Source of the DNA: Halorubrum hochsteinianum | Lineage (GTDB): Archaea > Halobacteriota > Halobacteria > Halobacteriales > Haloferacaceae | DNA length: 64,000 bases | Direction of reading: 5' to 3' | Assembly (NCBI RefSeq): GCF_023702125.1 | Contig: NZ_CP098415.1 | Coordinates: 1,488,001-1,552,000, forward strand | Shown: in pieces, positions 1-64,000 of the stretch | How the letters are laid out: each line of letters opens with the position of its first letter | Position numbering within the stretch: the first letter of the stretch is position 1 | Translations under genes and position numbers: made by a program | The notes under the pieces: model-generated | What the model was told of the DNA's origin: nothing | Database searches by the model: none | What the model saw: the letters and a program-made list of their open reading frames with translations, nothing else

Positions 1-137
1 GCCGTCTCGCCGACGGTGTCGATCGCGACGGTCTCGTCGTCGACGCCCAAGTCGGCGGCGACGATCCACCCGTCGTCGTACTCGTACCGGCGCAACAGCG
101 CGCCGTCGCCGGTCGATTGGGTCTGTATGTGATCCAT
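1..137 (-). CDS. Hypothetical protein, N-terminal 45 residues (runs off the window)
   Basis: The minus strand from ATG at 137 encodes an open, acidic N-terminus (starts MDHIQTQSTGDGALLRRYEY) that continues past base 1. A TATA-like TTTATATA (plus-strand 162-170) lies about 28 nt upstream, which supports a leaderless start here. The text, with 'VVAADLG'-like phrasing, resembles short conserved haloarchaeal proteins of unknown function, but too little is present to name a family. A short palindrome sits between the TATA box and the start codon. Confidence 0.6.
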   Translation of the reverse strand, partial: MDHIQTQSTGDGALLRRYEYDDGWIVAADLGVDDETVAIDTVGET

Positions 138-138
138 C

Positions 139-170
139 CTAACTACGAGTTAGTCGCGCAGGTATATAAA
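139..170 (-). promoter_or_regulatory. TATA box plus inverted repeat upstream of the first gene
   Basis: TTTATATA on the minus strand (162-170) is about 28 nt from the ATG at 137. Between them, at 139-153, lies CTAAC-TACGA-GTTAG, a 5-bp inverted repeat placed over the expected transcription start. A protein bound there would block initiation, so it is a candidate repressor site. No regulator gene is adjacent in the window. Confidence 0.4.
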
Positions 171-321
171 CTTATCGCAAAAAATCGCATGACGTGAGAG
201 TCACATCGCGTATCGGTAGTGTAGCGGTTCGGGTCGAATCGACGCCGATTCGAGCCCCGGTTCCCGCCCCCGCGTCCGCTCCCTCCGGCGTTTATGGCCC
301 CCCGCGTCGAACCGGTCCACC

Positions 322-1092
322 ATGGAACGGCTCACCCACGACGGCCGCGCGACGGCGTACCGGCGCTTCGACCGCGGCGGCGACGGACCGACGGTCTGTT
401 TTGTCCACGGCAGCGGCGGCACGAAGGACGTCTGGAAGTCGCAGGCGCGGCTCGCCGACCGGTTCCCGGCCGTCGCCGTCGACCTCTCGGGCCACGGGGA
501 CAGCGACGACGTCGCGACGCCCGCCGGCCCCGAGACGCTCGACGCGTACGCCGACGACGTAATCGCGGTCGCCGAGGCGACGGGCGCGACCGTGATATGC
601 GGCAACTCGCTGGGCGGCGCGGTCGCGCTGCGGGTCGCCTTAGAGCGCGACCTCGCGCTCGACGGGCTCGTCCTCGCGGGCACGGGCGCGAAGCTCGCGG
701 TGGCCGAGTCCCTCCGCGAGGCGCTCGCGAGCGACTTCGACCGGGCGGTGTCGACGCTCCACGAGCCGGATCGACTGTTCCACGACGCCCCCGCCGAGTA
801 CGTCGAACTCTCGAAGGCGTCGATGCGGGCGTGCGGCCGCGAGGTGACCGAACGGGACTTCCTGACCTGCCACCGCTTCGACGTCCGGGAGCGCCTCGAC
901 GCGGTCGACGTCCCGGCGCTCGGGGTCGTCGGCGCGCACGACGTACTCACCCCGCCGGCGTACCACGAGTACCTCGCCGACCGGATCCCGGCCGGAGAGT
1001 GGACCGAACTCCCCGACGCCGCCCACCTCGCGATGCTCGAACGCCCGGCCGCGTTCAACGAGGCGCTCGCGGGCTTCCTCGACGGACTGTAG
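322..1092 (+). CDS. Alpha/beta hydrolase
   Basis: 256 residues, the usual size of a single-domain alpha/beta-hydrolase. Visible motifs are the oxyanion-hole HGSGG (residues 29-33), a nucleophile elbow GNSLGG with Ser96, an acid in the AHD motif (Asp207) and a catalytic His near the C-terminus (His235 in DAAHLAM), so the triad is complete. There is no signal peptide or membrane segment, so it is cytosolic. Substrate cannot be deduced; esterase, lactonase or C-C hydrolase are all possible. GTTTATGG at about 289-296 sits 29 nt before the ATG as a TATA-like box. It appears monocistronic. Confidence 0.85.
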   Translation: MERLTHDGRATAYRRFDRGGDGPTVCFVHGSGGTKDVWKSQARLADRFPAVAVDLSGHGDSDDVATPAGPETLDAYADDVIAVAEATGATVICGNSLGGAVALRVALERDLALDGLVLAGTGAKLAVAESLREALASDFDRAVSTLHEPDRLFHDAPAEYVELSKASMRACGREVTERDFLTCHRFDVRERLDAVDVPALGVVGAHDVLTPPAYHEYLADRIPAGEWTELPDAAHLAMLERPAAFNEALAGFLDGL

Positions 1093-1181
1093 CCCGCACC
1101 GCGCCCGGGCCCGCCCCGCTGCGGCGGTCCCCTCCCGCGAGCCAGTCACGCTTTTAGGCCGGTCGCCCGTCGCGACAGAAC

Positions 1182-1931
1182 ATGGTGGAAAGCGACGAAC
1201 GGGACGCGGACACGATCCGCGGGGCGGGGTCCGGCGAGGGGACCGACGCCGCGCACGGGCCGGACGAGCCCGACATCGACGACCTGCTCGCGAAGCTCGA
1301 CGCGCTCAGCGACACGGTCGACGAGGGCCACGAGCGCGAGAAGGTCCGACAGACGATCTCGCTCGTCGAGCGCATGCCCGGCCGCGCGGCGTTCGCCGAG
1401 CGGATCACAAAGTACACGTCCCGGGACCTGGCCGAGTCGTTCGTCGGCTCGGTGCTGTTCGCGCTCCCGCTGCTCGTCGAGGGCGGCGTCTTCGAGATCG
1501 CGGCGTGGTTCGCGGCGATCACCGTCGCCGGGGTGCCGGTCCTCCTCCTCGTCCACGTCGGGTTCGTCTTCGCCGCGGTCGCCGGGCTGCTCTACTTCGC
1601 CGACTTCCGGCAGATCACGATCAGACACCCGATACTCGGCTTCATCCCCCGCCGGTACGCCGGCGTCCTGCTCGTCTCGCTGACCACGTCGACGGTGATG
1701 CTGCTGTTCTGGGGGCGGCTCCACGAGGGCGATCCCACGGGCACGGAGCGCGCCGGCCGGATCGCGGTCGTCTGGGCCGCGGCCGCGTTCGGCGCTGGGC
1801 TCGGCGACATCCTCCCGGGCGAGTCGCAGGGCGAGGACATCGGGCCGATCGACCTCGACCCGTTCGACGGCGACTCCGACGGCTCCGGGCCCGGCCGCCG
1901 CGGCTCCGGCGACCGAGACCGCTCGGAGTGA
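1182..1931 (+). CDS. DUF2391-type integral membrane protein
   Basis: 249 residues. An acidic, soluble N-terminal part of about 85 residues (including a charged, probably helical stretch at 35-55) is followed by four hydrophobic segments (roughly 90-112, 115-140, 158-178, 192-208) and an acidic Gly-rich tail. The pattern matches the archaeal DUF2391 membrane family, whose function is unknown. CTTTTAG about 28 nt upstream of the ATG is a TATA-like box. The family call rests on recalled sequence style and is moderate. Confidence 0.7.
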   Translation: MVESDERDADTIRGAGSGEGTDAAHGPDEPDIDDLLAKLDALSDTVDEGHEREKVRQTISLVERMPGRAAFAERITKYTSRDLAESFVGSVLFALPLLVEGGVFEIAAWFAAITVAGVPVLLLVHVGFVFAAVAGLLYFADFRQITIRHPILGFIPRRYAGVLLVSLTTSTVMLLFWGRLHEGDPTGTERAGRIAVVWAAAAFGAGLGDILPGESQGEDIGPIDLDPFDGDSDGSGPGRRGSGDRDRSE

Positions 1932-1983
1932 TCGAACCCCGCTTTTCCACAGCTTTTTCGCCGCGGCGACCCTACCGGCCTCT

Positions 1984-2358
1984 ATGTCAGCGCTACGCGA
2001 CGCGCTCCGGGACCTCCCGGACGCGGTGTTTGCGGACCTACTCGAATCCGACGAGGGGTACGTCCTCGTCATCGACCTCCCGGGCGCGACCGCCGAGACC
2101 ACCGAGGTCCTCGTCGAGGACGGGCGCATCGAGATTGAGGGTCGCCGCGAGAAGGCGGTCCCCGAGGGGTTCGAGTACGTCCGCGAGGACCGCCCGCTGT
2201 TCCTCGACGCGGAGCTCACCCTCCCGACCGACGCCGACGGGGCGGGCGCGGACGCGGAGATCGACCGCGGCGTCCTCGAGATCTCGCTCCCCAAGCGCGA
2301 CAGCGACGTCTCCCGGACCATCCCCGTCGACGACGCGGACGACGAGGGCGACGCCTGA
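1984..2358 (+). CDS. Hsp20/alpha-crystallin-like protein
   Basis: 124 acidic residues with one alpha-crystallin-like beta-sandwich. There are alternating beta-strands, a 'VLVIDLPGA' strand near residue 27, 'VEDGRIEIEGRRE' near 45 and 'RGVLEISLPKR' near 98, the last being the G-x-L motif typical of small heat-shock proteins. It lacks a long N-terminal arm and an I-x-I tail, so it may be a minimal Hsp20-like protein rather than a large-oligomer chaperone. The stop is 3 nt before the GTG of the UbiB-family gene, so the two are probably cotranscribed. Confidence 0.7.
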   Translation: MSALRDALRDLPDAVFADLLESDEGYVLVIDLPGATAETTEVLVEDGRIEIEGRREKAVPEGFEYVREDRPLFLDAELTLPTDADGAGADAEIDRGVLEISLPKRDSDVSRTIPVDDADDEGDA

Positions 2359-2361
2359 CGG

Positions 2362-4035
2362 GTGGTCACGCTGGTCAACCTTCGCGCCTACTGGCGGTTC
2401 GTCGTCGTCCTGCGGCAGTTCTCGCCGCTCATCGTCGCCTACTGGCGTGACAGGCGACGGTACTTCCTGTTCGGCGGGAGCCGCGAGGTCGACGCCGAGA
2501 CCCAGCGCGAGCGGGCCGCGGTGCTGCTCGACATCCTGCTCACGCTCGGGCCGACGTTCATCAAGCTCGGCCAGATCCTCTCCACGCGGCCCGACATCCT
2601 CCCGCCGGCGTACATCGAGGTGCTGGAGGGGCTCCAGGACGACGTGCCCCCGGCGTCGTGGGAGGAGTCGAGGGTCGTCCTCGAAGACGAGTTCGGCCCG
2701 GTCGACGAGACGTTCGACGACTTCGACCGCGACCCGATAAGCGGCGCGAGCCTCGGGCAGGTGTACACGGCCCGGTACGAGGGCGATCAGGTGGCGGTGA
2801 AGGTCCGCCGTCCCGGCATCGAGTCGCTCGTCGAGGCCGACCTCCGGACGATCCGCTGGTCGATCCCGCTCATCAAGCGGTTCACGGGTGCCGGCCGGGC
2901 GTTCTCCTTGGAGAACCTCGCGGACGAGTTCGACAAGACGATCCACGAGGAGATGGACTACGCCCGCGAGCGGACGATGCTCGAAGAGATCCGCGGCAAC
3001 TTCGCCGACGAGGAGCGGATCCGGATCCCGCGCACGTACGAGGCGGTCTCCGGCCCGCGGGTGCTCACGATGGAGTACGTTCCGGGCACGAAGATAAGCG
3101 ACGTCGACGCGCTCGACGAGGCGGGCCACGACCGCACCGCGATCGCCGAGACGCTTCAGGAGGTGTACCTCCAGATGATCATCGAGGACGGCGTGTTCCA
3201 CGCCGACCCCCACCCGGGGAACCTCGCGGTCGACGACGACGGCTCCGTCATCTTCTACGACTTCGGGATGGCGGGCCGGGTCGACCCGTTCATCCAGGAG
3301 AAGATCGTGGAGTTCTACGTCGCGGTCGCCAGACAGGACATCGACGCCATCCTCGACACGCTGGTCTCGATGGGCACGCTCTCCCCGGAGGCCGACCGGG
3401 AGGTAATGGGCAACGTGATGGAACTCGCCATCGCCGACGCCAGCGGCGAGGACATCGAGCAGTATCAGGTGAACCAGATCATCGAGCAGGTGGAGTCGAC
3501 CATCTACGAGTTCCCGCTGCGGCTCCCGCCGAACCTCGCGCTGGTCCTCCGGGTCGCCACCGTCGTCGAGGGGGTCTGCGTCACGCTCGACCCCGAGTTC
3601 GACTTCATCTCGACCGCGACCGACTACCTCCGCGAGGAGGGGTACTACGAGCAGACCGCCCGCGACCTCGCCGAGGACGCCGGCAGGCAGGTGCAACGGA
3701 CCACCGAGGCGCTGTTCACCGTGCCGCCGAAGGCGGACGAGTTCCTCGACCGCGCCAACCGCGACGACCTGACGGTCAACGTCGTCTTGGAGGACGACAC
3801 CGACGTCTTGGAGAAGCTGGCGATGCGGATCGCCTACTCCGTGCTGCTCGCCGTCGGCGTCCTCTCGGCGACGATCCTCTACTCGTTCACCCAGCAGTGG
3901 CGGATCGCCTTGGGCATCCTCGCGCTGTCCGCGCCGCTCGCGATCGCCTTGTACCGGTCGTTCCGCACGAAGCGCGGGCTCCGCGCCACGCCGCAGTTCA
4001 CCCGACAGGGCATGAAGAACCGGCGCGACGACTGA
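2362..4035 (+). CDS. ABC1/UbiB (ADCK)-family atypical kinase
   Basis: 557 residues from a GTG start 3 nt after the Hsp20-like stop. Hallmarks of the UbiB/ADCK family are present: KLGQ (68-71), an ATP-site lysine in VAVKVRRPG (Lys147), catalytic-loop HADPHPGN (from His280) and the metal-binding YDFG (Asp300). Two C-terminal hydrophobic segments (about 493-510 and 514-532) would anchor it in the membrane. Known relatives support isoprenoid quinone synthesis or lipid homeostasis. Haloarchaea make menaquinone, so a quinone-related role is an inference. The gene ends one base before the convergent FkbM gene. Confidence 0.9.
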   Translation: MVTLVNLRAYWRFVVVLRQFSPLIVAYWRDRRRYFLFGGSREVDAETQRERAAVLLDILLTLGPTFIKLGQILSTRPDILPPAYIEVLEGLQDDVPPASWEESRVVLEDEFGPVDETFDDFDRDPISGASLGQVYTARYEGDQVAVKVRRPGIESLVEADLRTIRWSIPLIKRFTGAGRAFSLENLADEFDKTIHEEMDYARERTMLEEIRGNFADEERIRIPRTYEAVSGPRVLTMEYVPGTKISDVDALDEAGHDRTAIAETLQEVYLQMIIEDGVFHADPHPGNLAVDDDGSVIFYDFGMAGRVDPFIQEKIVEFYVAVARQDIDAILDTLVSMGTLSPEADREVMGNVMELAIADASGEDIEQYQVNQIIEQVESTIYEFPLRLPPNLALVLRVATVVEGVCVTLDPEFDFISTATDYLREEGYYEQTARDLAEDAGRQVQRTTEALFTVPPKADEFLDRANRDDLTVNVVLEDDTDVLEKLAMRIAYSVLLAVGVLSATILYSFTQQWRIALGILALSAPLAIALYRSFRTKRGLRATPQFTRQGMKNRRDD

Positions 4036-4036
4036 C

Positions 4037-4915
4037 TCAGTTCCGCGCCGACGCTTCCTCGGTCGGCCGACACACCCACACGTCCTCCGCGTCCTCGACC
4101 GCGTAGCCGCGCGCCTGTAGCCACTCGCGGAGGTCGTCGTCGGTCGCGGAACCCTCGGCCGCCTCACCCCCGTCGACTCCCGACTCGGCGTCGTGAACCT
4201 CGACCACGAGCAGCGGGCGGTGGGTTTCGATCACCCCCGCCGCCCCCCGGAGGACCGCGGCCTCGTGGCCCTCCACGTCGACCTTGATCGCGTCCGGCGA
4301 CGGGACGGGGACGCCCCCGGTCGCCCCGGACTCGCCGGCTCTCTCGCCCGGCCGGCGATCGCCGACCCTCTCGTCCGGTCGGCGATCGCCGACCCCCTCA
4401 ACGAGGTCGTCGAGCCGCCGGACCGGGACCGACTCCGTGCCCGCGACGCTCGCGCCCCACCTCGTGGCGAGGTCGCGGTCGAACGCGGAGCACTTCGAGA
4501 ACGTCGACCGGTAGAAGGTCAGCGTCGCGTCCGCGTCCCCGACTCCCGCCCGCCGGAGGTCGATCCGGTCGCCGAGCCCGTTCCGCTCCGCGTTCCGGGC
4601 CAGCCGGTCCGCGCTCTCGCCGTTTGGCTCGAACGCGACCACCCGCCGGTCGGTGTCCCGAGCCAGCGGGATCGCGTGTTCGCCGACGTGCGCGCCGGCG
4701 TCGAGGATCACCGCGTCGTCCGGCAGGCGGTCGAGCGCGGCGAGCCCGGGATCGTCGCCGTGGGGGTTCGTCGGCTCGTAGCTCCAGTAGGTCCCGGCGA
4801 CCGTCCGCTTCGGGGTCGCGACGCCGAGCGCGTACGTCAGGTCGGCGAGCCGGTACAGCGTCCGGAAGCCGAGCCGTTCGGCCCGCGCGGACAGCAGCGA
4901 GGTGAGTCCGCTCAT
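4037..4915 (-). CDS. FkbM-family SAM-dependent methyltransferase
   Basis: 292 residues. A Rossmann-like SAM-binding start (VILDAGAHVGEHAIPLA, near residue 70), the acidic strand VVAFEPNG and the C-terminal signature 'IKVDVEGHE', about 60 residues before the end, define the FkbM fold, which usually methylates sugars or other small molecules. Between the FkbM halves is an insert of about 40 residues built on a 9-residue tandem repeat (VGDRRPxER), encoded by a 27-bp DNA duplication. The insert looks like a linker and probably does not affect catalysis. It is convergent with, and almost abuts, the UbiB-family gene. Confidence 0.85.
   Translation of the reverse strand: MSGLTSLLSARAERLGFRTLYRLADLTYALGVATPKRTVAGTYWSYEPTNPHGDDPGLAALDRLPDDAVILDAGAHVGEHAIPLARDTDRRVVAFEPNGESADRLARNAERNGLGDRIDLRRAGVGDADATLTFYRSTFSKCSAFDRDLATRWGASVAGTESVPVRRLDDLVEGVGDRRPDERVGDRRPGERAGESGATGGVPVPSPDAIKVDVEGHEAAVLRGAAGVIETHRPLLVVEVHDAESGVDGGEAAEGSATDDDLREWLQARGYAVEDAEDVWVCRPTEEASARN
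4342..4395. repeat. 27-bp tandem duplication inside the FkbM gene
   Basis: Two 27-bp units, 4342-4368 and 4369-4395, differ at only two positions. Each encodes nine residues in frame, so the reading frame is kept. This is a recent slippage-type duplication in a disordered linker. Confidence 0.85.
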
Positions 4916-4922
4916 CGCGGCG

Positions 4923-6071
4923 TCACCCTCCGATGACTTGGATCGGCACTAAGAGGAAGCAGAGCGCGCCGACGGCGAACGTGGCGACGCCGACGGCGAG
5001 CCGCGGCAGCCCCAGCCCGCCCTCGTCGGTCGGGTCCGCCGGGCCGTTGAACGCGATCACCGCCGCGAACACGCCCCAGAAGGCCCACAGTCCGACGGAC
5101 TCGTTCAGGCCGAGCCCCCGCCAGAAGTGGAGGTACGCGGCGATCCCGAACAGGACGCCGGGGACGAGCGCCGCGACCGTCTCCTGTCGCGGCCCGAGCA
5201 TCGCCCGGACCATGTGGCCGCCGTCCAGTTGGCCCACCGGCAGGAGGTTGAGGAGGGTAAAGAACATCCCTACCCACCCCCCGATCACCACCGGGTGGGC
5301 GGTGAGCCGCGGGTCGCCGTAGCTCGTCGGCTGACCGAGCACGTCGGCGATGAGCCCCAAGAGCGGCGGGTTGTTGAACCGGATCATCGCCCCGGAGGAA
5401 CTCGCCAGCTCCGCGGGCACTCGGATCGGGTCGAGCGAGAGGCCGATCGCGGTCACCGCCACCGTCGCGACCAGCCCGGCGATGGGACCGGCCGCGCCGA
5501 TGTCGAAGAGGACCTTCCGCGAGGGCATGCGGCCGCGGATGCGGATGACCGCGCCCAGCGTCCCGAACGGGAAAATGAACGGGATGACGTACGGGAGCGA
5601 GACGGGGACGCCGTGGTAGCGCCCGGCGGCGTAGTGGCCGAGTTCGTGGGTCATCAGGACGCCGAGGACGGCGGCGGTGAACGGCCACGCCCGAAGCAGC
5701 GTCAGCGGGTTCGACTGGATCTCCGAGAGCGGGACGTAGTACCAGCCGTACGCGCCGACGAACAGCGTCGACAGCACGGTCGCCGCGAACATGGCGACGT
5801 TCACCCAGGGGATCCCGTCGCCGCCGCGGTCGAACGGCGTCGCGACGACGACGTGGCCGCCCTCGACGGCCTCGACGTCGACCTCGTAACCCGCCTCCCG
5901 GAAGTACGGAGTCAGCTTCCGCAGCAGCGTCCGCTCCGGGACGTACGACTCGCCATGGTATCGCACGCGGCCGTCCTCGCGACGGACCTCGTCGATCCGG
6001 AAGAAGGTTCGGAGCGGCTCCGGACGCGGCGCGCCGTCGTCGGGCGTCGCCGCGTCCTCGTGGTCTGACAT
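4923..6071 (-). CDS. Site-2 protease, peptidase M50 family
   Basis: 382 residues. HELGH (142-146) and LDGGH (Asp near 283) supply the zinc ligands of M50 intramembrane metalloproteases. About seven hydrophobic segments surround them, after an acidic soluble N-terminus of about 70 residues. The start is ATG at 6071: TATAAA at 6097-6102 lies 27-28 nt upstream, fitting a leaderless mRNA. A more distal in-frame start at 6140 would put the promoter inside the gene. Relatives cleave membrane-anchored anti-sigma or regulatory proteins. The archaeal substrate is unknown. Confidence 0.9.
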   Translation of the reverse strand: MSDHEDAATPDDGAPRPEPLRTFFRIDEVRREDGRVRYHGESYVPERTLLRKLTPYFREAGYEVDVEAVEGGHVVVATPFDRGGDGIPWVNVAMFAATVLSTLFVGAYGWYYVPLSEIQSNPLTLLRAWPFTAAVLGVLMTHELGHYAAGRYHGVPVSLPYVIPFIFPFGTLGAVIRIRGRMPSRKVLFDIGAAGPIAGLVATVAVTAIGLSLDPIRVPAELASSSGAMIRFNNPPLLGLIADVLGQPTSYGDPRLTAHPVVIGGWVGMFFTLLNLLPVGQLDGGHMVRAMLGPRQETVAALVPGVLFGIAAYLHFWRGLGLNESVGLWAFWGVFAAVIAFNGPADPTDEGGLGLPRLAVGVATFAVGALCFLLVPIQVIGG

Positions 6072-6255
6072 CGGCACGTCGTAACCGGTCGGCGAGTATA
6101 AACCCCGCGTCGGCGGGCACGGGGACCGGAACCGAACCACCGGAGCGGTCGCTCGCGGATTCGAGCGTGTCCGAAAAGCGCGGGCGGGGACCGCGCCGCG
6201 GGTCGAGCGCGGCGGGGATCGAACGAGTCGGCTGCTGTCGCGGCGCGAGACCGGA

Positions 6256-6516
6256 TCAGGCGGGCTCGACGCGCCAGGTCGTCGCGCCCGTGTACGACCA
6301 CTTCTCGACCGTGAGCTCCGTCGCGGAGTCGCGGAGCTTCACCATCAGCGCGCCGATCTCCTTCGGGGAGAGGTCGACGTCCTCGGAGATGAACTTCCCT
6401 TTGAAATACATCTCGCCGTCCTGTGCGCGGTCGAGCAGGTAGTCCTTCAGCCGCTCTTCCTTGCTGCGGTCGTCGTTCGCGCTCGCGTTCGTGGAGGGGT
6501 TCGCAGTCGCGCTCAT
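6256..6516 (-). CDS. Small conserved haloarchaeal protein (DUF7123-like)
   Basis: 86 residues from ATG at 6516 (MSATANPST...). The C-terminal 60 residues form a compact alpha/beta pattern (KEERLKDYLLD, FKGKFISEDVDLSPKEIGALM, then WSYTGATTWRVE) like a winged-helix module, in which 'SPKEIG' could be the turn before a recognition helix. DNA or RNA binding is therefore possible but unproven. TTATAAA at 6547-6553 predicts initiation near 6523, which favours 6516 over an in-frame ATG at 6528. An unusual cluster of repeats lies 60-135 nt upstream. Confidence 0.7.
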   Translation of the reverse strand: MSATANPSTNASANDDRSKEERLKDYLLDRAQDGEMYFKGKFISEDVDLSPKEIGALMVKLRDSATELTVEKWSYTGATTWRVEPA

Positions 6517-6851
6517 AGTACATCCCACGCTTGCCGCCGGAGGGTGTTATAAAGGTGACACCGTTGGGTGACGTTCAGAGGGTTTCAGGGCGTTTCACCG
6601 AGACCGCGCGGCTAAAACGTGTCTGACGGACGTTTTAGAAACGTTTTAAACCGGCTTAGAAATTTTATAAACAGTTCTAAACCCTTCTTCTCGGATCACG
6701 ACTTCGTCATCGATGCCGTCGTCGTCGCTCCGTTCGACCGACGGTTTGCGGCAAAAACGACCCTATTCCGGCCCCTCGGACCGACCGCGCGCCCCTCGCG
6801 CGGCGTCGACCGCGCCGGCGTCCGCACCGTCCGCGCGGGCCTCCGGCTCCC
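6517..6851. promoter_or_regulatory. AT-rich upstream region with TAAAACGT repeats
   Basis: This 335-bp gap holds the promoter of the DUF7123-like gene (TTATAAA at 6547-6553). Farther up is a cluster of one 8-bp word: TAAAACGT at 6613-6620, its inverse ACGTTTTA at 6630-6637, and ACGTTTTA again at 6641-6648. A second TATA-like ATTTTATAAA sits near 6661-6670. The stretch 6610-6690 is much richer in A and T than its surroundings. No convincing gene lies in it. Confidence 0.55.
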
Positions 6852-7715
6852 TCAGTCGCGCCGGTGAACCCAGAACGTCTCCGACTCCGTCGCCTCCTTC
6901 TTGAATATCGGCACCTCGTCTTTCAGGCGGTCGATCCCGTCCTCGACGGTCCGGAACGCCTCCCGCCGGTGGCCAGCGAGGACGACGACGAACACGATGT
7001 CCTCGCCCGCCTCGATCACGCCCGTGCGGTGGTGCATCCGCACGTCGAAGACGCCGTCGCGGTCCGTCAGCTCGTCGGCGATGGCGTCCATCCGCTCGGC
7101 GGCGACCCCCTCGTACTTCTCGAAGGCGAGGTGCGTCGTCCGGTCGTCCTCGGGACCATCGCGGGCGCGCACGCGACCGGTGAACGTGGCGATCGCGCCC
7201 GACCGGTCCGCGTCCGCCGACGCCTCGACGCGCCGCACCAGCGTCTCGCGGGTGATCCACGGCTCCGCGGCGTCGAGGTCCGCGACCAGCCCCTCGAGGT
7301 CGACCGCGTCCGGGGCGGGCGCGGTCGCGAGGACGGTCCCCGGCACGCTCTCGGGGTCCGGGTCCTCGCCGAGGAGGACCGCGGGCACCCGCAGCCGCGA
7401 CTCGCCGACCGCGATCAGGTAGTCGTGGTCGGGGGCGAGCCCGTCCAGCAGGTCGTCGAACCCCTCGGTCTCCCCTCGGCCGGTCCAGTTCCCGTCGCCG
7501 TCGAACGCGAGCGCGGTGTCGGCACCGGGGCGCTGTCCGGGGTCGGCGACCCCGCCGTCGACGACCCCGCCGTCGGCGGTCGCGTCGCCCGAGCCCGGTC
7601 GGTCGCCGTCGGCGGCGTCGTCCCGCTCGACGACGGCGACGCGCCCGCCGAGCCGCGCCGCGAGCCGTCGCGCCAGCCTCGGAGCACCGTCCCCGACGAT
7701 CGATATCGGTCGCAT
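6852..7715 (-). CDS. moaE: Molybdopterin synthase large subunit MoaE with an N-terminal MobB-like domain
   Basis: 287 residues, twice the usual MoaE length. The C-terminal 140 residues contain MoaE features: TGRVR, the HHRTGVIEAGED segment, AGHRREAF and the catalytic-site LKDEVPIFKKE, with the final W. The N-terminal half starts MRPISIVGDG and keeps a MobB/Rossmann-like layout (strand, DYLIAVGES, PAVLLGED), but the P-loop has decayed to GDGAPRLA, so GTP binding is doubtful. MoaE moves sulfur from MoaD to precursor Z to make molybdopterin in the cytoplasm. No other Moco gene is adjacent. Confidence 0.85.
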   Translation of the reverse strand: MRPISIVGDGAPRLARRLAARLGGRVAVVERDDAADGDRPGSGDATADGGVVDGGVADPGQRPGADTALAFDGDGNWTGRGETEGFDDLLDGLAPDHDYLIAVGESRLRVPAVLLGEDPDPESVPGTVLATAPAPDAVDLEGLVADLDAAEPWITRETLVRRVEASADADRSGAIATFTGRVRARDGPEDDRTTHLAFEKYEGVAAERMDAIADELTDRDGVFDVRMHHRTGVIEAGEDIVFVVVLAGHRREAFRTVEDGIDRLKDEVPIFKKEATESETFWVHRRD

Positions 7716-7854
7716 ACCCGAGAGCGGGACGCGACCGGCTTAGGCGTTTCCCGGTCGGCTCGGGGCGACGGCCGGGGGTCGGCGGCTCCCTCGGCGCGAC
7801 CCGCGCGTCCGGGCTTGACAATCCTTAAGACCGCGACAGGGGTACTCGTCGCCA

Positions 7855-8574
7855 ATGAGAGTCGTCGTTTCTGTCGGCGGAAGCGTCCTCGCGCCGGACC
7901 TCGACCCCGAGCGCGTGGCCGCGTACGCCGAGGCGATCGAACGGCTGGTCACCGACGGCTGCGAGGTGGGGGTCGTCGTCGGCGGGGGCGGCGTCGCCCG
8001 CGAGTACATCGAGACGGCCCGCGAGATCGGGGCCAACGAGGTCGAACTCGACCGGCTCGGCATCGGCACCACTCGGCTCAACGCGCGACTGCTGATCGCG
8101 GCGCTCGGCGACCGCGCGAACCTCGCGCCCGCGACCGACTACGAGGAGGCCGGCGCGGCGCTCCGCCGCGGCGAGGCCGCGGTGATGGGCGGCGTCACCC
8201 CGGGACAGACGACCGACGCGGTCGCGGCCGCGTTCGCGGAGTCGGTCGACGCCGACCTGCTCGTGTACGCCACCAGCGCCGACGGCGTGTACGACGCCGA
8301 CCCCAACGCCGACCCCGATGCGACGCAGTACGCGTCGCTGTCGCCGGCCGAACTCGTCGATATTGTCCTCCCGATGAGCCGGAACGCTGGGGCCTCCGCG
8401 CCCGTCGACCTGCTCGCCGCAAAGCTGATCGACCGGGCGGGGATCCGGTCGATCGTCCTCGACGGGACCGACCCGACCGCCGTCGTCGACGCCGTCCTCC
8501 GCGGCGACCACACCGGGACGGACGTGGTGCCGACCGACGGCGACGAACCGAGCTACTGGACGGGTGAGCGATGA
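7855..8574 (+). CDS. pyrH: UMP kinase (archaeal PyrH)
   Basis: 239 residues, standard for archaeal PyrH of the amino-acid-kinase superfamily. The N-terminal SVGGSVLAP, VVVGGGGVAREYI (phosphate-binding glycine loop) and the GVYDADPN segment late in the protein are all present. It phosphorylates UMP to UDP with ATP. CTTAAG about 28 nt before the ATG serves as TATA-like box. The stop overlaps the lysS start by 4 nt (ATGA at 8571-8574), so the two are translationally coupled. Confidence 0.92.
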   Translation: MRVVVSVGGSVLAPDLDPERVAAYAEAIERLVTDGCEVGVVVGGGGVAREYIETAREIGANEVELDRLGIGTTRLNARLLIAALGDRANLAPATDYEEAGAALRRGEAAVMGGVTPGQTTDAVAAAFAESVDADLLVYATSADGVYDADPNADPDATQYASLSPAELVDIVLPMSRNAGASAPVDLLAAKLIDRAGIRSIVLDGTDPTAVVDAVLRGDHTGTDVVPTDGDEPSYWTGER

Positions 8575-10319
8575 GCGCGGACGACGCCGACCGCGACGGT
8601 CCGGCCGACGACTCGCCGGCCGACTCCCAGCCCGACGACTCCCCGCACATCCTCTCCGAGGCGTCCGCGTTAGACGAGGGAGAGGCGACCGACGACCGGG
8701 CGGACGAGACGTTCCGCGCCTTCTGGGCCGACGTGGTCGCCGACGAGATCGAGGCGCGCGAGCCCGACGAGCCGATCGTGATCAAGGGCGGCGTCTCCCC
8801 CTCCGGGGTCGCGCACCTCGGCAACTTCAACGAGATCATGCGCGGCTACTTCGTCGCCGAGGTGCTCCGCGACCGCGGCCGCGAGGTCCGACAGGTGTTC
8901 ACCTCCGACGACAAGGACCCGCTCCGGAAGGTCCCGCGCAAGCTGGCGAACGCCGACGGCGACATCGTCGGGCTCGGCGAGGTCGACGCCGGCGCGCTCG
9001 GCCGCAACCTCGGGAAGCCGTACACGTCGATCCCGGACCCGTTCGGCGAGTCCGAGTCGTACGCGGCCCACTTCGCCGGCCTGCTGAAGGCCGACGCCGA
9101 CCGGCTGAACGTCCCCGTCGAGATGCTCTCGAACACCGAGCTGTACGCCGACGGCGACTTCGACGACGCGGTCCGGACGGTCCTCGGCGACGTCGACCGC
9201 GTCCGCGAGGTGCTCTCCGAGTATCAGGACAAGGTCGACGACGAGTACGTCCCGTTCAACCCCGTCTGCGAGTCGTGCGGGAAGGTCACGGAGACGGTGA
9301 CGGCCATCGACCTCGATCGTGAGACCGTCGACTACCTCTGTACCGACATGGACGCCGGCGGCAACACCATCGAGGGGTGCGGCCACGAGGGCACCGCGAC
9401 GTTCCGGGAGGGGAAGCTCCCGTGGCGGCTGGAGTGGCCCGCCCAGTGGGGCGTCCTCGGCGTCGACTTCGAGCCGTTCGGCAAGGACCACGCGGAGGGG
9501 TCGTGGCCCTCCGGCGTCGACGTCGCCCGGAACGTGTTCGGCGAGGAGCCGCCCGTGCCGATGGTGTACGAGTGGTTCACGCTCAACGGCGAGGCGTTCT
9601 CCTCCTCCGAGGGCAACGTCGTCACGGTACAGGAGCTGCTGGGACTGCTCGAACCCGAGGTGCTGCGCTTCTTCTTCGCGCTCCACCCGAAGAAGGCCCG
9701 CGACCTCGACGTCGAGCGGCTCGACCAGCTCGTCGACCGCTTCGACCGGTTCGAGCGCGCCTACTTCGGCGAGGTCGACGACCCGGACCTGACCGCCTTC
9801 GCCGAGCGCGCGTACCCGTTCGTCGTCGGTCGGCCCGACGACCCGCCGACGGAGAAGCCGATCCGGCTCCCCTACACGTTCGCGGCGGTCCTCGGGATGG
9901 TGGACGACCCCGACTTCCGCGAGCGGCTCGCCCGCGACGAGGGGCACATCCCCGACGACGCCGACGACGCCGCGGTCGACGCCGCGCTCGCCCGCGTGGA
10001 GCAGGCCCGCAACTGGTCGGAACGGACCGGGAACGAGTACGACTACCGGCTCCAGACCGACCTCCCCGAGGCCGAGTTCGACGACGACGTCGCGGCCGCG
10101 CTCGACGACCTCGCCGACTTCGTCGCGGCCGGCCAGGACGGCGAGGAGATTCAGGCGGAGATGTACGAGACCGCCCGCGACCACGGCGTCGAGGTGAGCG
10201 ACTTCTTCGCGGCGGGGTACCGCCTGTTCTTCGACGACACGCAGGGGCCCCGGCTCGGCGAGTTCCTCGGCGAACTGGAGCGCGAGTACGTCGTCGACCG
10301 GCTCCGGCGGGAGGCGTAG
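8571..10319 (+). CDS. lysS: Lysyl-tRNA synthetase, class I
   Basis: 582 residues. The class I signature is HLGN (82-85; HIGH equivalent), after GGVSPSG, and FSSSEGN (343-349; KMSKS equivalent), both typical of archaeal class I LysRS rather than the bacterial class II enzyme. A Cys cluster (CESCGK, later C-G-H) around residues 235-270 suggests a zinc knuckle. The extra 40 N-terminal residues are acidic and low complexity. It is second in an operon with pyrH and a small zinc-finger gene. Confidence 0.95.
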   Translation: MSADDADRDGPADDSPADSQPDDSPHILSEASALDEGEATDDRADETFRAFWADVVADEIEAREPDEPIVIKGGVSPSGVAHLGNFNEIMRGYFVAEVLRDRGREVRQVFTSDDKDPLRKVPRKLANADGDIVGLGEVDAGALGRNLGKPYTSIPDPFGESESYAAHFAGLLKADADRLNVPVEMLSNTELYADGDFDDAVRTVLGDVDRVREVLSEYQDKVDDEYVPFNPVCESCGKVTETVTAIDLDRETVDYLCTDMDAGGNTIEGCGHEGTATFREGKLPWRLEWPAQWGVLGVDFEPFGKDHAEGSWPSGVDVARNVFGEEPPVPMVYEWFTLNGEAFSSSEGNVVTVQELLGLLEPEVLRFFFALHPKKARDLDVERLDQLVDRFDRFERAYFGEVDDPDLTAFAERAYPFVVGRPDDPPTEKPIRLPYTFAAVLGMVDDPDFRERLARDEGHIPDDADDAAVDAALARVEQARNWSERTGNEYDYRLQTDLPEAEFDDDVAAALDDLADFVAAGQDGEEIQAEMYETARDHGVEVSDFFAAGYRLFFDDTQGPRLGEFLGELEREYVVDRLRREA

Positions 10320-10574
10320 ATGTCCGAGGACCGGTCGCTCGACGACTTCGCCCCGGACGGAGCCGTCGACGACTCCGACGAGACCACCGAGGCCGACTCG
10401 GACGCCGATCCCCCGGACACCGACCCCGCCGCCGACGCCCCGGACGCCGCTCTCGCGACCGCCACCTCGACGTGGCACGCCGACGGCGCGGCCTGCGACC
10501 GGTGCGGCGAGCGCGTCGAGCGCCGCTGGCGCGACGGCGAGGCGTTCGTCTGTGCGGACTGCGCCGCGTGGTGA
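10320..10574 (+). CDS. Small zinc-finger protein (one C4 finger)
   Basis: 84 residues. The ATG follows the lysS stop with no gap, so it is almost certainly in the pyrH-lysS operon. A disordered, Asp-rich N-terminal half is followed by one zinc finger, CDRCGERVERRW...CADCAAW, with paired CxxC motifs 22 residues apart (like the DUF7573 style). Haloarchaea encode many such microproteins. Role unknown; its place suggests a link to translation or pyrimidine supply. Confidence 0.8.
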   Translation: MSEDRSLDDFAPDGAVDDSDETTEADSDADPPDTDPAADAPDAALATATSTWHADGAACDRCGERVERRWRDGEAFVCADCAAW

Positions 10575-10671
10575 CCCCCCGCCGCTCCGGCGTCGGGCGG
10601 TCAAAGTTTAAGCCGTCGGCCGTAGACGCGCCCCCTACGAGAACATTCACTTGAGTATAAATTAAATACAA

Positions 10672-11583
10672 ATGAAATGTAGATCGGAATTCGTCTACGG
10701 CCGGTCGGCGACCGCGCTCACGGCGGCGTACCTCTGTGTCGGAGCGCTGTTCGCGGTCGCGGCCGACCTCGCGGTCGCCGCCGCGAGCGGCACCGCGACC
10801 GCGTGGACGCCGACGCGTCTGGTCGGCGACTGGCTGCTGATCGCCGGCTCCGGCGGTCTCCTCTACGGAGCGGTCACCTACCACCGCCGCCGGGCGGAGC
10901 TCGCCCGTCGGGACCTCGAAACCTCCAACCAGCAGCTACAGGTGTTGAGCCGGGTGTTCCGGCACAACGTCCGGAACGACCTCAACGTGATCCGCGGGTA
11001 CGCGGACCTCCTCGGCGACCGGATCGACGACGACCGCGGCGAGGAGTACGTCGCGACGATCCGGGAGACGACCGACGACGTCGTCGCGATCAGCGAGAAG
11101 CTCCGGGTGATCGAGGACGCGTCGCCCGAGCGACCCGACGGTCGGGTCGACCTCGTCGACGCGGTTCGCGAGGCGGTCGGAACCGTCGACGCCGACGACG
11201 CCTCGGTCACCGTCGAGGGCCCCTCGGAGGCGTGGATCCGCGCGGACGACTCCGTCGCCTTCCCGATCCGCGAGGTGTTCGAGAACGCGGTGACGCACAA
11301 CGACGCGTCGACCCGACGCGTGGACGCGACGATCCGCGACGACGGGGCGACGACGTGCCTGGAGGTCACCGACAACGGCCCGGGCATCCCCTCGGACGAA
11401 CGCGCCGTGTTACAGGCCGAAGAGGAGACGGCGCTCTCGCACGCGAGCAGCATCGGACTGTGGCTCGTCAAGTGGATGTGCGAGACGCAGGGCGGCACCG
11501 TCCGGTTCGAGGCGGACGACGACGGCACCACGGTCCGGCTCCGCTTCGAGTCGACGACCCCGCCCGCTACTCCAACTCGGTGA
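10672..11583 (+). CDS. Membrane sensor histidine kinase
   Basis: 303 residues. Two transmembrane segments (about 13-37 and 45-64) form a minimal sensor without a recognisable extracellular domain. A short coiled-coil then leads into a HisKA box, VFRHNVRNDLNVI (His98), and a HATPase domain with an N box (VFENAVTHND) and G boxes (DNGPGIPSDE, later GIGLW-like). No response regulator is adjacent, so it is an orphan. An AT-rich TATAAATTAAATA lies only about 15 nt upstream, too close for leaderless initiation. TTTAAG at about 10606 is an alternative promoter with a 35-40 nt leader. Confidence 0.88.
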   Translation: MKCRSEFVYGRSATALTAAYLCVGALFAVAADLAVAAASGTATAWTPTRLVGDWLLIAGSGGLLYGAVTYHRRRAELARRDLETSNQQLQVLSRVFRHNVRNDLNVIRGYADLLGDRIDDDRGEEYVATIRETTDDVVAISEKLRVIEDASPERPDGRVDLVDAVREAVGTVDADDASVTVEGPSEAWIRADDSVAFPIREVFENAVTHNDASTRRVDATIRDDGATTCLEVTDNGPGIPSDERAVLQAEEETALSHASSIGLWLVKWMCETQGGTVRFEADDDGTTVRLRFESTTPPATPTR

Positions 11584-11701
11584 TCGTCACGGCGTACACC
11601 GCGCCGCAGTTGCCGCACTCCACGTGAACCCCGCGGCTGGTCTCTCCGCGGGTGAACTCGGAGATCTCCTCCGAACACGAGCACTCGAACTGTACCTTCA
11701 T
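11567..11701 (-). CDS. Zinc-ribbon-like microprotein, 44 residues
   Basis: ATG at 11701 to stop at 11567 on the minus strand, starting MKVQFECSCSEEISEF and ending VYAVTITELE. Four cysteines (Cys7, Cys9, Cys29, Cys32; C-x-C and CGNCG) could bind zinc in a ribbon. TATTTAA at plus-strand 11724-11730 is 26 nt upstream, an excellent leaderless promoter. It overlaps the convergent histidine-kinase gene by 17 bp. The promoter, codon bias and Cys pattern all support a real gene. Function unknown; the overlap raises the chance of antisense effects on the kinase mRNA 3' end. Confidence 0.75.
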   Translation of the reverse strand: MKVQFECSCSEEISEFTRGETSRGVHVECGNCGAVYAVTITELE

Positions 11702-11818
11702 TGGCTCCACTCCGTCCTTCTCGTATTTAAAAGAAACCGATACGGAATCAGCGGCGAGAACCGGCGACCGCGTCGTCGCGGCACGCGGAACCGACCGGTG
11801 GATCCGGCGCGACCGCGC

Positions 11819-12112
11819 TCAGTCGTCGTCGACGATCACTTCCACCGGCCCGTCGTCGTCCTCGGGCGCGTCCTCGTCGAGGCCGCCCGAACCCCCGGAC
11901 TGCTGTTGCTGGTAGTACAGTCCGCCCGCGACCGCGAGGACGATCCACGACCGCCAGTTGGCGAGGTTCAGCGTGTAGCCGATGCCGAACGGCTTCTCGA
12001 CGAGCATCCCCTTGCCGGGCTGCCAGTACGACGAGAGGAGCCGCCCGAGGCTCGGCCGCTCGAAGTTGTACGGAATGCCGAGAATCTCTCCCGACGACTG
12101 TTTGTCTGCCAT
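11819..12112 (-). CDS. DUF5808-type small membrane protein
   Basis: 97 residues from ATG at 12112. The conserved centre is PYNFERPSLGRLLSSYW, then EKPFGIGYTLNLANWRSW, leading into one membrane segment (about 55-68), a Gln/Gly stretch and an Asp/Glu tail. The pattern matches the haloarchaeal DUF5808 family (function unknown). ATTTAT on the minus strand (12138-12143) is 28 nt upstream, which fixes the start. Larger upstream reading frames on this strand are shadows of kae1-bud32. Confidence 0.8.
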   Translation of the reverse strand: MADKQSSGEILGIPYNFERPSLGRLLSSYWQPGKGMLVEKPFGIGYTLNLANWRSWIVLAVAGGLYYQQQQSGGSGGLDEDAPEDDDGPVEVIVDDD

Positions 12113-12222
12113 ACGACGCACTCTGTCGGCCGGCACCATAAATCGTGGCGCAACCGGTCTCTGGTCGCGCCGCGCGGCCGCCCGACGCCTCTCCGCACCG
12201 CTGCCCGGCCGCACCGCCGCCG

Positions 12223-13950
12223 TCAGCGGTACCGCCCGCGGTCGGCGACGTCTCGGAGCCGGTCGATGACCTCGGGGTCGCCGACGGAGTCGTACCCGGC
12301 CTCGAACGCCGCGATCAGCGGGTCGGGGTCGGTCGCGGTCGCCCGGATCGACCCCTCGAACACGTGGAGGTCCATCGCGTGGTCCTCGACGTGGCCCGTG
12401 TGGTAGCCGAGCCCGAAGTCGATGAGGTACGTCTCCGGCGTCTCCCCCGCGCCCCCGTTCGATCTCCCGTCGCCCCGACCGCCCGGCGACACCCGGACGT
12501 TCCGGGTGGTCGGGTCGCCGTGGACCATCCCCGCGCGGTGGAGCCGCGCGAGGCGGCGGCCGACGCGCTCCGTCCAGCGCTCGTCGAGGGCGGCCGCGAG
12601 GTCCCGCTCGCCGACGTACTGGAGGGTCAGCGTCGCGGTCGCGAGGTCGACGTCGTACACGAGCGGCGTCGGGACCCCCGCGCGCCGCGCCTCGCTTGTC
12701 AGCCGGGCCTCCGCGACGGTCCGCTCGCGCCTGAGCGTCCGGTCCAGTTCCGGGTGTCGGTACGACTTCGCCACCCGCCGCTTGGTCACGCGGCGGTCGT
12801 CGCCCGCCCCGCTGACCGCGACGGTCGCCTCCGCGCCGCGGCGGTCGGCCGCCTCCGCGCTTGTCTTCCCTGCGCCCGTTGCCTCTCCGCCGCCGGGGAC
12901 CCGCGCGACGGACTCGCCCGCCCGCCACGTCACCGGCACCTGATCGGGCCGGAAGTTCGGGTCGACCGCGGACTCGGCGACTGGGAGGGTGTCGCCCGCG
13001 GCGGCCATCTTCGCGCCCAGCACGGCGATCATCCCCGCGTTATCCCGGAGGAAGCGCGGCTCCGGGGCGAAGAAGTCCGCGCCGCGGGCCTCGCACATCA
13101 CGGCCAGCATCTCCCGCAGGCGGTCGTTCTGCGCGACCCCGCCGCCCAACACCAGCTCGTCCGCGCCAGTCAGCGACAGCGCGCGCTCGGACACCTCCGC
13201 GAGCATCGCGAACACGTGCTCTTGGAGCGAAAAGCAGATCCGCTCCACGTCGACGCCCTCGTCCGCGGCGTCGTTGGTAGCCGAGCTGATCCCGGAAAAC
13301 GAGAAGTCCATCCCCTTGACGACGTAGGGCAGATCGAGCAGTTCGGCCGCCGCTTCGGACCCTCCGCCCCCGGCCTCGCTCGCGTCCGCGGCGAACTCCT
13401 TCGCGGCCGCCTCGACCTTCGGCCCGCCGGGGTGGCTCCAGCCGACGTGGCGGGTGAACTTGTCTATCGCGTTGCCCACGCCGGCGTCCATCGTCTCGCC
13501 GAGCACGCGGTAGCGCCCGTCGTGGTAGCCGAGCAGGTGGGCGTTCGCGCCCGAGGCGTTCAGGCAGACCGGGTTCTCGAACCCCGACCGGTGGCGACCG
13601 ATCTCCAGGTGCGCCACCATGTGGTTGACGCCGACGAGCGGCACGTCGAGCGTGCCGGCCAGCGACCGCGCCGCGGTCCCGACGATCCGGAGGCAGGGAC
13701 CGAGCCCCGGTCCGCGCGAGAACGCGACCGCGTCGACCGCGTTCGGACCGTACTCCGCCTCGGCCGCGGTCAACACCCGGTCGACGACCTCGGGGATCGC
13801 CTCTGACATGTGTTCGGCGGCCTCCCGCGGGTGAATGCCGCCGCTGTCCGGCTCGTAGGGGTCGGATTCGATGAGAACTGAGTCGGCCTCGGCGTCGTAC
13901 AGCGCGGCGCTCGCGCACCACGCGGTACCCTCGATGCCGAGAACGCGCAT
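12223..13950 (-). CDS. Fused Kae1-Bud32: tRNA threonylcarbamoyladenosine synthase plus kinase
   Basis: 575 residues. Residues 1-330 are Kae1/TsaD: MRVLGIEGTAW start, HMVAHLEIG iron-binding histidines and SGANAHLL. Residues about 370-575 are the Bud32 kinase, with VHGDPTTRNV and the DFG-like IDFGLGY. The two are separated by an Ala/Gly/Glu linker. The pair belongs to the KEOPS complex that makes t6A at position 37 of ANN-decoding tRNAs. Fusion is known in several euryarchaea. It lies 10 bp downstream of rps24e on the same strand. Confidence 0.95.
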   Translation of the reverse strand: MRVLGIEGTAWCASAALYDAEADSVLIESDPYEPDSGGIHPREAAEHMSEAIPEVVDRVLTAAEAEYGPNAVDAVAFSRGPGLGPCLRIVGTAARSLAGTLDVPLVGVNHMVAHLEIGRHRSGFENPVCLNASGANAHLLGYHDGRYRVLGETMDAGVGNAIDKFTRHVGWSHPGGPKVEAAAKEFAADASEAGGGGSEAAAELLDLPYVVKGMDFSFSGISSATNDAADEGVDVERICFSLQEHVFAMLAEVSERALSLTGADELVLGGGVAQNDRLREMLAVMCEARGADFFAPEPRFLRDNAGMIAVLGAKMAAAGDTLPVAESAVDPNFRPDQVPVTWRAGESVARVPGGGEATGAGKTSAEAADRRGAEATVAVSGAGDDRRVTKRRVAKSYRHPELDRTLRRERTVAEARLTSEARRAGVPTPLVYDVDLATATLTLQYVGERDLAAALDERWTERVGRRLARLHRAGMVHGDPTTRNVRVSPGGRGDGRSNGGAGETPETYLIDFGLGYHTGHVEDHAMDLHVFEGSIRATATDPDPLIAAFEAGYDSVGDPEVIDRLRDVADRGRYR

Positions 13951-13960
13951 CCGGCGGGCG

Positions 13961-14266
13961 TTAGGCTTCCTCGGCGTCCGCCTCTTCGTCGCCGATCTTG
14001 TTGCGTTCGAGCATGTGCTCCTGTTCGACGTCTAAGGCGTCCGCGGCCGAGTCGTACACCTTCGCGTAGCCGATCGTCTTGCGCATGCCGAACTTCGTGT
14101 CGAGCTCGTGGACGACGACCTCCTCGGAGTCTTTGTCCAGCTTGGCCGCGAGCGAGTCGCGGACCGACAGCCGCGAGGGGGTCGCCTCCTCGTGCGTCGT
14201 CTCGAAACGGATGTCCGTGCGGTGCAGCATCGGGTTCTCCTCCTCGGAGATGATATCGACGTCCAT
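13961..14266 (-). CDS. rps24e: Ribosomal protein S24e
   Basis: 101 residues of the small-subunit protein S24e. The text starts MDVDIISEEENPML and carries THEEATPSRLSVRDSLAAKL and FGMRKTIGYAKVY, the family core. It is transcribed towards kae1-bud32, with only 10 bp between them. The small rps27ae gene often found at that point in other archaea is not there. The acidic tail (EEADAEEA) is typical of haloarchaeal ribosomal proteins. Confidence 0.95.
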   Translation of the reverse strand: MDVDIISEEENPMLHRTDIRFETTHEEATPSRLSVRDSLAAKLDKDSEEVVVHELDTKFGMRKTIGYAKVYDSAADALDVEQEHMLERNKIGDEEADAEEA

Positions 14267-14415
14267 GGTTCAGTTAAGCGTATATCCCCTCGAAAGCTGT
14301 AAAAGGATTTCGAAGCGGGGGTGTCCCCGCCGAACTGCTCGCCGGTCGTCGACCGACCGTCCCGTTCGGCGTCAGGGTTTCACCCTTCCGGACCGTGCCT
14401 TCTCCTGTCACACGG

Positions 14416-15003
14416 ATGCCCGACGACGACACGCGGTTCGACCCGGCCGACCGATCGCGATACGAACTCAAGCGGGCGGCGAACATCGTCGTCCCGTTCT
14501 CGCCGATCCGGAAGGCCCGGGCCTGCGGCGTCATCGCCCTGCTCGGCGCGCTCGCCGCGCCGCTCGTCGCGACGCTCCCGGCGTCCGTCCGCGAATCGGC
14601 CTTCACCGGCCCGCCGGCCTCGGCCCCGCTCGGCGTCGCGGCCGTCGCCCTGGCGGGCACGGTCGCGGCCGGCGGCGCGGGCCTCGGCCTCGTCGCGCTC
14701 CAGCGCCGCCTGGCCCGCGGTCCGGAACCGACCGACGACGAGGTCTGGACGCTCCTCGCCGTCGAAGACGCGCTCACGGGGATCGGCTTCGTCACCGGCG
14801 GCCTCGGCGTCGTCGTCGGTCTCTCGCTGCTGGCGAGCGGTCACTGGGGGCTCGAAGCGCTCGACGGCCTCCGGCGCAACGGGATCGAGCCGTACCTCTC
14901 GCTCCCGGGGATCCCCCTGACGCCGTGGCTGGTGAGCGCTGTCGGCCTCGTCGCCGGTCTCGCCGTCCTCGCGGCGACCGTCGTCGCCGTCGACCCCGAG
15001 TGA
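14416..15003 (+). CDS. Hypothetical four-helix membrane protein
   Basis: 195 residues. ATG at 14416 is preferred over an upstream in-frame GTG at 14395. An acidic, basic-ended N-terminus is followed by four hydrophobic segments (about 38-57, 72-92, 118-140, 164-186). It resembles nothing I can name. It is the only plus-strand gene in the conserved block and separates rps24e from the dephospho-CoA kinase gene, so it looks like a later insertion. It is convergent with the latter. Confidence 0.6.
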   Translation: MPDDDTRFDPADRSRYELKRAANIVVPFSPIRKARACGVIALLGALAAPLVATLPASVRESAFTGPPASAPLGVAAVALAGTVAAGGAGLGLVALQRRLARGPEPTDDEVWTLLAVEDALTGIGFVTGGLGVVVGLSLLASGHWGLEALDGLRRNGIEPYLSLPGIPLTPWLVSAVGLVAGLAVLAATVVAVDPE

Positions 15004-15024
15004 CGCCGCCCGGCCGCCCCGAAC

Positions 15025-15648
15025 TCAGTCCGCGTCGGTCCCGCCGACCTCGTCCGGGTCGACGCCGAGGATCTCGTAGGCGACCGCTGCGTCCCCGTCC
15101 AGCCCCTCGAACAGCTCCCTCGCCCGCCGTCGGGCCTCGGGCGTGACCGCGACGCGGACCATCCCCTCGCTCGGCTGTCCGTAGACGACGGTCGACCCGA
15201 GCGGTGCCGCGAGCATCGCCGGTAGCGCCGCGAGGTCCTCCTCGCCGGCCACCTCGATCGTCACCGGGTCGGCGGCCGCGAGCGCCTCGGCGAGCGCGTC
15301 GAGCAGCGCGGTCGACAGCGCCGCCGCCGGGTTCTCGACGGTCGTCCGTCGCCCCTCTGTCTCGGCGAGCGCGGACGCTATCTCCTCGCGGACCGCCTCG
15401 CGCTCCGTCTTCCCGTCGACGAACGCCACGTCCGGCGCGCGACCGGCCTCCCGGAGGTGGTAGGTGACCACGTCGCCGACCGCGATCAGTTGCGGGCGAC
15501 CCGTCGCCGCGGAGCCGTGCCGCTCGCGGGTCTCGTCGGCGGCCTTCAGGAGGGCGCTGGCGTCGGTCGTCACCGGTCCCAGCGGCTCTTTGAACGCGTC
15601 GCGAAGCGATTCGGGCAGCGTGAGAAGGGGGTCGGGCGAGTCGGTCAT
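15025..15648 (-). CDS. GTP-dependent dephospho-CoA kinase (DUF359 family)
   Basis: 207 residues. Conserved archaeal GTP-DPCK segments are readable: AVGDVVTYHL, FVDGKTER, TVENPAA, GEEDLAALP and VVYGQPSEGMV. The enzyme does the last step of CoA synthesis, phosphorylating dephospho-CoA with GTP instead of ATP. It sits 28 bp downstream of spt4 on the same strand, a location also common in other archaea. A GATAACC-type TATA element overlaps the spt4 stop, so it may also have its own promoter. Confidence 0.9.
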   Translation of the reverse strand: MTDSPDPLLTLPESLRDAFKEPLGPVTTDASALLKAADETRERHGSAATGRPQLIAVGDVVTYHLREAGRAPDVAFVDGKTEREAVREEIASALAETEGRRTTVENPAAALSTALLDALAEALAAADPVTIEVAGEEDLAALPAMLAAPLGSTVVYGQPSEGMVRVAVTPEARRRARELFEGLDGDAAVAYEILGVDPDEVGGTDAD

Positions 15649-15676
15649 CGGATTCCGTCGGCGGCCGCGGGAACGG

Positions 15677-15874
15677 TTATCGGACCTTGAGCGCGTACGC
15701 GCCCGCCTCGGAGACGTTCATCTCCTCGGCGATCTGGCTGTCCGTGGGCTTGGTGATGATGACGTAGCCCGCCCAGTCCTCCGTCAGCGACGACGACCCG
15801 CACAGCGCGCAGGTCTGGGCGTCGGGGTCGTTGACGTGGTGACACTCCCGACACGCCAGGCGGTCCTCGACCAT
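15677..15874 (-). CDS. spt4: Transcription elongation factor Spt4 (RpoE'')
   Basis: 65 residues. A four-Cys zinc ribbon (CRECHHVN...CALCGSSSL) is followed by the Spt4 core DWAGYVIITKPTDSQIAEEM. It pairs with Spt5 (NusG) to bind the RNA polymerase clamp and raise processivity. Its ATG shares one base with the rpo7 stop (TGATG), so the two genes are translationally coupled. Confidence 0.95.
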   Translation of the reverse strand: MVEDRLACRECHHVNDPDAQTCALCGSSSLTEDWAGYVIITKPTDSQIAEEMNVSEAGAYALKVR

Positions 15875-16449
15875 CAGTCGGCCTCCTCACCGGTCTGTTC
15901 GCGGTGTTTCCGCTGGCCTTCGAGCCAGTCGTGTTTCCCGAGGCCGGGCTGTTTCGCCGTGAGTCCGATCTTCGAGTCGCGGGGGTTGCGCTCGTCGATG
16001 CTCTTCGTGACGACGCGGACGCGCACGGCGTCGTCGACCCCGAGCGTCTTGTCGGAGTCCGACGAGGCGAGCTGCTGGTTCGCGCCGTCGAACGTGAGGT
16101 ACTCGTCGGTGATCTGCGAGACGTGGAGCAGCCCGTCCACCGGACCGATCCCGACGAAGGCACCGAACTCCACCGTCTCGACGACGGTGCCGTCGGCGAC
16201 CTCCTGCATGTCGGGGTCGTAGGTGAGCGCGTCGAACTCCGCCTCGTAGTAGACGCCGGGCCGGTTGTGTAACACCGCCCCTTCGCCGATGTCGTGAACC
16301 TCGATGACGCTCACGACGCTGCCGACGTCCTCGTCCATCCGTCCTTCCAGCTTGTCTTGGAGCAGAGCTTTCACCCGCTCGTCGGTGACGTCCGCCAGGT
16401 GCTTCGGCGGGACCTCGACCGTGTCCTTGAGTCGAACTCGTTTGTACAT
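15874..16449 (-). CDS. rpo7: RNA polymerase subunit Rpo7 (E')
   Basis: 191 residues. MYKRVRLKDTVEVPP opens the RNP-like N-terminal domain. An S1/OB domain follows (VVETVEFGAFVGIGPVDGLLHVSQI, about residues 85-115). With Rpo4 it forms the stalk that binds nascent RNA and helps open the promoter. It is upstream of spt4 and downstream of the PIN gene on the same strand. Confidence 0.95.
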   Translation of the reverse strand: MYKRVRLKDTVEVPPKHLADVTDERVKALLQDKLEGRMDEDVGSVVSVIEVHDIGEGAVLHNRPGVYYEAEFDALTYDPDMQEVADGTVVETVEFGAFVGIGPVDGLLHVSQITDEYLTFDGANQQLASSDSDKTLGVDDAVRVRVVTKSIDERNPRDSKIGLTAKQPGLGKHDWLEGQRKHREQTGEEAD

Positions 16450-16470
16450 GTTGTTGGTTGTCCGCGGCCG

Positions 16471-16941
16471 CTATGGTTCCGTTATCGCCAGTGTGTTCCG
16501 ACCCCTTAAACCGATTACTGGTGCGCCCGCGTCCAGCACCCGGGTCGCGAGGGGCCCGTCGACCGTGACGACGGCGTCGACCCGGCCGGCCGCGGCCAGG
16601 GCGACGAGCGCGTCGTCGGCGTACGATTCGTCCGTCTCGACCGGATCCGCCCGCCCAGCGAGGTCCGCCCCGACGCTCGCGGCGGTCGCCTCCGCGCCGT
16701 TTCCGCGCTGGAGGCCGTCGAGCTCCGCGGTCACCGTCTCCGGCACCACGGCCTCGTAGCCGCCGAGGACCCGGTCCAACTCCTCGAACAGCCGGAGGTC
16801 GGCTTCGACCGGGGCCATCAGGGCGCTCGCGTCGAGCGCGACGACGGGCACGCCGCCGTCCCCGTCCCCAGCGAGCCCCTCGGCGTGGGCGTCGCCCGCG
16901 ACGGTCGGCGTCCGACCGTCCGAACGGGCGTCGTCGGTCAC
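16471..16941 (-). CDS. PIN-domain protein (Fcf1/Utp23-like)
   Basis: 156 residues from a GTG start one base past the aIF2-gamma stop. After a disordered acidic start, the PIN fold is readable: VVALDASALM (first acidic site), ETVTAELDGL, DESYADDALV and VVTVDGPLATRV, giving the Asp/Glu cluster that binds metal in PIN nucleases. PIN proteins next to aIF2-gamma and Rpo7 are common in archaea and are thought to act in rRNA processing. No antitoxin gene is nearby, which argues against a VapC toxin. Confidence 0.85.
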   Translation of the reverse strand: MTDDARSDGRTPTVAGDAHAEGLAGDGDGGVPVVALDASALMAPVEADLRLFEELDRVLGGYEAVVPETVTAELDGLQRGNGAEATAASVGADLAGRADPVETDESYADDALVALAAAGRVDAVVTVDGPLATRVLDAGAPVIGLRGRNTLAITEP

Positions 16942-16942
16942 G

Positions 16943-18187
16943 CTACGCGAGGGTCCCGACGCCGATGAGCCGCCAGCGCGCGCCGACGCGCCGGTTGATC
17001 GCGATCTGTGCGCCCTCCTCGGCGCAGACGGGGCGCTTGAGGCTCACCTCGCACTCGCCGTCGCGCGCGCTCGTCACGGCACCGACCGTCGTCGCCGTGC
17101 CGACCGTGAGCATCAGCGGCTCGCCGGTGCTGATCTCCTCGATGTCGCTCTCGCCGCTCTCGTCGTCCTCCTTGCCGACGACGCGGTCGAGGAGGTCGAC
17201 CTTCATCTCGAACTCCTCGCGGGTCGGCGGGAGCGTCCCCGGTTCGCCCGCGACCTGTCCGGCGAGGGCGTCGCCCTTCGTCAGGCTCGGGTCGAGCCCG
17301 GTGCCGACGCCGAGGAGGCCGCCGGGGTGGGCGGTCTCGACGTCGTGGTCGCCCGCCTGAAGCGACCGGACGGTCGTTTCGAGGGGTCGCCACTCCGTCT
17401 GGCCCTCCTCGTCGACCTCGCGGCCCGGGCGGATCTCCAGCCCGTCGCCGACCGACAGCTCGCCGCTGACCAGCGAGCCGCCGACGACGCCGCCCTTGAG
17501 GTCCTCCGCGGTCGCGCCCGGTCGGTTGATGTCGAACGAGCGGGCCGCGTACATCCGGGCGTGCTCGCTCGGGTCGCGGTCCGGCGTCGGGATCTCGGAC
17601 TCGATGGCGTCGATGAGGAGGTCGAGGTTGACCTCCTGTTGGGCCGAGACGGGGACGATCGGCGCGTCCTCGGCGACGGTCCCCTCGACGAACTCCTGAA
17701 TCTGCTCGTAGTTGTCGACGGCGCGGTCGCGGTCGACCAGGTCCACCTTGTTCTGCGCGATGACGATGTTCTCGATCCCGATGAGATCGAGCGCCATCAG
17801 GTGCTCTTCCGTCTGGGCCTGCGGGACGTCCTCGGTCGCGCTCACGACGAGGACCGCCCCGTCCATGATCGAGGCACCCGACAGCATCGTCGCCATCAGC
17901 GTCTCGTGGCCCGGGGCGTCGACGAACGACACCGTTCGGACCGGCTCGCTCGCGGAGCCGTCCTCGCACTCCTCGTCGACGGTGTAACACTCCGGCTCGT
18001 CGACGCCGGGACAGCGGCGGAACGTCGCGTCCGCGTACCCCAGCCGGATCGAGATACCGCGTTTCATCTCCTCGCTGTGCTGGTCGGTCCACGAGCCGGA
18101 CAACGCCTGTACCAGCGTCGTCTTCCCGTGGTCGACGTGACCGACGAGACCGATGTTCACCTCCGGTTGTGTGTTGGCTTCAGTCAC
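16943..18187 (-). CDS. eif2g: Translation initiation factor aIF2 subunit gamma
   Basis: 414 residues. G1 motif GHVDHGKT (16-23), DAPGHE (G3), NKVD (G4) and the Cys-rich knuckle typical of a/eIF2-gamma ([16 protein letters not shown]) are present. As part of aIF2 it brings Met-tRNAi to the small subunit. The start is GTG. A strong Shine-Dalgarno GGAGGT (plus 18194-18199) sits 6 nt upstream, unusual in haloarchaea, and CTTTATCA near 18240 implies a leader of about 27 nt. It heads the block aIF2-gamma, PIN, rpo7, spt4, dephospho-CoA kinase. Confidence 0.95.
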
Positions 18188-18193
18188 TGTTGG

Positions 18194-18199
18194 ACCTCC
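18194..18199 (-). promoter_or_regulatory. Shine-Dalgarno sequence deciding the aIF2-gamma GTG start
   Basis: ACCTCC on the plus strand is GGAGGT on the coding strand, 6 nt before the GTG at 18187. Most genes here look leaderless, so this site stands out and fixes the non-ATG start. Confidence 0.75.
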
Positions 18200-18296
18200 T
18201 AACGGAGTAGTCTTACCGGAAATTCGCCCCGTGCGAGTGATAAAGTTGCTGTTATCGATACAGGACGGCGACGATTCGATTTATAAACCGAAACGC

Positions 18297-18547
18297 GGTG
18301 GCGCGTGCCGGAGAGCGCCGCCCCGCGGCGCGAACCGCACGCGCGAGGGAGTCGCGAGCGGACGGGCGACCAAAGGGAGCTCGGAGCGAGCGACGAGGCT
18401 GGGGAGGCGTGAGGTGCTGTGCGGAGCGGGGCGGGACTTGAAGGGGCAGCCGCGAGGGCGAAGCACGCCGTAGCAAGCACCGCAGCGAGCGGCGCGAGCG
18501 AGGAGCGCAGCAAGGCGCGCGAGCCCTCGCGGCTGGGGCTTCGGCGG
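18297..18547 (+). repeat. Dispersed structured element, copy A (candidate structured RNA)
   Basis: Copy A lies in the 521-bp gap between aIF2-gamma and the DUF5810 gene. From its 5' end: GGTGGCGCGTGCC; stem P1, GCGCGTGC (18301-18308) with GCACGCGC (18337-18344), enclosing hairpin GCGCCGC-ccc-GCGGCGC (18315-18331); a weaker P2 closed by GTCGC (18351-18355) and GCGAC (18390-18394); a constant core GACGAGGCTGGGGAGG; and stem P3, 13 bp (18447-18459 with 18523-18535). TTTATAAA at 18280-18287 lies 10 bp outside the 5' end. The closing pair of P3 is T-G here (TGAAG with CTTCG). A degenerate second copy of the 3' end follows at 18578-18600. Confidence 0.8.
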
Positions 18548-18708
18548 CCGTGTCGCCGGTAACGACTGTCTCGTATCGAGCGGCTGCGGCTTCGGTGGTC
18601 CAGTCTGTAGTTGTTCTAGACCCGACAACACCGTTCCGATCGTTCGACGCGTTTCCCACGTCTGAGGCCGACGCGGCTTTACGGCTCACCGACGAACCCA
18701 CGCCCGAC

Positions 18709-19224
18709 ATGGGATACGCGTGCCCCGTCTGTGACACCCCGCAGCGCGACGGCGAACACCTCGCGCACCACCTCGCGTTCACCGCGATGCTCCACGGCGG
18801 CGACCACGAGGACTGGCTCGACGAGCGCGTCCCCGACTGGGGCGACCGGGAGCCGGCGGGGCTCGCGGCCGAGGTGACGCTTCACGCCGACGACGCCGAG
18901 TACGAGGAGGTGTTCGAGGACACCGTCGCCCGCGGCCGCCCGGACGTGGGGATGGGGTCGGGCGCGACCGACGCCGGCCACGACCACAGTCACGACCACG
19001 CCGGCCACGACCACGCCGACCAGAGCGGGTCCCGCGGGGTCAGCGTTCCCGACCCCGACGCGCTCGACGACCCCGCCGTCGCGGAGGCGATCCGCGAGGC
19101 GCGCGAACTGACCCGAGAAGGAACCGAGGACGCGGACGCCGCGGACGACACCGACCCCCAGGAAGGCGACGCCGACCCCGACGACTCCGCCGACCCCGAC
19201 GACCCCGACGACTCCGACGCGTAG
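18709..19224 (+). CDS. DUF5810-type protein with zinc knuckle and His-rich segment
   Basis: 171 residues from ATG at 18709 (MGYACPVCDTPQ). The N-terminus has CPVC followed by HLAHH, a likely C2H2-type metal site. A His/Asp-rich segment near residues 88-104 (GHDHSHDHAGHDHAD) could bind further metal. The C-terminal third is Asp/Pro low complexity. The N-terminal half matches the haloarchaeal DUF5810 style; function unknown. It is 36 bp upstream of the DUF5809 gene on the same strand, a probable operon. Confidence 0.8.
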   Translation: MGYACPVCDTPQRDGEHLAHHLAFTAMLHGGDHEDWLDERVPDWGDREPAGLAAEVTLHADDAEYEEVFEDTVARGRPDVGMGSGATDAGHDHSHDHAGHDHADQSGSRGVSVPDPDALDDPAVAEAIREARELTREGTEDADAADDTDPQEGDADPDDSADPDDPDDSDA

Positions 19225-19260
19225 CGGAACGCCCTTGCCCGCGCCCGGTCAACACCGCGT

Positions 19261-19698
19261 ATGGAGACCAGAGGCACGTTCGCTCCCGAGACGCGAGCCG
19301 AGGCGCTCGAACGCTACGAGGAGGTCGGTCCCGTCGCGCAGGTCGTCGTGCGCGAGGCGACCAAGGCGATGTCGTTCGACGCCGACGAGTACGACGAGCG
19401 CGTCACGCCCGAGGTGATCCGCACCGCGCGCGACGCGACGTTCGCCGAACTGCTCGCGGTCCACGTCGGCGAGGGCGACGAGTTCGACGCGTGGCTCGCC
19501 GACAGCGAGTTCGACGACGAGGACGTGGTCCGGATCGGCTCCGACAACGTCGACAACGTCGTCTGGCACCCGATCCCCTTCGCCGACGCGGTGATCGCCG
19601 CGACGTATCAGGACGAGCCGGACGCGGCGGCCAGCACCCTCCGACGCAACGCCTTCGGGCGCGTGTACCGCGAGGAGTTCTACGAGTCCGGCCGGTAG
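19261..19698 (+). CDS. DUF5809-type protein
   Basis: 145 acidic residues, soluble and mostly helical, starting METRGTFAPETRAEALERYE. The segment AQVVVREATKAM and the late NVVWHPIPF look like the haloarchaeal DUF5809 family, often found beside DUF5810. No catalytic motif is obvious. The 36-bp spacing suggests cotranscription with the preceding gene. Confidence 0.75.
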   Translation: METRGTFAPETRAEALERYEEVGPVAQVVVREATKAMSFDADEYDERVTPEVIRTARDATFAELLAVHVGEGDEFDAWLADSEFDDEDVVRIGSDNVDNVVWHPIPFADAVIAATYQDEPDAAASTLRRNAFGRVYREEFYESGR

Positions 19699-19801
19699 GT
19701 CGGCCTCCCGCGGTCCGCGGCGCTGCCGCTCTCCGAAACGAACGAATCCGCAGAACGGACCGCGAGCGTCGCGTCCGCGACGCGTCAGCCGGGTCGCCGC
19801 C

Positions 19802-20068
19802 TCAGAGGCGACCGACGTTCTCGACGTTGACCGACTCGACGCCGTCGACCTCGGAGAACGCCTCCTCGACGGCCTCCGTGCCGCCCGCGCCGTCGGGAAC
19901 GATGACGGTCGGGAGGAGCGCGACCAGCCCGAACGCGACGTCGTCGCGCTCGAAGCCGCGGATCTTCGCGCCCTCGGGCAGGACCTCCTCTAAGCGGTCC
20001 TGGAGGTCGTCGAGGTCGACATCGGGGCTGTTCGGCATGACCTTGATCTTCGCGGCGACGTCCCCCAT
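19802..20068 (-). CDS. ef1b: Translation elongation factor 1-beta
   Basis: 88 residues, the archaeal length. It starts [22 protein letters not shown] and ends [15 protein letters not shown], the guanine-exchange fold that recycles EF-1-alpha from GDP to GTP. It begins one base after the preceding zinc-finger gene stops, so both are translated from one mRNA. Confidence 0.95.
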
Positions 20069-20069
20069 C

Positions 20070-20249
20070 TTACGGCCCCCGGAAGCCGCAGTCGTGGCAC
20101 TCGTAGAGGTTGCTCTGCTTCCGGCACTTCGCGCACCGGTAGATGGTCGCGCCGCAGTCCGGACAGGAGAACTGGGCGGCGTTCATGCCGGACACCTGGA
20201 TCCCACAGGAGACGCACTGCGGGGTACCCTTCGAGTCGCTCTGGCTCAT
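20070..20249 (-). CDS. Two-zinc-finger microprotein (HVO_2753 family)
   Basis: 59 residues from ATG at 20249. Eight cysteines in four CxxC pairs (CVSCG, CPDCG, CAKC, CHDCG) form two zinc fingers. Length and text agree with the Haloferax HVO_2753 family, whose deletion is reported to affect swarming and biofilm formation. TTAAAA on the minus strand (20273-20278) is about 26 nt upstream, which supports this start over an in-frame ATG at 20261. It is cotranscribed with ef1b, so a link to translation is likely. Confidence 0.9.
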
Positions 20250-20391
20250 ACACGTACTCACCGGCGCGCGACTTTTAACCGTTGTTCTTTGCCCCGGAAC
20301 GCCCGTGCGGCCCGATACCGCACCGCTCGACCGCCCGAACCGCGCCCGCCGACGGCTCTCCGGAGCGCTTCCTAACGCCCCCGTGGCGGTC

Positions 20392-21627
20392 TCAGCCGAC
20401 GATCAGCGGCCCGATCAGCACGCCCATCAGGTGGACGCGCCGGGCCCCAAGCCGGGGCGGGACGAGTCCCAGCGCGCCGGCGACGAGGAGGACGCCGACG
20501 CCGAACGCCCCGGCGAACGCGTACGAGAGGAGCGCGAGCAGTCCGAGCACGCCGAGCGACAGCCGGGTGTAGTCGGCGTCGCCGACGATCCGGAGGTACG
20601 GGTCGCCGAGCAGCACGACGAGGGCGAACCCGAAGCACGCGGCGGTCGCGGCGGCGACGAGCAGTATCGGCAGCGCGAACGGGACGCCGGCCCGGTCGAT
20701 CGCGACGGTCACGCCCGTCCGCGGCGTTCCGAGCGCGACCAGCGCGAACAGCGCGAACACCGTGTTCGCCGTGCTCGCGCCGCTCGTCGCCACGACGAAC
20801 CCGCGGTCGGCCGACTCGCGCGGCACCGCGGGCATCGCGGCCGCGGCGGCGATCGCGGCCGACACCCCCGGCACGTAGCCGACCACCGCGCCCGCGAGCG
20901 AGCCGGCCCCGGCGCTCGTCCCGAGGGCGCGCGCGTCCATCGCGATCCGCGGGTCCGCCTGCGGCGGGACGCCCTCGCCGCCCACGGCGTCGACGAGGAC
21001 GGGGACGCCGAACAGCCCGGCGAAGAGCGGCGCGAGGACGCCGCCGGTCGACAAGGGAGCCGCGGGGTCGGCGTCGAGCGTCGCCAGCCCGAGTGCGGCG
21101 CTCGCGAGGAACGCGACCGCTCCCCCCACCGCGGCCCGCCGCGACGACTCCGTGAGCACGAGCAGCGCGACGACGGCCCCGAGCAGGAGCGGCAGGTGCG
21201 CCCGCAGCGTCGGGTACGCCCGCACCATGACCCACGTGACCGGAACCGCCAGCGGGACCGCGAGCGCGACCGCCAGCCCGGAGCCGACCGCGGAGAGCCG
21301 GACCGCCTCCCGTCCCCGTCCCGCGATCACCAGCCGGTGACCGGGGAGCGCGGCGACCGCGGTCGCGGCGTCGGGAACGCCGAGCGCGAGCGCGGGGACG
21401 ATGTCGAGGAAGGAGTGGACGACTCCCGCGCCGAGCATCGCGACGCCGACGAACAGCGGGTCGGCCGGCACCGACGGGGCGAAGCCGGCCAGAACCAGCG
21501 CGAAGTTGTTGGCGTGGAGCCCCGGAACCAGCCCGCTCGCCGTCCCGAGGGCGACGCCGCCGAGCAGGAACGCCAGCGCGCCCGCTGCGAACGTCGGGTC
21601 GACCACCGGTCGCACGAGCGCGTCCAT
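20392..21627 (-). CDS. TctA/DUF112-type permease
   Basis: 411 residues with about 10-12 hydrophobic segments and almost no polar domain. Two related halves each carry the family loop: [12 protein letters not shown] (about 30-41) and [10 protein letters not shown] (about 253-262). Bacterial TctA works with a periplasmic TctC and a small TctB to import tricarboxylates. Neither partner is visible here, so this may be a stand-alone archaeal version with an unknown substrate. Confidence 0.82.
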
Positions 21628-21680
21628 CGGCGGCGGTGGCCGCGGCTTCCGGGATAAACGTCGGGTGAGGGAAACTACGC

Positions 21681-21742
21681 GCGGAAGAAGCGCCGGGTGG
21701 GAGAAGCACCGGGCGGAAGAAACACCGGACGGAAAAAACCGG
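21681..21742. terminator. Tandem 16-bp repeats giving serial T-tracts downstream of rps17e
   Basis: Three 16-bp units (21681-21696, 21697-21712, 21713-21728) and a 14-bp partial unit share GCGGAAGAAGCACCGG with changes. On the minus strand, downstream of the rps17e stop, they read as TTTTTT, TTTCTT, CTTCT and CTTCTT tracts between CCGG blocks. Oligo-T runs terminate archaeal RNA polymerase, so a tandem terminator is plausible. Alternatively it is simple slippage. Confidence 0.5.
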
Positions 21743-21810
21743 ACGCCCGTCGCCGGCGACGACTGCGGCGGTCGCTGGACGTTGTCGAAACGAACCGGTA
21801 GAGAACCCGC

Positions 21811-22005
21811 TTACGCGTGCTGTGCCGCCTGCGACTTCTTCTGCGTGACGTAGCCCGCGATGCGGTTGCGGACGCCCTTGGACTCGACGGTGGTCAGCGC
21901 CGTGACGCTCTCCTTGTTCGTCTCGAAGTCCGTGTTGAACGAGTCGGGATACCGCTCCAGCAGGGCGTTCCCTAGCTGCTTGATGTACTTGGGCTTGATG
22001 GCCAT
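21811..22005 (-). CDS. rps17e: Ribosomal protein S17e
   Basis: 64 residues, MAIKPKYIKQLGNALLERYPD start and SKGVRNRIAGYVT, the full archaeal S17e. It is a small-subunit protein. It lies 130 bp downstream of the DUF447 gene on the same strand and is probably also transcribed separately. Confidence 0.95.
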   Translation of the reverse strand: MAIKPKYIKQLGNALLERYPDSFNTDFETNKESVTALTTVESKGVRNRIAGYVTQKKSQAAQHA

Positions 22006-22135
22006 ACCGAGCGATACCGGTGGCCCGAACTAAAAGGGTTCGTTCCGCCGCGAGCGGCCGCGAGGCGCGGTCCCCACCTCGAATCCGACCCGGCGCGTCG
22101 ATCCCGCGTCCTCACGAGCGGTCGCGGCCCTGCCC

Positions 22136-22834
22136 TCACGACCGGTCGCGTTCCTCCCCTCGTGACCGGTCGCGCTCCCGCCACCCGGTCGCCTCGTCGA
22201 TCCGGTCGAACGCCTCGCGCTCCGCCGGCCCGCCGCACCGCTCGACCACGTCCGCGAAGTACCGGAGACGGTCGAGCAGCTCGTCGGTGTCGAACGACGG
22301 CACGTCCAGCCGCGAGGCGGCCACCGTGGCGTCGACGACCGCCCCGAACCCGCGGTTCACGGTCGGGACGCGCTCGGCGACGACCCGCGACTCCACCGGC
22401 TCCAGCTCCCACGTCCGGATCGTCGTGTCGCCCTCCGTCTCGGTCCCGACGCGCTCGACGCGGACCTCGACCCACGCGTCGGCGCTCGGCAGGACCGGCT
22501 CGTCGACCTCGCGGACCGTGAGCGCCGCGTCGACGAACGTCCGCGGGTCGACGGTGAACTGGACCACGCCGCCGCCGCGTTCGGCGAAGTTCCGCCACGT
22601 GCGGGTGCGCCCGTAGGTGCGCGCGGTGACCGGATCCCCGGGGTCGTCCGGCGCGTGAAGCCCGAGCGCCGCGGCGTTCCACCGGTCGTTCGGGCCGCGC
22701 GTCGTCACGACCGACTCGGTGACGCCCCGGAGCGACACCGGCCAGCCCTCGGGCGCGACGCCCGTCGGATCGGTCCGTTCTGTCGCTCCGCCGGTCGGAT
22801 CCCCCGTCCCGTCGTCCGCCGGATCCGGCGTCAC
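22136..22834 (-). CDS. DUF447-family protein
   Basis: 232 residues. After a disordered 30-residue start come ESVVTTRGPNDRWNAAALG, RTWRNFAERGGGVVQF and PTVNRGFGAVVDATVAASRL, typical of DUF447 proteins, which fold like flavin-reductase split barrels and probably bind FMN. It is the last gene of the cofD operon; its ATG overlaps the CitG-like stop by 4 nt. Its place beside CitG-like and CofD genes points to coenzyme metabolism, but the reaction is unknown. Confidence 0.8.
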   Translation of the reverse strand: MTPDPADDGTGDPTGGATERTDPTGVAPEGWPVSLRGVTESVVTTRGPNDRWNAAALGLHAPDDPGDPVTARTYGRTRTWRNFAERGGGVVQFTVDPRTFVDAALTVREVDEPVLPSADAWVEVRVERVGTETEGDTTIRTWELEPVESRVVAERVPTVNRGFGAVVDATVAASRLDVPSFDTDELLDRLRYFADVVERCGGPAEREAFDRIDEATGWRERDRSRGEERDRS

Positions 22835-23868
22835 GGCGTCACCTCCGCGCCGCGTCGGAGCGCGACGAACAGCGCAGCGCAGGTGAGGTCGGCGGTCGTG
22901 CCCGGGTTGATCCCCTCGGCGACGAACGCCTCGGCCAGCGACTCGGCGGCGTCGCGGTCGGCGCGGTGAACGGTCTCGGCGTCGACCGCGTCGACGCCCC
23001 CGATCGGCCCCGGCTCCGCCGCATCCCGCTCGTTCGGCTCGCCCTCGTCCGTCTCACCCTCGGGCTCCAAGATCGCTCGCGCTCGCGCGCTCGCCTCGCG
23101 GGCCGCCTCGACGCCGCGGGCCGACGCGACGAGCGTGTCCGGCTCCGCGGCGAGCAGTCCGAGGAACGCCCGCGCGGCCCGGTCGGCCAGCGGCCCCTCG
23201 TCGGTCAGGATCCACTCGGCCGCGCGGAACGTCCGCGGGAACCCCTCGACCCACTCCGCGGCGTTCCGGTCGGGGACGCGGTCCGGATCGTCGGGATCCG
23301 CCGACAGCGCCAGCACGTCCCGCAGCGTCGCCTCGCGCTCCCGGAGCGCGGGTTCGGCGTCGCCCCCCCGGCGCACGTCGAGGTCGTCAGCGCCCGGCGG
23401 CGGGTCGTCGACCGCGACGTCGACGGCCTCGAACGCCCGGTAGAAGGCGAGCGCGTCGTCGACCGTCGTCGCGCGGCAGACCGCGTCGACGCCGGCGGGC
23501 GAGAGCTCCCGGTCGGGGTCCGCCGCCGCCCGGACCAGCGGCGTGAGGAGCAGCAGGCAGCCGAACTGGGTGTTCGTGCCGGCGCGCAATGCCATCCCCT
23601 CGACGGCGCGCTCGAAGGCGTCGCCGACCGCGGGAACCCCGTCCGCAGAGCCTCCGTCCGCCGTCTCCGACGCCAGTTCGAGCCCCGCGCGGGCACCGAC
23701 CGCGCCGCCGAGGAACGACTCGAACCGCAGGTCGTCGAGGTCGCGGTGACGGTCGACGTTCCCCGGCTTCGGCGTCCCGGCGACCTCCACGAGGAGCGCG
23801 AGCGTCGCGTCGTCGACCGGATCGGTCGGGTCCGCCGCGCGGCCTTCCCGGCGCTCGCGTCGGGTCAC
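22831..23868 (-). CDS. CitG/MdcB-like triphosphoribosyl-dephospho-CoA synthase homologue
   Basis: 345 residues, all helical. EVAGTPKPGNVDRHRD near residue 30 and the late AEGINPGTTADLTCAALFV are the conserved CitG segments; NTQFGCLLLLTPL is also typical. Bacterial CitG makes the prosthetic group of citrate lyase from dephospho-CoA and ATP, but no citrate or malonate lyase is here. Archaeal homologues probably act on another nucleotide-type coenzyme. A linker rich in Gly/Glu/Asn near 275-300 is unusual. It overlaps both neighbours by 4 nt. Confidence 0.85.
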   Translation of the reverse strand: MTRRERREGRAADPTDPVDDATLALLVEVAGTPKPGNVDRHRDLDDLRFESFLGGAVGARAGLELASETADGGSADGVPAVGDAFERAVEGMALRAGTNTQFGCLLLLTPLVRAAADPDRELSPAGVDAVCRATTVDDALAFYRAFEAVDVAVDDPPPGADDLDVRRGGDAEPALREREATLRDVLALSADPDDPDRVPDRNAAEWVEGFPRTFRAAEWILTDEGPLADRAARAFLGLLAAEPDTLVASARGVEAAREASARARAILEPEGETDEGEPNERDAAEPGPIGGVDAVDAETVHRADRDAAESLAEAFVAEGINPGTTADLTCAALFVALRRGAEVTP

Positions 23869-24698
23869 GGTCGCGCCCCCGGTTCCGGCTCTTGCTCCGG
23901 CTCAGAGCCCGCGTCGCCGACGTCTTCGCGCTCGCGCAGCGCTCCCGTCCGCCAGTCGGCGACCGCGTCGGCGACTCGCGCGAGGACGGGCGGCTCCTCA
24001 GTCGGGCGACCGACGCTCACGGCGTCAGCGCCGTAGGCCGCGTACTCGGCGACCGTCTCCCGGCCGCGGACCCCGTTGTTGGCGACGAGCGTCGCGTCCG
24101 TGGGTGCGTCGCCGAGCGCGCTCGCGACCTCGCCGACCGCGGCCTCGGAGTCCATCGCGTCGACGTGAATCCAGTCCGCCCCGGCCTCCGCGGCGACCGC
24201 CGCGGTCGCTGCGAGGTCGACGCCGGTGAGTCCCGCGCGGACCTTCACGCTCGTCGTCGCGCCCGCGTCGGTCGCGGCGGCGACGTACCGCGCGAGGCGG
24301 TCGGGGTCGCGCAGCAGCGACTCGCCGCAGCCGACCGCGCGCAGTTCCGGCTGCCGGCAGTGGGCGTTGACCTCGCAGACCGCGTCGCGGTCGGCGCAGA
24401 TCGCGGCGGCCTCGCGGACCGGGCCGAGGGTCGCGCTCCGGACGTTGATACCGGGGCGGACCGGCGCGTCGGCGTCCGCGACCGCGTCGAGCTGGTCGGC
24501 GACGAACGCGAGCGGGTCGGCCGGGAGGAACTCGTCGCGCCCGCGGGCGACGAGGTCCCGGGCGGCGGCGCGGCCGGCCGCGTCGAGCGCGACGCCGCCG
24601 AGCAGCGCGACGTCGACGTGGTCGGCCGCTCGCCGGGCCCACTCGGCGTCCGCGGCACCGCTGAGGCTCGCGGCGACGAGGAAGGGATCTCCGGTCAC
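23865..24698 (-). CDS. Dihydrouridine-synthase-like TIM-barrel protein
   Basis: 277 residues. [11 protein letters not shown] (about 110-120, the Dus catalytic-Cys region), [22 protein letters not shown] and [12 protein letters not shown] follow the FMN TIM-barrel of dihydrouridine synthases (MJ0144-like group). The usual C-terminal RNA-binding helical domain is replaced by a short acidic Glu/Pro tail, so tRNA may not be its substrate. Position between cofD and CitG-like genes hints at a redox step in coenzyme synthesis. Confidence 0.75.
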
Positions 24699-25729
24699 TC
24701 CGCGCCCTCCCGCGGCGCTGCGTCCGCCGCGTCGCCGCCGACCGACGCCAGCGCGCGCTCGCAGGCGCGAGCGACCCGCTCGGCGTCGTCCGCGTCGTCG
24801 ATCCGCGTGTCGGTGCGCTCGACGTGCCGGTCGAGGTCGGTCGGGTCCGCCTCGTCGAGGACGAACGCGTCCGCGAAGGGGTACGCGGCCGCGACGCCCG
24901 CGGTAGAGGGTTCTCGGCCGACGCCCGCCATCAGGTCCGCGGCCGGCCCGGAGAACACCTCGTCGCCGACGAACGGGGAGACGGCGACCACGGGCGTCTC
25001 GCGGAGCGCGCGCTCGAAGCCGGGCAGCGCCAGCATCGGCCCGAGGCTCGTCACGGGGTTCGACGGCCCGATCACCACCGAGCCGGTGAGCGCCGAACGC
25101 ACCGCGTCGGTCGGCTCGGCGTCCTCGGCCCCCCGGAACTCCACGTCGGCGACCGGCGGCTCGCCGCGGCGCGCGACCCAGTACTCCTGGAAGTGGAACG
25201 TCTCGCCGCCCTCGGTGTGGATCAGCGTCGCCACCGGGTCGTCGGACATCGGGAGGAGGTCCACGTCAAGGTCGAACGCGTCCGCGAGGACGCGGATCGC
25301 CTCGGTCAATGTGCGCCCCTCGTCGAGCAGGCTCGTGCGCGTGAGGTGGACCGCGCGGTCGCGGTCGCCGATCTCAATGAACTCGCCGACCGCCGAGAAG
25401 CGCCGCCAGCGCGCGATCTCGCGGCCCGCGGTCTGGGCCGCGTCGTCGAGGTATCGGGGGCCGGTTTCGAGTCCGGCCGCGTCGGCGAGCCGGCCCAGCT
25501 CCTCGTGGGTCGCGGTCGTGTCCCCGTCGATCCCCCACCACGTCTCTCGGTCGAGGACGCCGCCGCCAGCGAACAGCACGGTGTCGACGTCCGGGCAGAC
25601 GAGGTGGCCGCCCAGCTCGACGTCGTCGCCCGTGTTGGCGACGACCGCGGTCTCGGCCGGATCCCACACCCGGGCCGCGCCGTCGAGGAGCTTCGGCGTG
25701 CCCGTCCCCCCGGCGAGGAAGGTTACCAT
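24695..25729 (-). CDS. cofD: 2-phospho-L-lactate transferase (coenzyme F420 synthesis)
   Basis: 344 residues from ATG at 25729 ([17 protein letters not shown]). The GGTGTPKLL loop, [23 protein letters not shown] and the later [16 protein letters not shown] are diagnostic. CofD joins lactyl or PEP-derived diphosphate to Fo, giving F420-0 (or dehydro-F420-0). TACAAAT about 26 nt upstream is the TATA-like box; longer upstream starts would enter repeat copy B. It heads the operon cofD, Dus-like, CitG-like, DUF447. Confidence 0.93.
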
Positions 25730-25859
25730 ACCGGCGCAAGGCGACCCCCGGATTTGTATCCTCGCCTCCGCGGGCGACGTGGAACTCCGACGTTCGAGTC
25801 GTGAACGCTCACAGCCGATTCCAGAGACGAACGACGACGCTCGGCCGGCTTTCCCAATA

Positions 25860-26125
25860 GGCGCGTGCCTGCGAGGCCGCTCTGCGGCCGAGCAGCGCCG
25901 CGCGAGGGAGTCGCTGGCCCCGGAGCGAAGCGGAGGGTGCCAGCGACGAGGCTGGGGAGGTGTGAGGCTGTGCGGTCGCGGTGCGGGGCGGGACTCGAAG
26001 GGGTAGTCGTGAGGCGGGCGCAGGCGACGCAAGCACTGGAAGGAGCGAACGGAGTGAGCGACTGAAGCGCGCAGCGAGCGTGCGCCCGCCTCGCGGCTGG
26101 GGCTTCGGTGGTGTCCGTGTCGTTC
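25860..26125 (+). repeat. Dispersed structured element, copy B (candidate structured RNA)
   Basis: Copy B fills the gap between cofD and the AT-richer island. P2 is a perfect 8-bp stem GTCGCTGG (25910-25917) with CCAGCGAC (25940-25947). P3 is 19 bp: 26004-26022 with 26081-26099, including three T-G wobbles (TAGTCGTGAGG facing CCTCGCGGCTG). P1 is weaker than in A or F, but its inner hairpin GGCCGC-tct-GCGGCC is intact. No TATA box precedes it. The 33-bp 3' end (26093-26125) is repeated exactly at 26162-26194. Confidence 0.8.
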
Positions 26126-26161
26126 AACGATTTATAATTGGTTGTACTTTCGTCCAGCCGA

Positions 26162-26194
26162 GCGGCTGGGGCTTCGGTGGTGTCCGTGTCGTTC
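26162..26194 (+). repeat. Exact 33-bp duplicate of the 3' end of repeat copy B
   Basis: This stretch equals 26093-26125 base for base, 69 bp farther on. Between the copies is an AT-rich spacer with ATTTATAAT. Copy A has a similar but degenerate 3'-end repeat. This suggests that the 3' end is a functional or recombining unit. Confidence 0.85.
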
Positions 26195-26311
26195 GGCCGT
26201 GTATAAACAGATGGCTCCGTTGAAATCTCTCCCTTCCCTAAAACAGCTGACAAATGAGATTTACAAATTGAAAGGGAAACAACATACGTGGCAGCGTAGA
26301 ATTAACGCGCC

Positions 26312-26695
26312 ATGAGAGAGGCAGACAACGAAACCGAAGAACGGAGCTCTCGGTTTTGCCTCGATAATCTCGGTCGGAAACTCGGGAAATCGGCCGCTAT
26401 ATCGACTGTTCTGTTTTTCCTCTCGCTACTCGGATCGGTACTGTACGCATCGACTTTCCAAGATAACTCGTGGGATAGTGTATTGCCCCTGATTCTGATC
26501 GGTGGTCCGTGGGCCGGTCTGTGGATTTCGTTGTTCGGGTACGGCGCTTGGTCACTTTGGAAACTCCGAGGGCAGTCCCCGGATCACGTTACCGATGACA
26601 TCCGATTTAAGCGAGCCCTCCTCGGGTTCGCACTCGGGATCTTTGCCTTTCTCATGCCTTTTGCTATCGTATATGGTTCTCCTCGTGGTAGTTAG
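26312..26695 (+). CDS. Hypothetical membrane protein in AT-richer island
   Basis: 127 residues with three hydrophobic segments (about 28-48, 60-82, 105-122) and charged ends. Codons use many more A/T third positions than neighbours, so this gene is probably acquired or fast evolving. No family recognised. It directly follows repeat copy B and the duplicated 3' end. Confidence 0.6.
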   Translation: MREADNETEERSSRFCLDNLGRKLGKSAAISTVLFFLSLLGSVLYASTFQDNSWDSVLPLILIGGPWAGLWISLFGYGAWSLWKLRGQSPDHVTDDIRFKRALLGFALGIFAFLMPFAIVYGSPRGS

Positions 26696-26843
26696 TATGC
26701 CGTAGGAGCGTCTCTACAGCGGTAATAAGGACGCATTCATTCGTTTGAATTGTGTGGATCTTGTCTCGCCGAAATCCACCGTTCTCCTCAGACTTTCAGG
26801 ATATGCCGGAACGTATATTGAACAGGAGTATGTGAAATAAAGT

Positions 26844-27032
26844 ATGAAAAACCTGTATCGAAACCCTATTTTTCGGTGGGGAATGGGTGTGTTCGACGCA
26901 ATTTTATTTGTCTCAGTCGCGCTTTTTGTCGTTGAAGACAGAACGCTCCAATTGTTACTGTTCGCCGCTGCTGCGGTCGGTCTCGTACTCACGCCGATGG
27001 TACTAAAAGGGGCAGCGACAGGAGCGCAGTAA
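26844..27032 (+). CDS. Small two-helix membrane protein in AT-richer island
   Basis: 62 residues: MKNLYRNPIFRWGMGV, then two hydrophobic segments (about 17-31 and 36-54) and a short polar tail. AT-rich codon usage again differs from the genome norm. AATAAAG just upstream of the ATG is AT-rich but too close for a leaderless TATA box. Reading frames on the other strand look like its shadow. Function unknown. Confidence 0.55.
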   Translation: MKNLYRNPIFRWGMGVFDAILFVSVALFVVEDRTLQLLLFAAAAVGLVLTPMVLKGAATGAQ

Positions 27033-27063
27033 TACGCCGGTACGCGATCAGCCGGTTATCCAC

Positions 27064-27990
27064 CTACCTATCGGCGACGCTCGTCTGCATCCCCTCGGTG
27101 TTGAACGCGCTCCCGGCCGCGTCGTCCCCGAGGACGATGACCCCCGCGCCCGACCCGGTGATCTCCTCGAACTCGTCGATCGCTCGGTCGGCCGCTGCCT
27201 GCGCGCCGAGCCCCTCTTCGAGATGCCTCACCGCCCGCCGCGAGAGCGTCACGCGGGCGATGTCCTCGCCGGCCCCCGTCGCGCTCGCGCCGCCCCCCTC
27301 GGTACAGAAGAAGCCCGACCCGACCTGCGGCACGTCGCCGACGCGCCCGGCGAGCGCGAACGACCGCCCGCCGGTGGAGGTGACCGCCGCGAACGTCTCG
27401 CCGTCGGTCGCCACCGCGCCGACCGTGTCGTGGTCGGGGGCGGCGTCCTTCTCGCCGTCGCGCCCCTCCTCGCCCCCCTCGTCCGACCCCCCGCCCGCCT
27501 GATCGTCGCCCGAGCCGAACCGCGAGGCCAGCCAGTCGAGGTGCTCGCGCGGGCTGCCTCGCGGCGGATCCTCCTTCTCGTAGCGCTCCCGTTTCTCGTC
27601 GGTGAGCAGGTCGACACCGGTCTCGATCCCGAACTCGTCGGCGAGGTCGACCGCATGCTCACCGGAGACGAAGACGTGCGGCGTCTCGGAGCGCACGACG
27701 CGGGCGACGCTCGCCGCGTGCTCGACCCCGGGCATCGAGCAGGCCGCCCCGATCTCGCGGTCCGAGGTCATCACGCCCGCGTCGGTGCGGACGACGCCGT
27801 CGGACTGGACCGCGCCGCCGACGCCCGCGTTGAACCGGGGGTCCGATTCGAGGACGCCGACCGCGGCCTCCACCGCGTCGAGCGGCGTCGCGCGCTCGGC
27901 ACCGGTCGCGGCCGCCTCGTCGAGGACCGCCTGTCTGGGCTCCGGGTCGTCCGGGACGCCGCCGGCACCGCCGTGAACGATGACTCGCAT
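27064..27990 (-). CDS. Isoaspartyl peptidase / plant-type L-asparaginase
   Basis: 308 residues from ATG at 27990 (MRVIVHGGAGGVPDD). It is an N-terminal-nucleophile hydrolase: HGGAGG, FNAGVGGAV, and the autocleavage site HDTVGAVA, where the Thr becomes the nucleophile after self-processing; GRVGDVPQVGSGFF follows. The alpha chain ends in a Gly/Glu/Asp linker before the cleavage site. It degrades isoaspartyl dipeptides or asparagine. Monocistronic. Confidence 0.9.
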   Translation of the reverse strand: MRVIVHGGAGGVPDDPEPRQAVLDEAAATGAERATPLDAVEAAVGVLESDPRFNAGVGGAVQSDGVVRTDAGVMTSDREIGAACSMPGVEHAASVARVVRSETPHVFVSGEHAVDLADEFGIETGVDLLTDEKRERYEKEDPPRGSPREHLDWLASRFGSGDDQAGGGSDEGGEEGRDGEKDAAPDHDTVGAVATDGETFAAVTSTGGRSFALAGRVGDVPQVGSGFFCTEGGGASATGAGEDIARVTLSRRAVRHLEEGLGAQAAADRAIDEFEEITGSGAGVIVLGDDAAGSAFNTEGMQTSVADR

Positions 27991-28115
27991 ACCGGAGGCT
28001 TCCGCGGCGGCCACATAAGCGCCCGGAAGCCGGCGGCGAGCGCGGGGTGCCGGTCGGTTCCCGCGCCCGCGACGCCGCAAGACATATTCCCGCCGCCGGG
28101 CGATTCGGGGGCATC

Positions 28116-29684
28116 GTGACGACAGCCGATCCCGCCGGCGACGACGCCGAGCGCTCTCCGCTCGGCTCCCGCTTCTCCGGCCCCCGCTTCCCGGGCTCCC
28201 GCTTCCGCGGCGCGCTCCGCCGCCGCCTCGGGGTCGACCCGCGCGCGTTCGCCGCGTTCCGGGTCGCGCTCGGCGTCGTCCTCCTCGTCGACCTCGCGCT
28301 CCGCGCGCGGAACCTGACGGCCTTCTACACCGACGCCGGCGTCCTCCCCCGCGCGACGCTGGCCGAGGTGTACCCCGTCGCGGCCCGGCTGTCGCTCCAC
28401 GCCGTCACCGGCGAGCCGCGGGCCGTCGCGCTGCTGTTCCTCGCCGCCGCGGTCGCCGCCGTCGCGCTCGCGCTCGGCTACCGGACCCGCGTCGCGACCG
28501 CGGTCTCGCTGGTCCTGCTCGCGTCGCTTCAGGCGCGGAACCCGTTCGTCCTCAACGCCGGCGACGTCCTCCTCGTCCGGCTTCTGGGTGCCGGCCTGCT
28601 GTGTCCGCTCGGCGCGCGCTGGTCGCTCGACGCGGTCCGACGCGGGGACGGCGCGACTCCCGCAGCCGGCCGCGTCGCCGCCGCGACCGACCGCGTCGCC
28701 GGTCCCGCCGCGGCGCTCCCGCTGGTCCTCGTCGTCGTGGTGTACGTCTCCAACGCGGTCGAGAAGCTCCGCGGAACCGCGTGGCCCGCGGGCGAGGCGG
28801 TCGAGCGCGTCTTCCGGCTCACCTACCTCCACGGCCCGCTCGGCGGACTCGTCCCCGAGTGGTCACCCCTGCTCACCGCCGCCACCTACGGCTGGCTCGC
28901 GCTGCTCGTCGCCTCCCCGCTGCTGATCGCGGCTGCCGGCCGGCTCCGCGCCACGCTCGCGGGGACGCTTCTCGCGGCGCACCTTTCGATGGCGTTGGCG
29001 CTCCAGATCGGCGTCTTCTCCGTGATCTCCGCGGCCGCGCTGCTGCCCTTCTTCCCGCCGTTCGTCTGGGACCGAGTCGAGCGGGGGGTCGCTCCCGTCG
29101 CCGACCGGATTCGCTCCGTCGCGGGCCGTGGATTTGCCGCCGAACCTACCACGCCCGATCCGACCGACAGCGAACCACTCCGGACCGTCCGCGACCGCGC
29201 CGCGGCCGTCGTTCCGGTCCTCGCCGCGGTCCTGCTCGTCGCGCTCGTCGCGTGGAACGGAATGGCGCTCGGGTTGGTCGAGACGCCCGACCCGGTCGCG
29301 TCGGTGGCGGACCCGACCGAGAGCGGCTGGGACATGTTCGCGCCGAACCCGCCGACGACCGACGCGCTCGTCGCGGCGAGCGCGACGACCGCCGACGGCG
29401 ACCGGATCGACGCGCTGTACGGGGACCGCGTCGCCCGGGATCGTCCCCCCGCCGACGCCCGCGCGTACCCCACCGCACGCTGGCGGAAGCTCCTCGCTCT
29501 GCTCGCGGACGACCCCGAGCCGGCTCGCGTCGACGCGGTCCTCGGACACCTCTGCGACCGAGCAGATGCGTTCGCCGGCGGCGGACGCGTCGCGTCGGTG
29601 TCGCTCTCGTTCGTCGACGTCGACGTCGAGACGGGGGAGACGCGGACCGAGACGCTCGGCTCCCGGGAGTGTACCCCCGTCTGA
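28116..29684 (+). CDS. HTTM-domain membrane protein
   Basis: 522 residues from GTG at 28116; CATATT at about 28082-28087 is some 31 nt upstream and supports this start. The N-terminal FAAFRVALGVVLLVDLALR and FYTDAGVLP are the opening of the HTTM (horizontally transferred transmembrane, gamma-carboxylase-like) domain. Some eight hydrophobic segments follow, then a C-terminal globular region of about 140 residues (GWDMFAPNPPTTDALVAA... to the end), where FAPNP is also typical. Probably at the cell surface; reaction unproven. Confidence 0.8.
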   Translation: MTTADPAGDDAERSPLGSRFSGPRFPGSRFRGALRRRLGVDPRAFAAFRVALGVVLLVDLALRARNLTAFYTDAGVLPRATLAEVYPVAARLSLHAVTGEPRAVALLFLAAAVAAVALALGYRTRVATAVSLVLLASLQARNPFVLNAGDVLLVRLLGAGLLCPLGARWSLDAVRRGDGATPAAGRVAAATDRVAGPAAALPLVLVVVVYVSNAVEKLRGTAWPAGEAVERVFRLTYLHGPLGGLVPEWSPLLTAATYGWLALLVASPLLIAAAGRLRATLAGTLLAAHLSMALALQIGVFSVISAAALLPFFPPFVWDRVERGVAPVADRIRSVAGRGFAAEPTTPDPTDSEPLRTVRDRAAAVVPVLAAVLLVALVAWNGMALGLVETPDPVASVADPTESGWDMFAPNPPTTDALVAASATTADGDRIDALYGDRVARDRPPADARAYPTARWRKLLALLADDPEPARVDAVLGHLCDRADAFAGGGRVASVSLSFVDVDVETGETRTETLGSRECTPV

Positions 29685-29769
29685 GCGACGGCGAGCGCGC
29701 CCGATCGTCTCGCCGGCCGATCCCCTCGACGCTCGACCGTTTATGTTCTCGGCGGGCGAACGCTCCGAC

Positions 29770-30831
29770 GTGACCGCTTCGGAACCGGACTCGGCGGCGG
29801 CGCGTTCAGCGCACTCGGCGGCGACGCGTTCAGCGCCGATATCCGTCCTGCTCCCGACCGTCCGCTGGACCGACGCCTGCGACGAGGTGGCGGACCAACT
29901 CCGCGGTCCCGAGGCGTTCGACGGGGACGCCGGCAGCGACGGCGATCCTGTTGACGGAAATGTCGACGCCGCCGACGAACTGCTCGTGGTCTGCGACTCC
30001 CCGGACGACCCCGTCGCGGACCGCCGCGGCGACCTGCCGCCCCGGGTGCGGATCGTGATCGCCGGCGAACCGGCGGGGTGTTCGGGGAAGGCGAACGCGA
30101 TAGCCGCGGGGACGGAGGCCGCGGCGAACGACCGGTTCCTCTGGACCGACGACGACTTCCACCACCCGCCGGACTGGCTGGCGACGCTCGACGCCGACTG
30201 CGAGCGCCGCGGGCCGACCACCGAGGCCCCGGTGTTCGTCGGGCGCGACCCCCTCGCCCGGCTGTTCGAGCCGGCGTACGTGATCGGTGGGACGCTCGCC
30301 GTGGCGGCGTCGGGGGCCGTCCCGGGCGCGCCGGCGATCGCGTGGGGCGGCGCGGTGGTGTTCGACCGCGGCGACCTCCGCGACGGGGAGGTCGCGCTCC
30401 TACGCGACCTCCGGCGGACGGTCAGCGACGACGGGACGCTCTCCGACCACCTCGACGTGCGCGCGGTCGACCGGACGCGCCGGGTCCCGGCCGGCGGGTC
30501 GCTCCGCGGGTCGCTGGAGCGGTTCGTCCGCTTCCTGACGATCACCCGGTACCACGCCCCCGCGGCGACCGCGTTCAACGTCCTCCTCGGCGTCGCGCTG
30601 GCGACGCTCTGTCTGCTCGCGCCGGTCGGGGGCGTCGCGCTCGTCACGGCGTTCGCGGGCCTCGCGTACGCCCGGTTCGGGGTCCGGCGCGCGACGTTCC
30701 TGCTCGCGGCCCCCGGCGCGCTGATCGCGCCGCCGCTCATGGCGTACGCGCTCGCCCGCCGGACATTCGTCTGGGGCGGTCGCCGCTACCGCTGGCGGTC
30801 GATGTTCGACGTCGCGGTCGAGCCGGTCTGA
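29770..30831 (+). CDS. Family 2 glycosyltransferase, membrane bound
   Basis: 353 residues from GTG at 29770. TTTATG near 29740-29745 is 27-30 nt upstream and is better read as the TATA box than as the alternative ATG at 29743. A GT-A fold is visible: SVLLPTVRW, CSGKANAIAAG and the acidic FLWTDDDFHHP (nucleotide-sugar/metal site). Then come three or four C-terminal hydrophobic segments. It would add sugar to a lipid or glycan at the cytosolic membrane face. A 24-bp tandem repeat runs across its stop. Confidence 0.85.
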   Translation: MTASEPDSAAARSAHSAATRSAPISVLLPTVRWTDACDEVADQLRGPEAFDGDAGSDGDPVDGNVDAADELLVVCDSPDDPVADRRGDLPPRVRIVIAGEPAGCSGKANAIAAGTEAAANDRFLWTDDDFHHPPDWLATLDADCERRGPTTEAPVFVGRDPLARLFEPAYVIGGTLAVAASGAVPGAPAIAWGGAVVFDRGDLRDGEVALLRDLRRTVSDDGTLSDHLDVRAVDRTRRVPAGGSLRGSLERFVRFLTITRYHAPAATAFNVLLGVALATLCLLAPVGGVALVTAFAGLAYARFGVRRATFLLAAPGALIAPPLMAYALARRTFVWGGRRYRWRSMFDVAVEPV

Positions 30832-30880
30832 GTCGTCCCGGTCGAACCGGTCCGACGCGCTGCGATCGAACCGGTCTGAG
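30817..30880. repeat. 24-bp tandem repeat across the glycosyltransferase stop codon
   Basis: Units starting at 30817, 30841 and 30865 share GTCGAACCGGTCTGAG with one or two changes, at an exact 24-bp period. The first unit contains the real stop; the others lie downstream. Likely replication slippage. Confidence 0.7.
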
Positions 30881-30981
30881 GCCGGGTCGGCGCGGCGACG
30901 AAACCGGCAAACGCTGCGAGCGCGACGCTCACGCCGAAAACGGCAGGCACTTTAGGGGGCCACAAAAATCTTCGAACGTTC

Positions 30982-32244
<1,263 letters not shown>

Positions 32245-32367
32245 GCGAAGCGGTTCTATCGGGCGGTTCTTTCTCTGCGGCTCAGCCCTTTCTCCGGGGT
32301 CTCGACCCCGACGCGCTCGACGGCTCAGCCGCTCGGCCGTACGCCGCGGACCTCGTCACGACCGAGA

Positions 32368-32679
32368 CCGCCGAAGCCCCGGCCGGGAGGCTGTCCCTTC
32401 GAGTCCCGCCCCGAACCGCCCAGCACAGCACCTCACGCCTCCCCAGCCTCGTCAGTCGCCGTCGCTTCGCTCCGGCGACTGACTCCAGCGAGAATCGAAG
32501 ATTCTCTGGCAGCGAGGGACACGGTCCCTCGGGCAACCGGGCTTCGCCCGGTGACAGCCGGCGCTACGCGCCGGCGACAGCGTGGCGCGACGCGCCACGG
32601 GCAGTCGGGCGAAGCCCGACGACCTCGCGCGTGCTCCTCGCGGCCGCCTTCGGCGGCACGCTCGCAGGCACGCGCCACC
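32368..32679 (-). repeat. Dispersed structured element, copy C, with six tandem hairpins
   Basis: Copy C reads on the minus strand, 5' end at 32679. TTTATAA at 32689-32695 lies 10 bp outside. P1 (GCGCGTGC with GCACGCGC) is intact. Between P1 and P2 is an array of six short hairpins at plus positions 32490-32506, 32513-32531, 32536-32552, 32557-32575, 32581-32599 and 32604-32620. Arms are 6-8 bp, loops 3-5 nt, with 4-6-nt spacers of the type GGCA/GACA. P2 is GTCAGTCGCCG with its perfect complement; P3 is shortened to a few pairs but keeps CGAAG and CTTCG. Confidence 0.8.
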
Positions 32680-32709
32680 GCAGATTCATTTATAACCGGT
32701 CGACGCCGA

Positions 32710-33123
32710 CTACCCCAGCCGTTCGTCGAGGATGAGCCGCGTCTTCGTCGACTTGACCTCGTCCATCTCCCGCGCCTGCGAGATCAGTTCGTTGACCGCG
32801 CGCGTGTCGACCGCGTCGACGACGAGGACGATGTCCTCCTCGCCGGAGACCTGCCAGACGAAGTCGACCTCCTCCCAGTCGACCATCCGCTGACCGACCG
32901 CGTCGGTGTTGACGTTCATCTCCACCGAGATCTCGATCATCGCCTTCACGTTGCCGGTGCGGGTCGTCACCGTGAACCGCTCGATCACGCCCTCGTCGGT
33001 CATCCGGTCGACGCGGTTGCGCACGGTCCCCTCGGAGGTCCCCACTCGGTCTGCGATCTCCGTGTACGGGGTCCGCGCGTCCCGTCGCAGGATCGAGAGG
33101 ATCCGTCGGTCGAGGTCGTCCAT
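32710..33123 (-). CDS. Lrp/AsnC-family transcriptional regulator
   Basis: 137 residues. An N-terminal HTH (MDDLDRRILSILRRDARTPYTEIADRVG, recognition SEGTVRNRVDRM) and a RAM ligand domain with the GEEDIVLVVDA segment. Such proteins sense amino acids and bind short palindromes as dimers or octamers. It is divergent from carA, with a 97-bp shared region holding a GTTACGA-ATA-TCGTAAC palindrome (33155-33171) over its own core promoter. Control of carA and itself is therefore likely. Repeat copy C follows 30 bp downstream on the same strand. Confidence 0.92.
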   Translation of the reverse strand: MDDLDRRILSILRRDARTPYTEIADRVGTSEGTVRNRVDRMTDEGVIERFTVTTRTGNVKAMIEISVEMNVNTDAVGQRMVDWEEVDFVWQVSGEEDIVLVVDAVDTRAVNELISQAREMDEVKSTKTRLILDERLG

Positions 33124-33154
33124 ACCGGTCAGTCTCTCCCCCGCGGCCTTACCC

Positions 33155-33171
33155 GTTACGAATATCGTAAC
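33155..33171. promoter_or_regulatory. Palindromic operator between lrp and carA
   Basis: GTTACGA and TCGTAAC are perfect 7-bp arms around ATA. The palindrome lies 18 bp upstream of the carA TATA (TTTATT 33190-33195) and overlaps the expected lrp core promoter (-32 to -48 from its ATG). A half site TCGTAAT overlaps the carA start (33216-33222). The layout suits autorepression and carA control by the Lrp protein. Confidence 0.6.
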
Positions 33172-33220
33172 GAACCTTCGAACGACGCATTTATTACCCT
33201 TTGCGCGTACGTTTCTCGTA

Positions 33221-34282
33221 ATGTCGGACGCCTACATCGCGCTGGCCGACGGTCGCGTGCTCGAAGCGCGCGCCCGTGCGCCGGGGCGTACTCGCGGCGA
33301 ACTGGTGTTCACGACCGCGTACACCGGCTACGAGGAGTCGCTCACCGACCCCTCCTACGCCGAACAGATACTCACCTTCTCGTACCCCCTCATCGGGAAC
33401 TACGGCGTCCGAAGCGAACGGTTCGAGTCCGACTCGGTCCAGCCCCGCGCGGCGGTCGCCCGCGAGCTGACCGACGACGTCGCCGACTGGCTCGCCGGGG
33501 AGGGCGTGCCCGCCGTCGACCACGTCGACACCCGCGAGATCGTCACTACCGTCCGCGAAGAGGGGGCGATGGCCTGCGGGATCGCCGCCGGCCCGGACGC
33601 GACCCCCGAGGACGCGGTCGAGGAGATGGAGTCGTGTAAGCCGATGAGCGACCACGTCGACATCGGCGCGCAGGTCTCCGTCGCGGAGCCGACCGTCCAC
33701 GAGGGCGGCGGCGACGTCGACGTGGCCATGCTCGACTGCGGCGCGAAGGGCTCGATCGTCTCCTCGCTCACCGACCGCGGCGCGGACGTCCACGTCCTCC
33801 CGTACGACGCGACCCCCGAGGACGTGGCCGCCGTCGACCCCGACGTGCTGTTCGTCTCCAACGGCCCGGGCGACCCCGAGAACTTCGTCGCCGCTCAGGA
33901 GGTCGTCGACGAGTTCGCGGGCGAGCTCCCCCTCGCGGGGATCTGCCTCGGCCAGCAGGTGATCACCAGCGCGCTCGGCGGCTCGACCGAGAAGATGGCG
34001 TTCGGCCACCGCGGCGTCAACCAGCCGGTCAAGGACCTCCGCACCGACAAGGTCGTGATGACCACCCAGAACCACGGCTACACGGTCGACGACACCGGTC
34101 CGCTGGAGGTGACGCAGGTGAACGTCAACGACGACACCGTCGAGGGGCTCGACAGCGACGAACTCGACGTGATCACCCGCCAGTACCACCCCGAGGCGAA
34201 CCCCGGCCCGCACGACTCGCTCGGCTTCTTCGACGAGGTGCTCGACCTGGCGACGTCGGACCGCCGAATCGCCGCCGACTGA
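33221..34282 (+). CDS. carA: Carbamoyl-phosphate synthase small subunit
   Basis: 353 residues from ATG at 33221, with TTTATT 26-31 nt upstream. The N-terminal CarA domain (YIALADGRVLEA, GELVFTTAYTGYEESLTDPSYAEQIL) is followed by a class I glutaminase with catalytic Cys242 in GICLGQQ and QNHGYTVD and HPEANPGPHDS near the end. It supplies ammonia from glutamine to CarB for arginine and pyrimidine synthesis. carB is not in the window. Confidence 0.95.
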   Translation: MSDAYIALADGRVLEARARAPGRTRGELVFTTAYTGYEESLTDPSYAEQILTFSYPLIGNYGVRSERFESDSVQPRAAVARELTDDVADWLAGEGVPAVDHVDTREIVTTVREEGAMACGIAAGPDATPEDAVEEMESCKPMSDHVDIGAQVSVAEPTVHEGGGDVDVAMLDCGAKGSIVSSLTDRGADVHVLPYDATPEDVAAVDPDVLFVSNGPGDPENFVAAQEVVDEFAGELPLAGICLGQQVITSALGGSTEKMAFGHRGVNQPVKDLRTDKVVMTTQNHGYTVDDTGPLEVTQVNVNDDTVEGLDSDELDVITRQYHPEANPGPHDSLGFFDEVLDLATSDRRIAAD

Positions 34283-34366
34283 CTCTCCCACGAATCGGTC
34301 CCCGATTCTCGCGCTCCCAGCACCCTCCGACTGACCACCCGGAGTACCACTCGGTCGGCGTCCGCA

Positions 34367-34456
34367 GCCGCTTTCCCCGCTCGGTTCTCGCAGCCGCCTT
34401 CCTCCGTCCGATTCCCGCGGCCGCTTTCCCCGCTCGGTTCTCGCAGCCGCCTTCCT
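34367..34456. repeat. 37-bp direct repeat between carA and surE
   Basis: A 37-bp sequence (34367-34403) recurs at 34420-34456, a 53-bp period with only the edge differing. A third, partial GCAGCC-type unit is nearby. It contains CTTTCCCC and CCTTCCT pyrimidine tracts and lies in the 224-bp gap. It may act as carA terminator or be slippage; no gene is convincing here. Confidence 0.75.
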
Positions 34457-34506
34457 GCTCGCCGCGGACCGGCGACGTTTTCTCTCGTCCCCTCGGACGG
34501 TGACGC

Positions 34507-35391
34507 ATGCCAACCGAGATCCTGCTCACCAACGACGACGGGATCGACGCCGTCGGGATCCGGGCGCTCGCGGACGCGCTCTCGGCCGATTACGACGTGA
34601 CGGTCGTCGCGCCCGCGACGAACCAGTCCGGCGTCGGCGGCGCGCGCTCGTGGTGGGAGACGACCGTCGAGTACACCGAGACGGACCGCGGCTACGCGGT
34701 CGAGGGGACCCCCGCCGACTGCGTCGCGGTCGCGGACGTGGCGCTCGGACTCGACCCCGACGTCGTCGTCTCCGGCTGTAACCACGGGCCGAACATCGGC
34801 GCGCACATCCTCGGGCAGTCGGGGACCGTCGGGGCCGCGATGGAGGCCTCCTTCCTCGGCACGCCCGCGATCGCGGTGTCGCTGTACGACCGCGGCAACC
34901 TCCCCGTCCCGCCGACGCTGGACAACGACGACTTCGCGGTCGCCGGCGAGGTCGTCGCCGACCTGCTCGCCCGGATCGACGACGGCGTCCTCCCGTTCGG
35001 CGCGGACGTGCTGAACGTCAACGTGCCCGCCGCTGACGACGAGGCGGCGGCCAACCCCACCTACCGACTGACCGAGCCGGCGCGCGGCTTCGACGTGATC
35101 GAGTTCCGCCCGGGCGAGGAGGGGTCGGACGAGGAGCGACCGGACGACGAGAACGTACCCGAGGGGTGGGAGTTCGGCGAGCGGCGCGGCGAGATGGGGA
35201 TGGAGCTCCGCGACCGCTTCTGGCGGGAGTTCCTGCGCGGCGACGTCGCGGACGACCCCGGCTCCGACCGCCGGGCGGCCGTCGAGGGCGAGGTGAGCGT
35301 CTCGCCGCTGTCGAGCTCCCGCGCGGTCGCGGGCGACCGGGCCGGGGACCTCGTCGAGCCCGCTCGCGGCGCGAAGACGGGCGCGGACTGA
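34507..35391 (+). CDS. surE: 5'/3'-nucleotidase SurE
   Basis: 294 residues, somewhat longer than bacterial SurE. ILLTNDDGIDAVGI (metal-binding Asp-Asp), APATNQSGVGGA, GTPADCVAVA, SGCNHGPNIG and YSGTVGAA-like QSGTVGAAMEASFLG define the family. It dephosphorylates nucleoside monophosphates with a divalent metal. The C-terminal 70 residues carry an acidic insert (EEGSDEERPDDEN). Monocistronic. Confidence 0.92.
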   Translation: MPTEILLTNDDGIDAVGIRALADALSADYDVTVVAPATNQSGVGGARSWWETTVEYTETDRGYAVEGTPADCVAVADVALGLDPDVVVSGCNHGPNIGAHILGQSGTVGAAMEASFLGTPAIAVSLYDRGNLPVPPTLDNDDFAVAGEVVADLLARIDDGVLPFGADVLNVNVPAADDEAAANPTYRLTEPARGFDVIEFRPGEEGSDEERPDDENVPEGWEFGERRGEMGMELRDRFWREFLRGDVADDPGSDRRAAVEGEVSVSPLSSSRAVAGDRAGDLVEPARGAKTGAD

Positions 35392-35482
35392 GCGCGGCCG
35401 GGCGGCTCCGTTGACGTCGTATTCCTCGGACGGGTTCTCGCCGTCCGACGAGAGCTACGAGTGTATCGGCTCAGGCGACCAG

Positions 35483-35653
35483 CTAGACTGTTTTCAGAAA
35501 TTCGGCGAGTCCGTATACGATAGCGATAGTCCCGAAAGTGATGCCTATCGTACTCAGAAACTGGTTTCGTGGGACAACGGTCGTTTGAGCAACTACCAAC
35601 AAGGCCATCAGGACGACCAATACAGCGAGGAGTCGCTCGGTACGGTCGGACAC
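35483..35653 (-). CDS. Two-helix membrane microprotein, 56 residues
   Basis: From GTG at 35653 the minus strand encodes a protein beginning MSDRTERLLAV, with two clean hydrophobic segments (about 8-22 and 36-50) split by a short polar turn (QTTVVPRNQ) and ending EFLKTV. CTATTC about 30 nt upstream could be a TATA box. The other strand has an open frame (35411-35707), but its product is polar, Ser/Asp-rich and unlike haloarchaeal proteins. Base composition is AT-rich. I judge this microprotein the real gene; no family recognised. Confidence 0.55.
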   Translation of the reverse strand: MSDRTERLLAVLVVLMALLVVAQTTVVPRNQFLSTIGITFGTIAIVYGLAEFLKTV

Positions 35654-35784
35654 ACAACCACATTACCTGTGCTTGACGTGAATAGTTCGGTGCTTCTTCC
35701 GTACTAAGCGACTGGGAGAGCAAAACCGCCGACCGCCACGTGATTCAACGAGGCCCTCCGGGCCGAACCGCGTCCAGAAACGGG

Positions 35785-36024
35785 TCAGCGCCGTCGACGA
35801 GGCCGCCGTTGCCCGCCGCTGAACTCCGCGGCCAACCGCCCGAGGTACCACACGACGACCAGCCCGAGGAGGAAGCCGCCGCCGAGCGCGGCAAGCAACT
35901 GGACCGGCGACGGGTCCAACTGGAGGGCGATCAGCGGCGGCGAGACGGTGACGATCGCGAGCAGCACGAGCTTTATTTTCCGGTTTCCGGCGTCCCGCTC
36001 CGCCTCGGAGATCGGTCCTACCAC
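35785..36024 (-). CDS. Small membrane protein, two helices
   Basis: 79 residues from GTG at 36024 (no ATG fits). There is a short polar start (ISEAERDAGNRKIK), two hydrophobic segments (about 18-35 and 43-61) and a basic tail (GGQRRPRRRR), as in a cytosol-facing anchor. No TATA box at the expected distance, so the start is uncertain. Function unknown. Confidence 0.6.
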   Translation of the reverse strand: MVGPISEAERDAGNRKIKLVLLAIVTVSPPLIALQLDPSPVQLLAALGGGFLLGLVVVWYLGRLAAEFSGGQRRPRRRR

Positions 36025-36495
36025 GCCGATCCCCCCCGGGCTCCGACGACCGCCGACGCTGCGTCCATGGGCCCACCACGCCCCCGGCGACCATCAAGGC
36101 CACGAACCGAACGCGTTCGCTCGCGATCGCCGCCGCCGCCTCGAACCGCTCTTTCCGACCGCCGCTGCCGGTCGCGTCCCGACTCGACCGCGCTCGGTCC
36201 GCGCTCGATCCCCTCGCCGCCGGCGCTTCCCGTCCCGCCGAAACCCCACCAGTTCCGCGTCGGGAGACAAAAACGTCTCGACCGTTCACGCCGGTAATCG
36301 GTCGGTACCGCCGTGAACGGTCTCGGTGGTTTAAGCCGGTCCGACGGCTCGTGTCGAGTGCCCCTACCCGCCTCCCGGACCGCCGCGCCGCTGCGCCGAC
36401 CGCCGCGTCGGAGCCGACCGCGCGGCGCGCGACCCGGGATCCGCCCCTCCCCGCCTTTCGCGGCGTTTTTGACCCGACCCCGCCAAGCGAGCCGT
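36025..36495. promoter_or_regulatory. Long gltX upstream region with a 16-bp inverted repeat
   Basis: 471 bp without a convincing gene. ACCGTTCACGCCGGTA (36281-36296) and TACCGCCGTGAACGGT (36306-36321) form a 16-bp inverted repeat with one mismatch and a 9-nt spacer. TTTAAG (36329-36334) and GTTTTTGA (about 36465-36472, 27 nt before the gltX ATG) are two TATA-like boxes, giving either a long leader or a leaderless mRNA. The repeat could be an operator, or an RNA hairpin if read from a farther promoter. Confidence 0.5.
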
Positions 36496-38268
36496 ATGGA
36501 CGACGAACTCCGCGAGCGCGTCGCGGCGGCCGGCGAGGCCGCGGCGCTTTTCAACGCGCTCAAGCACGGCAACGACCCGGAGGTGGGCGCGATCATGGGG
36601 CCGATCATGGGCGAGAACCCCGAGTTCCGGCCGCACGGCGACGAGATCCCGGGCGTCCTCGCGCCGATCGTGAACGAGGTCGCCGAGCTGGACGACGCCG
36701 AGCGCCGGGAGCGGCTTGGCGAGCTCGCGCCCGACAGGCTCGCGGAGCTGGAGGCGGAGGCTGAGGAGGACGACCGCGTCCTCCCCGACCTCCCGAACGC
36801 CGAGGCGGGCGAGGTCGTGATGCGCGCCGCGCCGAACCCGAACGGCCCGTGGCACGTCGGGCACGCCCGGATGCCCGCCGTCATCGGGACGTACAAGGAG
36901 CGCTACGACGGGGAGTTCATCTGCCGGTTCGACGACACGGACCCGGAGACGAAGCGACCGGATCTGGACGCGTACGACGCCATCTTGGAGGACATCGAGT
37001 ACCTCGGCTTCGAGCCGGACCGCGTGATCCGGGCCTCGGACCGGCTGGAGACCTACTACGACCACGCCCGCGAGCTGATCGACCTCGGCGGCGTGTACAC
37101 CTGCTCGTGTTCCGGCGACGCGTTCTCGGAGCTGAAGAACGCGGGCGAGGCGTGTCCGCACCGCGAGAAGGACGTCGAGACCGTCCGCGAGGAGTTCGAG
37201 GCGATGGTCGACGGCGAGTACTCGGCCGGCGAGATGGTTCTGCGGGTGAAGACCGACATCGAGCACAAGAACCCCGCGCTCCGCGACTGGGTCGCGTTCC
37301 GGATGATCGACACCCCGCACCCGCGCGAGGCGGCGGCGGAGTACCGCTGCTGGCCCATGCTCGACTTCCAGTCCGGCGTCGACGACCACCTCACGGGCGT
37401 CACGCACATCATCCGCGGGATCGACCTCCAGGACTCCGCGAAGCGCCAGCGGTTCGTCTACGACTACTTCGACTGGGAGTACCCCGAGGTGCTCCACTGG
37501 GGTCACGTCCAGGTCGACGAGTACGACGTGAAACTCTCCACCTCGACGATCAAGCAGCTGATCGCGGACGGGGAGCTGACCGGCTGGGACGACCCGCGCG
37601 CGCCGACGATCCGGTCCATGCGCCGCCGGGGAATTCGGGGGCAGGCGCTCGTCGACTCGATGACGGAGCTCGGGATGTCCACCTCGGACGTGGACCTCGC
37701 GATGTCCTCGGTGTACGCGAACAACCGCGACCTCGTCGACGACGAGGCGGACCGGTACTTCTTCGTGCGCGACCGCGACGACGCGCCCGCCGTGGAACTG
37801 CCGATCGTCGACGGCGACGCGCCCGCGCCCGAGGCGGGCCATCCGCCGCTCCACCCCGAGTACCCGGACCGAGGCGAGCGCGACGTGCCCGCCGGCCGCG
37901 TCGTCGTCGAGTCGCCCGACCTCCCGGCCGAGGGCGAGCGCGTCTGGCTGAAGGGGTACGGCCCGGTCCGCTACGAGGGCGACGAACTCGTCTTCCTCGA
38001 CGCCGACATCGATATCGTCCGCGAGGGCGACGTGGACGTGATCCACTGGGCCCCCGCCGACGAGGGGCTGGAGACGCTCCTCCGCACCGTCGACGGCGAC
38101 GTGCGCGGGATCGCCGAGCCGGCGCTCGCCGACGTCGACCCCGACACGGTCGTCCAGTTCGTCCGCGTCGGCTTCGCGCGGATCGACGCGTTCGACCCCG
38201 AGGCGACCGACGAGACGGACGGGCCGAACGGCTCCGAGGACCTGCTGGCGTACTACGCGCACCCGTAA
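36496..38268 (+). CDS. gltX: Glutamyl-tRNA synthetase (archaeal type)
   Basis: 590 residues. An archaeal N-terminal extension (about 100 residues) is followed by PNPNGPWHVGHARM (HIGH equivalent), RFDDTDPETKRP, and KLSTSTIKQ (KMSKS equivalent). The C-terminal beta-barrel anticodon domain resembles GlnRS, as usual for archaea. It presumably also charges tRNA-Gln with Glu for correction by an amidotransferase; gatD lies at 61.5 kb. Confidence 0.95.
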   Translation: MDDELRERVAAAGEAAALFNALKHGNDPEVGAIMGPIMGENPEFRPHGDEIPGVLAPIVNEVAELDDAERRERLGELAPDRLAELEAEAEEDDRVLPDLPNAEAGEVVMRAAPNPNGPWHVGHARMPAVIGTYKERYDGEFICRFDDTDPETKRPDLDAYDAILEDIEYLGFEPDRVIRASDRLETYYDHARELIDLGGVYTCSCSGDAFSELKNAGEACPHREKDVETVREEFEAMVDGEYSAGEMVLRVKTDIEHKNPALRDWVAFRMIDTPHPREAAAEYRCWPMLDFQSGVDDHLTGVTHIIRGIDLQDSAKRQRFVYDYFDWEYPEVLHWGHVQVDEYDVKLSTSTIKQLIADGELTGWDDPRAPTIRSMRRRGIRGQALVDSMTELGMSTSDVDLAMSSVYANNRDLVDDEADRYFFVRDRDDAPAVELPIVDGDAPAPEAGHPPLHPEYPDRGERDVPAGRVVVESPDLPAEGERVWLKGYGPVRYEGDELVFLDADIDIVREGDVDVIHWAPADEGLETLLRTVDGDVRGIAEPALADVDPDTVVQFVRVGFARIDAFDPEATDETDGPNGSEDLLAYYAHP

Positions 38269-38333
38269 TCGGGTCGGAGCCGGGTCCCGGTTTCTCACGC
38301 CGTTCGCCCGAATCCGTTCGTCGGGGAGTTTAA

Positions 38334-38690
<357 letters not shown>

Positions 38691-38775
38691 GCCCCGTACC
38701 TCGCGTTTTTGCGGTTTGGGACAGTCACCGAAATTTCGACTGACGGTCACGACCTAGGTAATTCTGCGACAGAGA

Positions 38776-39060
38776 CCGCCGAAGCCCCAGCCGCGAGGCA
38801 GACAGACGCTCGTTGCGCTCCTCGCTCGTTCACTCCCTGCGGTGCTTACGTCGCCTCTGTCTGCCTCGCGGCTGCCCCTTCGAGTCCCGCCCCGCCCAGC
38901 ACAGCACCTCACGCCTCCCCAGCCTCGTCGGTCGCCGTCGCTCCGCTCCGGCGACCGACTCCAGCGAGAATCGAAGATTCTCTGGCAGCCGGCGCTACGC
39001 GCCGGCGACCTCGCGCGTGCTGGCTCGCGGCCTGTCGGCCGCTCGCAGGCACGCGCCACC
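38776..39060 (-). repeat. Dispersed structured element, copy D (candidate structured RNA)
   Basis: Minus strand, 5' end at 39060, directly downstream of tmcA. TTTATAAA (39070-39077) is 10 bp outside. P1 intact. Two tandem hairpins (plus 38966-38982 and 38988-39006), both identical in sequence to hairpins 1 and 4 of copy C. P2 GTCGGTCGCCG with its complement. P3 is a perfect 19-bp stem (38788-38806 with 38856-38874). Its outer 11 bp match copies B and E, but the inner 8 bp are different and still fully paired. Confidence 0.8.
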
Positions 39061-39098
39061 GTGGATATATTTATAAATAGTCGCCGTCGCCCCCCCCC

Positions 39099-41429
39099 TC
39101 AGTCGTCCGTAAACCGCTCCCGCTCCGCGAGCGCGAACTCCGTCCCGTACCGCTCGACGAGGGAGGTGGCGGCGTCGCCGAGCGCGCGCCGACACGCGCT
39201 CGTCGAGACGAAATCGAGGTCGTCGGCGACCGACTCCCACGGCCGGCCCTGAAGCACCTTCCGTACGAGCAGTTGCTCCGCGCGCTCGTCGAGGTCGAGC
39301 GCGTCGTCGCCCTCGATCAGCGCCGCGAGCGCGAGGTCCCGGAACGCGCCGGGCGCGCTGTCGTACATGCCGGGCCCGACCGACGCGCCGACGACGGAGC
39401 GCCACTCGGTCTCGGTGAGGTCGACCGGGACGGGCGCGGAACACGCCCGGAGCGCGCCGCGGACCACGTCCGGGTCGACGTCGCGGTGCGCGTCCGAGAG
39501 CCCGTCGCGCTCGCGGTCCCGGAAGGCGACGGCGTGGCGGTCGAGCAGGTCGCGACCGGCATCGGTCTCCGGCCGGAGCATGACCGCGGAGTGTTCCCCC
39601 GAGGCGTCGTTCCGGGTCGTCGAGAGGTGGACGGTCCGGTAGCCCGCCCGCCGCCAGAAGCGGAGGAGCCGCGGCGTCGCGCCGTAGCCGACCGAGAAGT
39701 AATCGACTGAGTCGGCCTCGCCCCCCGCGGGGTCGTCGCCGAACTCCGCGTGGACCTCGTCGAGCAGCCGCGAGCCGAACCCCGCGTCCCGGAGCGCGTG
39801 GTGGGTCGCGATCCGGACCGTCCGCAGGCCGCGCGGCGCGGCGGCGGCCTCGTCGCGCAGTTGGCTCGTGAGCACGTCCGGGACCATGTTCCCCCGGACG
39901 CGTTCGCCCTCGTACATCCCTCGCCGCGTCTCGGCGTCGAGCCCGCCCTCCCGCGCGAGCAGCCCGACCGCGACGACCCGACCGTCCGCGACGAGCGCCC
40001 GCGCGACGAGGTTCGGCGCGTCGAGCAGCCGCGCGAGGTCGTTCGGTTCGGTCCGGTAGTGCGCGGCGACGAGCAGCCCGAACGCCTCCCCGAGCAGCGT
40101 CTCGTCGGCGAGCAGGTCCGCCGGGTCGAGCGCGCGGTACGTCGCGTCGCCGACCGCGGCGTCCGCGACCGCCGCGTCGACCGCGGGCCGGGCGTCGAGC
40201 AGGAGCGCGCGCGACGCCCACGCCTCCACCGGGTCGTCCCGGGCGTACCGGATCGGCTCGTCGAGGCGCACGTCCCGCAGCGCGAACCGCGAGTCGAGCA
40301 GCCGCTCGCGGAAGCGGACCGCGAACCCGCGGCCCGCCCCCTCGTAGCCGTGGACCGTCGTGCAGAACGCGACCGACGGCGCGTCGAGGAACCCCTCCAG
40401 CAGCCGCACCGGCAGCGCCGCGGCCTCGTCGACGACCGCGGCGTCCGCCTCGCCGGGGGCCTCCGCCGCGGCCGCGGGAGGCAGAAACCGAACACGACCG
40501 CCCGCCGGCGTCCGGAGGTCGCGGTCGGCGGCGTCGCCGGCGCGGTCGTCGCGGTCGACCCCTCCGCGCTCCCCGCCGGCCTCGCCCTCGATCAGCTCCC
40601 GCGCTCGCGCGAACACCTCGGCGGCGTTCCGGAACCCGGGCGCGGTGACGAGCACGTCGTCGCCCCCGAGCGCGAGCGCGCCCGCCGCCAGCCCGGCCGC
40701 GCTCGACTTCCCGCGCCCCCGGTCCGACTCGACGACGACCGCCGACCCGGCGTCGGCGAGCGCCTCGAACGCCCGCAGCGCCCGCGACTGATCGCCCGTG
40801 CGGCAGGCGGCGTACGCGGCCGCGGGGAACCGCTGGTCCGGCGGCGCGCTCGGTCCGGCCGCGGCGTCGCGGTCCGCCTCTGCTTCCTCGGTCCCCGCCT
40901 CCGTCCCCGTGAGCCCGTCGCGTTCGAGGACGTCGCCGCCCGCGTCGTCGCCGAGCGCGACGAGCGCGACGCCGGGGTGGGTCCGGAGCGTCGAAACGAG
41001 TCGCTCGCGGAACCGCCCCGTCACGTCGCCGACGCCGTACGGCGGCACCGCGAGCGAGTCGTCGAAGCGGTCGCGGATCCCCGGCCAGTCGTCGAGCGCG
41101 GGCGTCAGGAGGATCAGGAGCCCGCCGCCGTCGACGGCCCCGACCGCCCTCCCGAGCGCGTTCGGGACGAATTGCTCGTGACAGTCGAGGATCACCGCCT
41201 CGCGGGTGCGACCGAGCAGTTCGTCGGCGCTCCGCGGGCGATGCTCCTCGAAGCGGAACCCCTCCCGCGTCGAGACGATGGACGCGTCCCCGCCGCCGAT
41301 CCCGGCCGCCTCGACCGCGTCGTATGCGGCGTCGATCGCGCGGTCGCGGTCGCCGGCGAGCGCGAGGACGCGCCGCTCGTTCGCCCGCTCGGCCTCGGCC
41401 CGTAGCTCCCGCGTGACCCCCGCGATCAT
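39099..41429 (-). CDS. tmcA: tRNA(Met)-type cytidine acetyltransferase TmcA
   Basis: 776 residues. Domain order is N-terminal DUF1726-like, RecD-like helicase with Walker A ESDRGRGKSS and Walker B VVDEAAALP, GNAT acetyltransferase (VVAVGLLAREGG, later RIATHHALRDAGFGSRLL), and a C-terminal tRNA-binding part (YDSAPGAFRDLALA). Homologues make N4-acetylcytidine in tRNA, and in some archaea in rRNA and mRNA. An Ala/Glu-rich insert lies near residues 170-195. Confidence 0.93.
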   Translation of the reverse strand: MIAGVTRELRAEAERANERRVLALAGDRDRAIDAAYDAVEAAGIGGGDASIVSTREGFRFEEHRPRSADELLGRTREAVILDCHEQFVPNALGRAVGAVDGGGLLILLTPALDDWPGIRDRFDDSLAVPPYGVGDVTGRFRERLVSTLRTHPGVALVALGDDAGGDVLERDGLTGTEAGTEEAEADRDAAAGPSAPPDQRFPAAAYAACRTGDQSRALRAFEALADAGSAVVVESDRGRGKSSAAGLAAGALALGGDDVLVTAPGFRNAAEVFARARELIEGEAGGERGGVDRDDRAGDAADRDLRTPAGGRVRFLPPAAAAEAPGEADAAVVDEAAALPVRLLEGFLDAPSVAFCTTVHGYEGAGRGFAVRFRERLLDSRFALRDVRLDEPIRYARDDPVEAWASRALLLDARPAVDAAVADAAVGDATYRALDPADLLADETLLGEAFGLLVAAHYRTEPNDLARLLDAPNLVARALVADGRVVAVGLLAREGGLDAETRRGMYEGERVRGNMVPDVLTSQLRDEAAAAPRGLRTVRIATHHALRDAGFGSRLLDEVHAEFGDDPAGGEADSVDYFSVGYGATPRLLRFWRRAGYRTVHLSTTRNDASGEHSAVMLRPETDAGRDLLDRHAVAFRDRERDGLSDAHRDVDPDVVRGALRACSAPVPVDLTETEWRSVVGASVGPGMYDSAPGAFRDLALAALIEGDDALDLDERAEQLLVRKVLQGRPWESVADDLDFVSTSACRRALGDAATSLVERYGTEFALAERERFTDD

Positions 41430-41551
41430 CTCCGCTCGTCGTTGCCGAGGCGCGGTGATGTGTCTTGCCCTCCGCGCCGCGGGGTTCGCGTGCCGGGCCG
41501 GACCCCGGCGGAGGCGGGAGGCTTACGGACTCGCGGCGCGTCGCTCCGGGC

Positions 41552-41998
41552 ATGACCACGGTCACGCTCATCGGGACCCGGCTCGCGGACGTCGGCCGCG
41601 AGTTCGTCTACGAGGGGGAATCGACCGACTGCGAGGGGTGTCCCTACCGCGGGCAGTGTCTGAACCTCTCCGAGGGGACGCGGTACCGAGTGACCGGCAT
41701 CCGGGAGAACGCGCAGACGCTCGACTGCGCAGTCCACGACGCCGGCGTCCGCGCGGTCGAGGTCGAGCCGGCGTCGGTCCCCGCGAACGTCCCCTCGAAG
41801 CGCGCCTACGCCGGCAGCAAGGCGTCGCTCGCCGGCCCCTGTCCGCACACCGAGTGCCCGAGCCACGGCTACTGCGTCCCGGACGGTGCCGACTTCGACG
41901 ACGAGCGCGTCATCGATCAGGTGCTGGGCGAGCCGCCGCACGAGACGTGCGCGCTCGACCGCGACCTGACGCTCGTCGAGTTCCGCGCCGAGGAATAG
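41552..41998 (+). CDS. UPF0179-family protein
   Basis: 148 residues from ATG at 41552. The family's cysteine-rich pattern is complete: CEGCPYRGQCLNL (three Cys) and CPHTECPSHGYCVP, with a late CALD. The Cys count suggests a metal or Fe-S site. Conserved in euryarchaea, function unknown. Confidence 0.9.
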   Translation: MTTVTLIGTRLADVGREFVYEGESTDCEGCPYRGQCLNLSEGTRYRVTGIRENAQTLDCAVHDAGVRAVEVEPASVPANVPSKRAYAGSKASLAGPCPHTECPSHGYCVPDGADFDDERVIDQVLGEPPHETCALDRDLTLVEFRAEE

Positions 41999-42012
41999 TC
42001 GGAATCGGGCCC

Positions 42013-42738
42013 CTACAGCGACGCGACCGCGTTCAGCGTGATCCGGATCGCGCGCTCGACGTTGTCCTTCGCCTTCTCCGGCAGTTCGTCGTCGGAGTCC
42101 GCGCCCTTCTGCGAGCCGGCGACGAGGTTCCCGTCGACGGTACAGATGGCACCCGCGGCGAGCCCCTTGCGGCGCGCGAGCGAGAAGACGGTCGCGGCCT
42201 CCATCTCGATCGCGAGCAGGTTCGCGTCGTTCCAGTCGTCGACGTACTCGTCGCTCTCGTTGTAGAACGCGTCGTCGGAGACGATCGGCCCGACGTGGAT
42301 CTCCTCGTCGTTGTCCTCGGCCGCCCCGACGAGGCCGGTGAGCACGTCGTAGTCCGGGACCGCGGGGTAGTTGGCGGACTCGTACCGCTTGCTCGTCCCC
42401 TCCTCCTTGGCCGCGCCCGTCGCGACCACCATGTCGCCGACCTCCATGTCGGGCTGGAGCGCCCCGCAGGTGCCACAGCGGACGAACGTCTCGACGCCGA
42501 CCCGCGAGAGCTCCTCGACCGCGATGGCCGCCGAGGGGCAGCCGATCCCGGTCGAGCAGATCGTGAGCTCCGTCCCCTCGTAGCTCGCGTTGACGACCTT
42601 GTACTCGCGGTTCTGCGCGACGACCTCGCTGTCGTCACAGAGGTCCGCGATCCGGTCGACGCGCCCCGGGTCCCCGGGGATGATCGCGATATCGTGTACG
42701 TCGCCCTCCTCGACCAGCAGGTGCGGCTGTTTCGCCAT
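42013..42738 (-). CDS. Nucleoside phosphorylase (uridine phosphorylase-like)
   Basis: 241 residues from ATG at 42738. PNP/UDP-family motifs: IIPGDPGRVDRI (phosphate binding), STGIGCPSAAIAVEEL, RCGTCGALQPDMEVGDMVVATGA and AIEMEAATVFSLA near 176. It cleaves nucleosides with phosphate to base and ribose-1-phosphate; EMEA suggests uridine phosphorylase but purine activity is not excluded. A striking palindrome lies about 75-100 nt upstream of its start. Confidence 0.9.
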   Translation of the reverse strand: MAKQPHLLVEEGDVHDIAIIPGDPGRVDRIADLCDDSEVVAQNREYKVVNASYEGTELTICSTGIGCPSAAIAVEELSRVGVETFVRCGTCGALQPDMEVGDMVVATGAAKEEGTSKRYESANYPAVPDYDVLTGLVGAAEDNDEEIHVGPIVSDDAFYNESDEYVDDWNDANLLAIEMEAATVFSLARRKGLAAGAICTVDGNLVAGSQKGADSDDELPEKAKDNVERAIRITLNAVASL

Positions 42739-42803
42739 ATCGGCGGAGACAGCCGCCGCGCGCAAAAACGGACCGGTCGGCGGGCGGGGAACGCCCCCGA
42801 AAA

Positions 42804-42839
42804 GGAATTCAATATCGCGATATGTGATTTATTGATTCC
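42804..42839. promoter_or_regulatory. Nested palindrome between nucleoside phosphorylase and a small membrane gene
   Basis: ATATCGCGATAT (42812-42823) is a perfect 12-bp palindrome. Around it, GGAATTCAATA and TATTGATTCC form a second inverted repeat with a one-base bulge (42804-42839). The block is AT-rich. It sits 66-101 nt upstream of the phosphorylase ATG and about 90 nt upstream of the plus-strand gene, so it could control either as an operator. Confidence 0.5.
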
Positions 42840-42925
42840 CCTGAATCGCGCCCATCGCCGGTCCGATCAGGCCGATCACCGCGACCGACCGGCCGACTTA
42901 TCGCCCGACAGCGTCAGGATCGGCT

Positions 42926-43120
42926 ATGACAGACGCGGACGCCTCCGCCGACCTCGGCTCGACGATCGGTGCCCTCACGGTCGCGTTCCTGCTCGTCACG
43001 CTCGTCGCCGGGGCGCTCCTCGGCTTCAACTGGACGCAGGCGGTGCTGCTCGGCGGGTTCGCCGCCGTCACCGCCGTCGTCTCGGCGTGGGCGACGGCGC
43101 GGCGGGCGGACGGCGATTGA
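42926..43120 (+). CDS. Two-helix small membrane protein
   Basis: 64 residues: an acidic 12-residue start, two hydrophobic segments (about 14-33 and 37-57) and a short charged tail. High GC third-position bias suggests real coding. No family recognised. It is 90 bp upstream of the pilin-like gene on the same strand, but that gene has its own TATA box. Confidence 0.6.
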   Translation: MTDADASADLGSTIGALTVAFLLVTLVAGALLGFNWTQAVLLGGFAAVTAVVSAWATARRADGD

Positions 43121-43210
43121 CCCGTCCCCCGGTCCGACGCCCGCGAGCGATTCTCGCGACTGAGACGTCGGACGGAGGATTTTATACCCGCTCGGTGTCG
43201 ACATCCGGCA

Positions 43211-45505
43211 ATGCGCTTCAGTCGCGACCGTCGGGGCCAGTCGGTCGTGGTCGGGACGGTGATCCTGTTCGGATTCCTGATCTTGGCGCTGTCGCTGTAT
43301 CAGGTACAGGTAGTCCCGCAAGAGAACAGCGATGTCGAGTACGAACACAGCCAGCAGGTCGAGGGAGAGTTCCTCGATATACGGAATGCGGTCGAGAGCG
43401 CGAGCGGCACGGGCGACGGCCGGTCGACGTCGTTGAAACTCGGAACTCGGTACCCGCAGCGGACGTTCGCGTTGAACCCGCCAGCGGCGTCGGGCCGACT
43501 GTCGACGACCGAACCGAGGGCCCTGCGCATCGAGAACGTGACCGTGAACGACGGCGGCAACGTCGGTGCGTACTGGTCGAACCGGACTAACGAAACCGCA
43601 ACCGGGGATACCATCACCTTCGACACACGATCGCTGCGGTACTCTCCCGGGTACAACGAGTTCCGAGACGCCCCCGACCTCGTCTATGAACACTCCCTCG
43701 TCATTGCCGAATTCGAGTCCGGCGTCCTCGGTCGGAGCGGACAGATCGCGGTGGACAGCGACCGTAATCGGGTCCGGTTAACTGCCTTGGACGGGACGGT
43801 ATCGGAGTCGGGCGTCCGACGGACGAGCCTGGATCCGGAGACGCTGTCGGAGATCGAGCGTTCGGTGAACTTGAATTCGGCCGACGACGATCCGATCGTC
43901 GTCGAACTGCCGACCGATGTGTCGATGGAGCGGGCGGACAGCCTCGAACAGCAGTGGCGCGACCGCTTGGGTGACGACGCAGAAAGCGTCGTCGTCGCGG
44001 GCGGAACAGTTCGGATCGAACTCGACGGCACCGAGGAGTACCGGCTCGAGCTCGGGAAGGTCGGCCTCGGGAACGACGCCACCGGGACGAACGAGTCGGA
44101 CGGATACATCACGGAGGTCTCGGCGGCTGACGGCGTCGCTGTCGCGGAGGTCCGCGACCGGTACAACAACCCCGTCGAAGGTGCCGATGTCGAAATATCG
44201 GTCGACGGTACCGCCGTGGAGACGGCGCGAACAGACGCCGACGGCCGCATCAGCTACGAAGTCGGCGACGTTTCGGACGTTGAGATGGCGATCAACGACG
44301 GGTCCGACACGTGGGACTCCGTGCTGTTCGAGAACGTCGGTGCCGGCGTCCCGGGTGGGGGCGTCGAATCGCTCCTCGTCGCTCCGGAGGAGGCCGTCGC
44401 GTTCAACGGCCCCGGATCCGCCGAACGAGGCGGGTTCCAACTGGACATCGAGAACCAGCACGACACGCAGGTTCGGATCACCGACGTAACGGTTCTCCCG
44501 GAGGACCCGAGGCTCAACGGGCTGTCAGATAAGGCCGACGCCACCGGACCGGGCCGGTCCGAGCTGAACGTGGAGTCGGAGAACGGCGCTGTTGGCAACA
44601 AGGAAGTTCTCCTCCTCGATTCGGAGTACACGTTCGTCCCAAACAGCGGGCTCCGGTTGAACCTCCAGTCCGGCCCCGAAAAGCGGGCGTACGACACGGG
44701 ATCCGTGGAGTACGTCGACGCAGAAACGGATTTTTCCGGGGTGGAGGTCCCGCTGAACTCCGGGGAAGGTGCCACGATCACGCTGGCGGAGTTCTACGAG
44801 GTCGGGCAGACCGGCGCGACCGTCGAAGACGTCGTCGGAGAGACGTTCAGCGTGACTGTCGGCTACAAAATCGACGGCGAGCGGCGAACGAAGCAGTTCG
44901 TCACGACGGTTGAGGTGCGACCAGCGGGAAACGTTGACGTTGAGGACAGCATCGCCCCGAACGCCGCCAATTTCGACGTGTTTACCGATCAGTTCCAGGG
45001 CCTGACGACGGGACAGGTCGTCGTCGAGAACGCGGCGACCGGCGAATCGGTTTCGTTCGAGTCGACCGACGGACAGACGACGGAGGTCGACTCGGCCGAC
45101 GTCGGCGGCCTCTCCGACGGAGACGAGATCACCGCCACGCTGTACGAGAGCGACGCGCAGGAGACGGAACTGAGTCAAGATGTCACCGTCGTCGGCGGCG
45201 GTGCCTCCGCGATCAACTCGTTCGAGGTGACAGACCAGAGCGGGAATCAGGCACGGTTCGACGTCGACTGGGTAGTGACCAACGACGACGGCAATCTCGA
45301 TTCGGTCGAAATCGAACTGATAAACGAGAACGGGAACATCGTCGACACGGTCTTCAACGACGTTAGCGGCGGGGGGGCTTCAGGGACCAATCAGCTCCGT
45401 CAGACTGGAAATCCGCCCGCACAGACGTACACGGTCCGGCTGACCGTGACCGACGTCTTCGGAAACGAAGTCGTCGAAACACGAGAGGTCGAGTACGCCG
45501 GCTGA
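43211..45505 (+). CDS. Large pilin-like surface protein with Ig-like domains
   Basis: 764 residues. RRGQSVVVGTVILFGFLILALSLYQV resembles a class III signal/pilin N-terminus: basic start, then a hydrophobic stalk helix (about 12-31). The size is far beyond a normal pilin (150-200). The rest is beta-rich, with an Ig/carboxypeptidase-D-like stretch (about 325-365, PVEGADVEISVDG) and a C-terminal PKD-like domain. The hydrophobic stretch is not preceded by an obvious Lys/Arg-Gly prepilin cleavage site except RRGQS. TTTATA about 27 nt upstream supports the start. Base composition is less GC-rich than neighbours. Probably exposed outside the membrane. Confidence 0.75.
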   Translation: MRFSRDRRGQSVVVGTVILFGFLILALSLYQVQVVPQENSDVEYEHSQQVEGEFLDIRNAVESASGTGDGRSTSLKLGTRYPQRTFALNPPAASGRLSTTEPRALRIENVTVNDGGNVGAYWSNRTNETATGDTITFDTRSLRYSPGYNEFRDAPDLVYEHSLVIAEFESGVLGRSGQIAVDSDRNRVRLTALDGTVSESGVRRTSLDPETLSEIERSVNLNSADDDPIVVELPTDVSMERADSLEQQWRDRLGDDAESVVVAGGTVRIELDGTEEYRLELGKVGLGNDATGTNESDGYITEVSAADGVAVAEVRDRYNNPVEGADVEISVDGTAVETARTDADGRISYEVGDVSDVEMAINDGSDTWDSVLFENVGAGVPGGGVESLLVAPEEAVAFNGPGSAERGGFQLDIENQHDTQVRITDVTVLPEDPRLNGLSDKADATGPGRSELNVESENGAVGNKEVLLLDSEYTFVPNSGLRLNLQSGPEKRAYDTGSVEYVDAETDFSGVEVPLNSGEGATITLAEFYEVGQTGATVEDVVGETFSVTVGYKIDGERRTKQFVTTVEVRPAGNVDVEDSIAPNAANFDVFTDQFQGLTTGQVVVENAATGESVSFESTDGQTTEVDSADVGGLSDGDEITATLYESDAQETELSQDVTVVGGGASAINSFEVTDQSGNQARFDVDWVVTNDDGNLDSVEIELINENGNIVDTVFNDVSGGGASGTNQLRQTGNPPAQTYTVRLTVTDVFGNEVVETREVEYAG

Positions 45506-45665
45506 GGCCGCTTGACTTCGAGGCGGCTTCGATGCCGTCGACCTCTCGCCACGCCGTCCCGATGAGTTGGTGACCACCGGTCAACGTAGTTGTTCCCGGG
45601 AAATACAACGATCGTCGTAATCACTAATCGACAAAGCCATAGGCCATCCTCGTGAACGACCGTGT

Positions 45666-47009
45666 ATGACCGCAGTCGGGATCGACGGCATCGAGATCTG
45701 GACCGGGAAGCTCAAGCTCGACCTGCCGGGCACGTTCGCGCCCGAGCAGGGCGACGACCCCGAGAAGTACACGAAGGGGCTCGGACTCACCAACTCCTCG
45801 TTCCCCGACGTGTACGAGGACATCGTCACGATGGGCGCGAACGCCGCCAAGGGGCTGATGGACCGGAAGGGGCTCGAACCGGAGGACGTCGGCCGGATCG
45901 ACGTCGCCACCGAGTCGGCGTTCGACCACTCGAAGCCGGTGTCGACGTACATCGCCGGCTGCCTCGAACAGGTGTACGACGGCGACTTCACCCACGCGAA
46001 CAAGGGCGAGCGCAAGTTCGCCTGTCTCGCCGGCACGCAGGCGATCGACGACGCGTACAACTGGATCCGCGCCGGCCGGAACCGGGACCGCCCGGCCATC
46101 GTGATCACGACGGACACGGCGCTGTACGCCCGCGGCGACCCGGGCGAGGCGACGCAGGGCGCGGGAGCCGTCGCGATGTTAATCGACGAGGACCCCTCGA
46201 TCGTCGAGCTGTCGACCGATCAGGGGTACGGGTCGAAAGACGAGACGGACTTCCTCAAGCCGAACCAGCAGTTCCCGAGCGTCGACGGGAAGCGGTCGGT
46301 CCAGGTGTACCTCTCCCGGATGCGCGAGGCCCTGGAGGACTACGAGTCGGTCACGGACGACATCGCTCTGGAGGACTTCGCGTACGCCCCGTTCCACACG
46401 CCGTTCCCCGGGATGGTCCGCAAGGCCGCGCTCTTGGCCTACCGGCACGTCATCCGCGACACCGAACACGAGGACGCGCTGGCCGACGAGATCGGTCGCC
46501 AGCCCCGCGAGGCGGAGTACGAGGACCGCGAGGCGTACGAGGAGGCGATCCGCGGGTACATGGACGAGCTGAAGACGACCGAGCAGTACCGGTCGTGGTA
46601 CGACACGGCCGTCGAGCCGACGCTGGAACTCTCCCGCGAGGTCGGCAACTGGTACACCAGCTCCGTCCACATCGCCCGCGTGAGCGCCCTGCGAGACGCG
46701 CTGACCCGCGACCGCGGGTTCGTCGGTGACACCCTGCTCGTCGCCTCCTACGGCTCCGGCGCGCAGGCCGAGATCCACGCCGAGACGATCCGCGAGGGGT
46801 GGCGCGCGGAGATCGAGGCGCTCGACATCGACGACCAGCTCGACGCCCGCTACGACCTCACGTGGGACGAGTACGAGGACGTCCACGACGTCCACGAGTA
46901 CGACATGGACCTCGACCGCGAGGTCGAGGAGTTCACTCAGCCCGACGGGGAGTTCGTCTTCACCGGCTGGGGCCGGATGAACGAACGGAAGTACGAGTAC
47001 GTCGAGTAA
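45666..47009 (+). CDS. Hydroxymethylglutaryl-CoA synthase
   Basis: 447 residues of the thiolase superfamily. Catalytic Cys120 in KFACLAGTQA, Glu in ATESAFDH, and His in APFHTPFPGM are present. It condenses acetyl-CoA and acetoacetyl-CoA to HMG-CoA, the start of the mevalonate pathway to archaeal isoprenoid lipids. Monocistronic. Confidence 0.94.
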   Translation: MTAVGIDGIEIWTGKLKLDLPGTFAPEQGDDPEKYTKGLGLTNSSFPDVYEDIVTMGANAAKGLMDRKGLEPEDVGRIDVATESAFDHSKPVSTYIAGCLEQVYDGDFTHANKGERKFACLAGTQAIDDAYNWIRAGRNRDRPAIVITTDTALYARGDPGEATQGAGAVAMLIDEDPSIVELSTDQGYGSKDETDFLKPNQQFPSVDGKRSVQVYLSRMREALEDYESVTDDIALEDFAYAPFHTPFPGMVRKAALLAYRHVIRDTEHEDALADEIGRQPREAEYEDREAYEEAIRGYMDELKTTEQYRSWYDTAVEPTLELSREVGNWYTSSVHIARVSALRDALTRDRGFVGDTLLVASYGSGAQAEIHAETIREGWRAEIEALDIDDQLDARYDLTWDEYEDVHDVHEYDMDLDREVEEFTQPDGEFVFTGWGRMNERKYEYVE

Positions 47010-47133
47010 GCCGGCGGTCGCCGTTCTCTGATCCCCGAGTCGCCCGCAGCGGCCCGCAACCCCGTGAAAACGGCTCACACGGGCCGTACGCGATACGATG
47101 GTTTTAAACGACGCTGGCGTGAATTGAGACCCA

Positions 47134-47589
47134 ATGGTAACCATCTACGACGTGCCGGCCGACGACCTCATCGAGGCCGTCGCCGCGCGACTCGAGGACC
47201 GGATCGACGAGCCCGACTGGGTCGAGTTCACGAAGAGCGGGGCCGGCAAGGAGCTTCCCCCGGAACAGGAGGACTTCTGGTACGTCCGCTCGGCGAGCCT
47301 CCTCCGCAAGGTCGCCCAGAACGAGCCGGTCGGCATCGAGCGGCTCGCCACCGAGTACGGCTCGAAGAAGCGCGGCTCGAACCGCTACTCCGTCCGCCCC
47401 GGCGAGCACGAGGGCGGCTCCCGCAAGCTCATCCGCTCGGCGCTCCAGGCCCTCGAAGACGAGGGGCTCGTCACGATCGCGTCCGGCGAAGGCCGCCGCG
47501 TCTCCGACGAGGGCGAGGCGTTCCTCTCGGAGGTCGCCACCGAGGTCTTCGAGGACCTCGACCGTCCGGAACTCGAACGTTACGCGTAA
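47134..47589 (+). CDS. rps19e: Ribosomal protein S19e
   Basis: 151 residues. MVTIYDVPADDLIEAVA, DFWYVRSASLLRKVA, YGSKKRGSNRYSVRP and RSALQALEDEGLV are typical S19e segments (winged helix). TTTTAAA at about 47102-47108 lies 29 nt upstream. It is a small-subunit protein. The following 298 bp to ppc hold no gene; CCCGA-tcgacgg-TCGGG is a weak terminator-like hairpin. Confidence 0.95.
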   Translation: MVTIYDVPADDLIEAVAARLEDRIDEPDWVEFTKSGAGKELPPEQEDFWYVRSASLLRKVAQNEPVGIERLATEYGSKKRGSNRYSVRPGEHEGGSRKLIRSALQALEDEGLVTIASGEGRRVSDEGEAFLSEVATEVFEDLDRPELERYA

Positions 47590-47887
47590 CGCCGCTTTCT
47601 GATTCGTTTTTGCCGTACCCGTCCAGCCGTAGCTCTCTTCTGCGGCCCGAGACGCCCGAAATCGACAGCTTCGCGCCAGTCTTCGGCAGTCGACGGTCTT
47701 CCCCTACTACTCCGTTGTAAATCGCATCTCGCTATATCAAAACCCGGTCGCGTCGCGAATCCCGATCGACGGTCGGGACTCGTCGAGGAGAGCGGACGCT
47801 ATCGGGAGGTCGACGAGATTAACAGAGAGTCGAAAAGCGGAACGCGTCGCGGGCGTTTTCGCGGCGGTCCGACCGGGTTCGGATTCG

Positions 47888-50590
47888 CTATCCGGTGTTC
47901 TTCATCCCGGCGGCGATGCCGTTGACGGTGAGCCGCAGGGTGCGCTCCTCCTCGTCGGTGCGGTGGGTGCGCCCGAGCAGGTTCGCTTGGAGCAGGTTCA
48001 GGGGGTCGACGTAGGGGTTCCGGCGGTCGAGGCTCTCTTCGAGCCACTCGCGGCGGAGCAGTTGGTCGCGACCGCTGATCTCCAAGACCAGTTCGCGGCC
48101 GCGCTCGTACTCGGCGACGAGTTCCGGGAAGAAGCGCTCGCGGAGGTCGTCGTCCGCCAGGTCGGCGTACTCGGCGGCGATCTCCGGCTCGGTGCGCGCG
48201 AGCGCCAGCGAGGCGTTGTCGAGCGTCGTGCGGAAGAACGGCCACTCGTCGAACATCTCGCGGAGGACCTCCATTCCCTCCTCCTCGCCGACCTCGTCGA
48301 GGTAGGCGTCGATGCCGGAGGCGATCGCGTACCAGCCGGGGAGGATGAGCCGGGTCTGCGTCCACGAGAACACCCACGGGATGGCGCGTAAGTCCTCGAC
48401 GCTGCGCTCGCCCGACCGGCTCGCGGGCCGAGAGCCGAGGTTGAGGTTCTCGACGACGCTGATCGGCGTCGCCTGCTCGAAGTAGGAGACGAACCCGTCC
48501 GTGTTCAGCAGGTCCCGGTACGTCTCGCGGGCGGCGGGGGCCATGGTCTCCATCGCCTCCACCCACCGGTCGGGCACGTCCTCGACCGGCTCCTCGTTCG
48601 CCTCCTTCCGGGCGCGGATCTGCGCGTCGAGCATCTGTTCGAGCTCGCGCTCGGCGATCCGCGGGTTGGCGTACTTCTCGGCGATGGCCTCGCCCTGCTC
48701 GGTGAACTTCACCTGGCCGGTGACGGTCTCGTTGGGGAGCGCGAGCAGCGCCTCGTTCATCGGGCCGCCGCCGCGCGAGATGGACCCGCCGCGGCCGTGG
48801 AACAGCCGGAGGGTGACCTCTTCCTCGCGGCAGAACCGGGCGATCCGGCGCTGGTTCTCGTAGAGGTCCCAGTTGGCGGCGAGGAACCCGTTCTCCTTGT
48901 TGGAGTCGGAGTAGCCGAGCATGACCTCCTGGACCTCGTCCCGGGCCTCCAGCGCGGTCGCGTACGCCTCGTTCTCGAAGAGCGTCCCGAGGATGCGCTC
49001 GGCACCGTTGAGCGCCGACTCGGTCTCCAAGAGCGGGACGACGTCGACCGCGCAGTGGTCCGGCAGGGAGACGACCCCGACCTGGTCGGCCAGGAACAGC
49101 ACCTCCAGGACGTGGCTCGGCTCCTCGGTCATCGAGATGCAGTAGGTGTCTATCGCCTGCGGGCCGTACTCGTCCTGCCAGTCCGCGAACGACTCGAACC
49201 GCCGGAGGACGCGCTCGGTCGTCTCGGACACGTCGCCCGGCTCGTCGAGGTCGACGACGGGGTCCTCCTGTAGTATCGCCTCCGTGAGGAACTCCTGCCG
49301 CTCCTCCTCGTCCATCTCGCGGTAGTCGACCCCCTCGACGCCGACGGCCTCGGCGACGGCCTCGGTGTGGTTCTCACGGTGGTCCCGCAGGTCGAGCGAC
49401 GCCAGCGTGAGCCCGAAGGTGTCGACCTGTCGGCGGAACGGCTCGACGAAGGACTCGAGGACCGACTCCTGCCCGTCCTCGCGCAGCGAGTCGGCGATGA
49501 CGTCGAGGTCGTCGAGGAAGGCGTCGCCGTCGGGGTACTCGCCGGGCCGGACGTCGTTCACGCGGTCGAGTCGCTCGCGCATCAGCCGGAGCTTCTGCCG
49601 GTACGGCTCGTCGGGGTAGCGCTCGCGCGCCTCCTCGACGACGGTCGGGAACCGGTCGGCGTCGGCCGCGAGCGACCGCGCCAGCGCGTCCCCGGCGGCG
49701 TACCGGTCGCCGTCCTGACTCAGCACGGCGGAGAGGCGCTTACAGCGGTCGCGGTACTTCTCGACGGCGACCTCGCGCTGGCGTTCCAGCGTCTCGTCGG
49801 TCACCTCGGGGGTGACGAACGGGTTCCCGTCGCGGTCGGAGCCGGCCCACGAGCGGAACTCGAAGAGCTTCGGGCAGTCGACGTCGTCGTACTCCTTCGA
49901 GATGCTCTCCTCGAACTCCTCGTAGGCGTCGCCGACGACGTCGAACAGCGTGTTCTCGAGGTACCACTGGACGTTCCGCGCCTCGTCTTCCGGCTCGGGC
50001 GCTCGCTGACGGACCTGTCGAGTGCCCCACAGGCTGGTCACCTCGGCGGTGACGTCGCGCCAGACGGCGCGCCGCTCGCGGTCGGTGAGGTTGCGCTCGT
50101 CGAGCTCCTCCAGGTGGTTCGCGATGGAGCGGAGCTTGGACTTCACCGTCGAGCGCCGGGCTTCGGTGGGGTGGGCGGTGAACGTCGGCTCGATGAGCAC
50201 GTCCGCGAGCAGCTCCTCTAACTCCTCGGCGTCGACGCCGGCCTCGGCGAACTCGGCGACCGTCGCGTCGAAGGAGTCGTGGAGGGCGGTGCCGTCGTCG
50301 GCGTTCCGCACCGCGCGGACCCGCTCGCGCTCCTCGGCGAGGTTGATCAGCTCGAAGTACGTCGTGAACGCCCGGGCGACGACCTCCTCCCGGGTGGTCG
50401 AGAGGTCGTCGACGGCCTCGTGGAGGGCGTCGCGGTCGGCGGCGTCGCCGCGCCGGTACGCGATGGCGGCGTTCCGGAGGGACTCGACCGTCTCGTACGC
50501 CTCGGTCGAGGCCTGCGCGGCGAGGACGTCCCCCACCAGCGCCCCGAGCTCCCGAACGTCCGTCCGCACGTCTCGATTGTATAGGTCCAT
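47888..50590 (-). CDS. ppc: Phosphoenolpyruvate carboxylase
   Basis: 900 residues from ATG at 50590 (MDLYNRDVRTDVREL), the bacterial-type length. TTAAAA (plus 50617-50622) lies 27-30 nt upstream and excludes a longer start at 50671. Catalytic segments are seen: FTAHPTEARRSTVKSK, GSDRDGNPFVTPEVT, LGYSDSNKENGF and FHGRGGSISRGGGP; the C-terminus ends MKNTG. It makes oxaloacetate from PEP and bicarbonate to refill the TCA cycle. Confidence 0.95.
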   Translation of the reverse strand: MDLYNRDVRTDVRELGALVGDVLAAQASTEAYETVESLRNAAIAYRRGDAADRDALHEAVDDLSTTREEVVARAFTTYFELINLAEERERVRAVRNADDGTALHDSFDATVAEFAEAGVDAEELEELLADVLIEPTFTAHPTEARRSTVKSKLRSIANHLEELDERNLTDRERRAVWRDVTAEVTSLWGTRQVRQRAPEPEDEARNVQWYLENTLFDVVGDAYEEFEESISKEYDDVDCPKLFEFRSWAGSDRDGNPFVTPEVTDETLERQREVAVEKYRDRCKRLSAVLSQDGDRYAAGDALARSLAADADRFPTVVEEARERYPDEPYRQKLRLMRERLDRVNDVRPGEYPDGDAFLDDLDVIADSLREDGQESVLESFVEPFRRQVDTFGLTLASLDLRDHRENHTEAVAEAVGVEGVDYREMDEEERQEFLTEAILQEDPVVDLDEPGDVSETTERVLRRFESFADWQDEYGPQAIDTYCISMTEEPSHVLEVLFLADQVGVVSLPDHCAVDVVPLLETESALNGAERILGTLFENEAYATALEARDEVQEVMLGYSDSNKENGFLAANWDLYENQRRIARFCREEEVTLRLFHGRGGSISRGGGPMNEALLALPNETVTGQVKFTEQGEAIAEKYANPRIAERELEQMLDAQIRARKEANEEPVEDVPDRWVEAMETMAPAARETYRDLLNTDGFVSYFEQATPISVVENLNLGSRPASRSGERSVEDLRAIPWVFSWTQTRLILPGWYAIASGIDAYLDEVGEEEGMEVLREMFDEWPFFRTTLDNASLALARTEPEIAAEYADLADDDLRERFFPELVAEYERGRELVLEISGRDQLLRREWLEESLDRRNPYVDPLNLLQANLLGRTHRTDEEERTLRLTVNGIAAGMKNTG

Positions 50591-50838
50591 ACCACGGACA
50601 CAGCCGTCGAAGTCGGTTAAAAACCGCGGTACGAACGAACGTTTGCCTCGGTTCTGAGTAAACACCTTCACGATCGTTTCTGTTTGATCGGCGCGGCCGG
50701 ACGGTCCGGGTCGTCGATTCTCGCGGCGGGCGGAGGGTCTGTGTTCCGGTTCCCGCCGCCCGCGGTCGCGACACGGACGGTTCCCAGCGCGGTGGAGGGT
50801 TCGTCACCCTTTTTACCGATCCAACCGCAGAACCGTGT

Positions 50839-51684
50839 ATGAGTGCGTCCGACAAGTATCCGTCAGAGTCCGGGCGGCGACGCTTCGTGAAGGGCGTCGT
50901 CGGCGGCGCGGCCCTCGCCGGGGTCGGCGCGATGGGGTCGGCGACCGTGAACACCCTGACGACCGCCGGCGGCGTCGGCGGCGGGTCGACGATCGCGAAG
51001 ACGATCGCCCACACCGGCGGTCCCGCGCCGCGCGGCCTCCCGCAGATCCCGGTCCGCGTCACCGACGACGGGTACATCGAGGGCATCTGGCCCGAGACGA
51101 CGACCGTCACGCAGGAGGGACAGGAGATCGAGGTCGCCCAACAGGAACTGGGCGACAGCGGCGTCACCTACTCCGGCGCGTGGTTCCAGTACTGCGGCGT
51201 CGAGTCGCAGGAGAACGTCCAGCCGAACTTCGAGTCGGACAACCTGTTCCGCGCCGCGAGCGGCCCGCCGTACGACTGGCAGTCGGAGGCGTACTCGGGC
51301 GGCGACCGGATCCACGTCGACGACTTCGACGACTACGAGGAGTGGGGCAACGGGATCGGCAGCGAGGGCGTCGGCAAGCCGGCGTCGGTGACGTGGCGCT
51401 CCGAGGACGCCGACACCAACCTCAACGCGGTCGTCATCCGCTCGCCGGAGATCGAGGAGGCCGCTCAGGACGACGCGTGGCTTCAGGCCTCCACCGATCA
51501 GGGGTTCATGGCGTACCTCAACGTCTGTACCCACTTCTGTTGTATCCCGGGCTACAAGGTGCTAGAGGAGTCCGCGCGCTACGACGCCGCCGACGGGACG
51601 TACTGCGTCTGCCACCAGTCGGTGTACGACCCGTTCGTCATCGAGGACGCGCTGTTCATCGCGCGGCCCCGTCCCGAGGAGTAA
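50839..51684 (+). CDS. Rieske 2Fe-2S protein with twin-arginine signal
   Basis: 281 residues. N-terminal GRRRFVKGVVGGAALAGVGA is a twin-arginine (TAT) signal/anchor, common for haloarchaeal exported proteins. Cluster ligands are CTH (Cys230, His232) and CVCH (Cys258, His259). The text resembles the halophilic cytochrome-bc-type or nitrate-respiration Rieske subunits. No cytochrome b gene is adjacent in this window, so the partner is unknown. TTTTTAC about 27 nt upstream. Confidence 0.9.
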   Translation: MSASDKYPSESGRRRFVKGVVGGAALAGVGAMGSATVNTLTTAGGVGGGSTIAKTIAHTGGPAPRGLPQIPVRVTDDGYIEGIWPETTTVTQEGQEIEVAQQELGDSGVTYSGAWFQYCGVESQENVQPNFESDNLFRAASGPPYDWQSEAYSGGDRIHVDDFDDYEEWGNGIGSEGVGKPASVTWRSEDADTNLNAVVIRSPEIEEAAQDDAWLQASTDQGFMAYLNVCTHFCCIPGYKVLEESARYDAADGTYCVCHQSVYDPFVIEDALFIARPRPEE

Positions 51685-51792
51685 CGCCGCGACCGTCCGA
51701 CTTCGGTCTTTTCAGCTTCGAGTTTCCCCGCCCGCAGTCCGTCCCGCGAGGACCGCCGCCGCGCTTTTCACGCCGCTCGTCCGAGGGACGGT

Positions 51793-52128
51793 ATGAGCGA
51801 CGACACCTCCGCGGACGCCGACGCGTCGGCGGGCGACGACTTCGAGACGGAACTCGACCGCGCCCGCGACCTCCTCGACGGCGACGACATCGACGCGGTC
51901 CACGTCGGCGTCGTCCGCGACGGCGAGGTCGACACCACCTTCGCCCAGCGCACCGACGACGACCCCGACGGGCCCGGCCTCCGGGCGCTCGCGCTGCTCG
52001 CCGCGCACGTCAGGCTGGTCGCGGCCGAGGCGGGCGTCGAGCCGTCGACGGTCGCCGGCGACGCCGCGACGCTCGCGGGGCAGGTCGAGCAGATCCCGGC
52101 GAGCACCGACCAGATCCCCGACGAGTAG
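51793..52128 (+). CDS. Hypothetical small acidic protein
   Basis: 111 residues, very acidic, with a disordered N-terminus, a beta-strand pair (VHVGVVRDGEVDTTF, near 38-52) and a helix with ALALLAAHVRLVAAEAG, ending in a Gln/Asp tail. Codon bias agrees with coding. Family unknown, probably conserved in haloarchaea. It is convergent with the next gene, 15 bp apart. Confidence 0.65.
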   Translation: MSDDTSADADASAGDDFETELDRARDLLDGDDIDAVHVGVVRDGEVDTTFAQRTDDDPDGPGLRALALLAAHVRLVAAEAGVEPSTVAGDAATLAGQVEQIPASTDQIPDE

Positions 52129-52143
52129 CTCCCCCGCCCGGTC

Positions 52144-52653
52144 TCACTCGGTCGGCTCGCCGCGGTCGCCCGCGCGTATCTGGCGGAGCTGATGAGTGAC
52201 GCCCGCGAGCGCGACGAGCAGGACCGCGAGGTTGAACACCGCCAGCGCGACGGACTGGTACCCGGAGTCGAACCAGATCCGGATCGCGTTCGCGGACTGG
52301 CTGTAAAACCCCCAGCCGGCGACCACCGCGAGCAGCGACAGCGCCGCGAGTCCGACGCGGTCGAGCAGGCCGCGGAGGCCGTCGGGGGAGAGTCGGTCCG
52401 TCGCGGAGTCGTCCGATGCGGCGTCGTGGTCCGATGCGGCGTCGCGGTCCGACTCGGTGCGATCCGGGGCGGTCGTCGTGCGGTCGGTGTCGGTGGTGTC
52501 GGCGGTCATGGGCTGTGAATCGTGTGCTGGGTCGGTCGCGGAATCGTCGTCGCCGTGACCGGCGTCGTCGTTGGCGGGGCTTCCGGCGTCGTCGGTCGCG
52601 TCTCGGGCGTTCGGTTCGTCGGCCGCGTCGCGGCCGCGCTCCTCGTCGGTCAT
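52144..52653 (-). CDS. Hypothetical membrane protein with long disordered N-terminus
   Basis: 169 residues. The first 85 are Asp/Thr/Ala low complexity; two hydrophobic segments follow (about 98-115 and 133-152), then a short basic tail. The sequence of the membrane half (GFYSQSANAIRIWFDSGYQS) appears conserved-like but I cannot name it. Its ATG overlaps the stop of the PGF-CTERM gene by 4 nt, so both are one operon. Confidence 0.65.
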   Translation of the reverse strand: MTDEERGRDAADEPNARDATDDAGSPANDDAGHGDDDSATDPAHDSQPMTADTTDTDRTTTAPDRTESDRDAASDHDAASDDSATDRLSPDGLRGLLDRVGLAALSLLAVVAGWGFYSQSANAIRIWFDSGYQSVALAVFNLAVLLVALAGVTHQLRQIRAGDRGEPTE

Positions 52654-53660
52654 CGTCGCCTCCGCGCGGTCAGCGCCGCGACGACGAGCGCGACGAGCGC
52701 GACGAGCGGCCCGAAGCCGGGCGTCGAGTCGTCGCTGGCGTCCCGGTCCGGCGCGCCGGCGTCGTCGCCGCCCGCGGCACCGTCTTCCCCGCGCTCGAAG
52801 TCCTCGACGGAGAACTCCACGTCGCGGACCGTCTCGTCCGCGGTAATCGTCTCCTGGGGGTTCAGGTTCGCGACGCCCTGCGTCTCGTCGACGAGCACGT
52901 CGTCGTCGAACAGCGCGGCGTCGACGTAGTAGTTGTACCCCTCGGGCACCTCGACGGTGGCGGTCACGGTGTCGGTCCGGCCGGGGCGGACGGTCCCGAC
53001 CGTCTCCGTCGCGTCCGCGGCGATCACGTTCGACTCCGCCTGCCGGAGGTACAGTCGGAGGTCGACGTCCTCGCTCGCCCCGTCGCCGCGGTTCGTCACC
53101 GAGACGGAGACCGACAGCGTCGCCCTCCCGTCGCCGGCGTCGGCGACGCTCACCGCGACGGTCGGCCAGACGGAGCCGTCGGTGAACCCGACCCGCGTGT
53201 CCGCGTAGTCGGGCGTGAGCGCCGCGACGCCGGAGACGCGAGTGGTCCGACTCGTGCGCCGTTCCCCGTCCGCGAACACCACCGTCTCGATCCGGTAGCC
53301 GCCCTCGCGCTCGACGGTGATCGTGCCGTTGACCGTGCGTTGCCCCTCGAAGTCGGCGTCGCCGACGTCGACGGTCGTCTCGTCGACGAGGAGGCCGGAC
53401 TCCGCACCGATCGCCCGGTGGCGGACGGTGACGTTCTCGACGGTCCCGCCCCGGTGTTCGAGGTCGGTTCCGAGGCGGAGTTCCGCGGTCTCGCCGCGGA
53501 TCTCGCCGGGCGCGACGGTCGCGCCGGCGACGTCGACGTGGCCGGGCGGTTCGTCGGTCTCGCGCGGGTCGGTGAGGGCGTCCGGCGCGGCGACCGCGCC
53601 GACCGCGCCCGCGACGAGGAGCGCGGCCGCGGCCGCCAGGAGGGCCGTGCGGGTGTCCAT
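52650..53660 (-). CDS. Secreted surface protein with PGF-CTERM anchor (DUF7490-like)
   Basis: 336 residues. An N-terminal signal/anchor (TALLAAAAALLVAGAVGAVAA) is followed by beta-rich repeats resembling CARDB-type adhesion domains, then an Asp/Gly linker and the C-terminal TPGFGPLVALVALVVAALTARRRR pattern (PGF, hydrophobic, Arg cluster), the archaeosortase A recognition tripartite signal. It would be cut and attached to lipid on the cell surface. It is first in an operon with the 52144-52653 gene. Confidence 0.8.
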   Translation of the reverse strand: MDTRTALLAAAAALLVAGAVGAVAAPDALTDPRETDEPPGHVDVAGATVAPGEIRGETAELRLGTDLEHRGGTVENVTVRHRAIGAESGLLVDETTVDVGDADFEGQRTVNGTITVEREGGYRIETVVFADGERRTSRTTRVSGVAALTPDYADTRVGFTDGSVWPTVAVSVADAGDGRATLSVSVSVTNRGDGASEDVDLRLYLRQAESNVIAADATETVGTVRPGRTDTVTATVEVPEGYNYYVDAALFDDDVLVDETQGVANLNPQETITADETVRDVEFSVEDFERGEDGAAGGDDAGAPDRDASDDSTPGFGPLVALVALVVAALTARRRR

Positions 53661-53729
53661 GGGCGACCCGTCACGATCGAAGGATAAGTGCTTTGTCCAA
53701 ACGCGTCCCCGAACCGCACGGAACCGGAC

Positions 53730-54260
53730 TCAGAGGACGCGATACCGGCCGTTCGACTCGGTGACCTCGCCGCGGCGCGCGAGGCGCGTCAGGATCTCGC
53801 GGGCCGTCTCGGCGGGCACGCCGTCGGCCGCGGCGCGCTCGGCTACCGTCTGCTCGGTCGGGTCGTCGACCGCCTCGACCGCGTCGCGGACGACCTCCGT
53901 GCGGCTCCGCGAGCCGCCCCCTCCGCTCTCCGCTCGGGAGGCGGCCTCGTCGACCGCGTCGGCGTCGATGCCGGCCGATTCGAGGTACTCCCGGTCGTCG
54001 ATGCCGGCGTCCTCGACGGCGGCTTCCAGCTCCGAGACGTGGTCCACCTCGGCGAACGCGGCGCTGTCGCCCCGCTTCTTCGCGAGCAGCGCGGACCGCG
54101 CCTCCCGCGCGGCCGCGCGGTCCTCGGACTCGAAGAAGCGCTTCAGCTTGGCGGTCCGATGGGTCTTCCCGCACCGCGAGCACTTCGCCGTCTCGCTCGC
54201 CTTCGGGTCCGTCACCAGCCACATGTTGGCGCACTCGTTACAGCCGACGACCGCGTACAT
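53730..54260 (-). CDS. DUF5817-type zinc-ribbon and winged-helix protein
   Basis: 176 residues from ATG at 54260. N-terminal zinc ribbon CNECANMW...CSRCGK is followed by a helical charged middle and a C-terminal winged-helix (TEQTVAERAAADGVPAETAREILTRLARRGEV...GRYRVL). DNA or RNA binding is expected. This matches the haloarchaeal DUF5817 style; role unknown. Repeat copy E lies upstream. Confidence 0.8.
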   Translation of the reverse strand: MYAVVGCNECANMWLVTDPKASETAKCSRCGKTHRTAKLKRFFESEDRAAAREARSALLAKKRGDSAAFAEVDHVSELEAAVEDAGIDDREYLESAGIDADAVDEAASRAESGGGGSRSRTEVVRDAVEAVDDPTEQTVAERAAADGVPAETAREILTRLARRGEVTESNGRYRVL

Positions 54261-54385
54261 GCGCGTCGATTCGTCGGCCCCGAATTTGAACCCTCGGCTG
54301 TACGTCGTTGAACTCGCTGAGATAGTGACGCCCGAGGGTCCAGTCGCTCGGCGATGTGGCGGTCCGATCGACGCGACCGAGAACG

Positions 54386-54646
54386 CCACCGAAGCCCCAG
54401 CCGCGAGGCGGGCGCACGCTCGTTGCGGTCCTCGCTCGTTCGCTTCGCTCACTCGCTGCGGTCCTGCCGTCGCCTGCGCCCGCCTCGCGACTGCCCCTTC
54501 GAGTCCCGCCCGACTGCGACCGCCCGCACCTCACGCCTCCCCAGCCTCGGCGGACGGCCCGGCGCGGGCGGAGCCGCGCCGGACCGCCGCCTCCCTCGCG
54601 GGGCCCTCGCGGCCGCCGAGGGCGGCCGCTCGGTGGCGCGCCGTCC
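54386..54646 (-). repeat. Dispersed structured element, copy E (candidate structured RNA)
   Basis: Minus strand, 5' end near 54646, just downstream of the inositol-monophosphatase gene. The 5' part is diverged (GGCGCGCCACC) and P1 is lost. P2 is GGCGG...CCGCC with a long inner GC stem. P3 is 19 bp (54398-54416 with 54475-54493) with one T-G wobble on the element strand. The constant core and 3' end CGGCTGGGGCTTCGG are intact. TATTTC 12 bp outside the 5' end is a weak TATA candidate. Confidence 0.72.
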
Positions 54647-54669
54647 GCATCTCACAGAAATAGCGACGC

Positions 54670-55533
54670 TCAGTCCAGTTCCTCGATCGCTCGGGCGGCC
54701 GCCAGCACCTCGTCGTGGAGGTCGACGTTCGAGGCCACCAGCCCGGTCGAGTCGTGTCGCCACCGGTTACCCTCCAGATCCGTCACGCGCCCGCCGGCCT
54801 GCCGGATGACGAACACGCCCGCGACGGTGTCCCAGGGGTTCGCCCGCAGATTGGTGATCGTCCCCTCGAACCCGCCGGCGGCGACCGTGGGCAACACGAC
54901 CTGCGCCGCGCCCAGTCGGCGCATGTCCGAGAAGCGCGAGACGATCGCCTCGCACGCGCGGGCGTACTCGTCGCGCGCGTCGTGCTCCCACCAGATCGTC
55001 GGGTCGACGACGGCCCGCCGGGGGTCGCTCACGTCGCTGACCGAGATCGGGTCGCCGTTTCGGAACGCGCCCTCGGGCGTCGCGGTGTAGACGTCGCCGA
55101 GCGCGGGCGCGACGATCGCGGCCGCGACCGGCTCGCCGTCGACGACGGCCGCGACCGCGGTGGCCCACACCGGGATGTCGCGGACGTAGTTGTGCGTGCC
55201 GTCGATGGGGTCGATCACCCACGCCGCGCCCGCGTCGGGGACGGTCTTGCGCTCGTCCTCCTCCTCGCCGACGACCGCGTCGTCCGGGAACGTCTCGCGG
55301 ATCGTCTCGATGACGACCCGCTGGGCCGCGCGGTCCGCCTCGGTGACCACGTCGTCGGTCTCGCCTTTCGTCTCTACGTCGATGTCGCTCCGGAAATGCT
55401 CGTTCGCGAGGGCCGCGCCCGCCCGCGCCGCCTCCGCCGCGGCCGCGGCGCGCTCGTCGACATCGGGGGCGCGATCGGCGGGAGCGGGGACCTCGGCGGC
55501 GGCGTCAGCGCCGGACTCGTCTGCGTCGGTCAT
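54670..55533 (-). CDS. Inositol monophosphatase-family phosphatase
   Basis: 287 residues. VGEEEDERK (first metal site), VIDPIDGTHNYVRD (core DPxDGT) and the C-terminal NPWDTVAGVFVIRQAGG are complete. Family members hydrolyse inositol-1-phosphate or fructose-1,6-bisphosphate, both possible in haloarchaea. The first 40 residues are acidic and disordered. TTTATAC about 27 nt before the ATG gives a leaderless start. Confidence 0.9.
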   Translation of the reverse strand: MTDADESGADAAAEVPAPADRAPDVDERAAAAAEAARAGAALANEHFRSDIDVETKGETDDVVTEADRAAQRVVIETIRETFPDDAVVGEEEDERKTVPDAGAAWVIDPIDGTHNYVRDIPVWATAVAAVVDGEPVAAAIVAPALGDVYTATPEGAFRNGDPISVSDVSDPRRAVVDPTIWWEHDARDEYARACEAIVSRFSDMRRLGAAQVVLPTVAAGGFEGTITNLRANPWDTVAGVFVIRQAGGRVTDLEGNRWRHDSTGLVASNVDLHDEVLAAARAIEELD

Positions 55534-55650
55534 GGCTCCACTCGCCGCGCCGGAGGCGTATAAACGTCGGTTCGGCGCGGCCGAAGGTGAGCAATTAACT
55601 CAGTTCCGAATCCGAGTAGCTTTAAGTGGATCCGAGCCGGTGGATCGCGT

Positions 55651-55908
55651 ATGGAACCCGAGGAAGCGGTCCGTCAGCTCGAATACACCATCGACGCCTC
55701 GCTCGACGACGTCGGACAGCGCGCCGCCGCGAGCTACCGGCCGACCTTCGAGCGCGTGGCCGAGCGCGCGGACGGCGGTGCCGTGTACGAGCTCGCCCGC
55801 CAGCTCTCCGCGACGGTCGCCGACGGCGAGCGGCCGAGCCCCGCGGCCGCGAACCGGCGGGCCGAGCGCGTGCTCGACGACTGGGCGTACACCGACGGCG
55901 GGGAGTAA
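55651..55908 (+). CDS. Small acidic helical protein
   Basis: 85 residues, mostly helical, no Cys or membrane segment, starting MEPEEAVRQLEYTIDASLDD. CTTTAAGT about 28 nt upstream makes a good leaderless promoter. Codon bias is genomic. No family recognised. Convergent with the beta-CASP gene. Confidence 0.65.
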   Translation: MEPEEAVRQLEYTIDASLDDVGQRAAASYRPTFERVAERADGGAVYELARQLSATVADGERPSPAAANRRAERVLDDWAYTDGGE

Positions 55909-55939
55909 GGCTTCGCTGCGCCAATGTCTCGTCGCTGCG

Positions 55940-57190
55940 TCACACTACGATCTGTTCTCCAATCTCCGGCGCGCTCGCCGCAAACCCGTCCGCTCGCAGC
56001 TCTTCTGCGAACGCCGCACAGCGATCCCCGTGGTTCACCAGCACCCGCGCGTCCGGGTACGCGTCGAGGAACGACCGCAGGCCCTCGCGGTCCGCGTGCG
56101 CGGAGAAGTCGTACCCCTCGACCCGCGCGGCGACGGTCATCACGCGCCCGTCGATCTCGGCGCTGCCCGTCTCCAGCAGGTTCCGGCCCGGCGTCCCCTC
56201 GACTTGATACCCGGTCAGCGTCACCTTGTTCGTCGGGTTCGACCGGACCGCGGGGACGTACGTCATCGCCGGCCCGCCCGAGAGCATCCCGCTCGTGGTG
56301 ACGATCGCCGCGTTCTGGTCCGCGATCCGCTTGCGTTGCCCGTCGCGGCCGGTGACGAACCGGGCGTGCGAGGTCGCGCGCCGGAGCGCGTCGGCGTCGC
56401 GGACGAACTCAGGATGCCGCCGCAGCATCCGGGTCACTTCCTTGCCCATCCCGTCGACGTAACAGGGGATGTCGTGCGCCTCGCAGACTAACAGTAGCTC
56501 CTGCGTGCGCCCGATGGCGAACGCCGGGACGACCACGGTGCCGCCCTCCCACAGCGTCGTCTCGACGCTCTCCGCGAACCCGTCCTCGACGGCGGCCCGG
56601 GGCTCGTGGTCGACGTCCGAGTAGGTGGACTCACAGACCACGACGTCGGCGTCGGGGCGCGCGGTCGTCCCCGCCACCAGCCGCTGGTCGTCGGTGTGGA
56701 AGTCGCCGGTGTACAGCAGTCGCGTCTCCCCGTCGTCGACGAGGACGTGCGCGGAGCCGGGGATGTGCCCCGCCGGAAACAGCGTCACCTCGTAGCCGCC
56801 GGCGGCGACGCCGCCCGCGACCAGGAAGGGGTCGCCGTAGCCGTGCCGTCGCTCCGCCTCGCCCAGCCGCGCGACGTGCTCCGCCGAAAACGGGCACAGC
56901 GGGCTGTTCCCGTGGAGCTTCAGCGTGTCCTCCGCGAGCGTCCGCGCGAGCTCCCCGGTCGGCGGAGTCCAGTGGACCGGCGGCCGGCGGTCGCCCTTCA
57001 GCAGCGCCGGGACGGCACCGACGTGGTCGAGGTGGCCGTGCGAGACGACGACCGCCTCCGGCTCGGGATCCCGCACCGGATACCGCGGCGGCTCGCCGGC
57101 CAAGAGCCCGTAGTCGATGAGGAGCGTGTCGTCGACGAGGAGGGCGCTCCGGCCGACCTCGCGGGCACCGCCGAGGAACTCCAACTCCAT
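55940..57190 (-). CDS. Beta-CASP metallo-beta-lactamase-fold nuclease
   Basis: 416 residues from ATG at 57190 (MELEFLGGAREVGRSALLV). The MBL metal motif HGHLDHVG (about 57-64), the later VVCESTYSD and the beta-CASP part with FAIGRTQELLL, TSGMLSGGPA and the C-terminal SAHADREGL...VNHGD motifs are complete, so it belongs to the CPSF/RNase J group of RNA-processing exo- or endonucleases. It follows the GINS gene by 43 bp on the same strand. Confidence 0.88.
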   Translation of the reverse strand: MELEFLGGAREVGRSALLVDDTLLIDYGLLAGEPPRYPVRDPEPEAVVVSHGHLDHVGAVPALLKGDRRPPVHWTPPTGELARTLAEDTLKLHGNSPLCPFSAEHVARLGEAERRHGYGDPFLVAGGVAAGGYEVTLFPAGHIPGSAHVLVDDGETRLLYTGDFHTDDQRLVAGTTARPDADVVVCESTYSDVDHEPRAAVEDGFAESVETTLWEGGTVVVPAFAIGRTQELLLVCEAHDIPCYVDGMGKEVTRMLRRHPEFVRDADALRRATSHARFVTGRDGQRKRIADQNAAIVTTSGMLSGGPAMTYVPAVRSNPTNKVTLTGYQVEGTPGRNLLETGSAEIDGRVMTVAARVEGYDFSAHADREGLRSFLDAYPDARVLVNHGDRCAAFAEELRADGFAASAPEIGEQIVV

Positions 57191-57233
57191 CGACCGCCCG
57201 TAGCCGCCCGCGGGGTTAGTGTCCGTCGGTCGA

Positions 57234-58382
57234 TCAGTCGACCCGCTCGGCGGCGTCGCGCTGGACGAGCGGGTCGGCGTTCTCGAGCGGGAGCGAGACC
57301 ACGTCCTCGCTCGCGAGCTCGTACTCGCGCTCGTCGACGCCGAAGATGGCCCCGACGTCGCGGGTGATCCGGACGGTCGCTCGGTCCGTCGACTCCGCCG
57401 GGTCGGTCTCAGCGTCCGATCCCCCCGGACCGGTCTCGGCGTCCGATCCCCCCGGACCGGTCTCGGCGTCCGGCTCGCCGCCCGCGCGCGCGTCGGGAAC
57501 CGCGCCGCCGTCTGTCGTCGCTCCCGGACCCGTCTCGCCGGCCGTGTCTTCGGTGGGGTCGGCGTCCGCGAGACCCTCCGTTCTGTCCGCCCTCTCGGTA
57601 CCGTCGGCCTCACCGTCGACCCCGACGGCTCCCGGCGGGGCCGGATCGGGCGGAACGGGCGTCGTCCCGTCGCCGTCGCCGTCAGACCCGGCGGGCGGGG
57701 CCGCGTCGTGTGCGGTCGGTTCCGGTGACCCGTCGGTGGCCGGGTCCGCGTCGTCGCCGCCCATCGCGCCGGCGAGCGCGCCCGCGTCGGCGTCGGGGGA
57801 CGGCGAGCCGGGTCGCTCCGCGTCGACCGGTTCCGCACCGGCGGGCTCCGGGTCGCCGGTCGACGGGGTCCCGTTCGTCTCGGGCGCTCGCTCCGTTCCG
57901 GCCGGCTCGCCGGCGACCGGGGACTCGTCCGGTGCGGGCGACCCGTCTCCCGCCGGCGAATCGTCCGGCGTCGTCGGCTCGTCGCCGACCGGAGACTCGC
58001 CGGCGAGGACGTCGAGCACCTCCGACTTGTTCGCGGTGATGCGCTCGACGAGGTCGTCGAACAGCCGGCGCTCCTCGGTCGTCATCCCCTCCTCGTCGAC
58101 CGACATGTCCGCCGCGGCGAAGGAGGCGAGTTTGACGACCTTGCCGACCCGCCGCTCGTAGAGGGCCTCGGCGACCTCCTCGGCGGTCTCGACCTCGTCG
58201 GAGAGCCGCCGCACGTCGTCGTCCTCGAAGGGGTTCTCGACCTGCTCCGCGCGGCGGTCGCGCGCGGCGCGGAGGTCCGCGACGTACGCGCCCACGTCGT
58301 CGTAAAACGAGTCCCGCAGGTGCTGGAGGCTGTCCTTCCGGCGCTCCTTCGCCTGCGCGGACCGGAGTTCGTCGAGGTTCAT
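57234..58382 (-). CDS. DNA replication factor GINS (Gins51/15 type)
   Basis: 382 residues, about twice the usual archaeal length. The helical A domain is at 1-130 (MNLDELRSAQAKERRKDSLQ, ANKSEVLDVLAGE), and the small B domain is at the C-terminus (ATVRITRDVGAIFGVDEREYELASEDVVSLPLENADPLV). Between them is a Pro/Glu/Asp/Thr linker of about 190 residues with a 9-residue tandem repeat. It couples primase and MCM at the fork. It follows priS by 10 bp, as in many archaea. Confidence 0.9.
   Translation of the reverse strand: MNLDELRSAQAKERRKDSLQHLRDSFYDDVGAYVADLRAARDRRAEQVENPFEDDDVRRLSDEVETAEEVAEALYERRVGKVVKLASFAAADMSVDEEGMTTEERRLFDDLVERITANKSEVLDVLAGESPVGDEPTTPDDSPAGDGSPAPDESPVAGEPAGTERAPETNGTPSTGDPEPAGAEPVDAERPGSPSPDADAGALAGAMGGDDADPATDGSPEPTAHDAAPPAGSDGDGDGTTPVPPDPAPPGAVGVDGEADGTERADRTEGLADADPTEDTAGETGPGATTDGGAVPDARAGGEPDAETGPGGSDAETGPGGSDAETDPAESTDRATVRITRDVGAIFGVDEREYELASEDVVSLPLENADPLVQRDAAERVD
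57406..57473. repeat. 27-bp tandem repeats in the GINS linker
   Basis: Two near-identical 27-bp units (57406-57432 and 57433-57459) and half of a third encode GGSDAETGP-like nonapeptides. They keep frame in a disordered linker. The period equals that in the FkbM gene. Confidence 0.85.
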
Positions 58383-58392
58383 TTGTCGTCCG

Positions 58393-59556
58393 TCATCGTT
58401 CGGGGGCTTTCCGTGCTTCGCCGCGGGCCATCAGGAACACGCCCGCGTACTCGGGCACGGTGACTGTGCCGGATTCAACTCTGACGCGCTCGCCGTTTAA
58501 TTCTACCGTCCGATCCGCGTCGGCCTCGATCCGGATCTCGCGGCCGACGAACCGCTCCGGGACCGCGTCCCGGAGCGGCTCGAAGTCGGCGAGTTCGTCG
58601 CGGTCGAGCGGCGTGACGACCAGCCCGGATCCGCCGTGGAGCGTGCCCGGCAGCCGGATGAGCCGGCGGGTGTCGGTCGTCACCGGCTCGTCGATCGGCG
58701 CGGCATCCTCCGCGGCGACGCGCGCGGCGAGCGCGGAGACGAGCCGCCTGACGCCCGGGCCGCCGGCCTCGACGTTGCCCTCGCGGACCGCGGTCGGGTT
58801 CCGGTCGAACGCGCCGAGGATCGTCTCCGCGCCCTTCTCACCGATCCCGTCGAACTTCGTCAACTGCTCGCGGGCGGCCTCGTCGTCCTTCTCGCGGAGG
58901 TCGTCGGCGTACTCGATCAGGGCCTCGTGGACGCGCGCGCCCCACCCGCCCTCGGTGCGGAGGACGCGCTTCGTCGTGCCGCGCTCGGAGACGGTGTGGA
59001 TCAGGCCGTCGGTGTCGAGGTCGATGGCGCGCACGTAGTCGACGACCTCGCGGCGCGCGTCGCTGTCCAACTCCCGAACGCTCTCGTCCCGGACGTGGAC
59101 GTGATACCCCCGCCCGCCCGAGAAGACGACGGTCACGTCATCGAACGCGAAGTCGTCGTCGATGAAATCGAGCAGTCGCAGGAGGGCGTCCTTACACTCG
59201 GCCAGCATCTCGGGATAGCTCGTCGTCTCCGGGTCGACGCCGGGGAGGTGGTCGGCGTCCAGGTCGAAGACGAGGTCGGCGTTCCGCCACCCCTTCTGGC
59301 CCATCGTCGCCGCGCCGGGGTCGTCGTAGCGCGCGGCCGAGAAGTAGGCGTGCCGCGGCGCGTTGTCCGCGAAGAACGTGTCGACGTCGCCCAGATCGAA
59401 GAGCGACTGGTGGCGGACCATCGTCGTCCCCGACCCCGGGGTCCACGGGATGTGGCCCCACTCGCGGAGGTTCGCGTCGGGCGGGAGCGACAGCGAGACC
59501 GACCGGTAGTAGTCGCCGAAGCGACCCCGGAGATACTCGCGGGTCCGGTCGTCCAT
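58393..59556 (-). CDS. priS: DNA primase small (catalytic) subunit PriS
   Basis: 387 residues from ATG at 59556. [23 protein letters not shown] opens the fold; the catalytic VFDLDADH supplies the metal-binding aspartates, and [14 protein letters not shown] and [16 protein letters not shown] follow. With PriL it makes primers. TTGATACG about 27 nt upstream. It is upstream of gins in one operon. Confidence 0.94.
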
Positions 59557-59663
59557 CTCTCCGCTCCTACCCGCGGTCGACGTATCAACGTTACCGTTCG
59601 TCGGCACGGGCGGGAACCCCGAACCGCACTCAGGGAGTGGATGGTAGTAGTGATCACGCGTGC

Positions 59664-59907
59664 GGTGGCGCGTGCCGACGAGCGCCCGACAGGGCGCGAG
59701 TCGCACGCGCGAGGGAGTCGACCGGTCGGAGCGAAGCGGAGACCGGTGGACGAGGCTGGGGAGGTGTGAGGCGCGGTGCTGTGCGGGGCGGGACTCGAAG
59801 GGGCAGCCGCGAGGACGAAGCACGGCGAAGTAAGCACTGGAAGGAGCGAGCAGCGCGAGCAACTGAAGCGCGCAGCAAGTCGCGCGAGGCCTCGCGGCTG
59901 GGGCTTC
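59664..59907 (+). repeat. Dispersed structured element, copy F (candidate structured RNA)
   Basis: Plus strand, in the 520-bp gap between priS and a small membrane gene. P1: GCGCGTGC (59668-59675) with GCACGCGC (59703-59710), enclosing GCGCCC-gaca-GGGCGC. P2: ACCGGTC (59721-59727) with GACCGGT (59741-59747). P3: CAGCCGCGAGG (59804-59814) with CCTCGCGGCTG (59888-59898). No good TATA box at the 5' end. The tail GTGTTCGTGTCGATCAGCG resembles that of copy B. Confidence 0.8.
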
Positions 59908-60076
59908 GGAGTGTTCGTGTCGATCAGCGATCCGTAAGGAACCACACCACCGTACGGGTGAGCGGCTGAGGTCCCGGACCGTTCCCGCCGGTAACGGCGC
60001 GTCTCGGATCAGCCTACCCCGACCACCGGCACGCTTTTTTCGGTGGGAACTGTCGACGCCCACGTTCTCACCCTCC

Positions 60077-60301
60077 ATGCTCGACGAGATACTCGACGTG
60101 ATCGTCGGCGAGATCGCCAAGGTCGTCCCCGACGTCGTGTGGGGAGCCGTCTTCCTAATTTTCGGCGTCCTGACGACGGCGGTCGGCGTGGCGACGGTGC
60201 TCGGCGTGGCGACGCTCGACGCCTCGGCGCTGCTCGGCGGCGTCCTGACCGTCGTCGGCGTGTCGCTCGTCGTCGGCGTGCTGGTCGCGTGGTATCGGTA
60301 G
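60077..60301 (+). CDS. Small two-helix membrane protein
   Basis: 74 residues: a short amphipathic start, then two long hydrophobic segments (about 20-44 and 49-70) with almost no loops. Codon bias is genomic. Family not recognised. It precedes the 48-residue gene by 96 bp. Confidence 0.6.
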
Positions 60302-60397
60302 ACCGACTCCGTCGGGACGACGCCCGTCGGGACGACGCTCGGCGTCCGCGGCGCTTCCGGCCACAACACTATCCGCCCGGCGGCCTTCCCACCGTCT

Positions 60398-60544
60398 ATG
60401 CGCTCCGAAGAGGAGATCCGAGAGCAGTACGAGTTCCTCCGCGAACAGCTGGACGACGAGGAGATGAACCACCGCGGCGTCGAGGAGCTGTTCACCCACT
60501 ACAAGCGCGCGCTCGGCTGGGTGTTAGAAGAGGAACACATGTGA
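60398..60544 (+). CDS. Charged helical microprotein, 48 residues
   Basis: ATG at 60398 to TGA at 60544. [20 protein letters not shown], then [20 protein letters not shown] and a charged end. One long amphipathic helix pair, like small haloarchaeal proteins annotated as conserved hypotheticals. GC third-position bias and the absence of rare codons support it. Too short for usual gene-calling cutoffs. Confidence 0.6.
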
Positions 60545-60967
60545 GCGACGTACGACACGTTTATCAATCTCTACGGTGTACGTTCAGGTGACGCTTCGTC
60601 TGGAGGGCCGAAGCGTCAGCGGGGACCAATCGGCAGGTCCGACGCGGCTTTTTTCCGCGTCGGGCGTGCCTTCTTCCGACAACTCGACCGGCTAGCGCCG
60701 ACTTCGTCTCGCTCCTGCCAGACCCGAGGAGTCGCGACGCCGCTCGGGACCGTCTCGGTTCGTGTGCGGTCGCCGTCGGTTCGCACCACGTATCAGACCG
60801 GGAAAACGACGTTCGACCGCGAATCCGCCGTCCGCCGCCGCCGACGGTTGCGGATCTGACACGACGAACGTGTCCGTTACGGGGAGGTAAGGCCGGGCGT
60901 CCGGTCGTACGAAGACTGATATAACGGTATATTTATTTATTTTCGACAGGTATACATTGGCAGTTGT
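60545..60967. other. 423-bp gap with two hairpins and the padR promoter
   Basis: Just after the 48-residue gene, TGACGCTTCG (60589-60598) pairs with CGAAGCGTCA (60609-60618). CCGACGCGG (60639-60647) pairs with CCGCGTCGG (60655-60663) around a CTTTTTT loop. TTTATC at about 60569 could be a promoter for a small RNA starting near the first hairpin, or the hairpins are terminators. The rest (60665-60925) is featureless until the padR promoter (TATATTTATTTAT, 60929-60941). Confidence 0.5.
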
Positions 60968-60969
60968 AT
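60952..60969. promoter_or_regulatory. PadR-type operator over the padR start codon
   Basis: ATACA (60952-60956) and TGTAT (60965-60969) are inverted arms with an 8-nt spacer, like the ATGT-N8-ACAT sites of PadR proteins. The site overlaps the ATG (60968-60970), implying autorepression. The TATA-like stretch is 60929-60941. Confidence 0.55.
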
Positions 60970-61243
60970 GTACGACCTCACAGGTTTTCAGCGCGACCTG
61001 CTCTACGTGATCGCGGGGCTCGACGAGCCGCACGGGCTGGCGATCAAAGAGGAGCTCGAAGAGTACTACGAGAAGGAGATCCATCACGGCCGCCTCTACC
61101 CGAACCTCGACACGCTCGTCGAGAAGGGACTCGTCGAGAAGGGCCAGCGCGACCGCCGCACCAACTACTACACGCTGACGCGCCGCGGCCGCCGCGAGAT
61201 CGAGGCGCGCACCGACTGGGAAGCCGAGTACATCGAGCACTGA
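60968..61243 (+). CDS. PadR-family transcriptional regulator
   Basis: 91 residues, the compact archaeal version. The winged-helix is MYDLTGFQRDLLYVIAGLDEPHGLAIKEELEEYY, with RLYPNLDTLVEKGLV (recognition) and RTNYYTLTRRGRREI (wing). The C-terminal dimer helix is minimal. A palindrome overlaps its start codon. Target genes are not obvious; neighbours are unrelated housekeeping genes. Confidence 0.9.
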   Translation: MYDLTGFQRDLLYVIAGLDEPHGLAIKEELEEYYEKEIHHGRLYPNLDTLVEKGLVEKGQRDRRTNYYTLTRRGRREIEARTDWEAEYIEH

Positions 61244-61457
61244 CCCGACCGCCCGCGACTCCCGCGGTCGACCGATAACCGTCGGCTCCGTCGAGCCGTT
61301 CTCTCTCTTTTCGTCTCCGTCGAGCCGTTCCCGATCACCGGATCGCTTCCGACCGCCCACCGGTCCGCTCGCTCGGTCCCGAGCCGCGGCGCTCCGAACC
61401 GCCCGGCGCGCGCCGCGAACGGTTGGATTCAAGTCCGCCCCGGCGGAACCCGGTCGT

Positions 61458-62801
61458 ATGCAACCGGGAGATCGCGTCCGCGTCGAGCGCGGGGGCGTCA
61501 CCAACGAGGGCGTACTGCTCCCCTCCACGACGCGCGACCACCTCGTCGTCAAGCTCGACGGGGGCTACAACGTCGGGATCGACCGCGACGCGGCCGACGT
61601 CGAGGTGTTGGAGTCCGCCGTCCGCGAGGTCGACCCCGCGGCCGAGACCGACGACGGCGACGCCACCTCGGCGATCACCTTCGACGACGACCTGCCCACC
61701 GTCTCGCTCATCTCCACCGGGGGGACGATCGCCTCCACCGTGGACTACCGGACGGGGGCGGTCACCGCGCAGTTCGACGCCGAGGACGTCCTCCGGGCCG
61801 TCCCGGAGCTCGCCGGGCGCGCGAACTACCGCGGTCGGGTCGTCGCGAACATCCTCTCGGAGAACATGGAACCGTCCATCTGGCGGGAGCTGGCCGCGGC
61901 CGTCCGCGAGGAGATCGAGGCGGGGGCCGACGGCGTCGTCGTGATGCACGGCACGGACACGATGCAGTACTCCGCGTCCGCGCTCTCCTTCATGCTCGAC
62001 TCGCCGGTCCCGGTCGTGTTCACCGGGAGCCAGCGCTCCGCGGACCGCCCCTCCTCCGACAACGTGATGAACGCGGTGTGCGCCGTCGAGGCCGCGAAGG
62101 CCGACCACGCCGAGACGCTGGTGTGTATGCACGCGTCCCCCTCCGACGACGCCTGCGCGCTCCACCGCGGCACGCGCGTCCGCAAGAACCACACCTCGCG
62201 CCGGGACGCCTTCGAGACGGTCGGTGCCGCCCCGCTCGGGCTGATCGACTACGAGGCCGCCGCGGCGGCGGGGAGCGAGGGCGACGCGGCCGACGCCGCG
62301 ATCGAGTGGCACCGCGAGCCCCTCCCGCGCGGCGAGACCGGGACCGGTCCCGCCGGCGGTGATTCCGACGCGGCCGCAGCCTCCGGGGGCGACGGCGTCG
62401 CGGTCGCCCCCGACCTCGACGGCGACGTGGAGCTCGTTAAGTTCACGCCTGGGATGGACCCGGCGGCGTGGGACTACCTCGACGAGAAGGACGGCGTCGT
62501 GATCGAGGGGACCGGACTCGGCCACGTCCACACCGACCTCATCCCGCGGATCGAGGAGCTGGTCGAGGGCGGGACCGTCGTCGCGATGACGAGCCAGTGT
62601 CTCTCGGGCCGCGTCTGCGACCGCGTGTACGACACCGGCCGCGACCTGCTCGACGCGGGCGTCGTTGAGGCCGGCGACACCCTCCCCGGCACCGCGAAGG
62701 TGAAGCTGATGTGGGCGCTCGCGAACGTCTCGGACCCCGCCGAGGCGATGGGGCGGGACCTCGCGGGCGAGTTGACCGAGGAGTCTCAGCCCTGGCGATG
62801 A
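61458..62801 (+). CDS. gatD: Glu-tRNA(Gln) amidotransferase subunit D
   Basis: 447 residues. An N-terminal Tudor-like domain (MQPGDRVRVERGG, about 1-60) precedes an L-asparaginase-type domain: VSLISTGGTIAST, VVMHGTDTMQYSASALSFML and the late GTGLGHVHTDL. With GatE it converts Glu-tRNA(Gln) to Gln-tRNA(Gln). A Ala/Gly/Asp insert near 265-320 is a haloarchaeal feature. Overlaps the next gene by 4 nt. Confidence 0.93.
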   Translation: MQPGDRVRVERGGVTNEGVLLPSTTRDHLVVKLDGGYNVGIDRDAADVEVLESAVREVDPAAETDDGDATSAITFDDDLPTVSLISTGGTIASTVDYRTGAVTAQFDAEDVLRAVPELAGRANYRGRVVANILSENMEPSIWRELAAAVREEIEAGADGVVVMHGTDTMQYSASALSFMLDSPVPVVFTGSQRSADRPSSDNVMNAVCAVEAAKADHAETLVCMHASPSDDACALHRGTRVRKNHTSRRDAFETVGAAPLGLIDYEAAAAAGSEGDAADAAIEWHREPLPRGETGTGPAGGDSDAAAASGGDGVAVAPDLDGDVELVKFTPGMDPAAWDYLDEKDGVVIEGTGLGHVHTDLIPRIEELVEGGTVVAMTSQCLSGRVCDRVYDTGRDLLDAGVVEAGDTLPGTAKVKLMWALANVSDPAEAMGRDLAGELTEESQPWR

Positions 62802-63880
62802 CGGGATCGGAGGACGGGTCGGCGTCCGGCTCCGATCCGGGTCCCGACCTCGTCGTCCGCGAGGCGCGCCCGGCCGACGCCGACGCGGTCGCGGCGTTCA
62901 CCCGGGACACGTGGGGCGAGCGCCACGAGGACTACATCCCGCGGGTGTTCCCCGACTGGGCCGCGTCGGACGACCCGGACCGCGGGACGTTCGTCGCGAC
63001 GCTGCCGCCCGCGGCCGCCGAGGCCGGCGACCTCGACGGGCGGGAAACGGGCGACACGCACGTCGAGGGCGACGGGACGGGGGCCGCCGACGCGGGCGAC
63101 CCGGAGGCCGTCGTCGGCTGTATTCAGGCCGTCTCGCTCTCCGAGTGGGAGGCGTGGGGGCAGGGGATCCGCGTCGACCCCGCCGCGCGCGGCCACGGCG
63201 TCGGCACCGCGCTCTCCGAGACCGCGCTCGACTGGTCGCGCGACCGCGGCGCGACCGTCTGCCGCAACATGGTCTTCTCGTGGAACATCATGGGGCTCGG
63301 GCAGTCGCGGGCGGTCGGCTTCGAGCCGGAGACCGAGTTCCGGTTCGCGGAGCCGGACCCCGATCCGGACGCGGTCGGTGACGGCGCGGTCGCCGCCGAC
63401 GCGGCCGGACTCGGCATCCTCGCCGACCCCGACCCGAACGCGGCGTGGGCGTTCTGGAGCGACAGCGACGCCCGCGACCGCCTGCGCGGGCTGGCGCTCG
63501 ACCCCGACGAGTCGTGGGCCTACTCGGCGCTCACGCGCGAGCGGCTGGCGACCGCGGCCGCCGAGGACCGACTGCTCGGCGTCGTCGACGCGGACGGGTT
63601 CGCCGGCTTCGCGGTCCGGACGCGCGTGACGGAGCGCGAGGTCGACGGCGAGACCGTTCGGACCGCGACGTACGGCGCGGCCGCGTGGCGCGACGCCGAC
63701 GCGGCGGGGGCGCTGTACGACGCGATTTCCGCCGACGCCGGAGCGGCCGAGGCCGACAACGCCCGCGTGCTGATCCCCGAGACGGTCGAACACGTGAGCG
63801 ACACCGGGGCGAACCGCGTCCCGGTCGCGGCCGAACCGGACTTCGTGATGTGCGCCGACCTCACCGGCGGGGAGCCATGA
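62798..63880 (+). CDS. GNAT-family acetyltransferase, two domains
   Basis: 360 residues. First GNAT domain with the acetyl-CoA loop RVDPAARGHGVGTAL (about 126-140), then a second less conserved alpha/beta half. The ATG overlaps gatD by 4 nt (ATGA), so they are cotranscribed. Substrate unknown. An acidic linker near 75-105 is low complexity. Confidence 0.8.
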   Translation: MTGSEDGSASGSDPGPDLVVREARPADADAVAAFTRDTWGERHEDYIPRVFPDWAASDDPDRGTFVATLPPAAAEAGDLDGRETGDTHVEGDGTGAADAGDPEAVVGCIQAVSLSEWEAWGQGIRVDPAARGHGVGTALSETALDWSRDRGATVCRNMVFSWNIMGLGQSRAVGFEPETEFRFAEPDPDPDAVGDGAVAADAAGLGILADPDPNAAWAFWSDSDARDRLRGLALDPDESWAYSALTRERLATAAAEDRLLGVVDADGFAGFAVRTRVTEREVDGETVRTATYGAAAWRDADAAGALYDAISADAGAAEADNARVLIPETVEHVSDTGANRVPVAAEPDFVMCADLTGGEP

Positions 63881-64000
63881 CCCTCTTCGGGGTCTCCCTC
63901 CCGTGGTCGCTCCCGCTCACGCTCGTGATCTACGGGGTCGTCGTCGCCGCCGCGGTGTGGATCTACCGCGACGCGAGGGCGCGCGGCAGCCGCTACGCGG
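63877..64000 (+). CDS. Hypothetical membrane protein, N-terminus only
   Basis: 41 residues visible from ATG at 63877, overlapping the acetyltransferase stop by 4 nt, so it is the third gene of the gatD operon. One hydrophobic segment (about 9-27) is followed by YRDARARGSRYA, a juxtamembrane basic region seen in small archaeal membrane proteins. It continues beyond base 64000. Confidence 0.6.
   Translation, partial: MTLFGVSLPWSLPLTLVIYGVVVAAAVWIYRDARARGSRYA

Follow-up and report, generated by a model that had tools for sequence, protein, structure and literature searches.

A self-nesting 45-nt double hairpin of Halorubrum, probably a short mobile DNA element that enters genes in frame

How does one copy of an intergenic repeat come to carry six hairpins in a row where its neighbours carry two or none? 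The repeat is an interspersed, intergenic element of ~300 bp (~120 copies by pattern counts; ~86 were read) in the 3.06 Mb genome of Halorubrum hochsteinianum (G000), and the stretch analysed here, hereafter the window, is 64,000 nt of that genome. Copy C of this host element lies between convergent isocitrate dehydrogenase and Lrp-like genes (names taken by reading their translations). The copies in the window are as follows.

18290–18600, minus strand: host element copy
25860–26120, minus strand: host element copy
32389–32682, plus strand: host element copy C, conserved blocks flanking the array
38776–39062, plus strand: host element copy D
54380–54640, plus strand: host element copy
59660–59910, minus strand: host element copy

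A preliminary description had located six hairpins in copy C, and all are found exactly there, each arm perfect (7, 8, 7, 8, 8 and 7 bp for hairpins 1–6) and each loop 3 nt long; a correction is needed for hairpin 1, which was given the loop cgaag but closes GAA with a 7-bp arm. Successive spacers between the hairpins read TGGCAG, GGCA, GACA, GACAG and GGCA. Most copies of the host element have GACTCC followed directly by CTCGCGCG, and the array is inserted exactly at this junction, its ends set by copy D together with the array-less copies (~75 other copies show this state). Copy D had rightly been said to repeat hairpins 1 and 4, which are identical there, and copies A, B, E and F to have no hairpins at the array position. 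The parts of the two inserts are listed below.

32487–32623, plus strand: whole array insert of copy C, 137 nt, flanked in the host element by GACTCC and CTCGCGCG
32487–32510, plus strand: outer pair, opening half (hairpin 1, 24 nt), the same as the first half of the D insert
32511–32555, plus strand: nested 45-nt pair (hairpins 2 and 3), after TGGC within the outer pair; an exact 45-nt difference between C and D
32556–32578, plus strand: outer pair, closing half (hairpin 4, 23 nt), the same as the second half of the D insert
32579–32623, plus strand: appended 45-nt pair (hairpins 5 and 6), after GAC; an exact 45-nt difference between C and D
32490–32506, plus strand: hairpin 1, 7-bp arms, loop GAA
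32513–32531, plus strand: hairpin 2, 8-bp arms, loop ACG
32536–32552, plus strand: hairpin 3, 7-bp arms, loop TTC
32557–32575, plus strand: hairpin 4, 8-bp arms, loop TAC
32581–32599, plus strand: hairpin 5, 8-bp arms, loop GAC
32604–32620, plus strand: hairpin 6, 7-bp arms, loop GAA
38963–39009, plus strand: single-pair insert of copy D, 47 nt (hairpins 1 and 4), lacking the inner and appended pairs

Shuffling the window rules out chance GC palindromes as the origin of the array: one array of six occurs in the 64 kb, and 40 dinucleotide-preserving shuffles gave 143 arrays of two hairpins, 2 of three and none longer. Predicted folding of the 137-nt stretch, scored against shuffles, yields z = −7.3 as DNA and −6.6 as RNA. 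Nor is the array unique to copy C, and the outcome that the preliminary description named as refuting its view, an array confined to this copy and born of random GC palindromes, is not borne out; two further copies in the same genome carry its six hairpins at 99% identity, and relatives occur across the genus and beyond. The hairpin 'library' anticipated there is borne out, a restricted set of arm types recurring across species. The arms are alike in form, as had been described, and more conserved in sequence than had been held.

The unit that varies is a hairpin pair of 45 nt, AGC–hairpin–TGGC (24 nt) followed by A–hairpin–GAC (21 nt). Deleting the 45-nt segments AGCGAGGG...GGTGAC and AGCGTGGC...GACGAC from the C insert gives the D insert in every letter; D matches hairpins 1 and 4 because these form one pair, with 2+3 lodged between its halves and 5+6 added behind. 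Modules do come and go as units, as had been proposed, but the unit is the pair: the C–D comparison and the balanced order described below rule out gain or loss of single hairpins. Here and in other genomes, the distinct inserts listed for the intergenic site measure 47/49, 91–94, 137 or 140 nt (two, four or six hairpins), with one exception (66 nt, L264); outer pairs at this site are 47–49 nt, not 45.

Treating the 24-nt half as an opening and the 21-nt half as a closing bracket, we find balanced order in 20 of 27 arrays of at least four units (mean 6.4, maximum 14 in 2,000 order shuffles), a count of arrays and not of independent events, and one that favours relatives of copy C, from which sampling began. 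Several unbalanced arrays are shortened, or mistyped through a decayed hairpin. Codon parsing of 27 inserts from five gene sites gives balanced order in 22; by our reading, the search pattern truncates two of the others, another two hold a decayed unit, and the last (L269) is genuinely unbalanced. Centre-to-centre spacing modulo 3 gave no information on frame, the two unit types differing in phase.

Pairs of this kind occupy at least 20 distinct sites in protein genes, all in sense orientation and phase 0, their coding location shown by codon-position GC and by conserved protein on either side of the insert. Pfam identifies the hosts as 5-formyl-THF cyclo-ligase, DEAD helicase, CHY zinc finger, histidine kinase, class I tRNA synthetase, MutL, phosphorylase, CBS/MaoC, carboxyltransferase and GSDH proteins, among others. 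The triplet preceding the insert is GAC at 13 of 20 sites, GGC at 3 and neither at 4; the intergenic site of the array lies after TCC, not GAC or GGC. Phase-0 sense GAC makes up 42% of all GAC in the insert-bearing genes (both strands counted), so chance would not be expected to give a uniform phase. It would follow from counterselection of the other frames, from targeting to a codon phase, or from the two together. Each pair encodes 15 amino acids, Ser/Gly/Asp-rich and hydrophilic (of the SEAQRASG–SRTQSGD type), with SEGQSPSG, NRASPGD and SRAKPDD among the other peptides encoded. AlphaFold models of insert-bearing cyclo-ligase (three sequences) have a mean pLDDT of 35, and a PDB sequence search with this protein found no relative. 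The NSVEHGST codons of the histidine kinase N-box form a hairpin that itself resembles a unit and is repeated around inserted pairs (L096, L101 in the window's own genome, L134, L270, L276, L284, L297 and L300). The N-box might be the source of a module.

Between orthologous sites with and without an insert the length difference is 45, 90 or 135 nt, and the target is not duplicated. The cyclo-ligase gene is empty in most genomes and longer by 45, 90 or ~132 nt in others, at the identical point, and across Halorubrum species its site is found empty, with the outer pair alone, with the inner pair alone (L210) or nested. Presence and absence at this site imply at least seven changes on the gene tree, four of them forced by well-supported branches, and any one of them may be a gain, a loss or an exchange. 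A DEAD-box helicase has two such sites, empty in most genomes and holding up to 45 extra residues (up to +135 nt) in G004 or G044. Precise loss, gene conversion between copies and exchange between species could lie behind part of this pattern.

The intergenic region between the isocitrate dehydrogenase and Lrp-like genes (icd–lrp) also holds the host element in ~10 other Halorubrum genomes. Among the loci read, the array is present solely in the window's genome (six hairpins) and in G018 (one pair); G028 carries a hairpin pair of a different kind, at a different position. Hairpin inserts have several integration points within the host element, in both orientations. A third kind of pair (GCGAGAGC..GCTCTCGC, spacer TTGAAA, CCGGAC..GTCCGG; L085, L235 and L319), found in either orientation, interrupts the same host element or lies within an array. 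The host element itself has several strongly covarying stems and, in many copies, a TTTATAA box just beyond its right end; it has no match in Rfam. Elsewhere in the window, ARAGORN calls a tmRNA with a 27-residue tag (47991–48482, plus strand), likely spurious in an archaeon.

Module matches occur in 48 of 52 Halorubrum genomes, and nearly all matches in a scan of the genome collection fall in named Halorubrum species. Strong matches are also found in other genera of the same family (G395, G326 and G392) and in another family (G403, G341, G291 and G365); weak matches outside the genus, at E ~1e-4, may be chance. Plasmid, phage and viral-contig carriers were searched for the module, and no copy was found.

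In our view the array probably consists of stacked copies of a single mobile DNA element, short and non-autonomous: a double hairpin of ~45 nt that is possibly selfish. The element would consist of AGC–(7-bp stem, NNN loop)–TGGC joined to A–(7-bp stem, NNN loop)–GAC, and would insert just 3′ of a short target, in most cases GAC or GGC, that is left unduplicated. With GGC between its hairpins and GAC at its end it would bring two new targets, so that a further copy could land inside or behind it and give rise to nested or tandem, bracket-like arrays. Copy C would then be D's outer pair with one pair inserted within and one appended. Inserts of 45, 90 or 135 nt in genes would be read in one frame as hydrophilic peptides and on that account tolerated, their stems decaying by point mutation after insertion. 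Its mobility is suggested by sequence comparison, from which we infer that most events are insertions and that the element is a selfish, not a functional, one. Counting against this reading are the intergenic and gene sites that follow neither GAC nor GGC, the few unbalanced arrays such as L269, the 47–49-nt length of the outer intergenic pairs and the negative outcome of the plasmid, phage and viral-contig searches. The agent would be a DNA-level recombinase or transposase acting in trans, probably one that recognizes hairpins or single strands.

One candidate agent is a Y1 HUH transposase. On this view the double hairpins would be what remains of IS200/IS605-type elements reduced to their termini, a left-end hairpin fused to a right-end one, and the enzyme would move them in trans by peel-and-paste of a single strand, 3′ of a short target. 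Much of the logic is shared, namely two hairpins, no target duplication and insertion after a short motif (GAC or GGC at 16 of 20 gene sites, as expected of an IS200/IS605-derived PATE); 52-bp terminal-only PATEs of Haloquadratum are thought to move (PMC3119063), and 41 of 52 Halorubrum genomes have Y1 genes. We nevertheless judge this origin unlikely. No Y1 candidate is present in the window's genome or in the array-rich G018 and G044, and G049 has a Y1 gene with no array match. Because array-rich genomes, the window's included, lack Y1, a resident IS200/IS605 transposase is not required; Y1 may still have mobilized the element in the past. Four IS elements do have double hairpins 5′ of their Y1 gene, but the varying left-end positions and other spacers of these hairpins make them look like inserts, not ends, and mobilization by Y1 within the window's genome is rejected. 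These hairpins, which lie within the left ends of the IS200/IS605-type elements (L354, L358, L365 and L346), are of a different kind, with 9-bp arms, 3-nt loops, a TGTGCGA or CGCACA spacer and a variable position, recalling the insertion of SMR-A into PATEs.

The arrays could also have grown with no dedicated mobility, by template switching, replication slippage and gene conversion among copies, with correction of quasi-palindromes keeping the stems perfect. Two loci show such rearrangement: a two-unit block at the cyclo-ligase site is tandemly duplicated in situ (L212), and an array in the window's genome is inverted between two hairpins whose loops are complementary (GGGCTTCGCCC and GGGCGAAGCCC; L007, G000:C1:1382904-1383001). 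Gene conversion and slippage therefore probably act as well. As a full account this seems improbable, since such processes could not readily account for 20 unrelated gene positions that hold the same modules, some of them with clean empty counterparts, and since the events involve 45-nt pairs, which nest. Nor are stems reliably corrected. Units at five gene sites, delimited by codon phase, have a mean pairing of 95%, with 77 of 106 perfect (0.2 in a codon-shuffled control) and 29 carrying uncorrected mismatches.

Arm changes between genera are compensated (for example, CGAGGAAC.../...GTTCCTCG against ACCGGCC.../...GGCCGGT in G403), and there are no G–T pairs among 21 context-defined pairs. Mismatches in coding units are A·C or C·A (15) more often than G·T or T·G (5), the opposite of the pattern expected from selection at the RNA level. 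This argues against RNA-structure selection and for copies that were perfect on arrival and then decayed, and gives no support to a terminator or to the transcript-level role that the preliminary description had entertained. That the hairpins are kept for function, as a structured non-coding RNA or terminator between genes or as a flexible protein linker, would suit their strong predicted folding, the uniform frame and hydrophilic peptides in genes and the conservation of the host element itself at icd–lrp, but is very unlikely given that presence differs among species at identical sites, that G·U pairs are not in excess in coding copies, that no Rfam family reached its gathering score (CRISPR-DR20 came to 24.8 bits, below its 42-bit cut-off) and that intergenic and coding DNA alike have the modules. 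A CRISPR array, with identical repeats and unique spacers, is likewise rejected: here the spacers are short and conserved and the hairpins differ.

Placed among known systems, the mobile double hairpin works like the Rickettsia palindromic elements (RPEs) and resembles tagged REPs and SMR-A, and is a member of none, because one defining feature of each fails (size, tag and terminal repeats, respectively). RPEs, which are short, selfish palindromes, lie between genes and also in frame within unrelated protein genes, which they do not destroy (PMC10969869, PMC1950309). The double hairpin likewise occurs in intergenic DNA and in frame inside unrelated genes, with orthologues that lack the insert; it differs in being archaeal, in nesting, in its GAC/GGC target and in its size, 45 nt against ~100–150 bp, a comparison made with published descriptions and not with RPE sequences. 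GTAG- and CGTC-tagged REPs have short-loop stems, unpaired tags of a few bases, subfamilies with alternative complementary stems and intragenic units; CGTC REPs have no known transposase, and the GTAG and CGTC families described are bacterial (PMC3733652). Array units share a similar stem length, short loops and variable complementary stems, whereas their tag is GRCA (spacers GGCA, TGGCA or GACA). The SMR-A element of Haloquadratum has no transposase, makes no target duplication and prefers the palindromes of other mobile elements, its mobilization being enigmatic (PMC3119063). Ours is likewise haloarchaeal and without transposase or target duplication; SMR-A, however, is ~110 bp with inverted terminal repeats, whereas the 45-nt unit is two separate palindromes with no usual terminal inverted repeat, nests and enters genes in frame. 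The double-hairpin and repetitive hairpin elements of Allomyces, sponge and Volvox mitochondria have proliferated chiefly between genes and occasionally within them (PMC2800124); those are organellar, and nested order and frame-preserving length are features seen here.

Full-text literature searches, limited in their coverage of subscription papers, returned no description of these arrays, and the 45-nt double hairpin seems to be new to the literature on archaea. Somewhat speculatively, it may represent a widespread and undescribed class of archaeal micro-transposon, a frame-neutral 45-nt double hairpin with a dedicated recombination system that inserts 3′ of GAC or GGC, nests in itself to form balanced-bracket arrays and repeatedly adds 15-residue modules to conserved haloarchaeal proteins.

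In archaea the element would correspond to the Rickettsia palindromic elements, its unit being smaller and more regular. With 15 codons and an open frame, each insertion would add a module to a protein, for example a class I tRNA synthetase, MutL or a helicase, without breaking it. Nesting preserves the order of insertion, so that an array can serve as a record of its own history. How a DNA of this length could move in genomes with no Y1 transposase of their own can now be tested, with clean empty sites and culturable Halorubrum strains available for the study of its mobility.
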